From: Helicobacter cetorum
Lineage (GTDB): Bacteria; Campylobacterota; Campylobacteria; Campylobacterales; DZAY01
Assembly (NCBI GenBank): GCA_022729735.1
Contig: DZAY01000003.1
Coordinates: 60,757-124,756 of the forward strand
DNA: 64,000 nt
Direction of reading: 5' to 3'
Positions 1 to 64,000 of this stretch are shown here, in pieces. Under the pieces are notes generated by a model that saw only the letters and a list, made by a program, of their open reading frames with translations, ran no database searches and was not told where the DNA came from. A program made the position numbers and the translations under genes. The first letter of the stretch is position 1; each line of letters starts with the position of its first letter.

Positions 1-629
1 GAATAAAAGAGCTTACAGAAAATAGAAGACTATTTATAAGAAATATAATGCATGAGTTCAAAACACCAATTTTAGCAGGGAAAATAGCACTTAGTATGAT
101 TGAAGAGACCAAATATAGAGACAAATTAAAATCTGTATTTATGAGAGAAGAAGCTTTATTAGATGAATTTTATAGAGTCGAAATGATTGTGAGTAATAGT
201 TTAGAGTTAAACTTAAATGAGTTTAATATTGAAGATATTATTGACTATGCAAAAGATTTAATTTTAGAAGATTTAGGTGAAGTCAAAATAGATATAGCTC
301 CACTGAATATTATTGTTGATTTTAACTTATTTTCAATTGCTATAAAAAATATAGTAGAAAATGGATTAAGGTATAGCACAAATTCAAAAGTAACTATTAA
401 ACTAATTGATAAAAAATTGTTAATAGAAAATTATGGAAAAGCTCTACCTTACACTCTTAGAGAATATTCAGAACCATTTGCACTTAAAGATTTAAAAGCA
501 AAAGAGTCCAGAGGACTTGGATTTGGATTATATATTTCATATCATATATTCAAAAAACATGGTTTTAAATTTGATTATATTTTTGAAGATGATATTAATA
601 AATTTTATATTGACATGATTAAAAATTAA
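1..629 (+). CDS. Sensor histidine kinase, 3' part (ArsS-like), cut by window edge
   Basis: The frame is open from base 3, so the true start lies upstream of the window and the first ATG (48) is internal. The visible part carries the phospho-acceptor H box (MHEFKTP, His encoded at 51-53), a dimerisation helix, then an ATPase half with an N-box-like segment (IKNIVENGLRY) and a glycine-rich lid (SRGLGFGLY). This is the transmitter of a two-component kinase. The wording around the H box and the short catalytic domain resemble the ArsS-type kinases of Campylobacterota. The sensor domain, and probably the response regulator, lie outside the window. The signal cannot be inferred from what is here. 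Confidence 0.85.
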   Translation, partial: IKELTENRRLFIRNIMHEFKTPILAGKIALSMIEETKYRDKLKSVFMREEALLDEFYRVEMIVSNSLELNLNEFNIEDIIDYAKDLILEDLGEVKIDIAPLNIIVDFNLFSIAIKNIVENGLRYSTNSKVTIKLIDKKLLIENYGKALPYTLREYSEPFALKDLKAKESRGLGFGLYISYHIFKKHGFKFDYIFEDDINKFYIDMIKN

Positions 630-635
630 ATATAT

Positions 636-938
636 TTATCTCACTTTTTTATATTTTTTATTCAAATAACAAAAATCATAAAAATCGCATAACATCATAT
701 ATTTCACATCAATATCTCTAAATTTATTAACAATTAACTCTTCTCCACTCAAATATAGCTTCACATCATCTCTAAACTCTTTTGGATAGCTCAATTTTTC
801 TTCTTTTAAACCACTAAAGCAGATTAAAAAATCAGAAAATATTTCATCTATTAACTCTTTATCTTTGCTACTTTTAGTTATCAAAAAATCTCCAACACTC
901 TCAAATCTTTTTAAAATTTCAACTAAACACTCTCTCAT
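636..938 (-). CDS. Small hypothetical protein, last gene of the MoxR/OLD-like run
   Basis: About 100 residues, acidic/basic mixed and predicted helical, with no recognised domain, signal peptide or membrane segment. The ATG at 938 is preferred over the in-frame GTG at 944, because a GGAG motif formed by the end of the upstream gene lies five bases before it. The gene starts two bases after the stop of the 941-1498 gene, so the two are probably translationally coupled. It is the promoter-distal member of the seven-gene minus-strand run. Function unknown. Confidence 0.6.
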   Translation of the reverse strand: MRECLVEILKRFESVGDFLITKSSKDKELIDEIFSDFLICFSGLKEEKLSYPKEFRDDVKLYLSGEELIVNKFRDIDVKYMMLCDFYDFCYLNKKYKKVR

Positions 939-940
939 TT

Positions 941-1498
941 TCACTCCATATAAGGTATATCCATTAAAGCATCTCTATCTTTTGCCTTAAAATCAAATGA
1001 GTTATCCACATTTTGCAACTCTTTTAAAACCTTTTCAATCGCTTTTTTTTGCAAAATATGTGCATTTGAATTTGTTAAATTATTCTCTATTTCAGCTTTA
1101 TAAAATCCCAAAATTATTGGATGTAGTTTTGATTGATTTGAAATCAACTCTTCTAAAAACTTTTTGATTTGTGATATATCAAAATCTCGAATTTGATGAA
1201 GTTTGCGAACTAAATTTCTAACAAACTGTTTGTGATGATAACCTTCACTCATAAATAAAAGTTCAGAAGAAGCATAAATATCTGCCACCTGTTCTGAATA
1301 GTTATAAAGGTATCTAAAATGGTCGCACACAAACTCTAAATACTCTGGATAATGTTTTAGCACAAATACAAGCTCTTTTAAATCTTTATCAATCAACACT
1401 TGAAAAAGTGTAATTGTTCGCTTTTTTATCTTTTCCCAATGAAGTCCCTCACCTTTTATCTCTTCGATAAATCGCTCATAATTTTTTATGTCATACAT
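941..1498 (-). CDS. Helical hypothetical protein, paralogue of the 3313-4020 product
   Basis: 185 residues, predicted all-helical and soluble. Most of it aligns by eye with the C-terminal ~140 residues of the protein encoded at 3313-4020. Shared features are a basic start with LF and a DxxEL motif, then a block of the type KKF-x-x-x-I-x-N, a phrase xI-x-x-Y-x-x-EI, and the ending NSNxHILQxKxxEK. The start has an AAAGG motif about six bases upstream of ATG. It follows the TOPRIM gene by 13 bases. I recognise no catalytic motif. The paralogy suggests an adaptor or regulatory subunit shared with the VWA/MoxR genes, which is inference. Confidence 0.65.
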   Translation of the reverse strand: MYDIKNYERFIEEIKGEGLHWEKIKKRTITLFQVLIDKDLKELVFVLKHYPEYLEFVCDHFRYLYNYSEQVADIYASSELLFMSEGYHHKQFVRNLVRKLHQIRDFDISQIKKFLEELISNQSKLHPIILGFYKAEIENNLTNSNAHILQKKAIEKVLKELQNVDNSFDFKAKDRDALMDIPYME

Positions 1499-1511
1499 TT
1501 ACTACCTTTGG

Positions 1512-2183
1512 TTAATTATTTGAAAGTAGTTTTAAAAAAGTTTTCAAATCATTTAAAATAGGATTTTCAAAATCCCAAATATCTTTTTTTATTGCAACTT
1601 CATTTTTACAATTTTTATCAGCTTGTTTTTGTTCTTTTTTACTACAAGTATCAAATCTCAAATAGTTACTCACCCAAAATTTATCAAACTCTTTTTGTGA
1701 AATCTCTTTTTTATTTTCTTCTAAACATTTTTTCCAAGCTTCCAAACAATCAGCATAAATAGATTCTTCTGATTTTATGGCTTTTAATACTGTTTCAAGT
1801 TCTCCATTTCCTTTTACATTCATAATATAGCAACCAATTTCTATATCTAACTCTTCAACTCTTATAAATTCATTTATTTTTGTAATTTCAAAATTATCTG
1901 ATACATCTTCCAAAGATTTAACACATTTATTAATTAAAGCAATTTGTTTTTCAATACCTTCATTATCAGCATCAATAATAATTCCTATTTTTTTATATTG
2001 CTCAAATCTAACCTCTTTAAGAGTTTGTGTTAATTTTTTTTCAGATAATCCACCTAAACACTCAAAATCTGTAATATTACAAATAGGCTCATCTACTTTA
2101 ATATTTGTAAATCCCATAACATCTTTTAATTTTTCGATAAAAAATTTATCATTATGACTTTCGACAATAATTAAATTATTCAC
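1512..2183 (-). CDS. DUF3226-like TOPRIM-domain protein (split OLD-type nuclease subunit)
   Basis: 223 residues. The N-terminus has the TOPRIM signature: a beta-strand ending in the conserved Glu8 with Asp12, then the hydrophobic strand leading into the DxD motif (Asp71-Ala-Asp73). A later GELETVL phrase and the C-terminal WDFENP...LKTFL segment match what I know of the DUF3226 family. TOPRIM domains coordinate metal and cut or join DNA. The gene overlaps the upstream AAA-ATPase gene by 8 bases. This resembles two-gene OLD-like arrangements (as in PARIS, where ATPase and TOPRIM-fold partner are separate), so it is probably the effector partner of that ATPase. The family is fairly sure; defence function is inference. 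Confidence 0.75.
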   Translation of the reverse strand: MNNLIIVESHNDKFFIEKLKDVMGFTNIKVDEPICNITDFECLGGLSEKKLTQTLKEVRFEQYKKIGIIIDADNEGIEKQIALINKCVKSLEDVSDNFEITKINEFIRVEELDIEIGCYIMNVKGNGELETVLKAIKSEESIYADCLEAWKKCLEENKKEISQKEFDKFWVSNYLRFDTCSKKEQKQADKNCKNEVAIKKDIWDFENPILNDLKTFLKLLSNN

Positions 2184-3264
2184 CTCTTACCTCTCGATTA
2201 TGAGTTAGAGCATATTCAAGTTGTTCATTATCTCGCTCTTTTACTACTATCAAACCATTTTTCTGATTTCTATAAAATTCAAGATAAATTCCCTCATCAC
2301 TCTCATTTACTTTATTAAATGCTTCTATACACTCTTTTGAGTGAGTAGTAGCAAAAATTTGACAATTTGCCATTTTTGAAGCTTCAAAGATAATTTTCCA
2401 AAGTTTTTCATAATTTGTATAATGTATTCCATTTTCTATTTCATCAATAAATAAATAACCATCTTTACTTGCCCAAATTGCACATAAAATAGCGATGTAC
2501 CTATTAATTCCTTCACCAAAAGAAGATAATAAAACTAATTGTTCTCTATTTTGTAATCGTAATTTAAAAACAGTTCCACCTTGTATAGGTATAGCTTTTA
2601 ATAAAATAATATTTTCATCAAATTGCTTAAGAGACTCATTTAAATATTCTTCTTTATTTAAATTACTTAAACTGCCATAATACACAGCTAATGATATATC
2701 ATCTGCAATACATGATGATATAAAATTTACATTATTTGCAATATATTTAATATCTTGTTGAACTGAAAAAATTTTGCTTCTAAACTGTGAAATAGGAATA
2801 CTTAATTTATCAGAATTAGAAAAGCTTATTTCTACTTCTGAATCAAGTGTCATTTTATTTATATTTGGATTTTGGAAAAAATCTTGCATTTGTGAATTTT
2901 TATTAAAATCAGGTTTATTTACAAGTTCACTAGCATCAATAAATTTAAGATTTAAGTTAAAAGCTCCACTATATAAACTTATATCTGATTTTAGTTCATT
3001 AAAAAAATCTAACTCAATAAATTGTTGAGGCTGATTTGGATTATTCTTTCTATCTTGTCTTCTTCTTGTTATATTAGATACTATTATTAAAACCCCAAAT
3101 GCAGTTCTTGGTTTCAATAACATCTCCAACCCTTCAAGAAATGAAGTTTTACCAATATTATTTTTACCACCAATTAAATTAACTCTTTTTAAATTTTTAA
3201 CTTTTAAATCTTGAAAGCATTTAAAATTTTTAAACTCAACATCTTTTATAAAATTATCACTCAT
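2176..3264 (-). CDS. OLD-like AAA ATPase (AAA_15/AAA_21 type)
   Basis: 362 residues. A Walker A (GKNNIGKT, residues 33-40) follows an N-terminal segment typical of RecF/SMC-like ATPases (FKNFKCF). An ABC-like signature region lies at about 246-255 (LSSFGEGINR), Walker B at 271-275 (LFIDE), and a switch histidine at 308 (TTHSKE). These are the ATPase elements of OLD-family and related single-chain ABC ATPases, but no TOPRIM domain is fused. It is supplied by the overlapping downstream gene. The gene starts 49 bases after the helical protein at 3313-4020, so it may share a transcript with the MoxR/VWA genes. Likely role: ATP-dependent sensor paired with the TOPRIM protein. Confidence 0.82.
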   Translation of the reverse strand: MSDNFIKDVEFKNFKCFQDLKVKNLKRVNLIGGKNNIGKTSFLEGLEMLLKPRTAFGVLIIVSNITRRRQDRKNNPNQPQQFIELDFFNELKSDISLYSGAFNLNLKFIDASELVNKPDFNKNSQMQDFFQNPNINKMTLDSEVEISFSNSDKLSIPISQFRSKIFSVQQDIKYIANNVNFISSCIADDISLAVYYGSLSNLNKEEYLNESLKQFDENIILLKAIPIQGGTVFKLRLQNREQLVLLSSFGEGINRYIAILCAIWASKDGYLFIDEIENGIHYTNYEKLWKIIFEASKMANCQIFATTHSKECIEAFNKVNESDEGIYLEFYRNQKNGLIVVKERDNEQLEYALTHNREVRGE

Positions 3265-3312
3265 GACACACCTTTACAAATTTGTTTTTAATAATCATAT
3301 CAAATTTTAAAT

Positions 3313-4020
3313 TCAAACCTCTTTTACAACTTCTCTATTCATCTTCTCCACCACTTTTATCTGCAAAATATGTAAATTGGAGTTTTTGCACCACTCTTTT
3401 ATCTCTTTATAAAAATAGTCTAAAATCATCTCATGAATGCTATTTTTATTCTCTATTAAATATTTTATAAACTTTTTTAACTCTTCTAAATTCAACTCTT
3501 TTACATTTTTTAGTTTTTGAGTAAGTGCAAAAAATAGCTCTTTATCAATATTTGTAACTCTATTTAAAAACTTTGTAGCCTCTATTGACTCTATCTCTGT
3601 ATCATTCCATTTTCTACCTGTTTTTAGCTGATTGATTGCCATATCTAAAAATATTGGCACTAAATCAAGCACCAAATTTAGCTCTACGAAATCTCCATCA
3701 GTTAAAGAGCGAAATAGCATTCTTGCTCTATTTCTAATTTTCACTCTTAAATTTTCATCACTTATTACATCTTTGTGAAGTAAGCTAAATCGCTCCAAAG
3801 CACCTAATCTTGAGTGATTGAATGCCATAATTGAGACAATTGGACTTTTATCTGCTACTTGAATTTTGTGTGAGCCACTTGGACGATAAAAAGCCCAAAG
3901 AACTCTTGCTTGTTCATCTTCGTGATTTAAATATCTCTCATCTCCGATTTTTTCATAATCTTCATCATCTTTTATCTCATCAATTTGGGCTTTATATGTT
4001 AAATTGAATAACTCTTCCAT
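3313..4020 (-). CDS. Helical hypothetical protein following the VWA gene
   Basis: About 235 residues. The first ~90 residues carry an acidic stretch and an aromatic/basic segment (WAFYRPSGSHK). The C-terminal ~140 residues are helical and homologous to the 941-1498 product. ATG at 4020 is preferred over an in-frame TTG at 4029; neither has a clear Shine-Dalgarno motif. The start overlaps the end of the VWA gene by about 29 bases, which ties it to the MoxR/VWA pair as a third subunit. Such third partners are common next to MoxR-VWA pairs. I recognise no domain name. Confidence 0.65.
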   Translation of the reverse strand: MEELFNLTYKAQIDEIKDDEDYEKIGDERYLNHEDEQARVLWAFYRPSGSHKIQVADKSPIVSIMAFNHSRLGALERFSLLHKDVISDENLRVKIRNRARMLFRSLTDGDFVELNLVLDLVPIFLDMAINQLKTGRKWNDTEIESIEATKFLNRVTNIDKELFFALTQKLKNVKELNLEELKKFIKYLIENKNSIHEMILDYFYKEIKEWCKNSNLHILQIKVVEKMNREVVKEV

Positions 4021-5137
4021 ATTTTTCAAACTTTTTTAAATTTTTTGTAGAACTAATTACAAATAGAGTTTCACAAACTAAACTTTGATTTATTTCAAAC
4101 TCTCCATCACTCAAAACTAAAAGAATAGAGTTGTAATTAATTGATGTGTGATTTAAATACTCTATCACACTATCAAAGTTTGTGCCACCTTCGGATTTTG
4201 GGATTTTTAGCTCACTTTCACTAATTGGATTGAAGCTATCAAAAGAGATTATAAACTCTCTATTTACAATCGAGCTAAAAGGTATAACTACAATTTTATA
4301 CTCATAAAATCCATCGCAAATTTCACTAATAAATCCTAAAAACTGTTTATACTCATCTAAACTCACACTGCTTGAGCTATCAAGTGCGATAAAAATTTCT
4401 ATCATTTCGTTAGCTTTTTTTTGTCCAGCCAAATATAAATTTGAGTGAATATATCTTCTATTTGGTCGCTCAAATGTTGTAACTTTTTCAAATAGAGATG
4501 TAACTAAATACTCTTTTAGCAAATCTTGCATAGGAATAGAAGGTTTTATAAAGCTATCAACTTCAACTCTTAAAAATTCATACAAATTTGTAGATTTTTT
4601 TGCTATTGTCAAAGCTTGAATTATTATATTATTTAGTTTTTCAGAACTCTCTACACTATTTTCGCTATCACTCTCTATTAAATCAAAACTTTCATTCTCG
4701 CTAAATTCAACACTATTTTGGTTTTTTTTATAAAGTATTTCATAAACCTCTTCTACACATTTATTTGAAAATTCAAAATCCAAAATCTCATGTTTTGGCT
4801 TTTTGCCAATATTTTCAAAACTGTTTAATATTAAATTTACAACTAAATTTGCACTAATATTCCAAGTAGTTTTATCTTTTGTTTTCATTCTATAAGGGTG
4901 TTTTAAGACAATATGCAACAAAATATGTGCATACATGTATGTAATCTCTTCAAAAGAGTAACCGTTTAACTTTTTTTCATCTATAAATATCTTAAATCCA
5001 TTACTTTCAAATGCAGAGTTTTGATTATCTTGATAAATTGTCTCAATCGAGAGAGCCAAAACTGATAAAAATGGGTGATTAAATAAGAAATTTATCCTAA
5101 TTTTTTTGAAAAGTTCTTCAAATAATATACTCTCCAT
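3992..5137 (-). CDS. VWA-domain protein with DUF2201-type metallopeptidase-like N-terminus
   Basis: 381 residues from the preferred ATG at 5137, which has GGAG four bases before it. An upstream ATG at 5155 has no such site. The N-terminal half resembles the putative metallopeptidase region of DUF2201 proteins, but the HExxH-like site reads HILLH with a further His five residues on (His71, His75, His80), so the catalytic Glu is Ile72. The C-terminal half is a VWA-like domain with a MIDAS motif (Asp253-x-Ser255-x-Ser257), a Thr in GGTNF (319) and a final Asp in LSDGE (344). The start overlaps the MoxR gene by 20 bases. The pair should act as an ATPase-driven metal-binding remodelling complex. 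Confidence 0.82.
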   Translation of the reverse strand: MESILFEELFKKIRINFLFNHPFLSVLALSIETIYQDNQNSAFESNGFKIFIDEKKLNGYSFEEITYMYAHILLHIVLKHPYRMKTKDKTTWNISANLVVNLILNSFENIGKKPKHEILDFEFSNKCVEEVYEILYKKNQNSVEFSENESFDLIESDSENSVESSEKLNNIIIQALTIAKKSTNLYEFLRVEVDSFIKPSIPMQDLLKEYLVTSLFEKVTTFERPNRRYIHSNLYLAGQKKANEMIEIFIALDSSSSVSLDEYKQFLGFISEICDGFYEYKIVVIPFSSIVNREFIISFDSFNPISESELKIPKSEGGTNFDSVIEYLNHTSINYNSILLVLSDGEFEINQSLVCETLFVISSTKNLKKFEKYGRVIQFNI

Positions 5138-6128
5138 ACCTCTCCATCCACTCATTAAAAGAGTCTAAATTTGCAATATTTTCATCTTTTACAATCAAAT
5201 CTTTTATAAGCAAAACTGAAAATTCAACAGGTAGATGATTTGCATATTTGAATAGATTTGTAGCTTTTTCTAAATTCCCATCATATCGCTCAATTAGTGC
5301 TGAACATATCGCATACAAAGCACTTGGCTCTTTTGGCACATCAAATATTAATCCATCTAAAATTGCTTCAACATTTGGCAATGTTTCATAAATTTTGACA
5401 AATGAGATAAATTCAACTCCTCCACCATATCCAACAGTTCCATAAATAATAGGTGAAATTTGAGCAATATTTCCATTTTGTTTTATGATATTTGATAACA
5501 TACTCCAACTTCTTGGAGTGCAAAATGCTGGATTTGTTTCGCTATTGCTTGGAATAGTAGAGCTTAGCAAATCTGGACGAAATCCCAAAAATCCGATTAT
5601 AAAAGGGTGAATTTGATTTTTTATAGCCCACTCTTTGAAATCATCAAATTTCGCTTCCAAAACTAAATGCACCATTCTATTAATCAGTGGGCTTGGAAGT
5701 TTAAACACAATTCCCTTATCATTTATCCTATTTCCAGCACACACAATTCGCCAACCTTTTGGCAACTCATATTCACCTATCTTTCTATCCAAAACCAACT
5801 GATAAATAGCAGATTGCACAGAGAGTGGAGCAGAATTTAGCTCATCTAAAAACAAAATCCCTTTTGAATCTGGATTTGTTGGTAAAAAAATTGGTGGCAT
5901 CCATTTTGTTTGATTGTTATAAATCGTTGGAATTCCTCGCAAATCAACAGCATCTAATTGACTAAGTCTAACATCAATTAACTCTAAATCTCTCTCTTTT
6001 GCTATATCATTTACAATATGCGATTTCCCAATCCCAGGGCTTCCGTGAATAAAAACAGGAGTATCGCTTTGAAGTAGTATTTGAAGTTGTTTATAAAGCT
6101 CTTTTGTTCCAATTGAAGGTGTTATCAT
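5118..6128 (-). CDS. MoxR-family AAA+ ATPase
   Basis: 336 residues. Walker A GSPGIGKS at 29-36, Walker B ILFLDE at 91-96, sensor 1 Asn133 (AGNRIND) and an arginine-finger candidate Arg151 (PLINRM) mark a MoxR-type AAA+ protein. These hexameric ATPases usually work with VWA-domain partners to insert metals or remodel target proteins. The partner here is the next gene, whose start overlaps this gene's end. It is the first gene of the minus-strand run and lies back to back with pglC, leaving 86 bases for both promoters. Confidence 0.88.
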   Translation of the reverse strand: MITPSIGTKELYKQLQILLQSDTPVFIHGSPGIGKSHIVNDIAKERDLELIDVRLSQLDAVDLRGIPTIYNNQTKWMPPIFLPTNPDSKGILFLDELNSAPLSVQSAIYQLVLDRKIGEYELPKGWRIVCAGNRINDKGIVFKLPSPLINRMVHLVLEAKFDDFKEWAIKNQIHPFIIGFLGFRPDLLSSTIPSNSETNPAFCTPRSWSMLSNIIKQNGNIAQISPIIYGTVGYGGGVEFISFVKIYETLPNVEAILDGLIFDVPKEPSALYAICSALIERYDGNLEKATNLFKYANHLPVEFSVLLIKDLIVKDENIANLDSFNEWMERYGEYII

Positions 6129-6181
6129 AAAATCTTCTTTAAAATAATTTATAAACTATTCATGCAACTCTTGAGCCAAAA

Positions 6182-6205
6182 TTTGATAAAATTCAATTTA
6201 TCAAA
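6182..6205. promoter_or_regulatory. Perfect 9-bp inverted repeat overlapping the pglC -10 and Shine-Dalgarno region
   Basis: TTTGATAAA, a 6-base spacer, then TTTATCAAA, directly before the AGGAG of pglC. The left arm contains TAAAAT (6187-6192), which could be the -10 box. The repeat could be an operator or an RNA hairpin that hides the ribosome binding site. Both readings are inference. Confidence 0.45.
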
Positions 6206-6214
6206 GGAGCAAAC

Positions 6215-6823
6215 ATGTTGTATAAAAATTTTTTTAAACCACTTTTAGATAGAGTCTTTGCACTTATTTTAATAGTTATTTTTTCTCCAATTATGATTTT
6301 AACTGCGATTTTAATCTATTTTTTTATAGGAAAACCGATACTTTTTACCCAAAGTCGTCCAACTCTAAATGAAAGAATTTTTAAAATTTATAAGTTTAGA
6401 ACAATGACTAATGAAAAAGATAGCCTTGGGAATTTACTTCCCGATGAACAAAGATTAAAAGGTTTTGGCAAACTTATTCGCTCATTAAGTCTTGATGAGT
6501 TGCCACAACTATTTAATGTATTAAAAGGTGATATGAGTTTTATTGGTCCAAGACCATTGCTGATTGAATATTTACCACTTTATAATAGTGAGCAAAAAAG
6601 GCGACATAGTGTAAAAGCTGGAATTAGCGGATATGCTCAAGTTAATGGTAGAAATGCAATTAGTTGGAAAAAAAAGTTTGAACTTGATATATATTATGTA
6701 GATAATATTTCATTTTGGTTAGATTTAAAAATTATATTTTGGACAATTAAAAAGGTATTAATTAGAGAAGGTGTATCAAAAGATGGTGTTGCAACTACCG
6801 AAAAATTTAATGGAAATAATTAG
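6215..6823 (+). CDS. pglC: Phosphoglycosyl transferase, PglC-type
   Basis: 202 residues, the length of the small monotopic PglC enzymes. It has one N-terminal hydrophobic segment (about 13-36, the re-entrant membrane helix with Pro25), a KFRTM block, the catalytic Asp94-Glu95 dyad in SLDELPQLF, the [10 protein letters not shown] motif, and the ending VTTEKFNG-like tail known from C. jejuni PglC. PglC moves a phospho-sugar (N,N'-diacetylbacillosamine phosphate in Campylobacter) onto undecaprenyl phosphate at the inner membrane. AAAGGAG precedes the ATG. No other pgl gene lies nearby, so it stands alone here. The sugar specificity is not proven by sequence. Confidence 0.85.
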
Positions 6824-6903
6824 AGTTTTAAGATTAAAAAATTTATATCATTTATAACTATATATTTCTATTTTAAAGTAATGATGTAAAGTTTAATCTA
6901 TTA

Positions 6904-6932
6904 TTAGAGCTAATTAAGGCTCTAATTTTTTT
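6904..6932 (+). terminator. Rho-independent terminator of pglC
   Basis: A 7-bp stem (TTAGAGC/GCTCTAA) with an 8-base loop is followed by seven T residues on the plus strand. The hairpin overlaps the last codons of the convergent Rpn-type gene. Confidence 0.65.
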
Positions 6933-7813
6933 ATCTCTTCAATTGTCAAACCTGTAAATTCATTTATTATTTCTAAATCTTGTTTTTTTGATAACATTTT
7001 TTTCGCAATTTCTATTTTTGCTAACTTTTCACCTTCTACTTTTCCTTTTTCAATTCCAACTTGCTCACCTTCCATTTTTCCTTCAATCTTAGCAGTGTCA
7101 AGTAGTGATATTTCAAGCATTTTATTTTCTACTTTTCTTTGATATTTTAGTTTTTCTTCATAAGTAAGTTTTAAAACATCAAGTTTTTCTTTTGCTTTTT
7201 CTAATCCTTTGGCTTTGAAATTATCTTGTATTTCTTCAGTTTTAAGGAAATATATCCACTCATCAATTGTGTTTTTTGCAATATCATTAAAGCTATTAAC
7301 TTTGATAATGTAGTATTCTGGGAAGATTTCATAAACTTCACTTTTATTAAACTCTCTTTTTTGATAATTTGAGAGTTTCAAATCACTCTCTTTTTTATTT
7401 AAACCTTTAAAATCCATTTTGCCGTGATAGAGATAATCTTCGCCTTGTCCTAAATCAAAATATACAATATTTACTGAATAAACTTTTTTTACTTGTTTAT
7501 ATCCTCTGCCACCATCGATATATTGGCAAATTAGTTTTGAAGTGCCATAAATCATTCTATGAAAATAGTCTGTTTCGCTATTGTGTTGAAGTTCGATTAA
7601 AATCAATTCACCTTTATCATTTTTTACAAGCATATCAACTCGATTAAATTTATCAAACTCATCATCTTGATTTGCTTCACTTTCTAATATCTCTTCAATT
7701 TTTATATCAAAACCCAAAAGCTCACTTAAAAAACCTTCTAATATTTCAAAATTAGCTTTTTCTCTTAATATTTTTTTCATTGCCCAATCAAAGCTTACTA
7801 ATTTTCTTGACAT
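6914..7813 (-). CDS. Rpn/PD-(D/E)XK nuclease family protein
   Basis: 299 residues. This is the family annotated as Rpn recombination-promoting nuclease or 'PD-(D/E)XK nuclease family transposase'. The N-terminal phrase SFDWAMKKILRE, Asp60 in RVDML and the Glu74-x-Gln76 pair in IELQ form the PD-(D/E)XK core. The C-terminus has a charged helical region with GKMEG/GKVEG repeats and an ending similar to other members (FTGLTIEEIKKL). Members nick DNA and promote RecA-independent recombination; they occur in many copies in some Campylobacterota. No inverted repeats or target duplications were seen, so it need not be mobile here. It follows ruvC by 12 bases. Confidence 0.82.
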   Translation of the reverse strand: MSRKLVSFDWAMKKILREKANFEILEGFLSELLGFDIKIEEILESEANQDDEFDKFNRVDMLVKNDKGELILIELQHNSETDYFHRMIYGTSKLICQYIDGGRGYKQVKKVYSVNIVYFDLGQGEDYLYHGKMDFKGLNKKESDLKLSNYQKREFNKSEVYEIFPEYYIIKVNSFNDIAKNTIDEWIYFLKTEEIQDNFKAKGLEKAKEKLDVLKLTYEEKLKYQRKVENKMLEISLLDTAKIEGKMEGEQVGIEKGKVEGEKLAKIEIAKKMLSKKQDLEIINEFTGLTIEEIKKLEP

Positions 7814-7825
7814 AAAACACCTTTT

Positions 7826-8320
7826 TTATAAATTTTTAGAAGAGTTTATGTGAGTTATTGCAACTGCCATAGCATCAGTTATATCAAGAGGTTTTATTTC
7901 GCCTTTTATTCCCAAAATTTTTTTTACCATAAAAGCAACTTGCTCTTTTTGGGCATTTCCAACTCCAGTTAAAGCTTTTTTTATTTCTAATGGTTTGTAT
8001 TCATAAAATTTTCCAAATTTTTCCAATATTTTAATACTTAAAGCTCCTCTAAATTGGGCAAGTTTCAATACTGTTTTTGGATTGTGAGCAAAAAATATAT
8101 CTTCCATAGCAACTTCATCAATCTCATTTTGAAATATTGTTGCAAGAGCTAAATTTAGCTCTAATAGTTGCTCTTGCAAAATTCTACTTTGAAATTTAAT
8201 TAATCCAGCTTCAATTAAGTTTAGTTTAGAGTTATTGACTTCTACTATTGCATAACCACAATTTATACTTCCAGGGTCAATTCCTAAAACTCTACGACAA
8301 CCTGTTTTTATAATCTTCAT
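7826..8320 (-). CDS. ruvC: Holliday junction endonuclease RuvC
   Basis: 164 residues. RuvC resolves Holliday junctions made during recombination and repair, with RuvAB. The acidic residues of the RNase H-like fold are visible: Asp in GIDPGS, Glu in AMEDIF, and the paired Asp of DITDAMAVA near the C-terminus. ATG at 8320 is preferred over TTG at 8326. No later start codon exists before GIDPGS, so the N-terminus has about eight extra residues that come from the 29-base overlap with nspC. It lies downstream of the norspermidine genes, probably in the same transcript. Confidence 0.92.
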
Positions 8321-9434
8321 ATCCAAAATCTTTTATGATTTTTAGCTCTCCATTTTTCTTAAAAAGTGCAATTGATGGAAGTCTAATTCCATTAAATGTT
8401 GTAGTTTTTACCATTGTGTAGTGAATTTGGTCTTCAAAAATAACTTTATCACCAATTTTCAAAGGTTCATCAAACGAGTAATCGCCAATTATATCCCCTG
8501 CCAAACAAGTATTTCCTGCAAATCTATAACTATGTTTTTTCTCTCCTGCTAAGCCTGAATTTCTAACCATTGGACGATAAGGCATAGCTAAAGTATCTGG
8601 CATATGAGCTTCTGCTGAAGTATCAAGAATAGCGATATTCATACCATTATGCACAATATCTAAAACTGATGCAACTAATACTCCAGTTTGCCAACCAACA
8701 GCTTCTCCTGGTTCTAAATATACATCAATATTACTGTGTTTTGCTTTGAACTCTTTTATAACTTTTATAAGTAACTCTATATCATAATCACTTCTTGTAA
8801 TATGGTGTCCTCCACCAAAATTTACCCATTTTAGTTTTGGTATATATTTTCCAAAATGTTCTTCAAAATGAGGAATTGTTCGCATAAGTGCATCAGAATT
8901 TTGCTCACAATGAGTATGAAAATGCAAACCATCAATACCATCTAATAGCTCTTCTTTAAACTCACTATGAATAATTCCAAGTCTTGAAAATGGCGAACAA
9001 GGGTTATATAGTGGCACTTCAATTTCAGAATATTCTGGATTTACTCTAAGTCCGACATCTATTTTTTTGCCATTAGCCTTTGCTTCTTCTATCTTTGGTT
9101 TAAACTTTTGCCATTGATTAAATGAGTTAAAAACTATATGGTCGCTTATTGCAATAACCTCATCAATGTCTTCGTCTGGAAATGCTGGAGAGTAAGTATG
9201 AACTTCTTTATTTAAGAAATCTCTTGCCAATTTTGCTTCAATCAATCCACTTGCTGTTGCTCCATAAAGGTATCTTTTAACAATTGGAAATGTACTCCAC
9301 ATAGCAAAACCTTTAAGTGCTAAGATAATCTTAGCACCTGAAGATTTTTGCACATAATCAAGGAGTTTTAAATTGTTCTCCAATAACTCTTCTTCGCAAA
9401 TATAACAAGGAGTTCTAACATTTTCAAACAACAT
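8292..9434 (-). CDS. nspC: Carboxynorspermidine decarboxylase
   Basis: 380 residues, PLP-dependent alanine-racemase fold. Lys41 in LALKGFAMW is the expected Schiff-base lysine. Also visible are the GGGHH loop, EPGEAVGW and a C-terminal CLAGD motif supplying the active-site Cys of the other subunit. The enzyme decarboxylates carboxynorspermidine or carboxyspermidine to norspermidine or spermidine. Its start shares one base with the stop of the upstream dehydrogenase gene (TAATG), which supplies its substrate. This is the alternative polyamine route used by Vibrio and many Campylobacterota. Confidence 0.93.
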
Positions 9435-10630
9435 TAGTTAATCTCTTTTACAACCCACGGCAAACCGTGAATATTTAAAGCTTCCATAAATGGGTCTGGG
9501 TCAAGCTGTTCCATATTAAATACTCCACTTCCACTCCATTTGCCTTGCACCATCATCATCGCACCAATCATAGCTGGAACTCCTGTTGTATAAGAGATTG
9601 CTTGAGAATTTACTTCTCTAAAACACTCTTCATGGTCGCAAACATTATAAATATATACTGTTTTTTCTTTACCATCTTTGATGCCTGTGATATAACATCC
9701 AATATTTGTAAGCCCTTTTGTTCTTCCTGCTAAACTCGCTGGGTCTGGAAGTAGTGCTTTTAAAAATTGAATTGGAACAATTTTAACACCATTAAAATCT
9801 ACTTCATCAATTCTAAGTATTCCTACATTTTCCAAACATCTCATATGAGTTAAATAACTTTGTCCAAATGTCATAAAAAATCTAATTCGCTTTAAACCTT
9901 TTATATTTTTAACTAAACTCTCTAACTCTTCATGATATAAAAGATAACTATCTTTTACTCCAACTTCTGGATAATCCCAATCGTGATGAATTGATAAAGG
10001 GGCTGTTTCAATCCACTCTCCATTTTCCCAATATCTTCCCTTTGCACTCACTTCTCTTAAATTTATTTCTGGATTAAAGTTTGTTGCAAAAGCATAACCA
10101 TGGTCTCCTGCATTACAATCCAAAATATCTATATAATGAATTTCATCAAAGTAATGTTTTTGAGCATAAGCACAAAAAACATTTGTAACTCCTGGGTCAA
10201 AACCACTTCCCAAAAGTGCCATTAATCCTTTTTCTCTAAATGCACTATCTTTTGCCCACTGCTCTTTGTATTCAAATTTTGCTGTGTCTGGATGTTCATA
10301 ATTTGCTGTATCAAGATATGGAATATTTGTAGCAAGACAAGCATCCATAATTGTTAAATCTTGATAAGGAAGTGCTACATTTAGAACTAAATCTGGTTTA
10401 GGATTTAAGCTATTTATAAACTTTACTAACTCATCTGTATTATCAGCATCTACTGAAGCTATATCAATATCAAATCCTTTATTTCTGATTTGTGACTGAA
10501 TTACTTCGCATTTGCTAAGAGTTCTACTTGCTAAAGTTACTTTACCAAAAACATCTAAATTCATAGCACACTTATGTGCTACAACTCCACCAACTCCACC
10601 AGCACCAATAATTAATAAATGATTACCCAT
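9434..10630 (-). CDS. Carboxynorspermidine synthase (saccharopine dehydrogenase family)
   Basis: 398 residues with an N-terminal Rossmann motif (IIGAGGVGGVVA) and the saccharopine dehydrogenase fold. With nspC directly downstream, it should condense aspartate semialdehyde with diaminopropane or putrescine to carboxynorspermidine or carboxyspermidine using NADPH. ATG at 10630 is chosen because AGGAGTTGAAG precedes it; an in-frame TTG at 10636 falls inside this site. No other polyamine gene is in the window. Confidence 0.9.
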   Translation of the reverse strand: MGNHLLIIGAGGVGGVVAHKCAMNLDVFGKVTLASRTLSKCEVIQSQIRNKGFDIDIASVDADNTDELVKFINSLNPKPDLVLNVALPYQDLTIMDACLATNIPYLDTANYEHPDTAKFEYKEQWAKDSAFREKGLMALLGSGFDPGVTNVFCAYAQKHYFDEIHYIDILDCNAGDHGYAFATNFNPEINLREVSAKGRYWENGEWIETAPLSIHHDWDYPEVGVKDSYLLYHEELESLVKNIKGLKRIRFFMTFGQSYLTHMRCLENVGILRIDEVDFNGVKIVPIQFLKALLPDPASLAGRTKGLTNIGCYITGIKDGKEKTVYIYNVCDHEECFREVNSQAISYTTGVPAMIGAMMMVQGKWSGSGVFNMEQLDPDPFMEALNIHGLPWVVKEIN

Positions 10631-10706
10631 CTTCAACTCCTATTAAAATATTGCAAAATAATAACATAAAAAAGTTATCTTTCTATTTACCTACTCAATT
10701 TAGTTT

Positions 10707-10728
10707 GGAATAGTTATTGCTTTATAAT
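10707..10728 (+). promoter_or_regulatory. Sigma-54-like promoter (GG-N10-GC), with an adjacent TATAAT
   Basis: TTGGAA ... TTGCTTT: GG at 10707-10708 and GC at 10719-10720 are exactly 10 bases apart. This is close to the epsilonproteobacterial RpoN pattern TTGGAAC-N5-TTGCTT used by flagellar rod/hook and flaB genes. A TATAAT at 10723-10728 overlaps the expected start region, so a sigma-70 promoter is an alternative. The ATG lies 33 bases after the GC. Confidence 0.6.
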
Positions 10729-10752
10729 TTTAACAAAAAAAAGGAGTTTGAC

Positions 10753-11247
10753 ATGAAAGTATCTCAAAGCAGTTTTAGTTCAGAAATGATAAAAACTTTA
10801 AATAGTGTTGCAGTTGAGAAACAAGAGGATAAGGATAGTCCAAAAGCTACTACGGTTTCACTTAAAATGGATGAGTTTATAAATAATACAAACAAAATCT
10901 CTACAACACTTAGAGACATAAATAATAGAATTGGCTCTATTCAAACAATGCAAAAAGATTTGGATAGTGATAAAATTAATAGCTCACTAAATGCCCTTAG
11001 AAGTTCATTTAAAAAAGATTTAGACAATAATAGCGATATTCAAAAATCGGTAGATAGTGCTAAAAGCTCACTTAATGATGTATTAGCAAAAATGAGAAAC
11101 TCTGTATCGGAGAGTTTAAAAACTGAAGCAAGTTATGATGAGGTAGATTTCTCACAAATGGATAAAAAAAATCTATTTTCAGCACAAACTGGAGGCACTT
11201 TTAATAGAGCAAAAATCGCTGATTTATTAGCTGATGATTTTGCATAA
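10753..11247 (+). CDS. Hypothetical coiled-coil protein behind a sigma-54-like promoter
   Basis: 164 residues, Ser/Asn/Lys-rich and helical, without signal peptide or membrane segment. Residues from about 35 to 120 look like a long amphipathic helix or coiled coil with many D/N/S positions, as in flagellar axial or hook-length proteins. The ATG at 10753 has AAAAGGAG in front. A longer reading from upstream would run through the promoter and is rejected. The family is not recognised. The RpoN-like promoter makes a flagellar or envelope role possible, which is inference. Confidence 0.7.
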   Translation: MKVSQSSFSSEMIKTLNSVAVEKQEDKDSPKATTVSLKMDEFINNTNKISTTLRDINNRIGSIQTMQKDLDSDKINSSLNALRSSFKKDLDNNSDIQKSVDSAKSSLNDVLAKMRNSVSESLKTEASYDEVDFSQMDKKNLFSAQTGGTFNRAKIADLLADDFA

Positions 11248-11264
11248 GAGAGGCTTTTCCTCTC
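11248..11264. terminator. Short hairpin between convergent genes
   Basis: GAGAGG, loop CTTTT, CCTCTC lies between the stop of the 10753 gene and the stop of dnaE. There is no T-run on either strand, so it is only a weak or Rho-assisted terminator candidate. Confidence 0.35.
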
Positions 11265-14200
11265 AAACTGCAATATCAATTCGTTCATCAAATTTTAATC
11301 TATTAATAGCACTTTCACTCACTCTACTATTTGTCTCAATTACAATATTGTGTAGTTTTGATTTAAACACTATACAAACCTTTAAATTTCCATTATTATA
11401 ATCTTTTATAATTGAGTGAATTTGATTAATAACTTCTAAATTTGTATCTAAATCAAGTTTTATATAGATGGGTTTTAGCTCTTCTAATTCAAAGTTTTCT
11501 TTAATAATATTTTCTTCAACTACTTCTTCTTTTTTTCGATTTGTTCCCTTTTTGGTTTTCTCATCTTTTGCTTCTTCTAAAGTTAATATTTTTACAACAC
11601 CTATTTTTATCTTATCTTCGCTATCTCTATTTACTCTAACTTTAATTGCTAATGGCTCTTCTAAATTTTTTTCTTTAAGCTCATTTACTATATTTTCAAA
11701 TATAAATAAATCAATCTTTCCATAATAATCCATAAGAGTTGCGAGTGCAAATTTGTTTCCATTTTTGCTAATTTTTTCTTGAATATTTATAACTTTTCCA
11801 ACTAAAATAGCTTCACTCCAATTTGCTAAACTTTCTAAACTCAAACAACTACTATATTTAATCTTTTCAATTTCATCTCTAAAACTATCAAGTGGATGAC
11901 CAGAAACATATATGCCAATAGTTTCCAACTCCAAATCCAAAAGCTCTTTTTGTGCAAACTCTTCTATGTTTTTTATATCTAAATGAATTTTTGTAATTTC
12001 ATCACTATTTCCAAATAGCGAATTTAGACTATTCTTTTTAGCTTTATCACTATTTTGTGCTGTATCTACAATCTTATCAATTTGCTCTAACAAAGCTTTT
12101 CTTGAAAATCCAAATGAATCCATAGCACCAGCTTTTATGAGTGCTTCTATTACTTTTTTATTAACTTTTTGAGTATCAATGGCACTTACAAAATTGCTCA
12201 AAGTTGAAATATCTTGACTTTTCCTAATATCAATTATTGTATCAATAGCTTTATCTCCAACTCCTTTAATTGCACCAAGTCCAAATAGAATTGCAGATTT
12301 TTTACCTCGATTTATTGGAGTAAATGAGTTATTTGATTTCAAAATATCAGGAGGTAAAATATCAATTTTTAGCCGTTTTAACTCATCAATATATTTTGCA
12401 ACCTTATCGCTATTATCAGAATCGCTACTTAAAAGAGATGCCATAAACTCTGCTGGATAATAAGTTTTTAGATATGCTGTTTGGAAAGTAATTAGAGCAT
12501 AAGCTGCTGAATGGGATTTATTAAATCCATAACCTGCAAACTTTTCAATCAAATCAAATAGCTCTTCTGCTTTTGCCTTATCAAACCCCAACTTAGAAGC
12601 TTTTGTAGCAAACTCATCTTTATATTTTTCCATAACATCTTTTTTCTTTTTTCCCATTGCTCGTCTAATAATATCAGCTTCGCCCAAAGAAAAACCACCA
12701 ATTACTTGCACAATTTGCATAACTTGCTCTTGATATACGATTACTCCATAAGTTGGTTTTAATATTTGCTCTAACTCTGGAAACATATATATAATTTCTG
12801 CTTCTCCCTTTTTTCGTTTGATAAAATCATCAACCATTCCAGACTCCATAGGACCTGGTCGATAAAGTGCTAAAACGGCAACAATATCTTCGAAGTTAGA
12901 AGGTTTTAATCGTCGATTTAAATCTTGCATTCCATCGGACTCTATTTGAAATAGTCCAACAGTATCACCAGAGCTAATTGTCTCATAAACTTTGGGGTCT
13001 TCTACATCAATTAATTCAAAATTTATCTCTTGTTTATGTCTATCTTTTATTAAATTTATAGCATTATTAATTACAGTTAAAGTTTTAAGTCCCAAAAAGT
13101 CAAATTTAATTAAATCCACATCTTCCAAAAAGTTTAGTGAGTATTGAGTTACATAAGTGTTATCTTCACTTGAAGGTTTGTAAATTGGGGTTTTATGCCA
13201 AAGTTCTTCATTACTAATTACAACACCAGCCGCATGCATTCCAGCATTTCGTTTTAATCCTTCCAAAGCTTTTGCAAATTCCCAAACTTTTTTGGCTTCA
13301 CCATTTATTGCAATTAAATCTCTTAATTTTTCTTCTTGCTCATAAGCTTTTTCTAAATTTATATTCAGCTCATTTGGAATTAATTTTGCCATTTTGTCAG
13401 CATCACCATAAGGCACTCCCAAGACTCTTGCACTATCTCTTATAACTCCTTTTGCAAGTAGTGAGCCAAAAGTTATAACTTGAGCTACATTAGCTCTCCC
13501 ATATTTATTTACAACATAATCAATTATTTCGCCCCTTCGCTCTTGACAAAAGTCAATATCAATATCAGGCATTGAAACCCGTTCAGGATTTAAAAATCTC
13601 TCAAATAGTAAATCATATTTTAGTGGGTCAATATCTGTAATCTTCAAAGCAAATGCTACCAAACTACCAGCAGCACTACCTCTTCCAGGACCTACAGGAA
13701 TTCCTTTAAGCTTAGCTTCTCTAATAAAATCCCAAACAATCAACATGTAACCACTAAATTTCATACTTTTTATAATATCTATTTCTAAAGCTAATCGATT
13801 TTTATAACTCTCATGTTTATCTATTGGAATTAACTCTAATCGCTCAACTAAACCTTCATAACACTTAATTTCAAAATATTCATCATCACAACTAACATTA
13901 ATTAATCCTTCTTTACTCGAATACTCTTTTGTAAATTTAAAGTTTGGTGGTGTTGGATTGCCAAGTTTCAATTCTAAATTACACTTATTGACAATCTCTT
14001 CTGTATTGCTCAAAGCTTCAGGAATATCAGCATAAAGTTTTGCCATCTCATCTGGTGATTTTAGATAAAACTCTGAAACAGATTGCTTTAATCTTTTATT
14101 ATCACTTAAAACTTTATTCATGCTAATACACATAAATGCTTCATGAGCTTCTGCATCACTCTTTTTTAAATAGTGAGTATCATTTGTTGCAATAATTTTT

Positions 14201-14814
14201 ATTCCAAGCTCTTTTCCTAATCTAATAATCTGCTCATCAACATATAATTGGTCAGCAATACCATGTCGCATTAATTCTAAATAAAAATCATCTCCAAATA
14301 TATCTTGATATTCCAAAGCTATCTCTTTTGCTCTCTCATAACCTTTAGCTCCAAAATTTCTATTTTTTTCACTGTTTAAATTTAGATGCCAACTGATTTC
14401 ACCTTGCAAACAAGCAGAAGAACAGATAAGCCCTTTTGAATTTTCTCTTAAAAGCTTTTTATTAATTCGTGGATAGTAATAAAATCCATCAATATAAGCT
14501 TTTGAACTAAGATACATTAAATTTTTATAACCCTCTTCATCTTTTGCATAAAGACACAGGTGAAATCGCTGTTTAGTAGTTTTATCATTCAGCTCTTCTC
14601 CATTATGCAAATATGCTTCAATTCCTATAATTGGCTTTATTCCATTCTCTTTCATAACTTTATAAAAATCAATAGCACCAAACATATTTCCGTGGTCGCT
14701 CATAGCAACAGCTTCCATTCCTAATAGTTTTAACTGTTTTGCAAGTGCTTTTATTTTATTAGCTCCATCAAGTAGAGAATATTCTGTATGTAGATGTAAA
14801 TGTGTAAATTTCAT
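11263..14814 (-). CDS. dnaE: DNA polymerase III subunit alpha
   Basis: 1183 residues, normal for DnaE. The N-terminal PHP domain starts THLHLHTEYSLLDG. The polymerase core holds the triple-Asp motif PDIDIDF near residue 413, followed by helix-hairpin-helix and OB-fold regions (about 970-1050). It is the replicative polymerase, acting in the cytoplasm at the fork. ATG at 14814 is preferred because GGGGA lies just before it; an in-frame ATG at 14829 has no such site. The gene stands alone, convergent with the 10753 gene. Confidence 0.96.
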   Translation of the reverse strand: MKFTHLHLHTEYSLLDGANKIKALAKQLKLLGMEAVAMSDHGNMFGAIDFYKVMKENGIKPIIGIEAYLHNGEELNDKTTKQRFHLCLYAKDEEGYKNLMYLSSKAYIDGFYYYPRINKKLLRENSKGLICSSACLQGEISWHLNLNSEKNRNFGAKGYERAKEIALEYQDIFGDDFYLELMRHGIADQLYVDEQIIRLGKELGIKIIATNDTHYLKKSDAEAHEAFMCISMNKVLSDNKRLKQSVSEFYLKSPDEMAKLYADIPEALSNTEEIVNKCNLELKLGNPTPPNFKFTKEYSSKEGLINVSCDDEYFEIKCYEGLVERLELIPIDKHESYKNRLALEIDIIKSMKFSGYMLIVWDFIREAKLKGIPVGPGRGSAAGSLVAFALKITDIDPLKYDLLFERFLNPERVSMPDIDIDFCQERRGEIIDYVVNKYGRANVAQVITFGSLLAKGVIRDSARVLGVPYGDADKMAKLIPNELNINLEKAYEQEEKLRDLIAINGEAKKVWEFAKALEGLKRNAGMHAAGVVISNEELWHKTPIYKPSSEDNTYVTQYSLNFLEDVDLIKFDFLGLKTLTVINNAINLIKDRHKQEINFELIDVEDPKVYETISSGDTVGLFQIESDGMQDLNRRLKPSNFEDIVAVLALYRPGPMESGMVDDFIKRKKGEAEIIYMFPELEQILKPTYGVIVYQEQVMQIVQVIGGFSLGEADIIRRAMGKKKKDVMEKYKDEFATKASKLGFDKAKAEELFDLIEKFAGYGFNKSHSAAYALITFQTAYLKTYYPAEFMASLLSSDSDNSDKVAKYIDELKRLKIDILPPDILKSNNSFTPINRGKKSAILFGLGAIKGVGDKAIDTIIDIRKSQDISTLSNFVSAIDTQKVNKKVIEALIKAGAMDSFGFSRKALLEQIDKIVDTAQNSDKAKKNSLNSLFGNSDEITKIHLDIKNIEEFAQKELLDLELETIGIYVSGHPLDSFRDEIEKIKYSSCLSLESLANWSEAILVGKVINIQEKISKNGNKFALATLMDYYGKIDLFIFENIVNELKEKNLEEPLAIKVRVNRDSEDKIKIGVVKILTLEEAKDEKTKKGTNRKKEEVVEENIIKENFELEELKPIYIKLDLDTNLEVINQIHSIIKDYNNGNLKVCIVFKSKLHNIVIETNSRVSESAINRLKFDERIDIAV

Positions 14815-14843
14815 TGAATCCCCAACCATTTTTTAGTTGAAAT

Positions 14844-14849
14844 ATTATA
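14844..14849 (-). promoter_or_regulatory. Candidate -10 box (TATAAT) of dnaE
   Basis: A perfect TATAAT on the minus strand lies 29 bases before the preferred dnaE start. No convincing -35 was seen, which is usual for sigma-70 promoters in Campylobacterota. Confidence 0.5.
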
Positions 14850-14881
14850 ACTTACAAACTCAAACATTTTGCTTGATTTCT

Positions 14882-16633
14882 CTAACCCATTAAAAATAGT
14901 AAATTTAAAATTACTAAAGATATAATAGAAAGTGTACCAATAGAAGAAACCACTACTCTATTTTGAATAGTTGCAATTTTTATGCTATTTATTGCCATTA
15001 ATGCGATAAAAATAGTGATTGGTAAAATTAATCTTATATCTTGATGACAAGAGTATGGAAATTTTGAACGGAGAGATATAAGAGAAATTATCATAAAAAT
15101 AGAAATAGAAATTATTGGAAAATATCTTTTAATGTCATCTTTTTTTAGTAATAAAAATCCTATTAAAGCATATAAACAGATTATGATTGTCAATAAATTA
15201 ATAAAATTTGGAAGTTTTGAAGTTTGAAATTTGAATTCACCAAAATTCAATGATTTAATCATAAAAGTTATTAAATCATCTCTTCCAGCACCACTTCTCC
15301 AAGCATCGTTAAATGGATTACTAAAATCTGATAAATCAAAACTTATATAATTTTCCAACTCATTACTAATTTTTAATCCACTATGAAGGCTTTTTATACT
15401 TGAACCCATAAATATATCTATTGTTTTGTCTTTTAGATGTGCATCTATGTTATCATAAAAACCTATGCTAAAACTAACTATAAATGTAGATATGAGTAAA
15501 ATAAATTTTTTTAAAAGTAGTTTTCTTTGGGTATAAGATACAAAAAGGATAACTACAAAAGCCCCAGCATAAAGTGATAAAGCTGAACTTTTTGATAGTA
15601 GTGTAAGAGAGCTAAATATTAAAAATATTATAAAATTTTTATTATCTAAATGTTTATACCAAATACTCAAATAGTATAGTGAAATTGCAAACATTGTATA
15701 AAAAAGTCCATCATTTCCAATTCCATTTGCTCTTAACATATTTGCACCAAAAAATATTGTCAAAATAAGTGCCAAATAGAATAAAAGCCTGTTTTTATCA
15801 CTTTCAACTATATAAATTCTTAAAATTTTAGCTACAAAAATCAAGTAATATGAAAATATTACAAGTGATAAAATTTGATATATTTTAGGATTTGTTGTAA
15901 ATGATGAAAATATTTTATAAAATAGTGCTCCTATTAAATAGTAGAGTGGTGGTTGATGATATTCCCAACCATCTTTTGGATTTGGAAGTGAAAAATTATT
16001 TAATATAAAATTTACATAATCTATATGAGCTTTTACATCATGTCCAAACTGTAAATAGTCTATACTCATAAAAAATGCAATAAAATAGCTCATAGCAAAT
16101 GATAATATAATTGATTGCAAACATGATTTTAAATGTAAATTAAATAAAATAAAAAATAGAATAAAGATAATTATTAAAAATAGAATTGATAACTTGAAAA
16201 ATTTTGGTTGCTCTTTATTAAATTTTTGAGATATATGAAAAGCTCCATATCCTCCACCATTTTTCAAAGTTGCAATATAACTATTTTCACCATCTACCAT
16301 ATATTTTGATAAATCTATATAAAAGCCTTTACCCCAATCACATAAATTTATATTTAATCCACTAAAATCTACAATTTTGTCATTTATTTTGAGAGAAGTT
16401 AAACAATCATCTGGAAGTATATGAAATGTGTTATCTAAAAATATATTTGAGTCAAACTTTCCACTAATTTGAAATGAACCATTTGGAGTATTTCCACCAA
16501 ATGGTAACTCTAAAGTTTTTATATTGCCTTGCATTAATAATTGATTATCATAAGTGAAATTATGAAGTTTCAACCAAAATATTAATATTAATATAACTGA
16601 TAATAAAATTGAACTCTCTTTTAAAAATCTCAT
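14882..16633 (-). CDS. GT-C-type membrane glycosyltransferase
   Basis: 583 residues. One N-terminal membrane helix is followed by a ~120-residue extracytoplasmic domain, then about ten hydrophobic helices. After the second helix comes a loop with HDVKAHIDY and a YHQPPLYY phrase, matching the periplasmic acidic loop of GT-C (GT39/ArnT-like) enzymes, which use polyprenyl-phosphate sugars. The gene overlaps the DprE2-like reductase gene by 4 bases, suggesting that the reductase makes its lipid-linked sugar donor. The exact substrate is unknown, and the N-terminal domain is not recognised. Confidence 0.75.
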   Translation of the reverse strand: MRFLKESSILLSVILILIFWLKLHNFTYDNQLLMQGNIKTLELPFGGNTPNGSFQISGKFDSNIFLDNTFHILPDDCLTSLKINDKIVDFSGLNINLCDWGKGFYIDLSKYMVDGENSYIATLKNGGGYGAFHISQKFNKEQPKFFKLSILFLIIIFILFFILFNLHLKSCLQSIILSFAMSYFIAFFMSIDYLQFGHDVKAHIDYVNFILNNFSLPNPKDGWEYHQPPLYYLIGALFYKIFSSFTTNPKIYQILSLVIFSYYLIFVAKILRIYIVESDKNRLLFYLALILTIFFGANMLRANGIGNDGLFYTMFAISLYYLSIWYKHLDNKNFIIFLIFSSLTLLSKSSALSLYAGAFVVILFVSYTQRKLLLKKFILLISTFIVSFSIGFYDNIDAHLKDKTIDIFMGSSIKSLHSGLKISNELENYISFDLSDFSNPFNDAWRSGAGRDDLITFMIKSLNFGEFKFQTSKLPNFINLLTIIICLYALIGFLLLKKDDIKRYFPIISISIFMIISLISLRSKFPYSCHQDIRLILPITIFIALMAINSIKIATIQNRVVVSSIGTLSIISLVILNLLFLMG

Positions 16634-17361
16634 ATACTTAATCTTTTAAATATATTTTCTGGAATACTCTTTATAATCAGCATAATAAATTTCCATATCC
16701 ATTTAGTATAAATTACATCTTTCCCACTCTGTTCTGCTTTAAATATATCTTTTGCTACATCTTTTGGATTTGCTGTAAGTTTTGCTGGTAAAGTTAAATT
16801 TTCTGTCATCTTTGTATATACAAATCCTGGTTTTACAGTTAAAACTCTTACATTTGAGTTAAACAATCTATTTCTAAGCCCACTTAAATATGTAGTAAAA
16901 GCACTCTTTGCACTTCCATAAATATAGTTTGCTTTTCGCCCTCTATCTCCTGCAACAGAACTTATACCAATAATTGAGCCAACTCTATTTTTCTCATAAT
17001 CTTGAGCTATGATATTTAAAATACTTACAAATCCAACATAGTTTGTATCTATAATTTTTTTGGCTTCGCTAAAATCACTTTGGGCAGTTGATTGCTCACC
17101 TAAATATCCAGCAACACAAATTGTAATTATTGGTTTCGGATTTAAACTATTATAAAAGTTCTCATGAGAATTGAAATCTAATAAATCAAACTCTAATAAA
17201 TTTATATTAACACCACTTCTAACTTTTAAATCTATTTCAAATTTATTTAAACTTTCAATTTCTCTACCAGCCAAATATAAATCATATTTAGCATTAGCAT
17301 ACTCTAAAGCTATCTCTTTTGCTATATCACTTTTTGCACCAATTATCAAAACATAACTCAT
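16630..17361 (-). CDS. DprE2-like short-chain dehydrogenase
   Basis: 243 residues with the NAD(P) motif IIGAKSDIAKEIA, the catalytic Ser-Ser...Tyr-x-x-x-Lys set (SSVAGDRGRKANYIYGSAK) and the C-terminal phrase KSIPENIFKRLSI. The RKANYIYGSAK block and the IP-x-x-IF-x-x-L-x-I ending match what I recall of mycobacterial DprE2, which reduces decaprenyl-phospho-2-keto-ribose to decaprenyl-phospho-arabinose. The DprE1 oxidase partner is not in the window. ATG at 17361 is preferred because the upstream ATGGAG at 17373 looks like its ribosome binding site. The 4-base overlap with the GT-C gene supports a shared pathway. Confidence 0.75.
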   Translation of the reverse strand: MSYVLIIGAKSDIAKEIALEYANAKYDLYLAGREIESLNKFEIDLKVRSGVNINLLEFDLLDFNSHENFYNSLNPKPIITICVAGYLGEQSTAQSDFSEAKKIIDTNYVGFVSILNIIAQDYEKNRVGSIIGISSVAGDRGRKANYIYGSAKSAFTTYLSGLRNRLFNSNVRVLTVKPGFVYTKMTENLTLPAKLTANPKDVAKDIFKAEQSGKDVIYTKWIWKFIMLIIKSIPENIFKRLSI

Positions 17362-17390
17362 AACATTCTCCATTTATAATATTTTAAAAA

Positions 17391-18614
17391 CTACTCAACC
17401 ACCATAAAGCTATTTTTTGAACCTTTAACAATTTGAATATTATAAATAACTTGATTATTTTCTATTTGCTCTTTAAAAGCCCTTTTGTATGATGGCTCTA
17501 TTTTAGATATTAAATAATCAAGCCCAATACTTACAGAGTAGTTTATCCAATCATATTTTATATCATTTCCCATAACTCTATTTACATCTTCAACTACATC
17601 TTCTAAATAAGTTATAGAGTTTGCAATATATAAATTATCTCTATCTTGTTCTTGAGTCAAAGTCAATAAAAGAGGATTGTAATTTATTTGTGTTGATAAA
17701 ATTGAGTGTGGTGAAATTGAGTAATATGTAAATTGTGAAAGTAAAAGACTACTTTTTACAATTGGTGTATTTAAAAATATTGTAGAACCACTATATTTTG
17801 ATGTTAAAATATTTTTTAAATTATCACTTTCTCCTAAATGTGTAATATACATTGGGCTTTGAGTTTGAGAAATAAGACTAAAAAGTCTATTTGAAATAGG
17901 GCTACTATCATCAAAAATAGCAACTTTTGGATTTGCAAACTTATTTAACTTCTCCAACTGCAAAGCATAATCAATTCCACCAAATATAATATTAGAATCT
18001 ACTCTTTTTGCATCTTTTATATTTACAGTTGGTATAAAAATAGATAAATCAGAAGCACAATCTACAAGCATATCTGCACCATTTGGAGTTACAACAGCTA
18101 CTATATATTTAAATCCAGAGCTTTTAATTTGCTCTATTGTAGAAAAAATTGAATCTTTTGACTCATCAACACTATCAAAAATTTCTAATTCAAAATCTAT
18201 ATTTTTTGAAAGTAGATAAGATAACATTGATGAAGTAGATGAAATTGCATATCTACCTACAACTTTTTTAGGTAGTAAAACTGCTATTTTATGTTTTAAT
18301 CTAAAACCTTGTGGAGTTTCTATTTGTTGTTCCATTGCTACTTCTGTTGTATCTGATTTTATAGTATCTGAAATTATATGCAACTCTTTTGCAAATTTTT
18401 CATAACTCTCTTTTAGTGAACCATCGAATTCGCCTTTATATTTTGCTAAAAATGAGAATATTTCACCTTGATTTAGTAACCTACCTAAACACTCTTCATC
18501 GCACTTTCTCAAATCAATATCTACAACTTCATAATCAAGTGTAGGTAGTGGTGAGGGTTGATGTCTTGCAAATAGATTAAGAGATATTAGGACTATTAGT
18601 AGATAGATTTTCAT
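17391..18614 (-). CDS. Periplasmic LpoA/LppC-like binding-fold protein
   Basis: 407 residues. The N-terminus is a Sec signal peptide (about residues 1-16, ending LFA). From about residue 110 the alternating strand/helix pattern starting HKIAVLLPKK resembles type 1 periplasmic binding folds such as LppC/LpoA penicillin-binding-protein activators. There is no lipobox Cys at the cleavage site. AAGGAG lies before the ATG. The start overlaps the uracil-DNA glycosylase gene by 38 bases. The function is uncertain; a role in cell-wall synthesis is only suggested by the fold. Confidence 0.6.
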   Translation of the reverse strand: MKIYLLIVLISLNLFARHQPSPLPTLDYEVVDIDLRKCDEECLGRLLNQGEIFSFLAKYKGEFDGSLKESYEKFAKELHIISDTIKSDTTEVAMEQQIETPQGFRLKHKIAVLLPKKVVGRYAISSTSSMLSYLLSKNIDFELEIFDSVDESKDSIFSTIEQIKSSGFKYIVAVVTPNGADMLVDCASDLSIFIPTVNIKDAKRVDSNIIFGGIDYALQLEKLNKFANPKVAIFDDSSPISNRLFSLISQTQSPMYITHLGESDNLKNILTSKYSGSTIFLNTPIVKSSLLLSQFTYYSISPHSILSTQINYNPLLLTLTQEQDRDNLYIANSITYLEDVVEDVNRVMGNDIKYDWINYSVSIGLDYLISKIEPSYKRAFKEQIENNQVIYNIQIVKGSKNSFMVVE

Positions 18615-19254
18615 AAAACTCCTTGATTTTTAAAAAGTCTAAATGAGCATCTTTTTTAGCAGACTCATTTCTCAAAAGATAACTTGGATGGTATGTTGGG
18701 ATTAAAATCCTACCTTTAAAATTTAAAACCTTACCTCTTATCTTTGTAATTGCTATTGTATCATTAGTCAAATATTTATAAGCACTACTTCCCAATGCAA
18801 CTATAATTTTAGGATTAATAATCTCTATCTGTTTAAATAGATATGGCAAACAACAGTTGGCTTCTTCATCATTTGGAGGACGATTTAGTGGAGGACGACA
18901 TTTTAAGATATTTGCAATATATATATCACTCCGTTTTATTTTTAAAACATTAGTAATAATTCGCTCAAGCAACTCTCCAGCTTTTCCAACAAATGGTCTT
19001 CCCAATATATCTTCTCGCTCTCCTGGAGCTTCACCAATTAACATAAGGCTACTTTGTATATTTCCTTCGCCAAAGACTATATTTTTTCTTGTTTTGGATA
19101 AATTGCACAAATGACAATTTGAGATAAAAGATTTTAAAACTGATAGATTTGAAGGTAAATTTGTGGTATCTTGTTGGATTTTTATATCATCTACAAACTC
19201 AAAGCCAAGCAGTTTGAGCTTATATAATTCACTCAATAACTCATTTTTTAGCAT
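18577..19254 (-). CDS. Family 4-like uracil-DNA glycosylase
   Basis: 225 residues. Four Cys suited to a [4Fe-4S] cluster are visible (Cys47-x-x-Cys50, Cys119, Cys134/135). The catalytic motif 1 GEAPGERED lies at 74-82 and motif HPSYLLRN near 195. It removes uracil from DNA arising by cytosine deamination. It starts 14 bases after superoxide reductase ends on the same strand. Confidence 0.88.
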   Translation of the reverse strand: MLKNELLSELYKLKLLGFEFVDDIKIQQDTTNLPSNLSVLKSFISNCHLCNLSKTRKNIVFGEGNIQSSLMLIGEAPGEREDILGRPFVGKAGELLERIITNVLKIKRSDIYIANILKCRPPLNRPPNDEEANCCLPYLFKQIEIINPKIIVALGSSAYKYLTNDTIAITKIRGKVLNFKGRILIPTYHPSYLLRNESAKKDAHLDFLKIKEFYENLSTNSPNIS

Positions 19255-19268
19255 AAAAGCAGTGGAGA

Positions 19269-19652
19269 TTACTCCACTACTTCAACACTCACAGGGTCGC
19301 TTTCCCAAACACCGTGCTTTGTGCAATAACTTTGAGCTACTAATTTCATATTTTTTGTTGGAACTATCATAAAATGAACTTCTGCATTTGCTGGTGCATT
19401 TCCTTGTGTTCCAGCTAAAAATGTAGTTTCTGCTAATAGTTTTTCTCCATCAAATAGAGCGATTTTTGCAATATAATGGTCAAAATCATCTGGATGTTTG
19501 TAATCATTTCCCATTTGCACTTTTACACAAAACTTTTCACCCTTTTTAGCTGAACTTTCACAATGGACAAATGGTGAATGTCTATCGATATAATCTTTTT
19601 TAGCTTCCCGCTCAACTGTTGAAATATCTACATATCTATTAATTGTTGGCAT
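19269..19652 (-). CDS. Superoxide reductase (neelaredoxin, class II)
   Basis: 127 residues, a single SOR domain with no desulforedoxin domain. Iron ligands are visible: His25, His53, His59, Cys110 and His113 (SYCTKHGVWES), giving the Fe(His)4Cys centre that reduces superoxide to peroxide in the cytoplasm. The usual Glu-Lys-His motif reads Asp23-Arg24-His25, so the catalytic Lys is replaced by Arg. A GGGGA site lies before the ATG. Peroxide made here could be removed by the peroxiredoxin (32565) and cytochrome c peroxidase (58208) elsewhere in the window. Confidence 0.88.
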   Translation of the reverse strand: MPTINRYVDISTVEREAKKDYIDRHSPFVHCESSAKKGEKFCVKVQMGNDYKHPDDFDHYIAKIALFDGEKLLAETTFLAGTQGNAPANAEVHFMIVPTKNMKLVAQSYCTKHGVWESDPVSVEVVE

Positions 19653-19717
19653 TTCTTCCCCTTTTTTTATTATTGAAAACTCATTCTAATCAAAAAAGAA
19701 TTAAAACTCTATAAAAC

Positions 19718-20590
19718 TTAGATGAAAGTAACTTTACTAACATGATGATTTAAGCCAAGTTTTTTAGGTTCAATCCCAAGAGCTAATCCAACCATTTGAG
19801 GCATATGCAAAATTGGTAAATCGATATCTCTACCTGCAACTTTTCCTGCCCCTTTTTGTTGCACATCAAAAACCAAATGGCACAATGGACACGGAGTTAC
19901 AACCATGTCTGCACTATTATCTTTTGCATCAAGCAAAGCATTTCCCATAAGTCTTTTTGATGTCTCTGGTGCTTGTAAATCTACATGAAATCCACAACAT
20001 CTATTTTTATGCGAATAATCTACACTTTTTCCACCAAGTGCAACTATCAACTCATCTAATGATGTTGGAACATAAGGATTTTCATTTATATTTGATTTGT
20101 TTTGAATTTTTGATGGTCTGATATTATGACAACCATAAAATGGTGCAATATTAAAATCGCTCAAAGGCTTTTTAACATTTTTTGTAATTTTTTCATATCC
20201 CAAATCATCTCGCAAAGCATACAAGAAATGTTTAATTTTTGAAGTTCCTTTATACTCTAATCCAACCTCTTTTAATTTTGCATTTACTTTTGCTTTCAAT
20301 TCTATACTGTTATCAAGAGCATCTTTTGTCATAGAGAGATTTAATTGACAAGTGTTGCAAATTGTAACAATATCTAAACCCAACTTCTCACCATAACAGA
20401 TATTTCTTGCATTTAAAACATGTGATAAAAATGGGTCAAAATCTTGAAGATGACTTGCTCCGCAACAGCTCGCTTCTTCTAAAATTTTTAGCTCAATATT
20501 TAGTGCATTTGCAACTTCCATTGTGGATTTTAGCAACTCTGGAGTACTCTCTTTTGCAGTACATCCCGTATATAGTGCATATCTTAGCAT
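19718..20590 (-). CDS. sdhE: SdhE/MfrE-type subunit of succinate/fumarate oxidoreductase (CCG domains)
   Basis: 290 residues with two CCG cysteine-rich motifs: the first with CCGASH and CNTC, the second with CCGFHVD and CPLC. This is the heterodisulfide-reductase-B-like subunit that takes the place of the membrane anchors in SdhABE/MfrABE enzymes of Campylobacterota. It probably passes electrons to or from the quinone pool. The gene follows sdhB by 10 bases. In C. jejuni the same set (Cj0437-0439) was shown to be a methylmenaquinol:fumarate reductase. Confidence 0.88.
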   Translation of the reverse strand: MLRYALYTGCTAKESTPELLKSTMEVANALNIELKILEEASCCGASHLQDFDPFLSHVLNARNICYGEKLGLDIVTICNTCQLNLSMTKDALDNSIELKAKVNAKLKEVGLEYKGTSKIKHFLYALRDDLGYEKITKNVKKPLSDFNIAPFYGCHNIRPSKIQNKSNINENPYVPTSLDELIVALGGKSVDYSHKNRCCGFHVDLQAPETSKRLMGNALLDAKDNSADMVVTPCPLCHLVFDVQQKGAGKVAGRDIDLPILHMPQMVGLALGIEPKKLGLNHHVSKVTFI

Positions 20591-20600
20591 TTATTATCCT

Positions 20601-21572
20601 TTAAAATTTCACAGTTGAAGAGATTTTTATAAGCTTTTTAACCTCATCTAAGTTTTTAGATTTTGGCATCTGCCATGGTAGTTTAATTTTTCCTTTGCTA
20701 AACATAGCTATTGCTTCTGGAAGATGTTTCACAACCCCAACTCCTTCGCTATAAGCTACAAGCATTCCTTCATCTAAGAAACCATATTGTGCTATTGAGT
20801 GTTTAAATCCAACTGCATGTCTTGTTGCTACATTACTTTTTGCAACTCCTTCTTCAAATGCTTGATTGTGTAGTTTTGTAATCTTTTCAATTGGATTTAC
20901 ACCTTTTGGACAAACTTCACCACATTCAAAACATTTTACACAATCCCAAACACCACTACCCATCTCATTTACAACTTCTAATCGCTCTACTTTTGCACTA
21001 TCTCTAATATCAGCGTTAAATCTAAATGCTTTTGCAAAACCAGCTGGTCCAATATACTCTTCATTTACTTCAACAACTGGACAAGAGTAATAACAAGCTC
21101 CACACTGAATGCAATAATCTGCTTCTAAAAGCTCTTCATATTGATGTGGAGTCATTCGATTTTCTTGCTCTGGTGTTTCGTTTATCTCTTTTATTAGATA
21201 TGGTTTTACGCTATCATATTTAGTCCAAAAATCTTGTTTATCAACTACCATATCTTTTATTGCTCTTTTTTTGCTTTGTGGCTCAATTGTTAGAGTTGTT
21301 CCAAAAATTTCAACCAAATCAAAAACTCTCTCTTTACAAGCTAAAACCTGTTTATTATTAACTTTAATAGCACAACTTCCACAAATACCGTGCCTACAAC
21401 TTCTTCTATAACTTAAAGAACCATCAATTTCCCATTTGATTTTATTTAAAATATCAAGCATTACATCATCACTTGACACCAATAGCTCATACTCTTTATA
21501 GTATGGGAGATAATCTGTCTCTTTATTAAATCTAAAAACTCTAAATGTAAGTTTTTTGCTACTTAATTCCAT
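20601..21572 (-). CDS. sdhB: Succinate dehydrogenase/fumarate reductase iron-sulfur subunit
   Basis: 323 residues. The N-terminal [2Fe-2S] ferredoxin domain has CRHGICGSC and a fourth Cys in LACKE. The C-terminal domain has two Cys clusters (CIQCGACYYSC and CVKCFECGEVCP) for the [4Fe-4S] and [3Fe-4S] centres. ATG at 21572 is chosen because AAGGAT precedes it and it lies 10 bases after the sdhA stop; a longer reading would overlap sdhA. It is the electron wire between the flavoprotein and SdhE. Confidence 0.93.
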   Translation of the reverse strand: MELSSKKLTFRVFRFNKETDYLPYYKEYELLVSSDDVMLDILNKIKWEIDGSLSYRRSCRHGICGSCAIKVNNKQVLACKERVFDLVEIFGTTLTIEPQSKKRAIKDMVVDKQDFWTKYDSVKPYLIKEINETPEQENRMTPHQYEELLEADYCIQCGACYYSCPVVEVNEEYIGPAGFAKAFRFNADIRDSAKVERLEVVNEMGSGVWDCVKCFECGEVCPKGVNPIEKITKLHNQAFEEGVAKSNVATRHAVGFKHSIAQYGFLDEGMLVAYSEGVGVVKHLPEAIAMFSKGKIKLPWQMPKSKNLDEVKKLIKISSTVKF

Positions 21573-21582
21573 TATTTTATCC

Positions 21583-23292
21583 TTAATATGTTCTCTCTTG
21601 TGGCTCAAATCTACCAATTACAACATCCATATACTCTAATCTAACTTCCCCATTCTCATCCATATAAGCCATTGTGTGTTTCAAAAACTTCTCATCATTT
21701 CTCTTTGGAAAATCATCTCTAAAATGTGCTCCTCGACTCTCTTCTCGATTTAATGCACCTTCAACTATAAAACTTGAGTAATCTAACATATGTCCAAGCT
21801 CTATTGCTTCTTGTAAATCTGTATTATAAATTTTTGATTTATCCATAATTCTAATATTTTTAAATCGTTCTCTTAACTCTTTTAAGACCGATTTTTGAGT
21901 TTGCAAACTCTCTTTTGTTCTAAAAACACCAGCATTATTTGTCATACTCTCTTGTAATCGCTCTCTTAATTTTGATACTTGCTCCACACCATTATTTGTC
22001 AAAATTGAGTTAATTTCATTTAACATACCTTTGGCATCATCATCACTTGCTTTAATTAATTCTAAATCTTTTATATCATTTATAATTGATTTACCAACAT
22101 GTCTTCCAAAAAATAGTGCTTCTAAAAGTGAATTTGCACCAAGTCTATTTGCTCCATGAACACTAACACAAGCACACTCTCCAGCACCATAAAGACCTTT
22201 TGTTAATTCATTAGAATTTTTTCTGACATGTCCATTTATATCAACAGGAATTCCACCCATTGAGTAGTGAGCTGTTGCACTAATTAAAATTGGCTCTTTT
22301 ATCATATCAAGCCCTAAAAATGTGAGTGCTAAATCTCTAAGCTCTGGTAGTCGCTCCATTATGATTTTCTCACCTAAATGTGTTAAATCAATATATACAG
22401 CATCTTTATTAGCTCCAACTCCTCTACCTTCTAAAACCTCTTTTGTAATTGCTCTACTTACAACATCTCTTGGAGCCAATTCCATTTTTTCTTTTGCATA
22501 TCGCTCCATAAATCGCTCACCATTTGAGTTATAAAGCTTTCCACCTTCACCTCTTGCAGCTTCAGAAATCAAAACTCCATTTCCAGCTAAACCAGTTGGG
22601 TGAAATTGCACAAACTCCATATCTTCTAATGGAAGTCCTTTTCTTGCAAAAATTGATAATCCATCACCTGTATTTGCATGAGCATTTGAATTAATTTTAA
22701 AAGCTCTTGCATATCCACCAGTTGCAAACATTACAGCTTTTGCATTAAATATTTTTGGCTCTAAAGTTTTTAAATCATAACAGCTAACTCCATAAGCTAC
22801 ACCATCTTTATATAGTAAATCAGCCACATAATACTCATCAAAAAATTGAACTCCAACTCGATGTGCTTGTTCATAAATTGTTTGAAGTAGTGTAAGTCCC
22901 GTTCTATCTCTTGCAAAACAAGCTCTTGGTTTGCTTTGTCCTCCAAATGGTCGTTGTGCAATTTTGCCATCATCTTTTCGTGAAAAAGCAGCACCCATAT
23001 CTTCTATCCATCTAATAGTCGTTGGAGCTAATCCACACATAAGCTCAACTGCATCTTGGTCTGCTAAATAATCACTTCCCTTAATAGTATCAAACATATG
23101 TAGCTCAACACTATCTTCATCACTTAAAGCTGCATTTACTCCACCTTGAGCAGCACCAGAGTGGCTTCTTAGAGGATGAAGTTTTGTTACTACGGCAACT
23201 TTCAAACCAGATAGTTGTATCTCTCTTGCAGCAGCACACCCTGCAAGTCCAGCACCAACAATCACTACATCGTAAGTAGAAACAATACTCAT
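21583..23292 (-). CDS. sdhA: Succinate dehydrogenase/fumarate reductase flavoprotein subunit
   Basis: 569 residues. It has the FAD-binding motif GAGLAGCAAA, the HSGAAQGG loop with the FAD-linking His, the FHPTGL motif and the ARGEGG active-site Arg region. It interconverts succinate and fumarate. Unlike the periplasmic MfrA it has no Tat signal (it starts MSIVSTYDVV), so it should be cytoplasmic. The order sdhA-sdhB-sdhE suggests one operon read from an extended -10 promoter about 30 bases upstream, with AAGGAA before the ATG. The direction in vivo (oxidation, or reduction in the reductive TCA cycle) cannot be read from sequence. Confidence 0.94.
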   Translation of the reverse strand: MSIVSTYDVVIVGAGLAGCAAAREIQLSGLKVAVVTKLHPLRSHSGAAQGGVNAALSDEDSVELHMFDTIKGSDYLADQDAVELMCGLAPTTIRWIEDMGAAFSRKDDGKIAQRPFGGQSKPRACFARDRTGLTLLQTIYEQAHRVGVQFFDEYYVADLLYKDGVAYGVSCYDLKTLEPKIFNAKAVMFATGGYARAFKINSNAHANTGDGLSIFARKGLPLEDMEFVQFHPTGLAGNGVLISEAARGEGGKLYNSNGERFMERYAKEKMELAPRDVVSRAITKEVLEGRGVGANKDAVYIDLTHLGEKIIMERLPELRDLALTFLGLDMIKEPILISATAHYSMGGIPVDINGHVRKNSNELTKGLYGAGECACVSVHGANRLGANSLLEALFFGRHVGKSIINDIKDLELIKASDDDAKGMLNEINSILTNNGVEQVSKLRERLQESMTNNAGVFRTKESLQTQKSVLKELRERFKNIRIMDKSKIYNTDLQEAIELGHMLDYSSFIVEGALNREESRGAHFRDDFPKRNDEKFLKHTMAYMDENGEVRLEYMDVVIGRFEPQERTY

Positions 23293-23320
23293 TCAATTTC
23301 CTTACTTTAAATTTGTTTGG

Positions 23321-23329
23321 ATTATAACA
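23321..23329 (-). promoter_or_regulatory. Extended -10 promoter (TGTTATAAT) of sdhABE
   Basis: TGTTATAAT on the minus strand, 29 bases before the sdhA ATG. The TGn extension makes a strong sigma-70 -10 element without need for a -35. Confidence 0.6.
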
Positions 23330-23420
23330 TTTTTTCATATTATAAAGTTTAAAGGTTAGATTTTAGATGAAGCTTACAACAAAAGTGTGTTACAATTTTG
23401 CAAAAAGTAAGGGCCAAAAG

Positions 23421-24239
23421 ATGGATAAAGAGAGCTTTTTTATATCACAATTTTACTCAAAAAAAATAGGTGATGATGGAGCAGTTATTGGAAAATATGT
23501 ATATTGTGTTGATGCTTTTTGTGAAGATGTTCATTTTAAGCGAAGTTGGATGAGTCTGTTTGATATTGCGAGAAAAAGCCTACTTGTGAATGTTTCAGAT
23601 GCTTTAGCTATGAATGCAAAACCACTATTTGCACTACTTAGTATAGCTATTCCAAAAGAGTTTGGAAAGCAAGAGTTAAAAGAGTTGGCAGATGGATTTT
23701 TGGATGTTGCAAAAAAATATAATATAGATATTATTGGTGGTGATACAATTAGTAACAAAAAACTGGATATTTCAATTACATTAATAGCAGAAACCAAAAA
23801 ACCACTTATGAGGCATGGAATAAATTTAGGAGATTTAATGGCTTTTAGTGGAGATATTGGAAAGGTTAAAAAAGATTTAACACACATTTTAAGAGGTGGA
23901 AAACTTAGTAAAAAATCAAAATTTATAAATTTAAATTTAAAACATAGCTTTATTCAAAAAGCTGGTGGAGTTTTTACAAGTGGGCTTGATATATCAGATG
24001 GACTATTTTTTGAACTTGGTAGAGTTTCTAAAATTAACAAAATAGGTTTTAAATTTTTTAAAAAGTTTAATAAAAGAGTTGGATGTAGTGGAGAAGAGTA
24101 TGAGCTTTTGTTTAGTTTTAAGCCTAAAGATAGAGTCAAAATTTTACAATTAGCAAAAAAAAGTAGAACTAAAATCACAATTTTTGCAAAAGCGATTAGA
24201 GGAAAATTTAGAAATAATTGCAAACCACACCATTTTTAA
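23421..24239 (+). CDS. thiL: Thiamine-monophosphate kinase
   Basis: 272 residues. ThiL phosphorylates thiamine monophosphate to the active diphosphate. The start of the fold has KIGDDGAVI (metal-binding Asp), GGDTIS near the middle and SGLDISDGL (Asp pair) in the second half. ATG at 23421 gives the short N-terminus (MDKESFF) typical of Campylobacterota ThiL; an ATG at 23367 would add 18 residues. It is divergent from sdhA and 9 bases before the LolC/E-like gene. Confidence 0.9.
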   Translation: MDKESFFISQFYSKKIGDDGAVIGKYVYCVDAFCEDVHFKRSWMSLFDIARKSLLVNVSDALAMNAKPLFALLSIAIPKEFGKQELKELADGFLDVAKKYNIDIIGGDTISNKKLDISITLIAETKKPLMRHGINLGDLMAFSGDIGKVKKDLTHILRGGKLSKKSKFINLNLKHSFIQKAGGVFTSGLDISDGLFFELGRVSKINKIGFKFFKKFNKRVGCSGEEYELLFSFKPKDRVKILQLAKKSRTKITIFAKAIRGKFRNNCKPHHF

Positions 24240-24248
24240 AGGTTAATT

Positions 24249-25448
24249 ATGAAAGATACTGTTGTAAGTTATATTGTTAGAAGATATTTAAGGTTTGATA
24301 AATCAATCCCATTTATATCCATTAGTGCAATATTGGCATTTTTAGGAGTTATGGTTGGGGTTATGGTATTAATTATTGCGATGGCTTTGATGAATGGAGT
24401 TGATAAAGAGTTTGAACGAAAACTATCGGTTATGAACTATCCACTTACAATTGTGCCTGATTTATATAGCTTAGATATTAATATTTTATATAAATTGAGA
24501 GAGAGTTTTCCTGATTTAAAATTTAGTCCATATATTAGCTCTCATGCGATTTTGCAAAAAGGTAGAGTTTTAAATGGTGGAATTGTATTTGGTGTGGATT
24601 TTATGAGTGAAGCAGAAATTAATCCTGTTTTTAAAAAAGCAGTAAATGGAGTTAGCTTTGATAAAAAAAGTCTTATAATTGGTAAAAAAAATTATGAAAC
24701 CATGTTTTCAAATTCAAAAGATGGAATGTTAATTTTTACATCTCTTGAGCCAACGGGATTATCATTTATGCCAACAATTAAAAAATTTGAAATTGCTGGA
24801 TATTTTGAATCTGGTTTAAGTGCTTATGATAAAGCTTATATGTATGCAGATATAAATATGATTAGAAAGCTTAAACATTTAGAAGATAATGAGATAGAAG
24901 GAATACATGTATATTCGTACAAACCTTTTGAAGATATAAAAAAGTTAGAGCTATTTTTAAAAGATAGTGGAGTTAGCATTATTGGTTGGTGGGAGCAGAA
25001 TGAAAACTTTTTTTCAGCACTTGCTATGGAAAAAAAGGCTCTATTTATAGTTTTAATGTTAATTATTGTTGTTGCATCACTTAATATTATTAGCTCACTT
25101 CTTATGACCGTTATGAATAGGCGAAAAGAGATAGCACTACTTTTATCGCTTGGTGCTTCAAAATTGGAAATAAAGAAAATATTTTTCTATTTAGGTTTTA
25201 TAATTGGTGGATTTGGAACTCTTTTTGGAGTTATATTTGGATTTTTAGGAATATTTTTACTTAGCAATTTTAATATCGTAGCAATTCCAGAAGGTGTTTA
25301 TGGATTTTCAAAACTTCCATTTGAGTTATCAAGTTTAGATTTAACTTTGATTATTCTTGGCTCAATTACGATAGTATCTTTGTCATCTTATTATCCAGCT
25401 AAACTTGCATCGGATATTGATGTTTTAGATGTTTTAAGAAATGAGTAA
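24249..25448 (+). CDS. LolC/LolE-family lipoprotein-releasing ABC permease
   Basis: 399 residues. One N-terminal membrane helix (about 22-46), a ~220-residue periplasmic domain (MacB/LolE type), then three C-terminal helices with the FtsX motif (MNRRKEIALLLSLGAS, coupling helix). It extracts lipoproteins from the inner membrane for LolA. The LolD ATPase is not next to it, while a LolA gene lies 30 kb away at 55599. The gene follows thiL closely. Whether it is LolC, LolE or a merged LolF cannot be told here. Confidence 0.85.
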   Translation: MKDTVVSYIVRRYLRFDKSIPFISISAILAFLGVMVGVMVLIIAMALMNGVDKEFERKLSVMNYPLTIVPDLYSLDINILYKLRESFPDLKFSPYISSHAILQKGRVLNGGIVFGVDFMSEAEINPVFKKAVNGVSFDKKSLIIGKKNYETMFSNSKDGMLIFTSLEPTGLSFMPTIKKFEIAGYFESGLSAYDKAYMYADINMIRKLKHLEDNEIEGIHVYSYKPFEDIKKLELFLKDSGVSIIGWWEQNENFFSALAMEKKALFIVLMLIIVVASLNIISSLLMTVMNRRKEIALLLSLGASKLEIKKIFFYLGFIIGGFGTLFGVIFGFLGIFLLSNFNIVAIPEGVYGFSKLPFELSSLDLTLIILGSITIVSLSSYYPAKLASDIDVLDVLRNE

Positions 25449-25472
25449 CTTAAATTTATTTAAAGGATTGAC

Positions 25473-25664
25473 ATGAAAAAAGTTGTTATTTTAGTAATAT
25501 TTTTTAGTTTTGCTCTCTTTGGTGCAAATGAAAAATATGATGACTATTCAGATAGATTAAAATCAGAGCGAAGAGTCGTTGCAGATGAGCGAAGAGATAG
25601 TAATACAACCAAAAAAGATGAGGCAAAAAAAGAAGATAAAAAAGATAGCAATAAGAGCAAATAG
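25473..25664 (+). CDS. Small exported Lys/Asp-rich hypothetical protein
   Basis: 63 residues. A clear Sec signal peptide (residues 1-18, ending LFGA) is followed by a highly charged, low-complexity tail rich in Lys, Asp, Glu and Arg. AAAGGA lies before the ATG. The mature part of about 45 residues has no Cys or other motif. It sits 24 bases behind the LolC/E-like gene and ends two bases before the stop of the convergent permease gene. Function unknown. Confidence 0.65.
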   Translation: MKKVVILVIFFSFALFGANEKYDDYSDRLKSERRVVADERRDSNTTKKDEAKKEDKKDSNKSK

Positions 25665-25671
25665 CTCTATT
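25654..25671. terminator. Weak hairpin at convergent gene ends
   Basis: A 5-bp stem (AGAGC/GCTCT) with a 5-base loop is followed by ATTTT on the plus strand. It covers the ends of both convergent genes. Short, so low confidence. Confidence 0.3.
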
Positions 25672-26596
25672 TTCTATCTTTTATAATATATATAAAAAAT
25701 GGAGCTCCAATAAATGAGGTTACAACTCCTATTGGAATTTCTGAAGTTGTGCCTAAATTTCGTGAAATAAAATCACAAATTACTAAAAAAACTCCACCAT
25801 AAATAAAGACTTCTAGTAATAACTTATCACTACTTTTTTTATAAATTAATTTTATAATATGAGGGATTACAAGTCCTACAAATCCAATTGGGCCAACAAT
25901 ACTAACACAAACTCCAACAGTAATAGATACACTAAATAGAAGTATTAAATTTATCTTTTTTACATTTAAACCTTTTAGATATGCAAATTCATGAGATACT
26001 AATATTAGTTTAAACTCATATTTGAACTTAAAAATTATAAAAAGTAGTGCTAAAGCAAAAAATGAGATATAAAAACCACTACTAAAACCAACAACACTTA
26101 AACTTCCCATTGTAAATCTCATAATTGAGTAAGTTTGTTGAAGATTGCTTAAATAATATACTATCATAAGTGTAGCAGAGTAAAAAAATGAGAGGGCAAT
26201 TCCAATTAAAAGCAAAGAATTTGTATCACTTTTTTTCAATCTTTTAGAAAAAAATATGATTAAAATTGTTGTGGATAATGCACCAATTAAGCTTAATATA
26301 TTTGCAAATTGAGTTAATATAGGAATAGTTATAGCAATTGCAAAAAATAGTGTAGCACCAGTTGATACTCCAAGAGTAAAAGGAGTTGTAAGTGGATTTC
26401 TAAAAATTGCTTGAAAAATCAAACCACTTAAAGCAAGTGTTGCACCACTAAAAAAAGCTACAATAAATCGTGGAACTCTTAAATCCCAAAACAATATATA
26501 ATCGAGGGTTTGAGGATTGAAAATATTTGATAAATTTATATTTATATCTCCAAAAAATGGAGCTAACATGCTAATAAATATTAATAAATATTTCAT
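25667..26596 (-). CDS. FecCD/BtuC-family ABC transporter permease
   Basis: 309 residues, eight to ten hydrophobic helices. It has the FecCD features RVPRFIVAFFSGATLALSG-like start region, a GVSTGA phrase and the cytoplasmic coupling segment GPIGFVGLVIPH. It moves vitamin B12 or ferric siderophores across the inner membrane. It overlaps the ATPase gene by 4 bases. The linked BtuF- and BtuB-like genes favour cobalamin, but iron chelates cannot be excluded. Confidence 0.88.
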   Translation of the reverse strand: MKYLLIFISMLAPFFGDININLSNIFNPQTLDYILFWDLRVPRFIVAFFSGATLALSGLIFQAIFRNPLTTPFTLGVSTGATLFFAIAITIPILTQFANILSLIGALSTTILIIFFSKRLKKSDTNSLLLIGIALSFFYSATLMIVYYLSNLQQTYSIMRFTMGSLSVVGFSSGFYISFFALALLFIIFKFKYEFKLILVSHEFAYLKGLNVKKINLILLFSVSITVGVCVSIVGPIGFVGLVIPHIIKLIYKKSSDKLLLEVFIYGGVFLVICDFISRNLGTTSEIPIGVVTSFIGAPFFIYIIKDRK

Positions 26597-27270
26597 TTAT
26601 AATTTATCACAAAATAGTCATTTACTCTCTTAATTGAGTTTCCAAATATCAGCTCTAAATTCTCAAAAAGTGTTACTCCATCATAAATAATTTCACCATT
26701 TTGCATAAATATAGTTCGATAATTCAGTTTATAAGCTAAATTAATATCATGAGTGATAACTATTTTAAAATTTTTAAAACTATTTAACATATTATAAATT
26801 TTTATATTTTTTGAGCTATCAAGATTTGCAGTTGGTTCATCAAATATACTAAAGTAAGCATTTTGTAAAATCGCTGAAGCAAATAGAATTAGTTGAGCTT
26901 CTCCACTACTCAAAGCTTTCAAATATCTATTTTTAAGATATAAAATATCCAAAGCTTCTAAAATCTCTAAAATTGAAAAATTACTATTTATATTTAAATT
27001 AAGATTTAAAAACTCTTCTACAATAATATACTCATCAAAAATATCTAAATATGAAGGTGTAAAATTTAGTAGTTTTTCTCTATTTTTAAGTTTAGAAACC
27101 AAAATATTATCAATATAAATTTGTGAATTTTCTAATAAATTTACAATTGATTTTGCAAGTGTAGTTTTGCCAGAGCCATTAAATCCCAATATTACTAAAT
27201 TCTCATCATTCAATTCAAAAGATATATTTTTAAGATAAAAATTTGATAAATTATCTATTTTTAACTTCAA
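26593..27270 (-). CDS. ABC transporter ATP-binding protein (BtuD/FecE-like)
   Basis: 225 residues. Walker A GFNGSGKTT, a signature ALSSGEAQL and Walker B FDEPTANLDSS are all present, with the switch His in VITHD. It powers the adjacent FecCD-type permease. The start is a TTG at 27270 inside the end of the binding-protein gene (20-base overlap), with no better start nearby. The Q-loop region is short, as in other small ATPases. Confidence 0.87.
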   Translation of the reverse strand: MKLKIDNLSNFYLKNISFELNDENLVILGFNGSGKTTLAKSIVNLLENSQIYIDNILVSKLKNREKLLNFTPSYLDIFDEYIIVEEFLNLNLNINSNFSILEILEALDILYLKNRYLKALSSGEAQLILFASAILQNAYFSIFDEPTANLDSSKNIKIYNMLNSFKNFKIVITHDINLAYKLNYRTIFMQNGEIIYDGVTLFENLELIFGNSIKRVNDYFVINYK

Positions 27271-28042
27271 CTAAAAAGCCTCTAAAATCGTTTATAAAAT
27301 GTATAACTCTATCGCTTGGAACTCCTGCATAATCTTTATCTACAACAAAAATATTACTGTTTTTAGTTGCATTAATTGGAATAAATTTCCATGGAGTAAT
27401 TAACTTTGATTTATCTTTATTATAAGGAGCTAATATAATTATAATATCTGGATTTATTGAAATGATTTTTTCTAAATTTAAAATATTAGTTTTTGAGCCA
27501 TTTATATTTCCACTAATAGCTATTAAATCATTAAAATATAAATTATTTCCAGCTACAAAAATATCTTTTGAAAGTGAAAAATATTCACCAATTACAACCA
27601 AAATTTTTCTATTTTCAATAATATTTTTTAATGAATTTAGTGCTAAATCTATATCTTTTATTAAATAGTTTGCTTTATCTTTTTTATCTAAAAGTTCTCC
27701 AATTTCTAAAATTGAGTTTTTTATTGAGTTCATGTTATCTATTTTCACAACTTTTGTTTGAATATTCAAAGCTTTAAGTTTTGTTTCCAAAAAACTATCT
27801 TCCATAATTACAATATCTGGTTTTAGTGATACTATTTTTTCTAATGATGGCGACATATAACCACCAACCTTAAAAATAGCTTTTGACTTAATTGGATAAT
27901 CGCAAAATTCACTATTTCCAACAATTTTATCACCTTCATTAAGTGCAAATATAATCTCATTTATAGCAGGAGATAGAGCCACAACTCTATCAATTGCAAA
28001 TAAATATATACTAAATATTAAAAATATAACTATTTTCGCCAT
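27251..28042 (-). CDS. BtuF-like periplasmic binding protein
   Basis: 263 residues with a Sec signal peptide (residues 1-17) and the helical-backbone fold of class III binding proteins. The phrases RVVALSPAINEIIFAL, SEFCDYP and LEKIVSLKPDIVI follow the BtuF pattern. It should hand its ligand, probably cobalamin, to the permease encoded downstream. Its start overlaps the end of the Uma2 gene by 13 bases. Confidence 0.82.
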   Translation of the reverse strand: MAKIVIFLIFSIYLFAIDRVVALSPAINEIIFALNEGDKIVGNSEFCDYPIKSKAIFKVGGYMSPSLEKIVSLKPDIVIMEDSFLETKLKALNIQTKVVKIDNMNSIKNSILEIGELLDKKDKANYLIKDIDLALNSLKNIIENRKILVVIGEYFSLSKDIFVAGNNLYFNDLIAISGNINGSKTNILNLEKIISINPDIIIILAPYNKDKSKLITPWKFIPINATKNSNIFVVDKDYAGVPSDRVIHFINDFRGFLVEVKNR

Positions 28043-28563
28043 ATTAATTCAAAATTAAAATCTATTTTACATTTACTCAATTCAAACACAAAACTTTCAC
28101 TACTAAAATCTCCAATTTTTACATATTTGAAATTTTCCAACTTATAAACTTTAGCTTTTTTGCCATCTGGATATATTATAATGTAGTATTTAACACCTTC
28201 ACTTTGATATAAATCAAATTTCAAAATTTCATCTCGCTTTGCACTACTTTTTGAAATAATTTCAAACACTATTTCAGGAGCTTTATTTAATTTATCAATT
28301 GGTTCATAACAGATAACCATACAATCAGGTTTTATAATTGTATCTTCACTAAATTCTACATCAGTTTCAAAAACAGCATAACACTCACTACATTTATCTA
28401 ATTTTTCATCTAACTGTCTATAAATTTTTCCATTTACATATTGATGATTAAATATTGGTGATGGAGACATTGCATAAGCAACCCCATCAATCAATTCCCA
28501 CTCACCTTCCCATTTATAAAAGTCATCTTTTGTATATCGCTCAATATGTGCTAAATTAGACAT
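28030..28563 (-). CDS. Uma2-family putative endonuclease
   Basis: 177 residues. It has the Uma2 layout: YTKDDFYKWEGEWELIDG at the start, SPSPIFNHQYVNGKI, then the PD-(D/E)XK core with IKPDCMV and EIVFEIISKSS, and KFDLYQSEGVKYYIIIYPD. Function is poorly known for the whole family. It sits inside the putative B12 uptake operon, overlapping the binding-protein gene and 8 bases after the receptor gene, which is an unusual place for it. Confidence 0.85.
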   Translation of the reverse strand: MSNLAHIERYTKDDFYKWEGEWELIDGVAYAMSPSPIFNHQYVNGKIYRQLDEKLDKCSECYAVFETDVEFSEDTIIKPDCMVICYEPIDKLNKAPEIVFEIISKSSAKRDEILKFDLYQSEGVKYYIIIYPDGKKAKVYKLENFKYVKIGDFSSESFVFELSKCKIDFNFELIWRK

Positions 28564-28571
28564 CTCTCCTC

Positions 28572-30344
28572 CTAAAATTTAGCTTCAACTCCCACATAAT
28601 ATGCTTTTTTACTTGTAGCATAATTATCTACGACTTGATACTTTTCATCTGTTATATTATCAATTTTTCCATAAAAATTAAAATTGTCTGAAAATTCATA
28701 ATTTGTTATAAAATTTGCAACTACATACTTACCAGTTTGTTCTCCAGCTTCATTTGCCTTATCATATCTCTCTCCAATATACTCACCAACTAATCCTAAA
28801 TGCAAAGAGTTTAGGTAATAATCAAGCCCTAATTTAACACTATCTTTTGGTCGTCTTGCTAATTTTTGACTTTTGCTATCTTTTGCATCTAAATTTGTAT
28901 AGCTAATTGTTGCATATAAATTTTCAATTAACTCTCTTTTATAATCTATTTCAAAACCTTTAATTTTTGAAATACCATCAATATTTGCATATTTTGAAGT
29001 AGCAAAATCATAATCGATAATATCTCTAACTCTACTATTAAAATATGTTATTTCAAAATTTTTATATCCCAAACTTATATCATAACTGCTTGTATCTTCA
29101 GCACCCAAATTGCTATTTCCATAACTTATATCATATAATTGATATGGTGTTGGCACATTATAAGCCGTTCCAATATTAAAAGAGCTATAAAAATCGCTAT
29201 TGAAGTTATGTTTCACTCCAAATTTACCTGTTAATTTATTGCTAAAAGCATCATAACTATCAAATCTAAGAGATTCACTAATTATAGTTTGAGAATTTAT
29301 TATATTACTATTTGTAATAAAAATGCCATCATTATCAAACTTTTTATTTAATCCACTTTTATGCTTAAAACTTTTATAATCAGCACCAATTACTACAAAA
29401 TCGCTCTCATTATATTTAATATCAGATTTTGCTCCATACTCATAAATCTCTCCATCAAGTCCAAAACCAGCCGAATAATCTCTCTCAAATAGTGAATGAT
29501 TTACATAAATTTCACTTAAAGCAAACCCACTGCTATTTTGATAAACAATTTGTGATAGTTTCTCTTTTTTGGTGTATGAGTCATTAGAATCACCATCAAA
29601 ACTATCATATTCACCATAAACATCTATATTTCTATGGCTAAATTTTATACTATTTTGCTCATTTATATTATAACTTGCTTTTATATTTATTGTCTCATTT
29701 TTATAACTATCATCTTCATAACTATCTATATCTTTATCTTTTTTAGCAAATGCACTAAATCCATCAGTTTGAATTTTATTTGCTCCAACTCTTATATCAA
29801 ACTTTTCATCTTTATGAGAAAAAGTAGCTCCATATTTTTTTGTATTAAATGTTCCATATTCCAAATTTGCATAAGCATAATTTCCAATTTTGGAATTTTT
29901 TGTAACTATATTTATAACTCCAGCACTTGCATCAGCTCCCCAAATACCACTTTCGGCACCTTTTATTATCTCTATTTGTTTAATATCGCTAACTATTAAA
30001 TTTTCAAATGATGCACCATTTGCAGAAGATATATCATTATATCTAATACCATCAATCAAAACTAAAACTCTTTTACTATCAAAACCTCTCAAATATATTG
30101 CAGTTGGTTGTCCAAAACCACCATTATTAGTAAAATTGATACCACTTATTAAATTTAGTGCTTCTGTAACTGTTGAAATATGTCGCTCTTGCAGATTTTC
30201 AGAAGTGATTATCTCCACATTTGAAGTTATGTTTTTAATTGATTGTTGGCTTTTTGTAGCAGTTATTATAACTTTGTCTAAAATCTCATTTGCACTTATA
30301 TTAGTTGCTAATATCGTTGCAACTATTAAACTAATTTTTTTCAC
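28572..30344 (-). CDS. BtuB-like TonB-dependent outer-membrane receptor
   Basis: 590 residues. Signal peptide (1-18), TonB box-like segment (LDKVIITATKS), plug domain (about 40-145, with YLRGFDSKRVLVLIDGIRYND) and a C-terminal beta-barrel ending in an aromatic residue (EAKF). The plug wording and its length close to BtuB point to cobalamin uptake. Translation starts at GTG (30344) with AAAGGA five bases before it, and the small ORF upstream overlaps this start by 14 bases. No cobalamin riboswitch was found upstream. Confidence 0.85.
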   Translation of the reverse strand: MKKISLIVATILATNISANEILDKVIITATKSQQSIKNITSNVEIITSENLQERHISTVTEALNLISGINFTNNGGFGQPTAIYLRGFDSKRVLVLIDGIRYNDISSANGASFENLIVSDIKQIEIIKGAESGIWGADASAGVINIVTKNSKIGNYAYANLEYGTFNTKKYGATFSHKDEKFDIRVGANKIQTDGFSAFAKKDKDIDSYEDDSYKNETINIKASYNINEQNSIKFSHRNIDVYGEYDSFDGDSNDSYTKKEKLSQIVYQNSSGFALSEIYVNHSLFERDYSAGFGLDGEIYEYGAKSDIKYNESDFVVIGADYKSFKHKSGLNKKFDNDGIFITNSNIINSQTIISESLRFDSYDAFSNKLTGKFGVKHNFNSDFYSSFNIGTAYNVPTPYQLYDISYGNSNLGAEDTSSYDISLGYKNFEITYFNSRVRDIIDYDFATSKYANIDGISKIKGFEIDYKRELIENLYATISYTNLDAKDSKSQKLARRPKDSVKLGLDYYLNSLHLGLVGEYIGERYDKANEAGEQTGKYVVANFITNYEFSDNFNFYGKIDNITDEKYQVVDNYATSKKAYYVGVEAKF

Positions 30345-30519
30345 ACTTTTCCTTTATTGTTAAATTTTGTTGTATCACTCTAAAAAGCTCATATTTTAGA
30401 TAGTTTGGAGTGGTTAAACTAAGTAAATTAGATATTAAACTATAAAAAGCTAATAATTTAATATTTATACTTGTTGCCATCATTCCAAATAGACTAAAAT
30501 AGCTATGTGCATATAACAT
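30331..30519 (-). CDS. Small leader/membrane-type protein ahead of the BtuB-like gene
   Basis: 62 residues, hydrophobic in its first half (one possible membrane segment, about 8-36) and basic at the C-terminus. AAGGAGG (30524-30530) lies four bases before the ATG, one of the strongest Shine-Dalgarno sites in the window, which argues that the ORF is translated. It ends inside the start of the receptor gene (14-base overlap), a set-up for translational coupling or leader control. No family recognised. Confidence 0.6.
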   Translation of the reverse strand: MLYAHSYFSLFGMMATSINIKLLAFYSLISNLLSLTTPNYLKYELFRVIQQNLTIKEKCEKN

Positions 30520-30585
30520 AAAACCTCCTTTATAAAATAAATTAAGATTGAAATAGTATCGAATTTATTTAATTTATTTACTTAT

Positions 30586-30614
30586 TTGACAACTTTAGTT
30601 TCTATAAGTATAAT
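30586..30614 (+). promoter_or_regulatory. Full-consensus sigma-70 promoter of the radical SAM gene
   Basis: TTGACA (30586-30591), a 17-base spacer, then TATAAT (30609-30614). Both hexamers are perfect. The ATG follows 29 bases after the -10. Such a complete -35 is rare in Campylobacterota. Confidence 0.85.
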
Positions 30615-30643
30615 CTAAATATTATTAAATATAAAGGAATTTC

Positions 30644-32542
30644 ATGAGCGATGTTGTTTTGGTTTTTATGCCTTATGGGACTGCTGATAGACCGTCTATT
30701 GGGCTTGGCTATTTGAGCGCTGAACTTAAAGAGATAGGAATTAGTTCAAAAGTTATTCATGGAACACTTAATTTTGCAAAAAAGATAGGACTTGGACTTT
30801 ATAATAGAATTAATGTTTCATCAAATTTAGATTTAATTGGCGAATGGACATTTTCAAAAGCACTATTTCCAGATTTTGAACCTTGTCATGAAGAGTATTT
30901 TGAATTTATATCAAAAGCTATTCCAACTGAAGATTTGATAAAAGTAAGAAATCAAACAGCAGATTTTGTGAATGAAATTGCCTTGGAAGTGTTGGCTGAA
31001 AATCCAAAAATTGTTGGTTGTAGCTCAATGTTTCAGCAAAATTGTTCATCTTTAGCACTACTTAGAAAGATAAAAGAGTTAAAACCTGATGTTATTACAG
31101 TTTTGGGTGGTGCAAATTGTGAAACAGAACTTGGTTGTATATTGCACACATATTTTCCATTTGTGGATTATGTTTTTTCTGGTGATGGAGATGAATCGTT
31201 TCCACTATTTTGCAAAAAAGCATTAAGTGGTGATTTAGAAGATATGTCAGAATTTAAAGATTATGTTTTTTATCCACAAAATAGGCATGAAGGACTAAGT
31301 AGAAAAGCTGGAATCAGTATTGTGCATAATATTGATAAATTACCAACTCCAGATTTTCAAGACTATTTTGAAGATTTATCAAAAAAAGAGATGGATAAAA
31401 ATATATTTCCAGCACTTTTATTAGAGACTTCAAGAGGATGTTGGTGGGGTGAAAAGGTTAGATGTACATTTTGTGGATTGAGTCAAGATATTATCGGTTT
31501 TCGTTCAAAAAGTGCCAATAGAGCTATGAATGAGATAAACGAGTTGTATGAAAAGTATAATATTCCATTTTTTGAATTAGTTGATAATATTTTGGATAAA
31601 AAGTATTATGAAACACTTTTGCCAACATTAAGTGAAGATAAAAGAGATTTGAAATTTTTTTATGAAATAAAAGCAAATGTTGCAAAACATGAAGTTAAAC
31701 TATTAGCTGATGCAGGTATTTTTTGGGTTCAACCTGGAATTGAGAGCTTGAATGATAAAGTATTGAAACTTTTGAAAAAGGGAGCCATGTCTTATCATAA
31801 TATTCAACTACTCAAATGGTGTAGAGAGTATGGAATTTTAGTTAGTTGGAACTATTTAGCTGATGTGCCAAACGAAAAAGATGAGTGGTATGCTGATGAG
31901 CTTGAAATGGTGCCACTTTTAGAACATTTTCAAGCTCCTTGGAACTCTGGAACTCCTATTAGATATGATAGATTTAGTGTTTATGCTTTAAATCAAAAAG
32001 AGTATGGATTGGATTTGGTTCCAACAAAAGCTTATGATTATATTTATGATTTAACTAAAGAGCAGATTTCAAATTTAGCATACTTTTTTGAAAATAGAAA
32101 TTTATCTATTGTAAATGATGGAAAAGAGCGACCAATTTGGGAAAAATTGAAAGAGATAATGGCTAAATGGAGAGAAAAGTTTTATGTTTTAGGAGAGCTT
32201 GGATATTTAACAGAAGAGCCACTAAATCAAGAGCTGTTGCCAAATCTTTTGATTATCAGTGATGAAGATAATAAAATGGTTATAAAAGATACTAGAAGTT
32301 GTGCAATTTCTGAAAATATAGAGTTAAATGGATTGGAAACAGAAATTTATAGAGTTTGCGATGAAGCTTTATCTGCTGGAACTATTGTTGTAAAACTAAA
32401 AGATAAAAATTTAGATATAACACAAAGTGAAGTTGAAAATATTTTAGATACTCTATTAAAAAAGAAAATTATGATTTTTGTAAGTAACAGATATTTAAGT
32501 TTAGCCTTGCAAAATCCTATTCGAGACTATTTTAGATTTTAA
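30644..32542 (+). CDS. B12-binding radical SAM protein, RiPP maturation C-methyltransferase type
   Basis: 632 residues. The N-terminal ~230 residues form a cobalamin-binding-like domain (GCSSMFQQNCSSLALL, LGGANCE). The radical SAM core starts SRGCWWGEKVRCTFCGL, a CX7CX2C cluster (Cys266, Cys274, Cys277) typical of the RiPP maturation radical SAM proteins I know as TIGR03975. A C-terminal ~170-residue region may bind the substrate. These enzymes methylate unactivated carbons of ribosomal peptides. No precursor peptide or other RiPP gene was seen within a few kb. AAAGGA precedes the ATG. Confidence 0.85.
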   Translation: MSDVVLVFMPYGTADRPSIGLGYLSAELKEIGISSKVIHGTLNFAKKIGLGLYNRINVSSNLDLIGEWTFSKALFPDFEPCHEEYFEFISKAIPTEDLIKVRNQTADFVNEIALEVLAENPKIVGCSSMFQQNCSSLALLRKIKELKPDVITVLGGANCETELGCILHTYFPFVDYVFSGDGDESFPLFCKKALSGDLEDMSEFKDYVFYPQNRHEGLSRKAGISIVHNIDKLPTPDFQDYFEDLSKKEMDKNIFPALLLETSRGCWWGEKVRCTFCGLSQDIIGFRSKSANRAMNEINELYEKYNIPFFELVDNILDKKYYETLLPTLSEDKRDLKFFYEIKANVAKHEVKLLADAGIFWVQPGIESLNDKVLKLLKKGAMSYHNIQLLKWCREYGILVSWNYLADVPNEKDEWYADELEMVPLLEHFQAPWNSGTPIRYDRFSVYALNQKEYGLDLVPTKAYDYIYDLTKEQISNLAYFFENRNLSIVNDGKERPIWEKLKEIMAKWREKFYVLGELGYLTEEPLNQELLPNLLIISDEDNKMVIKDTRSCAISENIELNGLETEIYRVCDEALSAGTIVVKLKDKNLDITQSEVENILDTLLKKKIMIFVSNRYLSLALQNPIRDYFRF

Positions 32543-32561
32543 AAGGGAAAAAATCCCTTTT
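32541..32561. terminator. Bidirectional terminator between radical SAM and peroxiredoxin genes
   Basis: AAAAGGGA, a 5-base A loop, TCCCTTTT: an 8-bp stem with T-rich ends on both strands, between convergent genes. Confidence 0.65.
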
Positions 32562-32564
32562 ATA

Positions 32565-33161
32565 TTATAGCTCTTCGCTATGTTTTGCTAAATATTCTGC
32601 AACACCCTGTGTATCTGCTTTCATACCTTCTTTGCCTTTTGCCCAACCTGCTGGACAAACTTCACCATGCTCATTTGTAAATAACATAGCATCAACCATT
32701 CTAATCATCTCATCAATATTTCTACCAAGTGGTAAATCATTAATTACAGCATGTCTTACTGTTCCATCACTATCAATTAAAAATGAACCTCTCAAAGATA
32801 CACTATCATTCAATAAAACATCATAATCTTTTGAAATTTGTTTATTCAAATCTGCAACTAATGGAAATCTTACTTGACCAATTCCACCATTTTTTACATC
32901 TGTATTTTTCCAAGCAAAATGGCTGAATTGCGAATCAACTGATACACCAATTACATTAACTCCTCTTGAAGTAAATTCTTCAAGTCTTTTATCAAATGCA
33001 ATAATTTCAGAAGGGCAAACAAATGTAAAATCTAAAGGATAGAAAAATAGAACCGTTCCTTTTGCTCCAAAGTTTTGATATAAATTAAAGTTAGGGACAA
33101 TTTGATTATCTCCTAAAACTGCTGTTGCTGTAAAATCTGGTGCCTTTTTTGTAACTAACAT
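32565..33161 (-). CDS. Typical 2-Cys peroxiredoxin
   Basis: 198 residues, the AhpC/TSA family. The peroxidatic Cys is in DFTFVCPSE (about residue 51) and the resolving Cys in EVCPAGW near residue 170. It reduces hydrogen peroxide and organic peroxides with thioredoxin or a similar donor. GAGGAG lies before the ATG. The gene is monocistronic, with its own 100-base upstream region and a terminator behind. Confidence 0.94.
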   Translation of the reverse strand: MLVTKKAPDFTATAVLGDNQIVPNFNLYQNFGAKGTVLFFYPLDFTFVCPSEIIAFDKRLEEFTSRGVNVIGVSVDSQFSHFAWKNTDVKNGGIGQVRFPLVADLNKQISKDYDVLLNDSVSLRGSFLIDSDGTVRHAVINDLPLGRNIDEMIRMVDAMLFTNEHGEVCPAGWAKGKEGMKADTQGVAEYLAKHSEEL

Positions 33162-33239
33162 GAAAACTCCTCAATTAATAATTTTTATCATTTAAAAATG
33201 AAGTTAAATTCTAACATCTTAATTTTAAAATATATATAA

Positions 33240-33275
33240 AAAGAGATTATTAATAAATTTATTTATTATAATCTC
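33240..33275 (-). terminator. Terminator of the pyrD-pgsA operon
   Basis: An 8-bp stem (GAGATTAT/ATAATCTC) with an AT-rich loop overlaps the last codons of pgsA and is followed by five T residues on the minus strand. Confidence 0.55.
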
Positions 33276-33817
33276 GAAACTTTTGCATAATCTCTAATAT
33301 ACTCAAATCCAGAATAGAGTGTAATAATCACTGCTCCCCAAAGTAAAATATCACCAGAATAAAAAAACTGCTCACCTCTCCAATTCATAATCAAAAATCC
33401 AATAGCTATCATTTGCAAAACTGTTTTTACTTTTCCTGCAAATGATGCACCAATATCTCTACCTTCACTAACAATCATCACTCTAAGTCCTGTGATAAAA
33501 AATTCTCTTGTGAGTATGATGTAAATTGCCCATACACTTGCTCTATCAAGCATCATAAGTCCTAAAAATCCAGCAAGCATAAGCATTTTGTCAGCTAATG
33601 GGTCAAGAATTTTTCCAAGAGTTGTAATTTGGTTCCACTCTCTTGCAATATATCCATCAAAAAAATCTGTAACAGAAGCAATTACAAATAGAAGTGCTGC
33701 TATATAGTCAAGCCAAGAGAAGTGAATATTACCAAAATCATCTCTACCTATTAAAAAGTATAACATCAAAGGGGCAATTGCAATTCTTAGAGTTGCTAAA
33801 ATATTTGGGAGGTTCAT
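33266..33817 (-). CDS. pgsA: CDP-diacylglycerol-glycerol-3-phosphate 3-phosphatidyltransferase
   Basis: 183 residues with four or five membrane helices and the CDP-alcohol phosphotransferase signature: DG-x-x-AR-x(8)-G-x-x-x-D-x-x-x-D is visible as DGYIAREW...GKILDPLAD. It makes phosphatidylglycerol phosphate at the inner membrane. It overlaps the upstream reductase gene by 4 bases and is the last gene of the operon. Confidence 0.93.
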   Translation of the reverse strand: MNLPNILATLRIAIAPLMLYFLIGRDDFGNIHFSWLDYIAALLFVIASVTDFFDGYIAREWNQITTLGKILDPLADKMLMLAGFLGLMMLDRASVWAIYIILTREFFITGLRVMIVSEGRDIGASFAGKVKTVLQMIAIGFLIMNWRGEQFFYSGDILLWGAVIITLYSGFEYIRDYAKVSRL

Positions 33818-34572
33818 CTAAAACTCGTTCCACCATCTACAATAATAGTTTGACCTGTAATCCAACTTGCTTCATCTGTGCATAAAAATCTACAAATTCC
33901 AGCTAAATCATTTGGCTCACCCATTCGCTTTAGTGGAGAACGATTTATTACTTCACTTTTTACCTCTTCATAATTTGGAAAAGCTTTTAGTGCATCAGTA
34001 TCAATTGGTCCTCCACTTACCCCATTTACTCTAATATTAAACTCTCCCAACTCACTTGCACCATACTTTATCATAGTTTCAACTGCTGATTTTGAGCTAC
34101 CATGTCCTGCATAATTTGGAGTATAAGTTAAATTTCCTGTTGAACTAAGTGAAATAATTGAGCCACCTCCAACTTTTTGCATTCGTTTAACTGCTTCTTG
34201 AGAACCAACTATAAATGCTAAAACTGTGGCTGTGTAAATATTGCTTAATCCCTTAGGCTTTAATCTCATAAATGGAGCAAATCCTCCAACTACACTTCGT
34301 CCTGAAATAATTGCATTTGATATAAAATAATCAACTCTATCAAAATCTTTATCAATTTCATTATATACTTGTTTATACTCTTCTGGCTCTAAAATATTTA
34401 GTTTATAAGCTCTTGCTTTTATCTTATAATTAGTTTCTAAATCTTCAACTATTTTATTAGCTTCTGCTTCATTACTATTATAAGTAAAAGCTATATCAAT
34501 ACCATCTTTTGCAAATCTATAAGCAATAGCTTTACCAATTCCTCTTGTTGCTCCACTTATTACTAAAGTCAT
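33814..34572 (-). CDS. FabL-like short-chain dehydrogenase (possible enoyl-ACP reductase III)
   Basis: 252 residues. Rossmann motif [12 protein letters not shown], catalytic Ser (SLSSTG), Tyr-x-x-x-Lys region ([12 protein letters not shown]; the Tyr-Lys spacing is looser, as in enoyl reductases) and a C-terminal GQTIIVDGG. The pattern and position match the C. jejuni gene Cj0807 next to dapA. FabL-type proteins reduce enoyl-ACP in fatty acid synthesis, but this activity is not certain for the Campylobacter homologues. It overlaps its neighbours by 4 bases on both sides. Confidence 0.82.
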
Positions 34573-35450
34573 TTTATAACCTCATATTTACTTAAAACAT
34601 CTTCTAACTTTTTCATAGTATCACTACTTGGCTCAACTAAAGGCAATCTATACTCTAAATTTGAAAGAAGTCCAGCTAAATACATAATAGCTTTAATTGG
34701 AATTGGATTGCTCTCAATAAAGAGAACTTTATTTAACTCATAAAGTCTATTACTTAAATTTTGAGCATCTTTATAATCTCCATTTAGAGTTAAATTTGTA
34801 AGTTTTGATATTTGGTCTGGCAAAAGATTTGAAGTTACAGATATTACACCATTTCCACCATTACTAAGAATTGGATAGTTTATCGCATCATCTCCACTAA
34901 TTACAGATAGAGCTTGTGAGCTTGAAACTAAATCTATAATTCTATCAATATCTCCACTTGCTTCTTTTATTCCTATAATATTTTTAAAATTTTCAAATAG
35001 TCTAATAACTGTTTTTGGTTTTAAATCAACTCCTGTTCGCCCTGGAACATTATAAAGAATTAATGGAATTTCAATCGAGTTTGCAATTGCTTTGTAGTGT
35101 TGATAAAGCCCTTCTTGAGTTGGTTTATTATAGTATGGAGTAACACTTAAAACTCCGTTTGCTCCTGCATTTTGTGCAAATGTAGCTAAATCTATTGCTT
35201 CCATTGTAGAGTTACTTCCAGCTCCAGCCAATACTGAAGTATTGCTATTTTTACACACTTCAACAGCTATTTCAATACACTTTTTATGTTCATTATGGCT
35301 CAATGTTGCACTCTCACCAGTTGTTCCAACAGGAACTACTACATCTATTCCCAATCTAATTTGTCGCTCAATTAGTTTTGCATAAACCTCTTCATCAACT
35401 TTTCCATTTTTAAAAGGGGTTATTAATGCTGTCATCGCACCTTTTATCAT
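34569..35450 (-). CDS. dapA: 4-hydroxy-tetrahydrodipicolinate synthase
   Basis: 293 residues, aldolase-type TIM barrel. GTTGES near residue 43-48, the Tyr of LYNVPGRT and the Schiff-base Lys in GIKEASG (about 163) are visible. It condenses pyruvate with aspartate semialdehyde, the first step to lysine and diaminopimelate. dapD, a later step, lies at 41260. It overlaps the M16 protease gene by 4 bases, an order shared with C. jejuni. Confidence 0.95.
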
Positions 35451-36760
35451 CTTTTTTCCTTTGGGTCTTTTAAAATAATTGTAATTGAGTTATCTACTCT
35501 AAAATATTTTTTAGCTATTTCTACTATATCTTTTTTACTTAGTTTTTCAATTTCTGCTTCTCTATTTAGCAGTGGTTCAATATCACCTTTTACAAAATAT
35601 GAACCAAATAGAGAACTAACTGAACTTGCATTATCAAGTGAAAATATAAAATCAGCTTTTGTATTGATTTTTAGTTTTTCTATCTCATCATTTTTGATTT
35701 TGCCACTTTTTAAATTTTCAATTTCAGCTAAAATCTCTTTTTCTACATCTTCAGCTTTTACTCCAACATTGCAAATTGCAAATAAAATAAATAGTGATGG
35801 GTCTTTTTGTTCCATATTATAAGCATAAATTTGATTTACAAGCCCTTTTGCATCTACTAATTTAGAGTATAATTTACTACTTTTTCCACTACTCAAAAGC
35901 TCCGAAACTGCACCCAAAGCTACTTGGTCGCTATCTTTAAAATCTGGAATATGATAGGCAATTGCTACTATTTCAACTTCACTCTCTTTATAAAGATTAA
36001 CTCTTTTTGCTCCATCCATTTCTGGTTCTATTTGATAATCTTGTTTTTTAATTGGAGTTGTTGGATTTTTTATATCTTTAAACTGTTTTTCAATCAAGTT
36101 AAATACAACTTCACTATCAATATCACCTGCTACTATAACTATTGCATTATCTGGTCTATAATAGTTTTGGTGAAACTCTTTTATATCATTAATACTCCAA
36201 TTCATAATATCTCCCATAAATCCTATTGGAGTCCAATGGTATGGATGATATGTAAAAGCATTGTTAAATAGTTTAAAATATAAATATCCTGTTGGAGAGT
36301 TTTCAGTTCGCCATCTTCGCTCTTCTGCTACTACATCTCGCTCTGGTTGAAACTCTTCATCTTTTAGTGCTAAATTTTGCATAAGCTCTGCAAACAACTC
36401 TAAAGATTTATCCAAATTTGAAGAGCTGGATTTTATAAAGTAGTGAGTATAATCAAATCCAGTTGAAGCATTACTAACTCCACCAAGCCCTTTTACAATT
36501 TCATCAAACTCTCCAGCTTTTAAATTTTTTGTAGATTTAAAATTTAGATGCTCCAACATATGAGCTATTCCACTTTTTCCCATAACCTCATCACGACTTC
36601 CAACTTTGTAATATATATCTGTAACAATTACATTACTACCTCTATTCATAGGAATTGCAACCATTTGCAACCCATTTTCTAAACTCTTTGTATAATATTT
36701 TGGAAGAGAGTTTGCCATTAATGCTCCTACTATAAATAAAATTGATACTAAAATTTTCAT
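35447..36760 (-). CDS. M16-family zinc protease, exported
   Basis: 437 residues. A Sec signal peptide (about 1-17) is followed by the inverted zinc motif HXXEH (HMLEH) near residue 65-70 and the downstream Glu region ([11 protein letters not shown]). Two M16 domains are present. It is probably a periplasmic processing protease. It is homologous to C. jejuni Cj0805 and sits in the same pyrD/dapA context, with 4-base overlaps on both sides. Confidence 0.9.
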
Positions 36761-37812
36761 AAACTTACACCTACTGCATCTTTTATATTTGAAAATCCAT
36801 CTCTTTTTAAAAGTTCAGCTAACTCTAAATTTATATTTTTAATCAGTGATGGACCTTTAAACACAATCGCTGAATAGACTTGAACTAAACTTGCTCCTGC
36901 TTTTATTCGCTTATATGCTTCTTCTCCACTATCAATTCCACCAACTGATATAAGAGTTGTTTTTTTATGTAACTCTTTTGCTATTTCAACAAATAGATTA
37001 AAGCTTTTATCTTTTAAAGCTTTTCCACTAATTCCACCAAAATTTTTAGGATTTGCTAAAAGTGAGTAGTCAATAGTTGTATTTGTTGCAACTACTCCAC
37101 TTGCTCCTGCATTTATTGCTTCATAACACAAATTTATTGCATATTCTACTTCTAAATCTGGAGCAATTTTTAATAAAATCGGTTTAGAAGTCAAACTTTT
37201 TCCCAAACTAAATAGGGCTTTTATAAAATCTGCATTTTGAAGAGTTCTTAAATTTGGAGTATTTGGACTTGAAATATTTATAACTAAATAGTCAGCTAAA
37301 TCTTTGAAATTTTTAATTAATATCTCATAATCTTTAATTGCATCTTCATCTTTTGTATCTTTGTTTTTTCCAATGTTTATTCCCAATGGAATGACAAATG
37401 GATATAATTTTTTTACTCTTTTTGAAACTGCATAACTCCCATCATTATTAAATCCAAAACCATTTTGAAGCGACTCTTCTTCGGGAAATCTAAACAGTCT
37501 TGGTTTTGGGTTACCTCTTTGAGCTTTTGGAGTAACTGTGCCAATTTCTAAATATCCAAATCCCAAAGCACTCAAAGCTTTTATAGCAACTCCATTTTTA
37601 TCAAATCCTGCACCTAAACCAACTGGATTATAAAACTCTCTTCCCCAAATATTTTGAGAAAGTATCTTATCTAAAACTATGCTGTTTTTTGCAATTGGAT
37701 TTAATAACGATGGACAAAAATTTGTAAATTGCATTAAATAAAATGTCAAATCATGTGCTAATTCTGGGTCTAATTTAAATATATAGTTTTTTAAATTTTC
37801 ATACTCAAACAT
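36757..37812 (-). CDS. pyrD: Dihydroorotate dehydrogenase (quinone), class 2
   Basis: 351 residues. Class 2 features are an N-terminal membrane-associating helical extension, then FMN-binding GLGAGFDKNG, NISSPNT with the catalytic Ser, the Lys in KIAPDL and the GGI-x-SGE phosphate loop. It oxidises dihydroorotate for pyrimidine synthesis and passes electrons to the quinone pool. First gene of the five-gene operon; the four junctions each overlap by 4 bases. Confidence 0.95.
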   Translation of the reverse strand: MFEYENLKNYIFKLDPELAHDLTFYLMQFTNFCPSLLNPIAKNSIVLDKILSQNIWGREFYNPVGLGAGFDKNGVAIKALSALGFGYLEIGTVTPKAQRGNPKPRLFRFPEEESLQNGFGFNNDGSYAVSKRVKKLYPFVIPLGINIGKNKDTKDEDAIKDYEILIKNFKDLADYLVINISSPNTPNLRTLQNADFIKALFSLGKSLTSKPILLKIAPDLEVEYAINLCYEAINAGASGVVATNTTIDYSLLANPKNFGGISGKALKDKSFNLFVEIAKELHKKTTLISVGGIDSGEEAYKRIKAGASLVQVYSAIVFKGPSLIKNINLELAELLKRDGFSNIKDAVGVSL

Positions 37813-37894
37813 TACTCAATTCCTCTATTTTGTGGTTTTGCTATTTTACTTAATTGTAGCTAAAAATATATTAAGATTGTTGCTATTCCAATAA

Positions 37895-37903
37895 TGTTAT
37901 AAT
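37895..37903 (+). promoter_or_regulatory. Extended -10 promoter (TGTTATAAT) of the 37933 gene
   Basis: TGTTATAAT lies 29 bases before the ATG of the amidotransferase gene. It is identical to the element at sdhA. Confidence 0.6.
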
Positions 37904-37932
37904 CATGCTTATAAATAATGTGGAGTTAAAAT

Positions 37933-38502
37933 ATGGTTTTAATGATAGATAACTATGATAGTTTTACATATAATATTGTGCAATATTGCTTAGAGCTTGG
38001 AGCAGAGCTTAAGATTATTAGAAATGATGAGTTAAGTTTAGCTGAAATAGAAGAGCTAAAACCTAAAAAAATTATAATTTCACCAGGACCTGCAACTCCA
38101 AATGAGGCTGGAGTTTGTCTTGATGTAATTAAAAAGTTTAAAGGTAAGTTACCAATTCTTGGAATATGTCTTGGACATCAAGCAATTGGTCAAGCTTTTG
38201 GTGGTGAAATTATAAGAGCTAAAAATTTAATGCATGGTAAAACTTCAACTATAAATATTACAAAAAATACACCAATATTTAAAGATATTTCAAACCATTT
38301 CAAAGCTACAAGATACCACTCTTTGGTTGTTAAAAAAGATAGTTTGCCAAATGTGATAATTCCAACTGCTTTTAGTGATGATGATGGTGAAATTATGGCT
38401 TTAGAAATAGCAGATTTTCAAATTTATGGAGTGCAGTTTCATCCTGAATCTATAATGAGTGATTATGGACATAAGATAATTCAAAACTTTTTGGATTTAT
38501 GA
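37933..38502 (+). CDS. Anthranilate/aminodeoxychorismate synthase glutamine amidotransferase subunit
   Basis: 189 residues, class I glutaminase (TrpG/PabA). It has the N-terminal DNYDSFTYN, the oxyanion SPGP, the nucleophile Cys79 (GICLGHQ) and the His-Glu pair in VQFHPES. It supplies ammonia to a TrpE or PabB partner, neither of which is nearby, so I do not choose between trpG and pabA. It overlaps the downstream membrane-protein gene by 4 bases. Confidence 0.93.
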   Translation: MVLMIDNYDSFTYNIVQYCLELGAELKIIRNDELSLAEIEELKPKKIIISPGPATPNEAGVCLDVIKKFKGKLPILGICLGHQAIGQAFGGEIIRAKNLMHGKTSTINITKNTPIFKDISNHFKATRYHSLVVKKDSLPNVIIPTAFSDDDGEIMALEIADFQIYGVQFHPESIMSDYGHKIIQNFLDL

Positions 38503-39593
38503 TTTATCTAATTTTAGTTGATTACATATTCTTACTATTTTATGGAAACTCCCTTTCAATATCTCCACAAGAAGCGAGATTGATTTATATTGAGGGTGGA
38601 GTTTTTGCAAATATAATAAATCTAATATTAGAAACTTTTGGAAATAGTAATATAACTTTAAGAGTTTTGCCAATCACAATACATCTATTTAATGCAATTT
38701 TAATATATAAAATCTCTTTAAATTTTTTTAAAAAACCAATTGATGCAAAAATTACTCTTATAATTTATCTGCTTTTAACTGGTGTAAATAGCTCTGCACT
38801 ATTAGTTAATGAGAGTGGATTGATTATATTTCTAACACTACTTTTTATATATTATCAAAACTCTAAAATATCTTATTTCATTCTGATTTTTGCACTCTTT
38901 ATAGATAACTCATTTGCGATTTTGTATTTGTCTCTATTTTTTTATTGGATTACAAATCGAAATTTAAAATTATCAATTTTTGCACTGATTTTATTTACAA
39001 TATCAATTTATCTATTTGGATTTCCAATTGGAGGAAAACCAAAAAACTACTTTTTAGATACAATTGGAGCATATTTAGCTATATTTTCACCACTTCTATT
39101 TATATATTTTTTCTATTCTGTATATAGAATTTTTATCAAAGAAAATAGAGATATGCTTTTTTGGATAGCATTTGTTGCTCTAATTTTTTCACTTTTACTA
39201 TCTTTTAGACAAAAAATTTTAATTCAAGACTTTGCACCATTTGTAGTAATTGCAACTCCTTTGATGGTTAAAATATTTATGTCAAGCTTTAGAGTGAGAA
39301 TAAAAGAGCATAGATTAAGTTATAAAATATTAGGAGCAACACTTTTTGGCTCACTATTTATTACAACATTTTTTGCATTTTATAATAAACCTCTTTATCG
39401 ATTTTATAAAAATCCAAAAAACCACTTTGCATATCAATACCATATAGCTTATGAGTTTGCAAACTATCTCAAAAGTCAAAATATTTATAGTGTAAATAGT
39501 ACAAATAGAAATTTACTGTTACAACTGAAATTTTATGGAATTAATAGTGGTGGAAATTATCTAATTTTAGATGATTTTGAAATTCAAAAATAG
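38499..39593 (+). CDS. GT-C-like polytopic membrane protein
   Basis: 364 residues, eight to ten hydrophobic helices. The loop after the first helix (SISPQEARLIY) resembles the acidic periplasmic loop of GT39-type proteins, but lacks the usual Asp-Glu pair and reads E-A-R. It resembles integral membrane proteins of Campylobacterota found in the same place. Function unknown. It is probably in one transcript with the amidotransferase and the TPR protein. Confidence 0.65.
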   Translation: MIYLILVDYIFLLFYGNSLSISPQEARLIYIEGGVFANIINLILETFGNSNITLRVLPITIHLFNAILIYKISLNFFKKPIDAKITLIIYLLLTGVNSSALLVNESGLIIFLTLLFIYYQNSKISYFILIFALFIDNSFAILYLSLFFYWITNRNLKLSIFALILFTISIYLFGFPIGGKPKNYFLDTIGAYLAIFSPLLFIYFFYSVYRIFIKENRDMLFWIAFVALIFSLLLSFRQKILIQDFAPFVVIATPLMVKIFMSSFRVRIKEHRLSYKILGATLFGSLFITTFFAFYNKPLYRFYKNPKNHFAYQYHIAYEFANYLKSQNIYSVNSTNRNLLLQLKFYGINSGGNYLILDDFEIQK

Positions 39594-39601
39594 GAAACTT
39601 T

Positions 39602-40603
39602 GTGGAAAATTTTTTTATTGAGTATCGCGACCCACTCTTTGGGCTGATAGTTTTTACTTTAATTGTCTTAGTAGTTGCAATTACAAACTATGCTTATAGA
39701 GTAGTAAAAGAGCGAGAAGAGAGCAATTCAATTTCTAAAATATTTACTAAATTCGATTCAATTTACTCTAAAAAAGAGTTTGAAGAGATTATTAAATGTG
39801 GATTATTGGGAGTAGAATCACTGCTTTTTTTAGCATCAAACTATATAAAAAATGGGGACTATGAGAAAGCAATATCCATATATTTAGAGTTATTAAATCA
39901 ACCAAATTTAAAAGAGCATATTTTTGAACAACTTGGAAAAGCATATCTCAAATCTGGATTTTTGCATAGAAGTCGTGATATATTCATAGAAGCTCTTAGG
40001 CTTTATCCACGAAATGGAGCAATTTTAAATGATTTACTAATTGTTTATGAAAAATTAAAAGATTATAAATCAGCTCTTTTGCTTTTGGACTCACTGAATG
40101 AGTTAGAAATTGATACAAGTTTGGAATATTCATATATAAAAGCACTATCACTTATAGAATTAAATGATAAATTTGAGTTAATTAAACTTTATAATTTAGA
40201 TAGTAGAATTGAGCGACTTTTTTTTGAATTTATGGCAAGATTTTATCCAAATGAACTATTTAATTATGAGATTAACTCTAAAAAAATAGTTGATATTTTA
40301 TGGAATTTAGATAAAAGTTATATAAATTTTGATAAATTAAGTGATGAGGTGAAAGAAATTTATGGAGCTAAGGGATATTTAAAAGATATTAAGAGTTCTA
40401 AAAATTTTGAATTTTCAATTTTAATTGATTTAAACCGTTGTGGAGTTACAAAAGCAACTTTAAGCTTTAGCTATATTTGTAATGGTTGCAAACACACTTT
40501 TCCAATCCCATTTTATAGATGTCCAAACTGTTTTAAACTTTTGGATATTGAATTAGAAACACTCTTAATAAAGGATAGCTTTGAAACAGATTTTACTTTT
40601 TAG
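39602..40603 (+). CDS. LapB-like TPR protein with zinc-ribbon tail
   Basis: 333 residues. One N-terminal membrane helix (about 12-34), then several TPR-like helix pairs (about 80-170), and a C-terminal rubredoxin/zinc-ribbon with CNGC and CPNC. This is the LapB/YciM layout; LapB regulates LPS synthesis with FtsH in E. coli. Translation starts at GTG with AGGAA upstream. Its 3' end overlaps rnhA by 23 bases, a pairing also found in C. jejuni (Cj1637c/rnhA). Confidence 0.78.
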   Translation: MENFFIEYRDPLFGLIVFTLIVLVVAITNYAYRVVKEREESNSISKIFTKFDSIYSKKEFEEIIKCGLLGVESLLFLASNYIKNGDYEKAISIYLELLNQPNLKEHIFEQLGKAYLKSGFLHRSRDIFIEALRLYPRNGAILNDLLIVYEKLKDYKSALLLLDSLNELEIDTSLEYSYIKALSLIELNDKFELIKLYNLDSRIERLFFEFMARFYPNELFNYEINSKKIVDILWNLDKSYINFDKLSDEVKEIYGAKGYLKDIKSSKNFEFSILIDLNRCGVTKATLSFSYICNGCKHTFPIPFYRCPNCFKLLDIELETLLIKDSFETDFTF

Positions 40604-41000
40604 TGATGGCTCTTCGCTTGGAAATCCTGGAGCTGGTGGATATTGCTCAATATTGAGATATAAGAGTTTTGAAAAAATTATAAAAGGTGGGCAAAAAAAT
40701 ACAACTAATAACCAAATGGAGTTAAAAGCTGTAATAGAAGGTTTGAAAGAGTTAAATGAGAGCTGTATGGTAGAAGTAATTAGTGATTCAAGTTATGTAA
40801 TTAATGCAATTAACTCATGGCTTTTTAATTGGCAAAAAAAAGGATTTAAAGATGTAAAAAATGTAGATTTGTGGCTTGAATATTTAGAAGTTTCCAAAAA
40901 ACATAAAGTTGTTGGAACTTGGGTTAGAGGACATAATGGACATAGAGAAAATGAGATATGCGATAAGATTGCAAAAGAGGAGGCATTGAGATTTAAATGA
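40581..41000 (+). CDS. rnhA: Ribonuclease HI
   Basis: 139 residues. Catalytic residues are Asp9 (LFSDGSS), Glu47 (NQMEL), Asp69 (VISDSS) and Asp128, with His118 in the flexible loop (RGHNGH). It removes RNA from RNA-DNA hybrids and primers. The start is a TTG with AAGGA before it. It overlaps the TPR gene by 23 bases and the next small gene by 4. Confidence 0.95.
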   Translation: MKQILLFSDGSSLGNPGAGGYCSILRYKSFEKIIKGGQKNTTNNQMELKAVIEGLKELNESCMVEVISDSSYVINAINSWLFNWQKKGFKDVKNVDLWLEYLEVSKKHKVVGTWVRGHNGHRENEICDKIAKEEALRFK

Positions 41001-41209
41001 TATATAAAGTAAATGTTGAAAACCCATGTAGATGTTTTAATAGACATGGATTAATGCAAGAACAAGAGTTTAAGACAAAAGTCGAAGCACAAAAAGAAGC
41101 AGAAGAGATGTTAGAATATATGGAAAAGAACTTTTGTCATCTTCACTCATTTAAGCTTATAGAGAGGGCAGATAAGATGGGTTATAAAATAGAAATATCT
41201 AAAATCTAA
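40997..41209 (+). CDS. Small Cys/His-containing hypothetical protein
   Basis: 70 residues, soluble. Cys at 11 and 13 (NPCRCF), His17 and Cys-His-x-His near 47-50 (FCHLHSF) could bind metal, which is only a suggestion. The start (ATGA) overlaps the rnhA stop, so it is translated with rnhA. No known family comes to mind. Confidence 0.65.
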   Translation: MIYKVNVENPCRCFNRHGLMQEQEFKTKVEAQKEAEEMLEYMEKNFCHLHSFKLIERADKMGYKIEISKI

Positions 41210-41221
41210 GATGAAAAACTA

Positions 41222-41227
41222 TATAAT
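41222..41227 (+). promoter_or_regulatory. Candidate -10 box (TATAAT) of dapD
   Basis: TATAAT lies 32 bases before the dapD ATG, in the 50-base gap behind the small gene. No clear -35. Confidence 0.45.
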
Positions 41228-41259
41228 TTAATAAACAATAATATTTAAAGGATGAAATT

Positions 41260-42429
41260 ATGATAAAAAGTAAGGAAGAGTTTAGCGAGTTTGTAAAAAA
41301 TATAGAGACTCAAAATTGGTATAGAAAACCTTTAGCATTTGGTATTGCAAAAGTTGATAGAGGTCAAAAAAATAGTGATAAAATACTTCAAGCTATTTAT
41401 CCAATAGTTAATTGGAATGAAAATTTTGGGAGTGGAGCTATATTTTTAAATGCTTTAGGAACTCCAAATTTAGAAAATTCAGAAGCTATTTTTGATTTAA
41501 ATATCTCTATTTTAGAGCAGATTTTAGATAATTTTGCTCCATTTATTGCAGAAACAAAAGATGATAAACATCAAAATATTCAAGTCATTCAAACAGTTTA
41601 TAAAATCATAAAAAAAGAGCCATTAAAAATTGCTAATTACAAAATGGTTTTCATATTTAGTGATGAAGTTGTAAAGAGTGTAGAAGTTGCATATCTAAAA
41701 CTATTTGCATTGTCACTAAAAAAAGTGAAACCACGAACAATAAATTTAAATGGAATTTTTGGAATTTTATCAAATGTTGCTTGGTGTGGAAATTCACCAA
41801 TTGAGCTTGACTATTTAAGAGACAACAAAATAGAAATGCAATTAAATGGAACATATCCAAATATAGATTATGTAGATAAGTTTCCACGATATTTAATGCA
41901 CATAATTCCTGAAGATAATGTGAGAATTCTTGATAGTTCAAAAGTTAGATTTGGAGCATATATTGGTGCTGGAACAACTGTGATGCCAGGGGCTAGTTAT
42001 GTAAATTTTAATGCTGGAACACTTGGGGCTGTAATGGTTGAAGGTAGAGTTTCAAGCTCTGCTGTTGTAGATAGTGGAAGTGATATTGGAGGAGGTGCAA
42101 GTATTTTAGGAGTTCTATCTGGCACTGATGGTATTCCAAATAGCATTGGTAAAAATACACTTCTTGGAGCTAACTCAACTCTTGGAATATCACTTGGTGA
42201 TGGCTGTATTGTAGATGCTGGAGTTACTATTTTAGCTGGAACAAAAGTCAAAATGGAAGACTATTCATTACTAAAAGAGATAAATCCAACACTTGAAGCT
42301 AAAGAAATTTATAAAGCAAAAGAGTTATCTGGTATGAATGGATTACACTTTAGAATGGATAGTTTAAATGGTTTGGTTAGTGTTAAGAGAAGTAAGCGAG
42401 AAGTGAAGTTAAATGATGCACTTCATTAA
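41260..42429 (+). CDS. dapD: 2,3,4,5-tetrahydropyridine-2,6-dicarboxylate N-succinyltransferase
   Basis: 389 residues, the long Campylobacterota form. The N-terminal ~210 residues are specific to this form. The C-terminal part is a left-handed beta-helix of hexapeptide repeats (GAYIGAGTTVMPGA, GGGASILG, and onward). It succinylates tetrahydrodipicolinate in diaminopimelate and lysine synthesis, a step after DapA. AAAGGA lies before the ATG. Confidence 0.93.
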   Translation: MIKSKEEFSEFVKNIETQNWYRKPLAFGIAKVDRGQKNSDKILQAIYPIVNWNENFGSGAIFLNALGTPNLENSEAIFDLNISILEQILDNFAPFIAETKDDKHQNIQVIQTVYKIIKKEPLKIANYKMVFIFSDEVVKSVEVAYLKLFALSLKKVKPRTINLNGIFGILSNVAWCGNSPIELDYLRDNKIEMQLNGTYPNIDYVDKFPRYLMHIIPEDNVRILDSSKVRFGAYIGAGTTVMPGASYVNFNAGTLGAVMVEGRVSSSAVVDSGSDIGGGASILGVLSGTDGIPNSIGKNTLLGANSTLGISLGDGCIVDAGVTILAGTKVKMEDYSLLKEINPTLEAKEIYKAKELSGMNGLHFRMDSLNGLVSVKRSKREVKLNDALH

Positions 42430-42446
42430 AAATTAAAGGTTATTAG

Positions 42447-43019
42447 TTGGAAGATATTATAAATGGACTTATTGAATATGGTTATTTAATACTATTTTTA
42501 TACTCATTTGGAGGTGGAATGGTCGCTCTAATTGGAGCTTCTATTCTATCTTTTAGTGAAAAAATGGATTTATCCACATCAATTATTGTGGCTACTACTG
42601 CCAATTTCATCGGCTCAACTCTGCTATTTTATATGGGGAGATATAATAAAAGTGTGTTACATCCATATTTAAAAAATCATAGAAGAAAAATAGCTTTGAG
42701 TCATGTTTTGATGAAAAAACATGGTGTTTGGATTATATTTTTTCAAAAATTTATTTATGGACTTAAAACTTTAATTCCACTTGTGGCAGGAATTACAAAA
42801 TTTGATTTCAAAAAATTTATAATATTAAATTTTTTATCTTCCATTGTTTGGGGATTAGTTGTTGGTATTGGAGCATTTTTTGCAAGTGAAATTGTGCTTT
42901 TAATTTTTGATAAACTAAAAAATTATCCATTTGTTGCACCTATTTTTATTTTAGCTTTACTATTTATTATTTGGAAATATTTATCACTTAATAGTTCTAA
43001 GAGTGGAGATGTTAAATGA
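42447..43019 (+). CDS. DedA-family membrane protein
   Basis: 190 residues with four to five hydrophobic helices, the SNARE-associated/DedA fold. Family motifs include FxxRxxxG-like FQKFIYGLKTLIPLVAG and the NFLSSIVWG segment. Members are polyprenyl-phosphate or phospholipid flippases in other bacteria. It starts at TTG with AAAGG about 10 bases before. The classic Arg of the F-x-x-R motif reads Lys (QKF), which is a small deviation. Confidence 0.82.
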   Translation: MEDIINGLIEYGYLILFLYSFGGGMVALIGASILSFSEKMDLSTSIIVATTANFIGSTLLFYMGRYNKSVLHPYLKNHRRKIALSHVLMKKHGVWIIFFQKFIYGLKTLIPLVAGITKFDFKKFIILNFLSSIVWGLVVGIGAFFASEIVLLIFDKLKNYPFVAPIFILALLFIIWKYLSLNSSKSGDVK

Positions 43020-43315
43020 AATTATCAAAAGTAAAGTTAAAAGAGAAAAGTGTTGATGTCTTTAACAGAGGTTTAGATTTTACAAAAGTAAAAAGTGAGA
43101 AATTAAGAGAAAAGATAAATCTAAAAATTAGAGAAAGAGCAATTATTGCTACAAAAGCAAGAGTTGCAGAAAATGGTAAAAAGTGTGAAGATTTTAATGA
43201 TGAAGAGCTTGAAGTTATAATTTATGATGAAGAGCAAAAAATTATAGATAACTTAAAAAGTAAATCTTTGATAGCACTTTTAGCACTTTTGGGACTTGAT
43301 TTTTTGGTAGCTTAA
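43016..43315 (+). CDS. Small hypothetical protein (basic, C-terminal hydrophobic end)
   Basis: 99 residues. Strongly basic N-terminal two-thirds, an acidic stretch near 60-80 and a hydrophobic end (LIALLALLGLDFLVA) that may anchor it to the membrane. It overlaps the DedA gene by 4 bases (ATGA). Not recognised. Confidence 0.6.
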   Translation: MKLSKVKLKEKSVDVFNRGLDFTKVKSEKLREKINLKIRERAIIATKARVAENGKKCEDFNDEELEVIIYDEEQKIIDNLKSKSLIALLALLGLDFLVA

Positions 43316-43696
43316 ATGTTTAAAAACATTAAATCAGCACTTATTTACTACTATTTATATAAGTTTAAAAATAGGTTTTTGACCATTTTTGCCATTGCTA
43401 TTTTTACAATTTTTCTACACATAATTTATATTGATATAGTTGAATATCTAACTTTGAGAAATAAATTGAGCTATCTTGATACTATTTTACCACTTAAATG
43501 GATTGTTACTATTTTTAATATTTCATTAATCATATATCTATTTTTTTCAATTTTTAAAACTAAACAAGAGATAAAAATTGAGCAAAAATCTGATACAATA
43601 GAACAAAATGAAACTAAATTTTCTAAAAGAGAAGAGAGTTTTTTGAATAAAAAATTACAATCAAAAGCTGACTTGATAATAAATAAAAAGGGGTAA
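43316..43696 (+). CDS. Small membrane protein with two helices
   Basis: 126 residues. Two hydrophobic helices (about 20-42 and 59-80) and a charged C-terminal tail rich in Glu and Lys. It begins at the base after the stop of the preceding gene. Not recognised; probably inner membrane with a cytoplasmic tail. Confidence 0.6.
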   Translation: MFKNIKSALIYYYLYKFKNRFLTIFAIAIFTIFLHIIYIDIVEYLTLRNKLSYLDTILPLKWIVTIFNISLIIYLFFSIFKTKQEIKIEQKSDTIEQNETKFSKREESFLNKKLQSKADLIINKKG

Positions 43697-43698
43697 AT

Positions 43699-43965
43699 AT
43701 GTTGAAAGAGCTATTTTTTAGTGGTATTGGTGGAGCTGTTTTATTAAAAGAGAGAGTTGAAGCAGAACTAAAAACCTTGGAAGAAAAGGGAAAAATTAGT
43801 GCAAATGATGTTAAAAGTTTTTTAAACTCATTAGAAGAAAAAGGTAAAAATGAAGATGAAAAGATAAGAGCTAAACTAAAAGAGATGATAAAAGAGGCTT
43901 TAGATGAGATTGGAGTTGCTACAAAAGATGATTTATCAAAACTAAAAGAGGAGTTAAAATCATAA
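43699..43965 (+). CDS. Phasin-like small coiled-coil protein
   Basis: 88 residues. A short hydrophobic/glycine start (LFFSGIGGAVLLKE) then a charged helix rich in Lys and Glu, ending in a coiled coil. Similar small proteins annotated as phasin-superfamily are often found before UbiB-family kinases, as here. AAAAGGGG lies before the ATG. Its stop overlaps the proposed ATA start of the next gene. Confidence 0.7.
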   Translation: MLKELFFSGIGGAVLLKERVEAELKTLEEKGKISANDVKSFLNSLEEKGKNEDEKIRAKLKEMIKEALDEIGVATKDDLSKLKEELKS

Positions 43966-45497
43966 CTTTTTATTCACCTTTTAGAATATATGCAGTATTT
44001 AGATTTTTATTAACTCTATTTTTGTTAATAAAAAAGAAAAAATCACTATTTAAAGTAAAGCCACTCAAACCAAAAGAGTTGAAAAATATAACCATAAAAT
44101 TGGGTGCAAGTTTCATAAAATTGGCTCAAGTTTTGGCGACAAGAGCTGATTTTTTTGAAAATGATTATTTAGAAGAGTTAAAAAATCTTCACGACCAACT
44201 TCCACCGATGAAAGATGTTGAGTTCAAAAAAGTTTTTGCTATGGCTTTTAAAGATAATAGCTTTATTTCATTTGAAAACTCTCCAATAGCTTCAGCTTCA
44301 ATTGGACAAGTCCATATTGCATATCTAAATTCAAATCAAAAAGTAGCCGTAAAACTTAGGCGAAAAGGTATAAAAGAGCAAGTTATTGCAGATATTAGAA
44401 TTTTAAATTTTTTTAATAGACTTTTTACACCATTTTTCTCATTTTATACAAAAAACTCAATTGATACTTTGATTTTAGAGTTTTCAGAAATGATTATAAA
44501 AGAGGTGAGTTTAAAAAATGAACTCTCAAATCTTCAAAAATTTAGCCAAATTTACTCCAAATCTGGAATTAAATTTCCAACTCCTTATATTGAACTTTGT
44601 AGCGATGATGCTATTGTTATGAGTTTTGAAGATGGATTTAGATTTGATGATAAGATTAATTTAGAAAAATTTAATATAAATTTTAAAGAGTTAATTACAA
44701 AACTTGTAGATTTTTATACTTTGCAAATGTTAATAAATGGATATTTTCATGCTGACCCACATCCAGGAAATTTGCTTGTAAATTCAAAAGGTGAGTTAAT
44801 ATTGCTTGATTTTGGAATGGTAAAGAGAGTTCCAAATCATATAAGAGTTGCAATAATTGAACTTATAAAATCTGCTAATGAAAGAGATTATGAAACATAT
44901 ATTATGGCAAATAAAAAATTAGGAACTATAAGTTATGAAGCACCTAATTCACTTTTAGCAGAGTTTAGTGAAAAAATGTTTGATATATTTTCTAATGAAA
45001 ATTTAAGTAGTGAATCTATGCAAAAGTTGGCTTTTGAAGTATTGGAAAGCACTAAAAATTTACCATTTAAATTACCAAGTGATGCTGTTTATATACTTAG
45101 AGTAAGTGCGATAATAGAAGGTTTAGGCACAACTTATATAAAAAATTTTAATGGAGTGAAAGATATTTTACCAATTTTACAAAATAGCATTCCAAAAGCA
45201 TTAGGTGCAAAAGATACAATATTTGAAACAATTTATGAAGAGTTAAAAGAGCTTCCTTTTAGTGTAAAAAATTTAAAAACTTTTTTACATATTGCAAGTA
45301 GTGGAGAGTTAGAAATTCAGTTATCAAAATATCAGTTAGAGTTTTTAAAAAAAGAGTTTAAAGATTATTTAAAACCTATTTTTGGCTCATTTGCACTAAT
45401 CTTATTTTCGATATTTTTAATACTTTATGATAAAAATTTAGAAAATTTAGCACTAATAATAGCTTTCATTGGTATATTTAGATTATTCTGGAAGTGA
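43962..45497 (+). CDS. UbiB/AarF (ABC1) family kinase-like protein, probable ATA start
   Basis: 511 residues if it starts at ATA (43962), 491 from the TTG at 44022. The region between has a natural N-terminus (FYSPFRIYAVFRFLLTLF) and lies in frame, and GGAG ends 8 bases before the ATA, whereas the TTG has no ribosome binding site. Core features: the KxGQ-like segment reads KLGASFIKLAQ, Ala-rich loop ASIGQVH, AVKLRR (Lys), HADPHPGN catalytic loop and LLDFGMV. Two C-terminal membrane helices. UbiB proteins support quinone-pathway enzymes as atypical kinase/ATPases. Confidence 0.82.
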   Translation: MTFYSPFRIYAVFRFLLTLFLLIKKKKSLFKVKPLKPKELKNITIKLGASFIKLAQVLATRADFFENDYLEELKNLHDQLPPMKDVEFKKVFAMAFKDNSFISFENSPIASASIGQVHIAYLNSNQKVAVKLRRKGIKEQVIADIRILNFFNRLFTPFFSFYTKNSIDTLILEFSEMIIKEVSLKNELSNLQKFSQIYSKSGIKFPTPYIELCSDDAIVMSFEDGFRFDDKINLEKFNINFKELITKLVDFYTLQMLINGYFHADPHPGNLLVNSKGELILLDFGMVKRVPNHIRVAIIELIKSANERDYETYIMANKKLGTISYEAPNSLLAEFSEKMFDIFSNENLSSESMQKLAFEVLESTKNLPFKLPSDAVYILRVSAIIEGLGTTYIKNFNGVKDILPILQNSIPKALGAKDTIFETIYEELKELPFSVKNLKTFLHIASSGELEIQLSKYQLEFLKKEFKDYLKPIFGSFALILFSIFLILYDKNLENLALIIAFIGIFRLFWK

Positions 45498-46356
45498 ATT
45501 TTCTCTTATATCTCTCCAATTGTGATTCGTTTCCTAAAATCCCACCACAATGAATATATATTACTTCGCCAATTTCATCTTTAAATTTATCTAAAACTAA
45601 CCAACCTTTTGGGTCATATAGTAAATCAAACTCAATAGTTGTAGCAGTTTTTAACTCTAAATATATATCTAAAAATTCTTGATATAAATTTCCAAAATGG
45701 TATTTTTTATCTAAATCTAATATTATGGGATGATTTTTTTCATCTTTTTCAAGCTCTAAAAACTGTTTTTTTAAGTAGTTGTTATCTCCAACTAATGGAG
45801 TTGTATAGACTCTGAATTTAGAGTTTTTTTGCAGATATAGTGCTGTTGTTCCTGTGCCTGAAGGTAAAAAAATTGAGATATTAGCAAACTCTTTTTCTAT
45901 TTCTCTAGCTAATAGTTTAACTCCAAATTCAGCTTCTATTTCAGCTCCACCTTGTTTAATTATTAACTCATTTTGATTAGTCGTAAGATTTGTAATAGTT
46001 TTATCCCAATTAATTGGCTCAATTTCTATAAATTTTGTTCCTAAATTTATAGAGTGTTTGTAATTGCCAATTGGATTGGCTTTTAAGTTTTGTGGAATAG
46101 TTTTTGTATAATAGATTAACTCTTTTTCTTTTGCTTTTGCTAAAGCAGATAGTGATAAAAGATTGTTTGATTGAATACCACCAAATGAGATTATTCGATT
46201 TTGTGGAAAATCATTAGTTAAATAGTAGTAAAGTTTCCGAGCTTTATTGCCACTATAATAGTAGTCTATTAAGTCATCTCTTTTAATAAAGTAGTCTCTA
46301 TTTCTAAAGACCACTTTATCAATTTTGGAGTTATTAAATTTTTCCAACACTTCCAA
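45478..46356 (-). CDS. PLP-dependent ACC deaminase/D-cysteine desulfhydrase family protein
   Basis: 292 residues, tryptophan-synthase-beta type fold. The N-terminus has KRDDL and SGNKARKL with the PLP Lys, and later FGGIQSNN and LPSGTGTT. Exact substrate is unknown (1-aminocyclopropane-1-carboxylate or D-cysteine). The start is TTG at 46356 or GTG six bases later, inside the end of fba (23-base overlap). Its 3' end overlaps the convergent UbiB gene by 20 bases. Confidence 0.8.
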   Translation of the reverse strand: MEVLEKFNNSKIDKVVFRNRDYFIKRDDLIDYYYSGNKARKLYYYLTNDFPQNRIISFGGIQSNNLLSLSALAKAKEKELIYYTKTIPQNLKANPIGNYKHSINLGTKFIEIEPINWDKTITNLTTNQNELIIKQGGAEIEAEFGVKLLAREIEKEFANISIFLPSGTGTTALYLQKNSKFRVYTTPLVGDNNYLKKQFLELEKDEKNHPIILDLDKKYHFGNLYQEFLDIYLELKTATTIEFDLLYDPKGWLVLDKFKDEIGEVIYIHCGGILGNESQLERYKRKFTSRII

Positions 46357-47257
46357 GAATTTGCATTCGCTCTTTTACAAGTTTTGTAACTGCATCTTTT
46401 GCAGGATTGAAAAATTTTCTTAAATCAAATTCTGATGGATTTTCATTTGATACTCTTCTAATTTCTGCCATAAAAGCAATTCTTAAATCTGTATCTGTAT
46501 TAATTTTATTAATTCCACCTTCAACTGCTTGTTGTAAAAATGCGAATGGAACACCTTTGCTTCCCTTCAAATCTCCACCAGTTCCTTCAAATGCAACTCT
46601 TACATATTCAGGAATTGCACTCGCACCATGAAGAACTAAAGGCACATCACATCTTCGCTTAACCTCTTTTAATCTTTCAAAATCAAGTTTTGGCTCACCT
46701 TTAAATTTAAAAGCTCCATGACTTGTTCCAATTGCTGGTGCTAAATAATCAACTCCAGTTCCTTTTACAAACTTTTCAGCTTCATCTACATTTACTAACA
46801 CTGCATCAGCTGCATCAACTTCGATATTATCTTCAATTCCCATAAGTCTGCCAAGCTCTGCTTCAACACCAACATTTACAGCATGTGCAATTTCTACAAC
46901 ATGTTTTGTCATTTCAAAATTTTCATCAAATTTATGATGAGATGCATCTATCATAACAGATGTAAAACCAGCTCTAATCACTCTAATACAGCTCTCAACC
47001 GTTGTGCCGTGGTCTAAATGAAGAGCTACGGGAATATGTGGATATTTATCAGAAATATTTTTTACCATATCTCTAAGCATATCAGCACCAGCATATTTGA
47101 TAGCACCTTCACTTGCTTGTAAGATAAGTGGCGATTCACACTCCACAGCTGCTTTAAAGATTGCTTGTAACATCTCTAAATTTACAATATTAAATGCACC
47201 AACTCCATAACCCTCTTTATGAGCTTTGCTCAAAATTTCTTTTCCACTAACTAACAT
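46334..47257 (-). CDS. fba: Fructose-bisphosphate aldolase class II
   Basis: 307 residues. Zinc ligands and active-site motifs are visible: HLDHG (His pair), MIDASHH, EAELG and the HGAS loop (LVLHGAS). It cleaves or forms fructose-1,6-bisphosphate in glycolysis and gluconeogenesis. It follows peb4, an order shared with C. jejuni (Cj0596-0597). AAGGGGG lies before the ATG. Confidence 0.95.
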   Translation of the reverse strand: MLVSGKEILSKAHKEGYGVGAFNIVNLEMLQAIFKAAVECESPLILQASEGAIKYAGADMLRDMVKNISDKYPHIPVALHLDHGTTVESCIRVIRAGFTSVMIDASHHKFDENFEMTKHVVEIAHAVNVGVEAELGRLMGIEDNIEVDAADAVLVNVDEAEKFVKGTGVDYLAPAIGTSHGAFKFKGEPKLDFERLKEVKRRCDVPLVLHGASAIPEYVRVAFEGTGGDLKGSKGVPFAFLQQAVEGGINKINTDTDLRIAFMAEIRRVSNENPSEFDLRKFFNPAKDAVTKLVKERMQILGSVGKI

Positions 47258-47269
47258 AAAAGCCCCCTT

Positions 47270-48091
47270 TTATTTAATTTCGACTTTTGCACCTTTTTTG
47301 AGACTCTCTGCCATCTCTTCCATCGATTTTCTAAACTTTTCTAATTTCAAATTCTCTTCGATTTGAGGTTTTACTTTATCTAAAGCCATATTAGAAGCAC
47401 TTTTTTTATCTTCAACATAAATAATATGGTATCCAAATTTACTTTTTACAAGCTCTTTTGACATATCACCTTTTTTCATTCCAAATGAAGCATCAGAAAA
47501 CTCTTTTACCATTTGCTCTTTAGCAAAATATCCTAAATCTCCACCATTTGTAGCACTAGGACAAGTTGAGTTAGCTTTTGCACTTTCAATAAATTTAGCT
47601 TCTAACTCTTCTGGTTTAGCTTTTTTTAACTCTTCCAAAATCGATTTTGCTTTTGCTTCATCTTCTGCTTTTAGTAGAATATGTCTTGCTTTTACTTGCT
47701 CTGGTTGTTTAAATTTATCACCATTAGCTTTATAGAAATCTTCAACCTCTTTAGGTGTAACTGTAACTTTATCAAATTGTTGTTTCATATAAATTTCTAA
47801 AGCTATATTATCTTTAATACTTTCTAAAGCATCTTTATACTCTTTTGATTTTTCAACACCCTCTTTTTTAGCTTTTTCAACTAATAATTCTCTTTCAACT
47901 GCTTGATTGATAACTTTTTCTTGAATATCTTTTGGAAGAGTAGCAAAATCAACATTTGGCATATTTCTAAGTAACATTGCTATATCATCTTTTGTAATAT
48001 TTTTGCCATTAACAGTAGCCACAACATCACTTGCATAAACAAAACCACTTAATAGACTCGCACCAACTACACTAATTAGAAATTTTCTCAT
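47270..48091 (-). CDS. peb4: PEB4/SurA-like periplasmic peptidyl-prolyl isomerase
   Basis: 273 residues with a Sec signal peptide (1-20), a SurA-like N-terminal chaperone domain and a parvulin (PPIC) domain at about 130-230 (QVKARHILLK, GGDLGYFAKEQMV, KFGYHIIYVED). It helps fold outer-membrane proteins in the periplasm. First gene of the peb4-fba pair; AGAGGT precedes the ATG. Confidence 0.9.
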   Translation of the reverse strand: MRKFLISVVGASLLSGFVYASDVVATVNGKNITKDDIAMLLRNMPNVDFATLPKDIQEKVINQAVERELLVEKAKKEGVEKSKEYKDALESIKDNIALEIYMKQQFDKVTVTPKEVEDFYKANGDKFKQPEQVKARHILLKAEDEAKAKSILEELKKAKPEELEAKFIESAKANSTCPSATNGGDLGYFAKEQMVKEFSDASFGMKKGDMSKELVKSKFGYHIIYVEDKKSASNMALDKVKPQIEENLKLEKFRKSMEEMAESLKKGAKVEIK

Positions 48092-48208
48092 AATACCTCT
48101 TTTTTATAATTTTAAAAGAGCAATTATACTCAAAAAGATTTAAAAGATTAATTATTCTTAAGTATTCTTTTGTTATATTTCCCAAACTTTTAGAGAGGGA
48201 TTTTTGAT

Positions 48209-48907
48209 ATGTATGAGTTTGATAAGATAGAAAAAGAGATAGAAAAATATTTAGGATTTCAAAAAAATATAAATAATAATTTTGATGCAAATCTATTTAT
48301 AAAAATTGCAAATGAGGTTGAGAGCGAAACAAAAAATGTTACAATCGAACATATTAAGAAGAATTTAAACTATTACTTCGGAATTCATTTAGATGATAAA
48401 GATGATATTGAGTTAAAAAAAGAGTTAGAAAGTGTTTTTAAACCATATATGAAAATAGATGAAGTTGTAGAAAAAGAGTTACAAGAAATTCAAAACTATT
48501 TAGGCTATCTTGAATATTATGAAGAGACTATTATTCAGGAGTTAAAAACATATAACAAGATTTTGTATAGAATATTCAAAAATGCTAAAATCAAGAGTTT
48601 AAGTGCAAACTTGAAATATATTCGACTGTTAAAATCGCAACTAAATGAAGCACTTAAGAGAAGGCTAAGATGGAAAATGGATATGGTGATTGGTGATTTT
48701 TATATGATTTTAACATTTTTTGCATCACTTGCAAAATATAATGAAGTAACACCAAATATACATATTAAAATGTTTTTAGTTGCAAAACTTACAAGTTTTA
48801 TACACTATCTTAAAGAAACATTATATGCTTATAATAGTTTAGAAGAGAGAAAAATTTTAAATCAGCATATGATTGCAGAGTTTGATAAAATTTTGAAAAA
48901 GATTTAA
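48209..48907 (+). CDS. Hypothetical helical protein
   Basis: 232 residues, all-helical, acidic/basic, with no signal peptide. Residues 100-160 look like a long amphipathic helix with many Glu, Lys and Tyr, and the last third is more hydrophobic. GAGAGGGA lies eight bases before the ATG. It is divergent from peb4 and ends overlapping the Sel1 gene by 4 bases. Not recognised. Confidence 0.65.
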   Translation: MYEFDKIEKEIEKYLGFQKNINNNFDANLFIKIANEVESETKNVTIEHIKKNLNYYFGIHLDDKDDIELKKELESVFKPYMKIDEVVEKELQEIQNYLGYLEYYEETIIQELKTYNKILYRIFKNAKIKSLSANLKYIRLLKSQLNEALKRRLRWKMDMVIGDFYMILTFFASLAKYNEVTPNIHIKMFLVAKLTSFIHYLKETLYAYNSLEERKILNQHMIAEFDKILKKI

Positions 48908-50007
48908 TGGTTGAATAGTTCGTATCTATCCCAAATTTTTTTACAATGTTCAACCCCATCATTATAGCCATCTTCGGCTAACTCTCTTGCAATTTTTAAA
49001 TTTTTAGCTACACCTAAACCTTCAGCATAAAGTATCGCTAAATTACATTTTGCTTGATGGTTTCCAGACTCAATTGCTTTGTTATACCAATTTGCAGCTT
49101 CTTCATAACTCTGTTTAACCCCATTTCCAGTTGCATACATAAATCCAAGCTTATTTTGAGCAATATCATCACCAGCATTAGCAGCCATTTCATACCATTT
49201 AAAAGCTTCTTTGTAGTTTTTTTCAACTCCAAGTCCTTCATAATATAAATATGCAAGTTTTCTTTGTGAATTTATATCTCCAGCCATTGCTCCCATTTTA
49301 AACCAATTATAAGCTTCTTTAAAATCTTGCCTGACAACTTCACCATTTTTATACATTAAACCTAAATTATATTGAGCGACAATACTTCCAGCAATCCCAG
49401 CTTCTTTTAAAAGTTTAAAACCTAAATCTGAATTTTTTTCTATACACTCTCCAGCAATATACATAAGTCCAAGCAGTGTTTTTGCATTTTTTTCACCTTG
49501 ATTTGCAGATTTTTCAAACCATTCTACTGAAGTTTTACAATCCTGAGGAACTCCTCGACCTTCAAAATATAAAAATCCAAGATTAAATTGAGCATTCATA
49601 TCACCTTTTTCGGCTGATATTTGAAATAGTCTAATCGCTTCATCAATATTTTGAGCTACACCTTTTCCAGATATATACATAAATCCTAAATTAAACATAG
49701 CAGATGAGTGTCCAGCATCACTTGCTTCTTTAAAGAGTTCAAAAGCTTTATTTAAATCTTGAGTAACTCCTCTTCCTTCAAAATATAAAAAACCCAAATC
49801 ATTCTTAGCATCAATACTACCATTCTTACTTGCTAATTCATACCATTTAAAAGCTTCTTGATAATTTAGTTCAACTCCATCACTTCCGTGAGCAAACATA
49901 AAACCAAGCTTTTTTTGTGCTTCAATATCACCAGCTTCAGCAGATTTGACAAGTGTTTTAATAGTAGTAGTAATGCTATTTTCTATTTTTACTGTTGTTT
50001 CATACAT
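48904..50007 (-). CDS. Sel1-repeat protein
   Basis: 367 residues made of about nine Sel1-like repeats, each ~36 residues, with the repeated pattern A-x-x-x-LG-x-x-Y-x-x-G-x-G-V-x-x-(D/N)-x-x-x-A. No signal peptide, so it is probably cytoplasmic, unlike the secreted HcpA-type cysteine-rich Sel1 proteins of Helicobacter. Such solenoids bind other proteins. It follows the RRM gene, with its own promoter region and AATAGGAA upstream. Confidence 0.85.
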   Translation of the reverse strand: MYETTVKIENSITTTIKTLVKSAEAGDIEAQKKLGFMFAHGSDGVELNYQEAFKWYELASKNGSIDAKNDLGFLYFEGRGVTQDLNKAFELFKEASDAGHSSAMFNLGFMYISGKGVAQNIDEAIRLFQISAEKGDMNAQFNLGFLYFEGRGVPQDCKTSVEWFEKSANQGEKNAKTLLGLMYIAGECIEKNSDLGFKLLKEAGIAGSIVAQYNLGLMYKNGEVVRQDFKEAYNWFKMGAMAGDINSQRKLAYLYYEGLGVEKNYKEAFKWYEMAANAGDDIAQNKLGFMYATGNGVKQSYEEAANWYNKAIESGNHQAKCNLAILYAEGLGVAKNLKIARELAEDGYNDGVEHCKKIWDRYELFNH

Positions 50008-50059
50008 GATTTTTTCCTATTTAAGAGTATCAAGAGTTGTAGTTATATATTTTATAATC

Positions 50060-50082
50060 AAAAAAACTCCTAATTATAGGAG
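50060..50082 (-). terminator. Rho-independent terminator of the RRM gene
   Basis: A 6-bp stem (CTCCTA/TAGGAG) with a 4-base loop is followed by seven T residues on the minus strand. Confidence 0.7.
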
Positions 50083-50086
50083 AGGA

Positions 50087-50106
50087 AAGGTTAGAAATCT
50101 AACCTT
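50087..50106 (-). terminator. Second hairpin at the RRM gene end
   Basis: A 9-bp stem (AAGGTTAGA/TCTAACCTT) with a 2-base centre covers the RRM stop codon, just upstream of the T-run terminator. It may strengthen termination or shield the mRNA end. Confidence 0.45.
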
Positions 50107-50371
50107 ACATTCTCGCAGATTTTGGTTTTGGTGGCTTTGCAAAATCGATTTTTAATTTTCTATTCATAAAATCTTGGTCAGCTAATGCATCTTTAGCAGT
50201 ACTTGCTTCTGAAGCGTTTTCAAACTCAACAAATCCGAACCCTTTTTTTAAACCATCTTTCTCTATTAACTTAACACTCACAACATTACCATGTTTCGCG
50301 AATATATTTTTGACATCTTCAGATGTAGCCTTGTAATTTAAATTGCCAACATACAATTTATTAGTTTCCAT
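50105..50371 (-). CDS. RRM-type RNA-binding protein
   Basis: 88 residues, a single RNA recognition motif. RNP2 LYVGNL (6-11) and RNP1 KGFGFVEF (about 43-50) carry the aromatic RNA-binding residues. Related small RRM proteins occur in cyanobacteria (Rbp) and Helicobacter, some induced by cold. AAAGGG lies before the ATG. A GC-rich hairpin stands in its leader region. The C-terminal tail is Pro/Lys-rich. Confidence 0.92.
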   Translation of the reverse strand: METNKLYVGNLNYKATSEDVKNIFAKHGNVVSVKLIEKDGLKKGFGFVEFENASEASTAKDALADQDFMNRKLKIDFAKPPKPKSARM

Positions 50372-50394
50372 AAAATAACCCTTTAAAAAGACAT

Positions 50395-50412
50395 AAAAAA
50401 GCCAAACGGCTT
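50395..50412 (-). terminator. Hairpin with T-run between ribE and the RRM gene
   Basis: A 5-bp GC-rich stem (AAGCC/GGCTT), 4-base loop, then six T residues on the minus strand. It could end the secA-ribE transcript, or, lying downstream of the TATAAT at 50418, be part of the RRM mRNA leader. Confidence 0.6.
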
Positions 50413-50417
50413 GCAGT

Positions 50418-50423
50418 ATTATA
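50418..50423 (-). promoter_or_regulatory. Candidate -10 box (TATAAT) of the RRM gene
   Basis: TATAAT on the minus strand, 46 bases before the RRM ATG, with a TTGATT 19 bases further upstream as a weak -35. The terminator-like hairpin lies just downstream of it. Confidence 0.45.
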
Positions 50424-50465
50424 GCTAAAATTTATAAAATTTAATCAAGTTTTTTTGATTTTTTA

Positions 50466-51068
50466 TTAATAGAGTGCTTCTATTCGCTCTATATCACTCC
50501 AAGTTGGCTTTTTATTGAACAAAAAATAGATATATCTTGCAAACATGTCAGTTTCAATATTCACTCTATCATATATTTTATAATTTTTAAAGAGTGTATT
50601 ATTAACTGTGTGAGGAATTATACTAAGCTTAAAACTACTATTACATACATCATTTATAGTTAAACTTACTCCATCAATTGCTATACTTCCTTTTGGAATT
50701 ATAAATTTCATAAATTCACTATCGATTTCAATATAAAAATCAACTGTATTGCTAAGCTTTTGAATATCTATAATTTTACCAATACAGTCAATATGACCTT
50801 GCACAATATGCCCATCTAATCTATCACTAAGTCTCATTGCTGGTTCAATATGGACATTTCCACTAAATCGCTCAATTGCAACTTTTTCTCTTGTTTCTCT
50901 TCCAAGTTCCACAACAAAACCATCTAATAAATTTTCTACAACAGTTAAACATACACCATTTATTGCGATACTATCACCAATATTTGCTATGTGAGAGCTT
51001 TTTATATTTAAATAGTTGCCATTTAGAGATTTAACTCTGCCTATTTCTCGTATAAGTCCTGTAAACAT
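50466..51068 (-). CDS. ribE: Riboflavin synthase, alpha chain
   Basis: 200 residues, two lumazine-binding repeats. It begins [10 protein letters not shown], with NGVCLTV in the first repeat, GHIVQGHID in the linker region and IDGVSLTIND in the second. It dismutates dimethyl-ribityllumazine to riboflavin. Its start shares one base with the stop of the LOG gene. It is the last gene of a minus-strand group secA-dnaJ-LOG-ribE. Confidence 0.94.
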   Translation of the reverse strand: MFTGLIREIGRVKSLNGNYLNIKSSHIANIGDSIAINGVCLTVVENLLDGFVVELGRETREKVAIERFSGNVHIEPAMRLSDRLDGHIVQGHIDCIGKIIDIQKLSNTVDFYIEIDSEFMKFIIPKGSIAIDGVSLTINDVCNSSFKLSIIPHTVNNTLFKNYKIYDRVNIETDMFARYIYFLFNKKPTWSDIERIEALY

Positions 51069-51823
51069 TAGTTAAATCGCTTTTTATTTACAAATTTTTT
51101 CAGTTTTTTATATGTTTTAATATCTGTAAGATTTGCATCTTCCATCTCTTGAAGTTTAATTAATAGCTGTTTATCTGTAAATTCTACAACTTCAACCAAG
51201 TTATCTGTAACTTTAAATAGTTCTAAATCATCTGGATTTATACACTTATTTACCAATAAACTTTGTTTAAAAAATTCTATTAAAGGTTTCCAATAGTCAT
51301 GTCCTATCAAAAATACACCAATTGGAAATATCTTTTTTGTCTGCACAAGAGTTAAAGCTTCAAACAGTTCATCCAAAGTTCCAAATCCACCAGGAAAAAT
51401 TACAAAAGCATAAGAGTATTTAACTAACATAACTTTTCTCGCAAAAAAGTAATCAAATTTCAAATTTATATTTAAAAAATCATTTGATTTTTGCTCATGT
51501 GGAAGATTTACATTCAATCCAATTGATAAAGCTTTTTTACTCTTAAATGCTCCTCTATTTCCAGCTTCCATAATTCCACCACTTCCACCTGTAATTACAT
51601 TGTAACCTTTTTGTGCAAATAGATAACCAAGCTCTTCTGCCATTTTGTAATATTTGCTATCTTCATCAAATCTTGCACTTCCAAAAAATGTTACGGATGG
51701 AGATAAATTTTGAAGTGAGTCAAACCCATTTACAAAATCTGCCATAACTTTAAATATACTCCAAGGTTCGCTAAAATCTAAATCTCTTTTTAGATTTTGA
51801 ATTCGTTTGAGATGTTTTTTCAT
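51068..51823 (-). CDS. LOG-family protein (TIGR00730-type)
   Basis: 251 residues, Rossmann-like fold. It has FFGSARF near the N-terminus, [14 protein letters not shown] and the PGGFGTLDE nucleotide-binding motif near residue 137. LOG proteins release cytokinin bases from ribotides or act as nucleotide 5'-monophosphate hydrolases. They are often annotated 'lysine decarboxylase', but have no decarboxylase activity. It overlaps dnaJ by 4 bases and ribE by 1. Confidence 0.9.
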
Positions 51824-52944
51824 TTAAACCAATTCTTAATATTTTCGATAGCTTCTTCAAAAAAGCCTTTGTGTGGTGTTCCATCATAACCAAATGAGTG
51901 GTGCAACTCTTCTAATAGTTCTCTTTGTGCATCAGTTAATTTTTCTGGATATATTATTTTTAATACAGCTATTAAATCACCTCTATATCCACCCCGTACA
52001 TTTCTAACACCCTCATTTTTTATCACTATTTGTTCTCTATCTTTTGCTGTTGTTGGAATTTTTAAATCTATTTCACCTTTTAGAGATGGGATTTTGATTG
52101 TATGTCCAAGCAAAACTTGTGTAAAAAATACAGGAACTTCTAAATATAAATTATCACCATCTCTTACAAAATGCTCATCTTCTTCAACATTTAAAACTAA
52201 ATATAAATCTCCACGACTTCCATTGTTTGCAATGTTTCCTTTTTTTGCAACTCTGATTTGATTTCCATTATCCACACCTTCTGGAATAGATATTTCAATT
52301 TTTTCTTTTTCTACAAAATAACCTTTGCCGTGGCAACTTTCACATTTTTCTTTAATATATGTTCCCTCGCCTTTACATTTTGGACAAGTTTGTGAAAATG
52401 TCATAAAACCTTGTTTTATATAAACTTGACCTCTACCACCGCAAGTTTGACAACTCTCAACAGCTCCATTTTTTGCACCACTTCCACCACAAACATCACA
52501 CGGTCTAAAATACTCAATTTCAATCTCTTTTTTACATCCAAATACAGCTTCTTTAAAGCTAAGTGAAAATTCTATTGCTAAATCTGAACTATATTTTTGA
52601 GATTTACTCTTTTTTGAAAATCCAAAACCAGAACCAAAAGCAGTTCCAAATATCTCATTTAAATTTTCAAAAATATCTTCAAAACTTCGATTACTAAATC
52701 CACTAAATCCTCTACCTTCTAAACCTGATTTTCCATATTTATCATAAATTTCTCGCTTTTGAGTATCGCTTAATACCTCATAAGCTTCATTTATCTTTTT
52801 AAAGTTCTCTTCAGCCTCTTTATCATCTGGATTTCTATCTGGATGATATTTAAGTGCCATTTTTCTATAAGCCTTTTTTATCTCTTCAGCATTTGCATCT
52901 TTTGAGATTTCCAAAACTTCATAATAGTTAAACTCTTCTGCCAA
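51820..52944 (-). CDS. dnaJ: Chaperone DnaJ
   Basis: 374 residues. J domain with HPD (about 33-35), a Gly/Phe-rich linker, four zinc-binding CxxCxGxG-type repeats ([32 protein letters not shown]), and a C-terminal peptide-binding domain. It is the DnaK cochaperone. 39 bases separate it from secA upstream on the same strand. dnaK and grpE are not in the window. Confidence 0.95.
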
Positions 52945-52983
52945 AGTAGCTCCTCAATCAAATTTTTGTAATTTTAACTAACT

Positions 52984-55509
52984 TTAACTATTATTTTCAA
53001 TAAGTTTTCCTTTTTTAGGACCACTTACTCCACAACAATACTTATATTTTTTGCCACTTCCACAAGGACAAGGGTCATTTTTTGATACTTTTTTTACTTC
53101 ACTCTTAGCTGTTACAAACTCTTTTAATTGAGGCTCAACTCTAATTTCTTGAGACTTAACCTCTTCTCTCTCTCTAAATTCAATACTCAAAAGAGTTTTT
53201 ATAGATTCAAACTTAATTCGCTCCGTCAATTCTATAAATAGATTATAACTCTCTTTTTTATACTCAACTAATGGGTCTTTTTGGTTATATCCTCTTAGCC
53301 CAATTCCTGTTTTTAAAATATCCATTTGATACAAATGTTCTCGCCAACCATTATCTAAAACTTGTAGATAAATTATTCGCTCAATATAGTTTCGCTCTGA
53401 AATTTTTTCCATTTTTGAACTATATTTTTTCTCAATATTACTAAATAGATACTCTTCTAATTGATTAAAATCTAATCCTTGCAACTCTTCAATATTAAAT
53501 CCAAATCTAACCTCTTCTTTGACTAAATTAACTAACTTTTCTAAATTAAAGTTATCAGAACCTTCAAAAATATCAGCTCTGCTCAATATATCTTTTACAA
53601 ACTCTTTTAAATTATCCATATTTTTTGAGCTAATATCAAACTCTTCGTTTAATAACTCATCTCTAAATCTATAAATAACTTTTCTCTGCTCATTTGCTAC
53701 ATCATCATACTCTAAAATATATTTTCGAGACTCAAAGTGCATTCCTTCAACTTTCTTTTGTGCATTTTCCACAGCTCTTGTAACCATTTTTGATTCAATA
53801 TGCTCACCTTCTTCAATTCCCAATCTACTCATAATATTTTTAATTCTATCACCACCAAAAATTCTAAGCAGATTATCTTCTAAACTCAAATAGAATTGCG
53901 AAGCTCCCTCATCTCCTTGTCTTCCACTTCTACCTCTTAACTGATTATCAATTCTTCTGCTCTCATGTCGTTCTGTTCCAATAATATATAATCCACCCAA
54001 AGCTCTAATCTCATCATCAATTTTAATATCAACTCCTCTTCCTGCCATATTTGTAGCAATTGTTACAGAGCCTTTTAATCCTGCATTTTTGATAATTTCT
54101 GCCTCTTTTTCATGCTGTTTTGCATTTAGAACTGTATGTTTTATTTTCTCTTTTTTTAGCAACTCATGTAGCACTTCACTCTTTTGAATAGATGCTGTTC
54201 CAACTAAAACTGGCTGCCCTTTTTCATTTAACTCTTTTATTTTTTTGATAATTGCACCAAACTTTTCTTGCTCACTTTTGTAAATTAAATCATCTAAATC
54301 TTTTCGCTTAATTGGAACATTTGTAGGAATAGATACAACATCAAGGTTATAAATTTGTGCAAATTCCGTTGCTTCTGTTTGTGCAGTTCCCGTCATACCT
54401 GCTAATTTTTTATAAAGTCTAAAGTAGTTTTGGAAAGTTATATCTGCTAAAGTTTGAGACTCTTCTTTGATTTTTACTCCCTCTTTTGCTTCCAAAGCTT
54501 GATGTAATCCTTCTGAAAATCTTCTACCTTCTGATAATCTACCTGTAAATTCATCAACAATTATAACTTCGCCATCTTTTATAATATAATCTACATCTTT
54601 TTTAAATAGATAGTTAGCTTTTAAAGCTTGGTCTGTGTGGTGAGCTAATGAAGCATTTTCTAAACTATATAAGTTATCAACTCCAAACAGTTTTTCAGCT
54701 TTTGCAACTCCATCTTCTGTGAGCAGAATAGTTCTATTTTTTTCATCAATTGTAAAATCAACATCAACTTGTAACTGTTTTGCAATTCCATCTGCTACTT
54801 GATAATTTTCTAATCTTCTATTTGTTGGACCTGAAATAATTAGTGGTGTTCTTGCTTCATCAATTAATATAGAATCTACCTCATCAACTATTGCAAAATT
54901 ATGTCCTCTTTGGACTTTTTCATTAATTGAGTATTTCATATTATCTCTCAAATAGTCAAATCCAAATTGATTATTTGTGCCATATGTAATATCTGAACTG
55001 TATGCTTCTTTTCGCTCTTCATCACTACTGCTCTCAATTACAACTCCCACACTAAAACCTAAAAATTCATATAAAGCTCTAAGTGTTTCTGCATCTCTTT
55101 TTGCCAAATAATCATTTACAGTTACAACATGAACACCTTTTCCACTCATCGCATTTAATATAACTGCTAATGTTGCTACAAGAGTTTTTCCCTCTCCCGT
55201 TTTCATTTCTGCAATTCTGCCATCATTTAAAACTAATCCACCAATTAGCTGGACATCAAAATGTCGCATATTAAGCACTCTTTTACTCGCTTCTCTCGTA
55301 ATTGCAAATGACTCTTTTAATACATCTTTTAGCTCACTTCCATTAGCTACTAACTCTCTTAATTTATTAAATTCTAACTTCAACTCTTCATCACTAAGTT
55401 TAGAAAAATTTTCTTCTAAACTACTTATTTCAACTACGATTTTTCTATATTTTTTAAGTTCTTTATCGTTTTTTGTTCCAAACAACTTCCCAAAAACTTT
55501 TGCAAACAT
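52984..55509 (-). CDS. secA: Preprotein translocase ATPase SecA
   Basis: 841 residues. Walker A MKTGEGKT near residue 105, a [11 protein letters not shown] helicase motif, [13 protein letters not shown] in NBD2, and a C-terminal zinc site [13 protein letters not shown] that binds SecB or lipids. It drives export through SecYEG. It is divergent from the lolA gene. Confidence 0.96.
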
Positions 55510-55567
55510 TCACTCAACCTTATAATATATTTAAGTCAATTTTATCACACTTTTTGTATAGATTAGA

Positions 55568-55573
55568 TAAAAT
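55568..55573 (+). promoter_or_regulatory. Candidate -10 box (TAAAAT) of lolA
   Basis: GATAAAATT, 31 bases before the lolA ATG. The same GATAAAAT wording stands before pglC and the MarR gene, so it may be a common -10 form in this genome. Confidence 0.4.
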
Positions 55574-55598
55574 TGAAGTTCAAAAAAAAGGGGGATTT

Positions 55599-56114
55599 AT
55601 GAAAACTTTATATCTACTTATACTACTATCTACTGCTATATTTGCAAATATTAAAAGTTTTGATAGTTTTAGTGCCGAATTTAATCAAGCCATTACAAAT
55701 GGAGAAAAACAGACTATTAGTTATAGTGGAGTTTTATATATAAAAAATCAAAACATGGCTTTGTGGAAATATAAAAAACCTATCGATAAATCTATTTATA
55801 TAAAAGATGGAAGTGTGGTTGTGATTGATAGAGATTTGGAGCAAGTAATTTTTAGTAAATTAGAAAAAAATTTAAATATTGTAGAGTTACTAAAAGAAGC
55901 AAAAGAGATAACTTCAAACCATTTACAAAAAGAGCAAGATGGAGTTATTTATAATATGTTTTTGGAAAATGGAGAGCTTAGAAGAGTCGAATATATCGAT
56001 AGTTTAGAAAATATTACTGTAATTAAATTTTTAAATGTTGAGTTAAATAAACTTCATGATGACTCTATTTTTACTCCAACAATACCAAGAGATTATGATG
56101 TGATAAAGAAATAA
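55599..56114 (+). CDS. lolA: Outer-membrane lipoprotein carrier LolA
   Basis: 171 residues. Signal peptide (1-17, ending IFA), then an unclosed beta-barrel pattern with FSAEFNQ and ALWKYKKP, typical of LolA. It ferries lipoproteins across the periplasm from the LolCDE complex; a LolC/E-like permease is encoded at 24249. ATG at 55599 is chosen because GGGGG precedes it and it begins the signal peptide; a longer reading would overlap secA. Confidence 0.88.
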   Translation: MKTLYLLILLSTAIFANIKSFDSFSAEFNQAITNGEKQTISYSGVLYIKNQNMALWKYKKPIDKSIYIKDGSVVVIDRDLEQVIFSKLEKNLNIVELLKEAKEITSNHLQKEQDGVIYNMFLENGELRRVEYIDSLENITVIKFLNVELNKLHDDSIFTPTIPRDYDVIKK

Positions 56115-56118
56115 TTTT

Positions 56119-56640
56119 ATGAGTTTCAAAAAAAAGCTTTTAGCTTCTCTTCTTATTCTCCTCTCACTCTTATCAATTTTTATTATATCTTTTCCAAATA
56201 GTGGTAGTTTAGAACTGAATAGAGAAGTTGAAATTCCATTTGATATAGAAGATGAAGCATTAATATATTTTGGATATGTAGGATGTAGTCAAATATGCAC
56301 ACCTGCTTTAGAAGAGTTAAAATTAATAGATAATATTAAATTATATTTTATAGATTTAAACTCAAATCCTATTGAATTAATTGATAGTTTTGTTAAATAT
56401 TTCAATCCAAATTTTATTGGAGTATCTCTTAAAAGTAATGATTTAAATAAGATGGTTAGGGATTTTAGTGTAGTTATTTCTCAACTTCCAAATAAAAGTG
56501 GTGATATTTCTCACTCTGGATTTTTATATTTTATAAAAAAAGATAAAAATAGATATTTTATTAAAAATATACTATTTACAAAACCTTTTAATAAGAACGA
56601 TTTAGATAATATTATTAAAAAGTTTAAAAAGGAGAGTTAA
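56119..56640 (+). CDS. SCO1/SenC-like protein
   Basis: 173 residues. N-terminal membrane anchor (about 5-25) and a thioredoxin-like domain outside the membrane with the CxxxC copper/redox motif (Cys56-SQI-Cys60) and a His in ISHSGF. Sco proteins deliver copper or electrons to cytochrome oxidase or other copper enzymes. The usual CxxxCP Pro is Thr here. It lies 4 bases after lolA, and its stop overlaps the start of the broken chemotaxis gene (TAATG). Confidence 0.82.
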   Translation: MSFKKKLLASLLILLSLLSIFIISFPNSGSLELNREVEIPFDIEDEALIYFGYVGCSQICTPALEELKLIDNIKLYFIDLNSNPIELIDSFVKYFNPNFIGVSLKSNDLNKMVRDFSVVISQLPNKSGDISHSGFLYFIKKDKNRYFIKNILFTKPFNKNDLDNIIKKFKKES

Positions 56641-58182
56641 TGTTTCAAATGTTTGCTGTATATAATAGCAATCTATCCAATGGTGTCAAAGATGCTATTG
56701 TAGAAGATTTTAAGTTTGCTGATAAAGTAATGGTTGGCTTAATGGCAGTTAATTGGTTATTAGTATCAACTTTAAGTGCTTATAGTTATGGAACTTATAA
56801 GCTCGGTATAATTGGTGGTGGTGTTGCATTTTTATTAGCATTTATAGCTTATAAACTATTTGGTGGAACTTCAATAAGTCGTTCTATTATGGGAATTGCA
56901 ATTATGTTATTTCCAATTATTATGATACAGCAACAGTTGGGTTTAATTGAAATGCACTTTCATGTATTTGTCGTTTTAGCATTCTTAACTCTATACAAAG
57001 ATATTGTGCCTCTATTAGTTTCCTGCTGGAGTAATTGCTGTTCATCATCTCCTATTTACATATTTACAATTAAGTGGAGTATCAATTTTTGGAACTCAAA
57101 TTATTATATTTAATTATGCTTGTGGATTTGATATTGCATTTTTACATGCTGGATTTGTTGTTTTAGAGAGTGCTGTATTGGTATATATTATTTCAAAAAA
57201 TAGCACACAATTTGTAGCAAATCTAAATATTTCAAATGTTTTAAAAGATATGTCAAATAATAGAGATTTATCAATTCCATTTAGTGCTATAAGTGCAGAA
57301 GATAAATCAATTAACTCATTTATTAACTCACTTAGAACTCTTATATCTACAACAAAAGATTCAAGTTCTAAAAACTCAATGTTATCAAACAATATTTCTC
57401 AAAAATCAAAAGATATTAAAGGTCGAGCTGATGAAAGTAACTCTGTAATTCACTCAATAAATGAGCAAAATAGGTCTATTAAATCTATTTTAAGCACAGC
57501 ATTAAGTGATGCCGAGCAGACAAAAAATGATATTAAATTGGCAACAGAGTATTTAAATAGTGCAAAAGTTGCTATTGAAGAGTTGGCTGGTGATATTCAA
57601 ATAAGTGCAGAAAGAGAGTTAGAGTTATCTTCACGACTTACACAATTAAGCCACGATGCAGAGCAAGTTAAATCAATTTTGACTGTGATTTCAGATATTG
57701 CTGACCAAACAAATCTATTGGCACTAAATGCAGCAATCGAAGCAGCAAGAGCTGGAGAACACGGAAGAGGATTTGCAGTTGTTGCAGATGAAGTTAGAAA
57801 ATTGGCAGAACGAACTCAAAAATCTCTAACAGAAATAAATGCAACAATTAGTGTAATAGTTCAAGCAATTATTGATAGCTCTGAAGAGATGAATAAAAAT
57901 TCAAATATAATCCATAATTTAATAGATAAATCTCATATTGCAGAAAAGAAAATTATTGAAACTGTATCGATTGTAGATAATACACAAAGTAGCTCAATAA
58001 AATCAGCTAATATATCACAAGAGATGACAAAAGAGATGGAAACACTTTCAAATAGAGTTGATAAGTTAGAAACATTATCAAAAGCAAATGTATCAACAAT
58101 CGATGTAATTACTAATGAAATAGTAACTTTATCAAATTTAAGTAGTCAGCTTGATTTAGAATTACATAAGTTTAGAACATAA
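56640..58182 (+). pseudogene. Methyl-accepting chemotaxis protein, broken by a one-base frameshift
   Basis: Two frames join into one receptor. The first (56640-57113) gives about six hydrophobic helices with the phrase MHFHVFVVLAFLTLYKD. The second, open from about 57022, continues with [11 protein letters not shown], then a coiled coil and the signalling hairpin ([22 protein letters not shown]). The frames meet at TTT 57019-57021, one T too many. The reconstructed membrane part (HFH...HHLLF) matches a known class of six-helix chemoreceptors without HAMP. Either the gene is inactive, or the extra base is a sequencing error. It follows the Sco-like gene with a 1-base overlap. Confidence 0.85.
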
Positions 58183-58206
58183 AATAGAGGTTAAAACCTC
58201 TATTTT
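58181..58206. terminator. Bidirectional terminator between chemoreceptor and cytochrome c peroxidase
   Basis: A perfect 12-bp stem (AAAATAGAGGTT/AACCTCTATTTT) with a 2-base centre, T-rich on both strands, between convergent genes. Confidence 0.75.
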
Positions 58207-58207
58207 A

Positions 58208-59224
58208 CTACTTTACAATTGGTTGTGGAGTTTTATCAGTCGATGCTGGAAGAATTGGATAAGTAATTTTTGGCATTCTACCATCAAGTGTGCTTAAGAA
58301 AACCATAATACTATCAATCTCTTTATCTTCTAACTTTTTACCAAGTTGTGTATCACCCATTGTAGCAACAGCTTCTCTCAAACTCCAAATTGCACCATTG
58401 TGCATATATGGAGCTGTTTTTGTGATATTTCTTAAAGTTGGAACTTTTACCAATCCATCTTTATTACCTTTGAAATCTCCTAAATTAGAGTGAGCATACT
58501 CTCCCATTAATGGGAATTTCTGCATAGAGCCACCACCAACTCCAACACCATTATGACAACTTGCACATCCAACATCTATAAATGTTTTTAAACCTTCTTG
58601 CTCTTTTTTATTTAAGGCTTTCAAATTTCCATTTAAGAAATCATCAAATTTTGATGGAGTTACAAGTCCTGCTTCAAATGCACCAATAGCCTTTGCTATA
58701 TTATCAAATGTAATCTCTTCTTTTTGGAAAGCTTTTTTAAACATCTCCACATATTCTGGAATAGAAGTAACTCGCTCAACTGCTAACTCTGGAGTAATTG
58801 CCATTTCTGGTTCTGCAACCATTGGTCCTTTTGCTTGGTCATCAAGATGTGGGCTTCTTCCATCCCAAAATTGTGCTTTATTGAATGCCGAATTATAAAC
58901 TGTTGGTGAATTTAAATGGTGTGGATTAGCTGTCCAACTATGACCAATTGCAGCACTAACTCCATCAGTTCCACCTAATGCTAAATTATGACAAGTGTTA
59001 CAACTAATAAGCCCACTTTTTGAAAGTCGAGGGTCAAAATATAGTTTTTCACCTAAAGCAACTTTATCTTTTGTAATTTTATTATCTGGTTGTTCAATCA
59101 ACTTCAAAAGCTCTTTTTTATCAAGTGGAATTGGTTTAAGTCCTGCATCAAGTGCAACCTTGTGTAAATCCGAAGCTAAAATTAGTGAGCTACAAATCGC
59201 AACTCCTGCTACTACTTTCATCAT
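58208..59224 (-). CDS. Dihaem cytochrome c peroxidase
   Basis: 338 residues with a signal peptide (about 1-17, ending ILAS) and two CxxCH haem sites (CNTCHN near 81 and CASCHN near 220). It reduces hydrogen peroxide in the periplasm with electrons from cytochrome c. Methionine and His ligand phrases (YMHNGAIWSLREAV) match the family. AAAGGAG lies before the ATGATG start. Convergent with the broken chemoreceptor gene. Confidence 0.94.
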   Translation of the reverse strand: MMKVVAGVAICSSLILASDLHKVALDAGLKPIPLDKKELLKLIEQPDNKITKDKVALGEKLYFDPRLSKSGLISCNTCHNLALGGTDGVSAAIGHSWTANPHHLNSPTVYNSAFNKAQFWDGRSPHLDDQAKGPMVAEPEMAITPELAVERVTSIPEYVEMFKKAFQKEEITFDNIAKAIGAFEAGLVTPSKFDDFLNGNLKALNKKEQEGLKTFIDVGCASCHNGVGVGGGSMQKFPLMGEYAHSNLGDFKGNKDGLVKVPTLRNITKTAPYMHNGAIWSLREAVATMGDTQLGKKLEDKEIDSIMVFLSTLDGRMPKITYPILPASTDKTPQPIVK

Positions 59225-59300
59225 AAAATCTCCTTTGTAAATAATAATTTTTATTACTAAGGCTTAATTTTATCAGAAAAAAACTTAAAAATTATTACAT

Positions 59301-59334
59301 AATTTACATATCAATATATCTTGATATGTAAATT
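59301..59334 (+). promoter_or_regulatory. 14-bp inverted-repeat operator of the ars operon
   Basis: AATTTACATATCAA, a 6-base spacer, TTGATATGTAAATT: perfect inverted repeat 37 bases before the arsR ATG. The ATCAA-N6-TTGAT core fits an ArsR/SmtB dimer site. A TATTAT at 59341 may be the -10. Confidence 0.7.
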
Positions 59335-59370
59335 TTATGTTATTATTTCAAAAATTAAAAAAGGTCTGAC

Positions 59371-59685
59371 ATGGATATATTTTTGAAAACTATCTCATCA
59401 CTTAATGATGAAACAAGAGTTAAGCTACTTAGATTTATATATAATAATGGTGAAGTGTGTGTTTGTGATATAGAAAACTCATTTGATATGGTGCAATCAA
59501 GAGTTTCGCGACATTTAAAAATTTTAAAAGAGGGTGGATTTTTGAGATTAGAGCGAAGAGGAAAATGGGCATATTACTCAATTCGTAATCCACTTGATGA
59601 GTTTAGATTATCAATTTTAAAAGAGATTAGTTATCTAAATTTAGAAATTCCAAAATTAAATAAAAGTTGTAAGGAAATTTTATGA
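59371..59685 (+). CDS. arsR: ArsR-family arsenic-responsive repressor
   Basis: 104 residues, winged helix. A CVCD motif (Cys29-x-Cys31) at the As(III)-binding helix and the recognition helix phrase SRVSRHLKIL are visible. It should repress the operon by binding the inverted repeat upstream and release when As(III) binds. It overlaps arsB by 4 bases. Confidence 0.92.
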   Translation: MDIFLKTISSLNDETRVKLLRFIYNNGEVCVCDIENSFDMVQSRVSRHLKILKEGGFLRLERRGKWAYYSIRNPLDEFRLSILKEISYLNLEIPKLNKSCKEIL

Positions 59686-60941
59686 TACTCTCAATTACTA
59701 TATTTTTAGTTACTCTAATTTTTATAATATGGCAACCAAAAGGGTTACAAATTGGCACAACTGCGATGATTGGAGCATTTTTTGCATTTATATTTGGAGT
59801 TGTTAGTTTTGGTGATATTTTAGTTGTGAGTGGAATTGTTTGGGATGCAACTTTAGCATTTATTGGAATTATTCTACTCTCTATGGTTTTAGATGAGATA
59901 GGATTTTTTGAGTGGTGTGCCATCAAAATGGCAAAATTATCAAATGGAAATGGTCATTTAATGTTTGTTTATTCTCTGCTTCTTGGTGCTTTTGTATCTG
60001 CACTATTTGCAAATGATGGAGCAGCTCTAATTCTTACTCCAATACTACTTGCAAAAATGAGAATTTTAAAGCTAAATTTAAAAACAATAGTTGCATTTTT
60101 ATTAGCTGGTGGATTTATAAGTGATAGTGCATCTCTCCCTTTTGTATTTTCAAACCTCACAAATATCGTAACTGCAAACTATTTTAATATAGGATTTTTA
60201 GAATATACAATCAAAATGTTTATACCATTTGTAGTTAGCACAATCGTTTCAATTACAGTTTTATGGCTCTTTTTGCGAAAAGATTTGGTAGCAAAAGTTG
60301 ATATAACTCTACTAAAAAATCCAGAAGATGTACTAAAAAATAGAACTCTTTTTAACTTTAGTTGGTTATTTTTGGGAGTTTTACTAATTGGTTATTTTAT
60401 TGGAGATTTTTATAATTTACCTATTAGTCTATTTGCTTTAGGTGGAGGATTGATATTCTTAGCAATCGCATCATATTTTAAATCAGCCAAGTTTTGGCTA
60501 ACAATCAAAACTGCTCCATGGCAAGTTGTATGGTTTAGTATTGGACTTTATATTGTAGTTTATGGACTCAAAAACAGTGGCTTAACTGACTATTTAGCAA
60601 TAATTTTAAAAAATTTAAACTCTCAAGGTGATTTTATTGCAATAGTTGGCACGGGATTTATAAGTGCATTTTTGTCTGCAATTATGAATAATATGCCAAC
60701 TGTTATGATTATGGATATTGCATTAAGCGATATTTCAAATAGTGCTTTAGCTTATGCAAATATAATTGGTTGTAATCTTGGCCCTAAAATGACACCATTT
60801 GGAAGTCTTGCTACACTTCTTTGGTTACATGTTTTATCACAAAAAGGTGTTAAGATTGGCTTCTGGGAATACTCAAAATTTGGTTTTTTGGTAACTCCTC
60901 CTGTGTTGTTTATAGTTTTACTTTCATTATATATATTTTAA
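59682..60941 (+). CDS. arsB: Arsenite efflux transporter ArsB
   Basis: 419 residues, about 11-12 membrane helices, ArsB-type fold of the ion-transporter superfamily. Typical phrases are ANDGAALILTP and GGFISDSASLPFVFSNLTNIV in the first half and NNMPTVMI in the second. It exports As(OH)3 or Sb(III). The start overlaps arsR by 4 bases. Confidence 0.93.
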   Translation: MILSITIFLVTLIFIIWQPKGLQIGTTAMIGAFFAFIFGVVSFGDILVVSGIVWDATLAFIGIILLSMVLDEIGFFEWCAIKMAKLSNGNGHLMFVYSLLLGAFVSALFANDGAALILTPILLAKMRILKLNLKTIVAFLLAGGFISDSASLPFVFSNLTNIVTANYFNIGFLEYTIKMFIPFVVSTIVSITVLWLFLRKDLVAKVDITLLKNPEDVLKNRTLFNFSWLFLGVLLIGYFIGDFYNLPISLFALGGGLIFLAIASYFKSAKFWLTIKTAPWQVVWFSIGLYIVVYGLKNSGLTDYLAIILKNLNSQGDFIAIVGTGFISAFLSAIMNNMPTVMIMDIALSDISNSALAYANIIGCNLGPKMTPFGSLATLLWLHVLSQKGVKIGFWEYSKFGFLVTPPVLFIVLLSLYIF

Positions 60942-60950
60942 GGAGAAATT

Positions 60951-61352
60951 ATGAAAAAAGTTTTAGTTCTTTGCACTGGAAATAGTTGTAGAAGTATCAT
61001 TGCAGAAGCTTTGATAAATAGTTTTTTAGATGGAGTGGTAGCAAAAAGTAGTGGTGTTAAAGCTAGTGGCAGAGTAAATCCATTGGCTAAAAAAGTGTTA
61101 GAAGAGCATAATATTTGGAATGAAGAGTATCACTCTAAGACAATTGATAAAGTTATACATGAAGATTTTGATTTAGTTGTTACAGTTTGTGATAATGCCA
61201 ATGAAACATGTCCGATGTTTCCAAAACCAACACCAAAAATTCATATAAGTTTCGCTGACCCAGATGGTAAAGATTATAGTGAATTTATAAAAACTTACAA
61301 CGATATAAAAGATATTTTACTTCCAAAAGTTAAAGAGGCTTTAGGTGTTTGA
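60951..61352 (+). CDS. arsC: Arsenate reductase (LMW phosphatase type, thioredoxin-coupled)
   Basis: 133 residues. The P-loop is CTGNSCRS (Cys8, Cys13) and the redox Cys are Cys80 and Cys87 (VCDNANETCP), as in the pI258-type ArsC. It reduces arsenate to arsenite for ArsB export. AAGGAG lies before the ATG, and the gene overlaps the permease gene by 8 bases. Confidence 0.93.
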   Translation: MKKVLVLCTGNSCRSIIAEALINSFLDGVVAKSSGVKASGRVNPLAKKVLEEHNIWNEEYHSKTIDKVIHEDFDLVVTVCDNANETCPMFPKPTPKIHISFADPDGKDYSEFIKTYNDIKDILLPKVKEALGV

Positions 61353-62313
61353 GTGGTGGGAAATTTTAAGTGCTAAGCTTGTTTTTGTATCTTTAGGTTT
61401 AGAAAAAGGTAGCCAAATTGGTGAAGCACTTCACTTTTTTATATATGATACCATCAAAATTTTTATACTTTTGATAGCTATAATATTTGCTGTTAGTTTT
61501 CTTCGGACATATTTTAATACCGAAAAAGTGCGAGTATATTTGCAAAAAAGGAGTGAATTTAGTGGAAATATATTGGCTTCACTTTTTGGAATAATAACTC
61601 CATTTTGTTCATGTTCGGCAATTCCACTATTTTTAGGTTTTATGCAAGCGAGAATTCCAATTGGAATTACATTTAGTTTTTTAATTTCAGCTCCACTTAA
61701 TAATGAAATAGCAATCGCTATGCTTTTCACACTTTTTGGCTGGAAAATAACAGCGATTTATATCGGTTTTGGGCTATTTGTTGCAACTTTAGGTGGATTT
61801 ATAATTGGAAAATTAAAACTTGAAAAGTATGTTTTAATACCTGTAACACCACTTAATGGGGAGTTAGAAGATGTAAAAATTACCTTAACTTTAAAGCAAA
61901 GAGCAAATGAAGCATTTAGCTATACAAAAGATATTTTCAAGAAAATTTATATTTATGTTTTAATTGGAGTTGGAGTTGGAGCATTTATTCACGGGTTTAT
62001 TCCTGCTGATTTTATAGCTAAATATGCTGGAGGAGATGCTTGGTATGCTGTGCCTGTGGCTGTTATTATGGGAATTCCGATGTATTCAAATGCTGCTGGA
62101 GTTATGCCTTTGGTTGAAGTATTGACCGCTAAAGGAATGCTACTTGGAACGGCTTTAAGCTTTATGATGGCAGTAACTGCTTTGAGTTTGCCTGAAGGCA
62201 TGATTTTGAAGCGAATATTACATACCAAACTAATAGCACTATTTTTTGGAATTGTAGGATTTGGGATTATTTTAGTTGGATATATTTTTAATTTTATTTT
62301 AGGAGGAAATTGA
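61345..62313 (+). CDS. ArsP-like permease (DUF318/SO_0444 family)
   Basis: 322 residues with eight to ten hydrophobic helices and the FCSCSAIPLFLGF motif of ArsP-type permeases, whose Cys pair binds trivalent organoarsenicals such as methylarsenite. C. jejuni ArsP gives roxarsone resistance. A Cu/Zn efflux role is known for some relatives, so the substrate is inferred from the ars context. It starts at GTG, 8 bases inside arsC. Confidence 0.85.
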   Translation: MFEWWEILSAKLVFVSLGLEKGSQIGEALHFFIYDTIKIFILLIAIIFAVSFLRTYFNTEKVRVYLQKRSEFSGNILASLFGIITPFCSCSAIPLFLGFMQARIPIGITFSFLISAPLNNEIAIAMLFTLFGWKITAIYIGFGLFVATLGGFIIGKLKLEKYVLIPVTPLNGELEDVKITLTLKQRANEAFSYTKDIFKKIYIYVLIGVGVGAFIHGFIPADFIAKYAGGDAWYAVPVAVIMGIPMYSNAAGVMPLVEVLTAKGMLLGTALSFMMAVTALSLPEGMILKRILHTKLIALFFGIVGFGIILVGYIFNFILGGN

Positions 62314-62543
62314 TGAAAATAGAGATTTTAGGAACTGGTTGTGCAAAATGCAAAGCACTACATGAAAATGTAAAATTGGCATTAGAAAAAATTGGTGGTT
62401 TTCATCAAGTTATTAAAGTTGAAGATATTGTAGAGATTATGAAATATAGTGTTGTTTCAACTCCTGCTTTGGTTGTTGATGGAGTTGTTAAAAGTAGTGG
62501 AAAACTTTTGAGTGTAGATGATATTGTGGAGATGTTAAAATAG
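62313..62543 (+). CDS. Thioredoxin-like (MTH895 family) protein of the ars operon
   Basis: 76 residues. Glutaredoxin-like fold with a CxxC (Cys10-AK-Cys13 in GTGCAKC) and a C-terminal VSTPALVVDGVV with the cis-Pro. It probably serves as the electron donor of ArsC or hands arsenic to the permease. ATG at 62313 has AGGAGG six bases before it, and overlaps the permease stop (TGATG). Last gene of the operon. Confidence 0.88.
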   Translation: MKIEILGTGCAKCKALHENVKLALEKIGGFHQVIKVEDIVEIMKYSVVSTPALVVDGVVKSSGKLLSVDDIVEMLK

Positions 62544-62548
62544 ATTTT

Positions 62549-62591
62549 ATGTGTTTAAAATTTGTTAAAAAAGATAAAATTTTAAACACAT
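62549..62591 (+). terminator. Terminator of the ars operon
   Basis: A perfect 15-bp stem (ATGTGTTTAAAATTT and its complement) with a 13-base loop, 5 bases after the last ars stop. AT-rich, with only a short T-containing tail. Confidence 0.6.
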
Positions 62592-62654
62592 ATTTATAAT
62601 AAATAAAAAATAAGTTAGTTAATATACAAAATATTATAAGCAATGAGACTATAT

Positions 62655-63164
62655 TCAATTTTTTATTAATGAACTGTTTTTATCTTCTTGTTGCCATTTT
62701 CTTTTTAAATTATGTATATATATTATCAAAATAAAAAATAGTGTTGATGTTATCCCTAATGATATTAATAGTGGTGTATCTTCAGGAATCGCTTCTAATA
62801 AAATTAATTTTCTAATAATTACGACAAATGCGATTTCTAAAAATGTTAAAGCATAATCAAAACCATTTTTTATAAAAAGAGTTTTTACAATAGCAATAAC
62901 AATTAATGTAAATAATCCATCTGTTAAAATCATTTTTATTGAAATAAAATCTAAAGCACCTTGTGTAAGTGTAAATGAGATAATTTTATGAGAAAGACTC
63001 ATTAAACAAATAGCTAAATATAGAATCATGATACATATAAAAACATATTTTAGTAAATTTATAACTCTTAATAAAATTACATCTACTTTATTTTCTAAAA
63101 TTTTATCCATTTTGTTTAGTTTAAAAAAAATTTTTTCTAATATACTTTTTTTTGTTTCTTCCAT
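62655..63164 (-). CDS. PsiE-like membrane protein
   Basis: 169 residues, four hydrophobic helices, with the phrase RKLILLE near residue 118 and a charged N-terminal 30 residues. This matches the phosphate-starvation-inducible PsiE family, whose function is unknown. It is convergent with the ars operon and divergent from the MarR gene. Confidence 0.78.
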   Translation of the reverse strand: MEETKKSILEKIFFKLNKMDKILENKVDVILLRVINLLKYVFICIMILYLAICLMSLSHKIISFTLTQGALDFISIKMILTDGLFTLIVIAIVKTLFIKNGFDYALTFLEIAFVVIIRKLILLEAIPEDTPLLISLGITSTLFFILIIYIHNLKRKWQQEDKNSSLIKN

Positions 63165-63350
63165 ATTTTATTCATTTGAAAAAATAGGTGGAATTATAAT
63201 TTATATTTTTAAAAATTATACTTATAAATACAAAAATAGGAAGTTATGTCAATATGAATTTTTGGTTTAATATTAGTAACAGTGAGTATAACCATAATAT
63301 TTTTTTAAAATAGTAAAATTTAATAAAAAATATTTTAATAACTTATTTAA

Positions 63351-63371
63351 TTTTTGATAAAATATCAAAAA
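63351..63371. promoter_or_regulatory. Palindrome at the MarR promoter
   Basis: TTTTTGATA, 3 bases, TATCAAAAA: a perfect 9-bp inverted repeat containing TAAAAT (63358-63363, a possible -10) 26 bases before the ATG. It fits an autoregulatory MarR operator. Confidence 0.5.
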
Positions 63372-63388
63372 ATTAGATAAGGTTTGAT

Positions 63389-63898
63389 ATGAATGATGGA
63401 GTTTTGGATTTTATAGAAGATAAACATAAATTTTTAAGGAAAGCACTACCACAACATTATGAAAAATATAAAAGTGTAATTGATATAGGGCTTCCTTTGA
63501 TGCTTATAAATAAACTTTTTATTGAAAAAAAAGAGAAATTATTTTTATCAAAATATGATATTTCAAACTCTGAATTTGATGTTTTAATGTCACTTTTATG
63601 TTTAAGTAAAAAATTAACACCAACAGAACTATATGAAAATATGATTTTTTCATCTGGTGGAATGACAAAATTGCTAAAAAAATTGGAAACTAAAGGCTTA
63701 ATTAGGAGAGTTCCATCAACTTATGATAAAAGAAGTATGTTAGTTGAATTAAGTGAAGACGGTATAGAGCTTGTTATTAAAGCATTTGATGATGTGGCAA
63801 ATATGAATATGGGTATATTTTCTATATTAGACTACAATGAAAAAGTAGTTTTTGAAAAAATATTAAAAAAAATGTTAGTTAAAATTTCTAATAATTAA
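63389..63898 (+). CDS. MarR-family transcriptional regulator
   Basis: 169 residues with the MarR winged helix: TPTELYENMIFSSGGMTKLLKKLE is the DNA-binding region, followed by the wing RRVPSTYDKRSMLVEL. It has a ~35-residue N-terminal extension. No ligand can be named. It probably controls itself and perhaps the divergent PsiE gene through the palindrome between them. Confidence 0.88.
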   Translation: MNDGVLDFIEDKHKFLRKALPQHYEKYKSVIDIGLPLMLINKLFIEKKEKLFLSKYDISNSEFDVLMSLLCLSKKLTPTELYENMIFSSGGMTKLLKKLETKGLIRRVPSTYDKRSMLVELSEDGIELVIKAFDDVANMNMGIFSILDYNEKVVFEKILKKMLVKISNN

Positions 63899-63910
63899 AC
63901 TTAAATTTTT

Positions 63911-63936
63911 AGAATTAGACTTTTAAGTCTAATTCT
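63911..63936. terminator. Bidirectional terminator after the MarR gene
   Basis: A perfect 12-bp stem (AGAATTAGACTT/AAGTCTAATTCT) with a TT centre, followed by ATATTTTT on the plus strand. Confidence 0.7.
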
Positions 63937-63944
63937 ATATTTTT

Positions 63945-64000
63945 CTAAAATTCAATTTTACTAATATCTTTCATTGTCGTTTGAGCATTAAACATCGGAG
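63945..64000 (-). CDS. C-terminal end of a minus-strand gene, cut by window edge
   Basis: On the minus strand one frame is open from the window edge and ends in TAG at 63945-63947, encoding about 17 residues ending KDISKIEF. It sits on the far side of a terminator hairpin, as expected for a convergent gene. Too short to identify. Confidence 0.4.
   Translation of the reverse strand, partial: PMFNAQTTMKDISKIEF

Follow-up and report, generated by a model that had tools for sequence, protein, structure and literature searches.

Seven genes lie close together on the minus strand of the window, the 64,000-nt stretch of DNA that was analysed as a whole (Table 1). An ORF check recovered all seven at the positions reported by the first-pass annotation, with neighbouring genes either overlapping by 4–38 nt or separated by 13–48 nt; the TOPRIM gene overlaps the OLD-like ATPase gene by 8 nt.

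Table 1 Features of the seven-gene run and its flanks (positions in the window)
Feature	Position	Strand	Basis
MoxR-type AAA+ ATPase, 336 aa, module gene 1	5118..6128	-	Pfam AAA_3 5e-7, AAA_5 6e-6
VWA protein with DUF2201_N metallopeptidase-like part	3992..5155	-	DUF2201_N 4.8e-19; weaker DUF2201/VWA
helA, all-helical, conserved with MoxR–VWA; likely start ATG at 4020	3313..4029	-	ORF, paralogue and relatives searches
First gene of the passenger pair: OLD-like ATPase of AbiLi/PDC-M38A type	2176..3264	-	AAA_15 7e-20 (Pfam), PADLOC
Second gene of the passenger pair: stand-alone TOPRIM of DUF3226 and PDC-M38B type, starting with GTG	1512..2183	-	DUF3226 5e-24, PADLOC
helB, paralogue of helA	941..1498	-	Pairwise comparison with helA
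Small protein of the module (102 aa), starting with GTG	636..944	-	ORF, related loci
Sigma54-type -24/-12 motif TGGCTCAAGAGTTGCA, predicted promoter	6163..6178	-	GG 49 nt before MoxR start
Gap of 48 nt separating helA from the inserted pair (insertion edge on the helA side)	3265..3312	.	ORF map
13-nt gap between inserted pair and helB	1499..1511	.	ORF map; sigma54-type motif absent

The VWA protein keeps the MIDAS motif DxSxS in all 77 loci examined. Its DUF2201_N match agrees with the metallopeptidase-like part that had been assigned to it, but the motif reads HILLHIVLKH instead of HExxH, and the Glu of this HExxH-like motif is missing in all 75 of the 77 loci in which the motif is readable. 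MoxR orthologues in related loci are about 55–78% identical. The proposed paralogy of the two helical proteins is confirmed (29% identity over 139 residues, E = 2e-18), and a helA query against its own genome matched helA and helB only; the Pfam match of the TOPRIM protein likewise bears out its description as a DUF3226 protein. A search of PDB sequences returned only distant AAA+ and OLD matches and nothing for the VWA protein.

The ATPase/TOPRIM pair between helA and helB

We compared 78 helA loci, namely the window and 77 relatives (7 of the 78 are shorter than 10 kb). The OLD/TOPRIM pair is present in the window and absent from the 77 related copies; because the two halves occur together in this one locus of 78, the joint MoxR–VWA and ATPase/TOPRIM defence system suggested by the first-pass annotation fails the co-occurrence check proposed along with it. 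Among 199 relatives, the genomes with strong VWA matches (13) and those with strong OLD matches (9) overlap solely in the genome of the window. The closest relatives of the pair sit away from module genes (G034 and G022), and in eight relatives helA and helB are separated by 13–146 nt with no gene between them. The GC3 of the pair (0.105 and 0.103) is about half that of helA, helB and the VWA and MoxR genes (0.198–0.251; window mean 0.155, s.d. 0.034, n = 59), a contrast that marks a different make-up and is not informative on which part is foreign. A single hybrid system, with a MoxR–VWA arm that senses or controls and an ATPase/TOPRIM arm that cuts nucleic acid, would fit the tight, overlapping run of seven genes, and both kinds of half are discussed in conflict settings (passages of PMC7159879; PADLOC matches). 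Set against the co-occurrence counts, the GC3 contrast and the different cargo that other species carry at the same and neighbouring gaps, we consider it very improbable.

The pair itself is a likely phage-defence pair, judging from profile matches. In PADLOC, the ATPase matches AbiLi (PDLC02336; 1.4e-57, residues 5–360 on positions 1–340 of 340) and PDC-M38A (1.7e-54), and the adjacent TOPRIM gene matches PDC-M38B (6.8e-12); the catalytic residues of both proteins are intact. The split ATPase/TOPRIM pair thus does look like a defence pair, as described earlier, but its nearest models are AbiLi and PDC-M38A/B rather than PARIS. A plasmid search with the ATPase returned 155 records, all of less than 60% identity (28.5% in the top row), and there is thus no close mobile relative among these plasmids. 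No target-site duplication was recognised around the inserted pair, where the repeats listed are AT-rich and of low identity.

Operon gaps in other species hold Ditto (DitA and DitB, 5e-172 and 8e-109; G394), PD-T4-3 (6e-51; G524), PDC-M40B (1e-78; G382), GmrSD_N (G349 and G373), a PIN toxin with a sub-cut-off Phd match together with PemK (G304) and a weak BrnT/CopG pair (G520). Interruptions of more than 600 nt with ORFs of at least 100 aa occur in 27 of the 77 related loci. Several of these are common to sister species and hence are not independent events. Many interruptions contain transporter or enzyme genes on the opposite strand and represent ordinary rearrangement. The idea that the gaps are a defence-enriched hotspot was not supported by a control: of 98 inserted ORFs, a random draw from 218 candidates, at most 10 matched PADLOC at an E value of 1e-15, compared with at least about 7 of 98 flanking ORFs from the same loci, plain toxin–antitoxin pairs being poorly covered by PADLOC.

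A sigma54-type motif is found ahead of nifH, as well as ahead of MoxR, in the genome of the window. After manual removal of duplicates, a regular expression for this motif found a match upstream of MoxR in 8 of the 34 distinct loci that lack nifQ; upstream of nifH, it found one in 3 of 20 distinct loci (8 of 12 among those listed for a looser form). The pair lies downstream of the motif of the module and would therefore probably be co-transcribed with it. This position, together with the intact catalytic residues, would suit a pair co-opted into regulation of the module, for example with defence switched on only during nitrogen fixation and the pair retained because its transcript feeds helB and the small gene. 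Consistent with this, there is no sigma54-type motif between helA and helB in the window, whereas 17 of 25 distinct relatives (duplicates again removed by hand) show one upstream of either helB or the TIGR01616-like gene. We nevertheless regard co-option as quite improbable: the arrangement was seen in one genome, the relatives in G034 and G022 are remote from the module, and the pair may have its own promoter (a scan for sigma70-like sites gave 27, compared with 36 expected).

Distribution and neighbourhood of the module

The MoxR, VWA, helA and helB genes and the small gene constitute a module that, within Campylobacterales, is almost confined to genomes with nitrogenase genes. Strong VWA orthologues occur in 13 of the 199 relatives, all 13 within the 46 nifH-positive genomes (hypergeometric P = 1.2e-9). 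Across a sample of 398 genomes, nifH was found in 35 of 36 genomes with helA (called at 130 bits or more) and in 54 of 362 without it (Fisher P = 1e-24). A follow-up in two families gave nifH in 36 of 41 further helA-positive genomes versus 2 of 26 helA-negative genomes, the latter drawn from listed non-matches (Fisher P = 3e-11), and within one genus (g9) the counts were 7 of 7 and 1 of 19 tested helA-negative genomes among those listed; shared ancestry in the co-occurrence counts is addressed by these family and genus comparisons alone.

Altogether, of the 77 genomes in which helA is intact, 71 have nifH; no nifH was found in the other six (G383, G471, G505, G513, G530 and G560). All six assemblies consist of at least 60 contigs, four are estimated to be 98–100% complete, and nifQ lies beside MoxR in four of the six. 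Nor was nifH found in four genomes that have a helB-like match only (G001, G166, G406 and G510; 76–93% complete). Conversely, helA is missing from 54 of the 89 nifH-positive genomes of the 398-genome sample, so the module is not required for nitrogen fixation in general. One genome (G100) has decayed, broken copies of nifH, FDP, MoxR, VWA and helA, and nifQ was not found in it.

The distribution qualifies the suggestion that two systems lie side by side, in that the ATPase/TOPRIM half does resemble a defence pair but the MoxR–VWA half follows nitrogen fixation, not conflict. A MoxR and VWA gene pair could also belong to one of the MoxR-vWA ternary conflict systems that Kaur and colleagues described. 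This we hold to be extremely improbable, given a distribution that tracks nifH, a MoxR–VWA–helA order (each gene at most 200 nt from the next) kept in 63 of 78 loci, and no third component or effector domain matched in general Pfam or PADLOC profiles.

Gene neighbourhoods point in the same direction as the distribution. MoxR lies within 200 nt of the VWA gene in 65 of 78 loci, with nifQ immediately upstream of MoxR in 40. A TIGR01616-like (nitrogenase-associated) gene, identified through BLAST with two TIGR01616-matching proteins as references, is present in 56 of 78 loci. One or other of these two genes, the commonest neighbours of the module, occurs in 61 loci and neither in 17, including that of the window. 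The small protein has matches in 20 of the 78 loci, including the window, mostly straight after the TIGR01616-like gene. Where helB is apart from the module, it adjoins a Nitro_FeMo-Co gene in G101, with a second such gene 2.3 kb away, and an aminotransferase-V, NifS-like gene in G166. The genome of the window carries nifH, four consecutive Oxidored_nitro genes, a Nitro_FeMo-Co gene and nifQ, on contigs other than that of the module.

The module might instead serve another metalloenzyme, or a response to nitrogen limitation or low oxygen that travels with nif (for example, nitric oxide handling or an oxidase). This is possible, although unlikely. It accords with the 54 nifH-positive genomes that do without the module, with the six helA genomes that have no nifH match, with a flavodiiron-like gene (ODP plus flavodoxin) upstream of the module in many loci, and with NorQ–NorD and CoxD–CoxE, which work on other enzymes. 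The predominance of nifQ and TIGR01616-like neighbours, the position of helB in G101 and the joint decay of the module and nifH in G100 argue against it.

Proposed role and known systems

MoxR–VWA pairs activate nitric oxide reductase, CO dehydrogenase and rubisco. With moderate confidence, we favour a reading in which the module is predicted to mature or repair nitrogenase as a chaperone powered by ATP, and in which the OLD-like ATPase and TOPRIM genes between helA and helB form a cassette of their own that probably acts against phages. By analogy with NorQ–NorD and CoxD–CoxE, a MoxR hexamer would hold the VWA protein, which would use its MIDAS site to dock on a component of nitrogenase or an intermediate of its assembly; helA and helB would confer target specificity. 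ATP hydrolysis could then reshape the target to allow insertion or exchange of a metal cofactor, a step that may lie near the molybdenum supply by NifQ. The ATPase/TOPRIM pair would act as an AbiL/PDC-M38-type nuclease defence with no part in nitrogenase chaperoning, probably transcribed with the module from the predicted sigma54-type promoter.

A more far-reaching version, which we judge decidedly unlikely, combines an undescribed Campylobacterota nitrogenase maturation or repair machine, an ATP-driven chaperone for metal cofactors beside NifQ, with a sigma54-driven operon that acts as a landing strip for interchangeable defence and toxin–antitoxin cargo (AbiL/PDC-M38 in the window; Ditto, PD-T4-3 or GmrSD-type systems in other species), such that here a nuclease defence would be armed only during nitrogen fixation. 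If the tie to nitrogenase is true, the enzyme at the heart of nitrogen fixation would join the clients of MoxR–VWA pairs, and the module would point to an assembly or repair factor missing from the usual nif gene set, which would be relevant to the transfer of nitrogenase into new hosts. The locus also illustrates that a passenger defence pair within a metabolic operon can mimic a composite defence system. We found nothing in the open-licence literature that links MoxR or the VWA pair to nitrogenase or nifQ, which is not proof of absence. In that literature, nitrogenase, von Willebrand and MoxR appear together in CO dehydrogenase work only, articles on DUF2201 are unrelated as far as titles and abstract openings indicate, and work that mentions both Arcobacter nitrofigilis and nifQ lacks the words MoxR and von Willebrand.

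Among defence systems, the passenger pair shares its two-gene ATPase plus TOPRIM composition with AbiL (abiLi/abiLii, as described in passages of PMC3985639) and with the PADLOC candidate PDC-M38, although no AbiLii-named PADLOC model matched the TOPRIM protein. PARIS (AriA/AriB; passages of PMC10568477) also has an OLD-like ATPase and a TOPRIM on split genes, but AriA is a much poorer match (1e-19) to the ATPase, and the TOPRIM protein belongs to DUF3226 and has no AriB match at an E value of 0.1. MoxR-vWA ternary conflict systems, as portrayed in parts of PMC7159879, similarly bring MoxR and VWA genes together; unlike them, the module spreads with nitrogenase, and helA, helB and the small protein have no VMAP, iSTAND, FtsH or beta-propeller match in general Pfam or PADLOC profiles.

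Among MoxR–VWA remodellers, CbbQ–CbbO (rubisco activase) is likewise a two-protein MoxR plus VWA machine for one key enzyme. A CbbQ-type C-terminal Pfam model exists; unlike CbbQ, the MoxR protein of the window does not match it, nor has it any CbbQ/NorQ subfamily match in Pfam or NCBIfam profiles. CoxD (a MoxR-like AAA+ protein) works with CoxE, a VWA protein, in maturing the Mo/Cu site of CO dehydrogenase, according to passages of PMC4240915, and the two serve a molybdenum enzyme; the module has the same two types of protein, but its neighbours are nifQ and TIGR01616-like genes, with no CO dehydrogenase match among those scanned. NorQ–NorD inserts iron into cNOR and requires the MIDAS site (passages of PMC9976466). 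The module is like it in pairing a MoxR-class AAA+ gene with an adjacent VWA gene, in keeping a DxSxS MIDAS motif and in its link to one nitrogen-cycle metalloenzyme; it differs in the DUF2201 type of its VWA protein, in the conservation of two further helical proteins and in the linked enzyme, which is nitrogenase.

Gene content of the locus and separability of its parts

All seven ORFs that the first-pass annotation had placed at this locus were borne out, with family matches (Pfam, PADLOC) to MoxR, a DUF2201-type VWA protein, an AAA_15 ATPase and a DUF3226 TOPRIM protein. The helical proteins helA and helB are paralogues of each other, and no further member was found in the window genome; neither they nor the small protein matched a named family above the family cut-off, and the confident all-helical model predicted for helA yielded no clear structural relative. 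The OLD-like ATPase and the stand-alone TOPRIM gene (the pair) are lodged between helA and helB, inside a module of MoxR, VWA, helA, helB and the small gene. The known catalytic residues of the families of the pair are retained: Walker A, Walker B and the H-loop across four ATPases compared (truncation at the start of one leaves Walker A visible in three), and, for the TOPRIM protein, E8 and D71-x-D73, invariant across five sequences. In the metallopeptidase-like part of the VWA protein, three histidines are retained (HxxLHxxLKH), and this part may bind metal; it is predicted to lack peptidase activity, since the Glu of HExxH is absent at every one of the 75 loci, out of 77 examined, whose motif could be read.

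Features of the locus and of related loci (G, related Campylobacterales genomes; L, loci fetched from them)
Feature	Sequence	Position	Strand
Locus (module and pair)	window	636-6128	minus
helB	window	941-1498	minus
TOPRIM	window	1512-2183	minus
OLD-like ATPase	window	2176-3264	minus
helA	window	3313-4029	minus
VWA (with metallopeptidase-like part, DUF2201_N)	window	3992-5155	minus
PDDEXK_2 family transposase-like nuclease gene	window	6914-7813	
Second OLD-like ATPase	window genome (G000), contig 53	20958-21953	
Free-standing helB and NifS-like gene in G166	L147	634-2429	
Protein of ~170 aa after helB	L148	7590-8102	
Protein of ~170 aa after helB	L072	6589-7098	
Protein of ~170 aa after helB	L073	1903-2415	
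DitA, DitB and likely Phd/PIN pair in G394	L137	10880-14732	
GmrSD_N protein and SMC-like ATPase in G349	L131	4811-8040	

It had been proposed that the locus might be one hybrid defence system joining MoxR–VWA to the ATPase and TOPRIM protein. When 199 relatives were searched with the VWA protein and with the ATPase, strong matches (at least 190 bits and more than 100 bits, respectively) occurred in 13 and 9 genomes, overlapping only in the window's own. Among 78 module loci (the window and 77 relatives, after removal of two duplicate records; 7 are shorter than 10 kb), MoxR, VWA and helA are consecutive within 200 nt at 63, and an OLD or TOPRIM gene is present at one, that of the window; the proposal thus fails its own co-occurrence test. 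Eight relatives have helA and helB 13–146 nt apart with no gene between them, and no module genes lie in the stretches examined around the nearest relatives of the pair, in G034 (57% by ATPase) and G022 (52%). Among the 59 window ORFs of at least 150 amino acids, the GC3 of the ATPase (0.105, fifth lowest) and TOPRIM gene (0.103, third lowest) contrasts with that of helA, helB, VWA and MoxR (0.198 to 0.251, helA being the highest of all 59); pair and module differ in make-up, without this showing which part is foreign. The pair is a putative defence passenger within a nitrogen-fixation-linked module.

Given its high GC3, the module itself may have been acquired. A transposase-like nuclease gene lies near the locus, and a second OLD-like ATPase (30% identity) is encoded elsewhere in the genome, with a 1122-residue open frame that has a weak ATPase match ~2.7 kb beyond it.

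Association of the module with nitrogen fixation

Of 398 genomes surveyed in the order, 36 carry helA (at least 130 bits) and 89 carry nifH, which is present in 35 of the 36 helA genomes versus 54 of the other 362 (Fisher test, 1e-24); these counts ignore shared ancestry, and the helA-positive genomes span seven families. The sole exception, G383, is 78% complete. A follow-up in two families found nifH in 36 of 41 further helA genomes versus 2 of 26 without helA, the latter taken from among the non-matches listed plus two helB-only genomes. The five exceptions (G471, G505, G513, G530 and G560) comprise 60 to 170 contigs each; four are rated 98–100% complete, and nifQ adjoins MoxR in four. Within one genus, g9, nifH occurs in 7/7 helA genomes versus 1/19 without helA, among those listed and tested; in a further g9 genome, G406, helB alone was present and nifH was not found. 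Nitrogen fixation and the module decay jointly in G100, in which the nifH match covers half of the protein and has an internal stop, FDP (a flavodiiron-like gene), MoxR, VWA and helA are fragmented, and nifQ was not found; the broken genes lie ~15 kb apart on contig 1 (loci L077 and L139). As 54 of the 89 nifH genomes lack the module, it is accessory, needed under some conditions or for some variant.

In many relatives MoxR is preceded by nifQ (Pfam NifQ, 2e-17, in the one scanned) and nifQ by a flavodiiron-like gene (ODP and flavodoxin). The gene after helA in these loci encodes an ArsC-like protein with a match to TIGR01616 (nitrogenase-associated protein) at 1e-32 to 4e-29, above the curated cut-off for one of the three scanned. 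By BLAST to the scanned proteins, nifQ lies immediately upstream of MoxR at 40 of 78 loci and the TIGR01616-like gene is present at 56. The window's own locus has neither; its genome carries nifH, nifQ, four consecutive Oxidored_nitro proteins and a Nitro_FeMo-Co protein near nifH, all on other contigs. A free-standing helB adjoins one Nitro_FeMo-Co gene in G101, 2.3 kb from another, and an aminotransferase-V gene resembling NifS in G166, in which no nifH match was found and MoxR–VWA is absent from the 8 kb seen around helB.

In three nifH-carrying genomes a ~170-aa protein directly follows helB; a Pfam scan of two of them gave no match. At L074, L117, L125, L127, L137, L164, L175, L177, L184, L185 and L192 a second MoxR–VWA pair is found no more than a few kb from the first (42–45% and 20–22% identity at the four loci measured). 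Distant MoxR–VWA pairs are likewise present where no nifH match was obtained, for example, in G118 and G151.

Predicted promoters and cargo in operon gaps

A sigma54-type −24/−12 motif, TGGCTCAAGAGTTGCA, begins 50 nt upstream of the start of MoxR in the window (GG at 49) and satisfies the strict form of the pattern, for which the background in the loci is 0.0026 per 200 nt (loose form, 0.028). Among 34 distinct loci that lack nifQ, 8 have such a motif before MoxR; it is hence not universal. The nifH gene of the window genome has a looser form, GGAACTCTAAATGC, at the matching distance; looser motifs precede 8 of 12 nifH genes among those listed, and the stricter form 3 of 20. Of 25 distinct relatives with helB or the TIGR01616-like gene downstream (two duplicates removed), 17 have a sigma54-type motif in front of it, so that in those relatives helA may close one unit and a second may begin. 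In the window no such motif precedes helB, which starts 13 nt after TOPRIM; the pair is therefore likely to be transcribed from the predicted promoter of the module.

Operon gaps elsewhere hold other cargo. The gap between MoxR and VWA in the nif-linked operon of G394 contains the Ditto genes DitA and DitB and a further pair that on visual inspection looks almost the same as the Phd/PIN pair of G304. Gaps hold PD-T4-3 and PemK in G524 and PDC-M40B in G382; those of G304 hold PemK as well as PIN with a weak Phd match. In G349, genes for a GmrSD_N protein and an SMC-like ATPase separate helA from the TIGR01616-like gene. They are a recent insertion, with empty sites of only 46–80 nt in five species of the genus (G307, G343, G402, G407 and G408); a sixth, G398, is arranged otherwise. 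That cargo differs between species speaks against a specific link of MoxR–VWA to any one cargo. A control did not support defence enrichment in the gaps (at most 10 of 98 inserted ORFs versus at least about 7 of 98 flanking ones).

Proposed function and known systems

By analogy, the module would act as a nitrogenase chaperone in which helA and helB would serve as target or adaptor components. Our confidence in this mechanism is slightly reduced by the near-complete rating of four of the six helA genomes that gave no nifH match. No published description of a nitrogen-fixation-linked MoxR–VWA module was found in the literature searched. The pair would act as a putative nuclease defence of the AbiL/PDC-M38 type, AbiL being an abortive-infection system of two genes (PMC3985639). 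MoxR–VWA pairs are involved in cofactor insertion or release in enzymes: CoxD with CoxE serves maturation of the Mo/Cu site in CO dehydrogenase (PMC4240915), and iron insertion into nitric oxide reductase by NorQ–NorD requires ATP hydrolysis and the MIDAS site (PMC9976466). The MIDAS DxSxS motif is retained in the VWA protein here, at 77 of the 77 loci examined.
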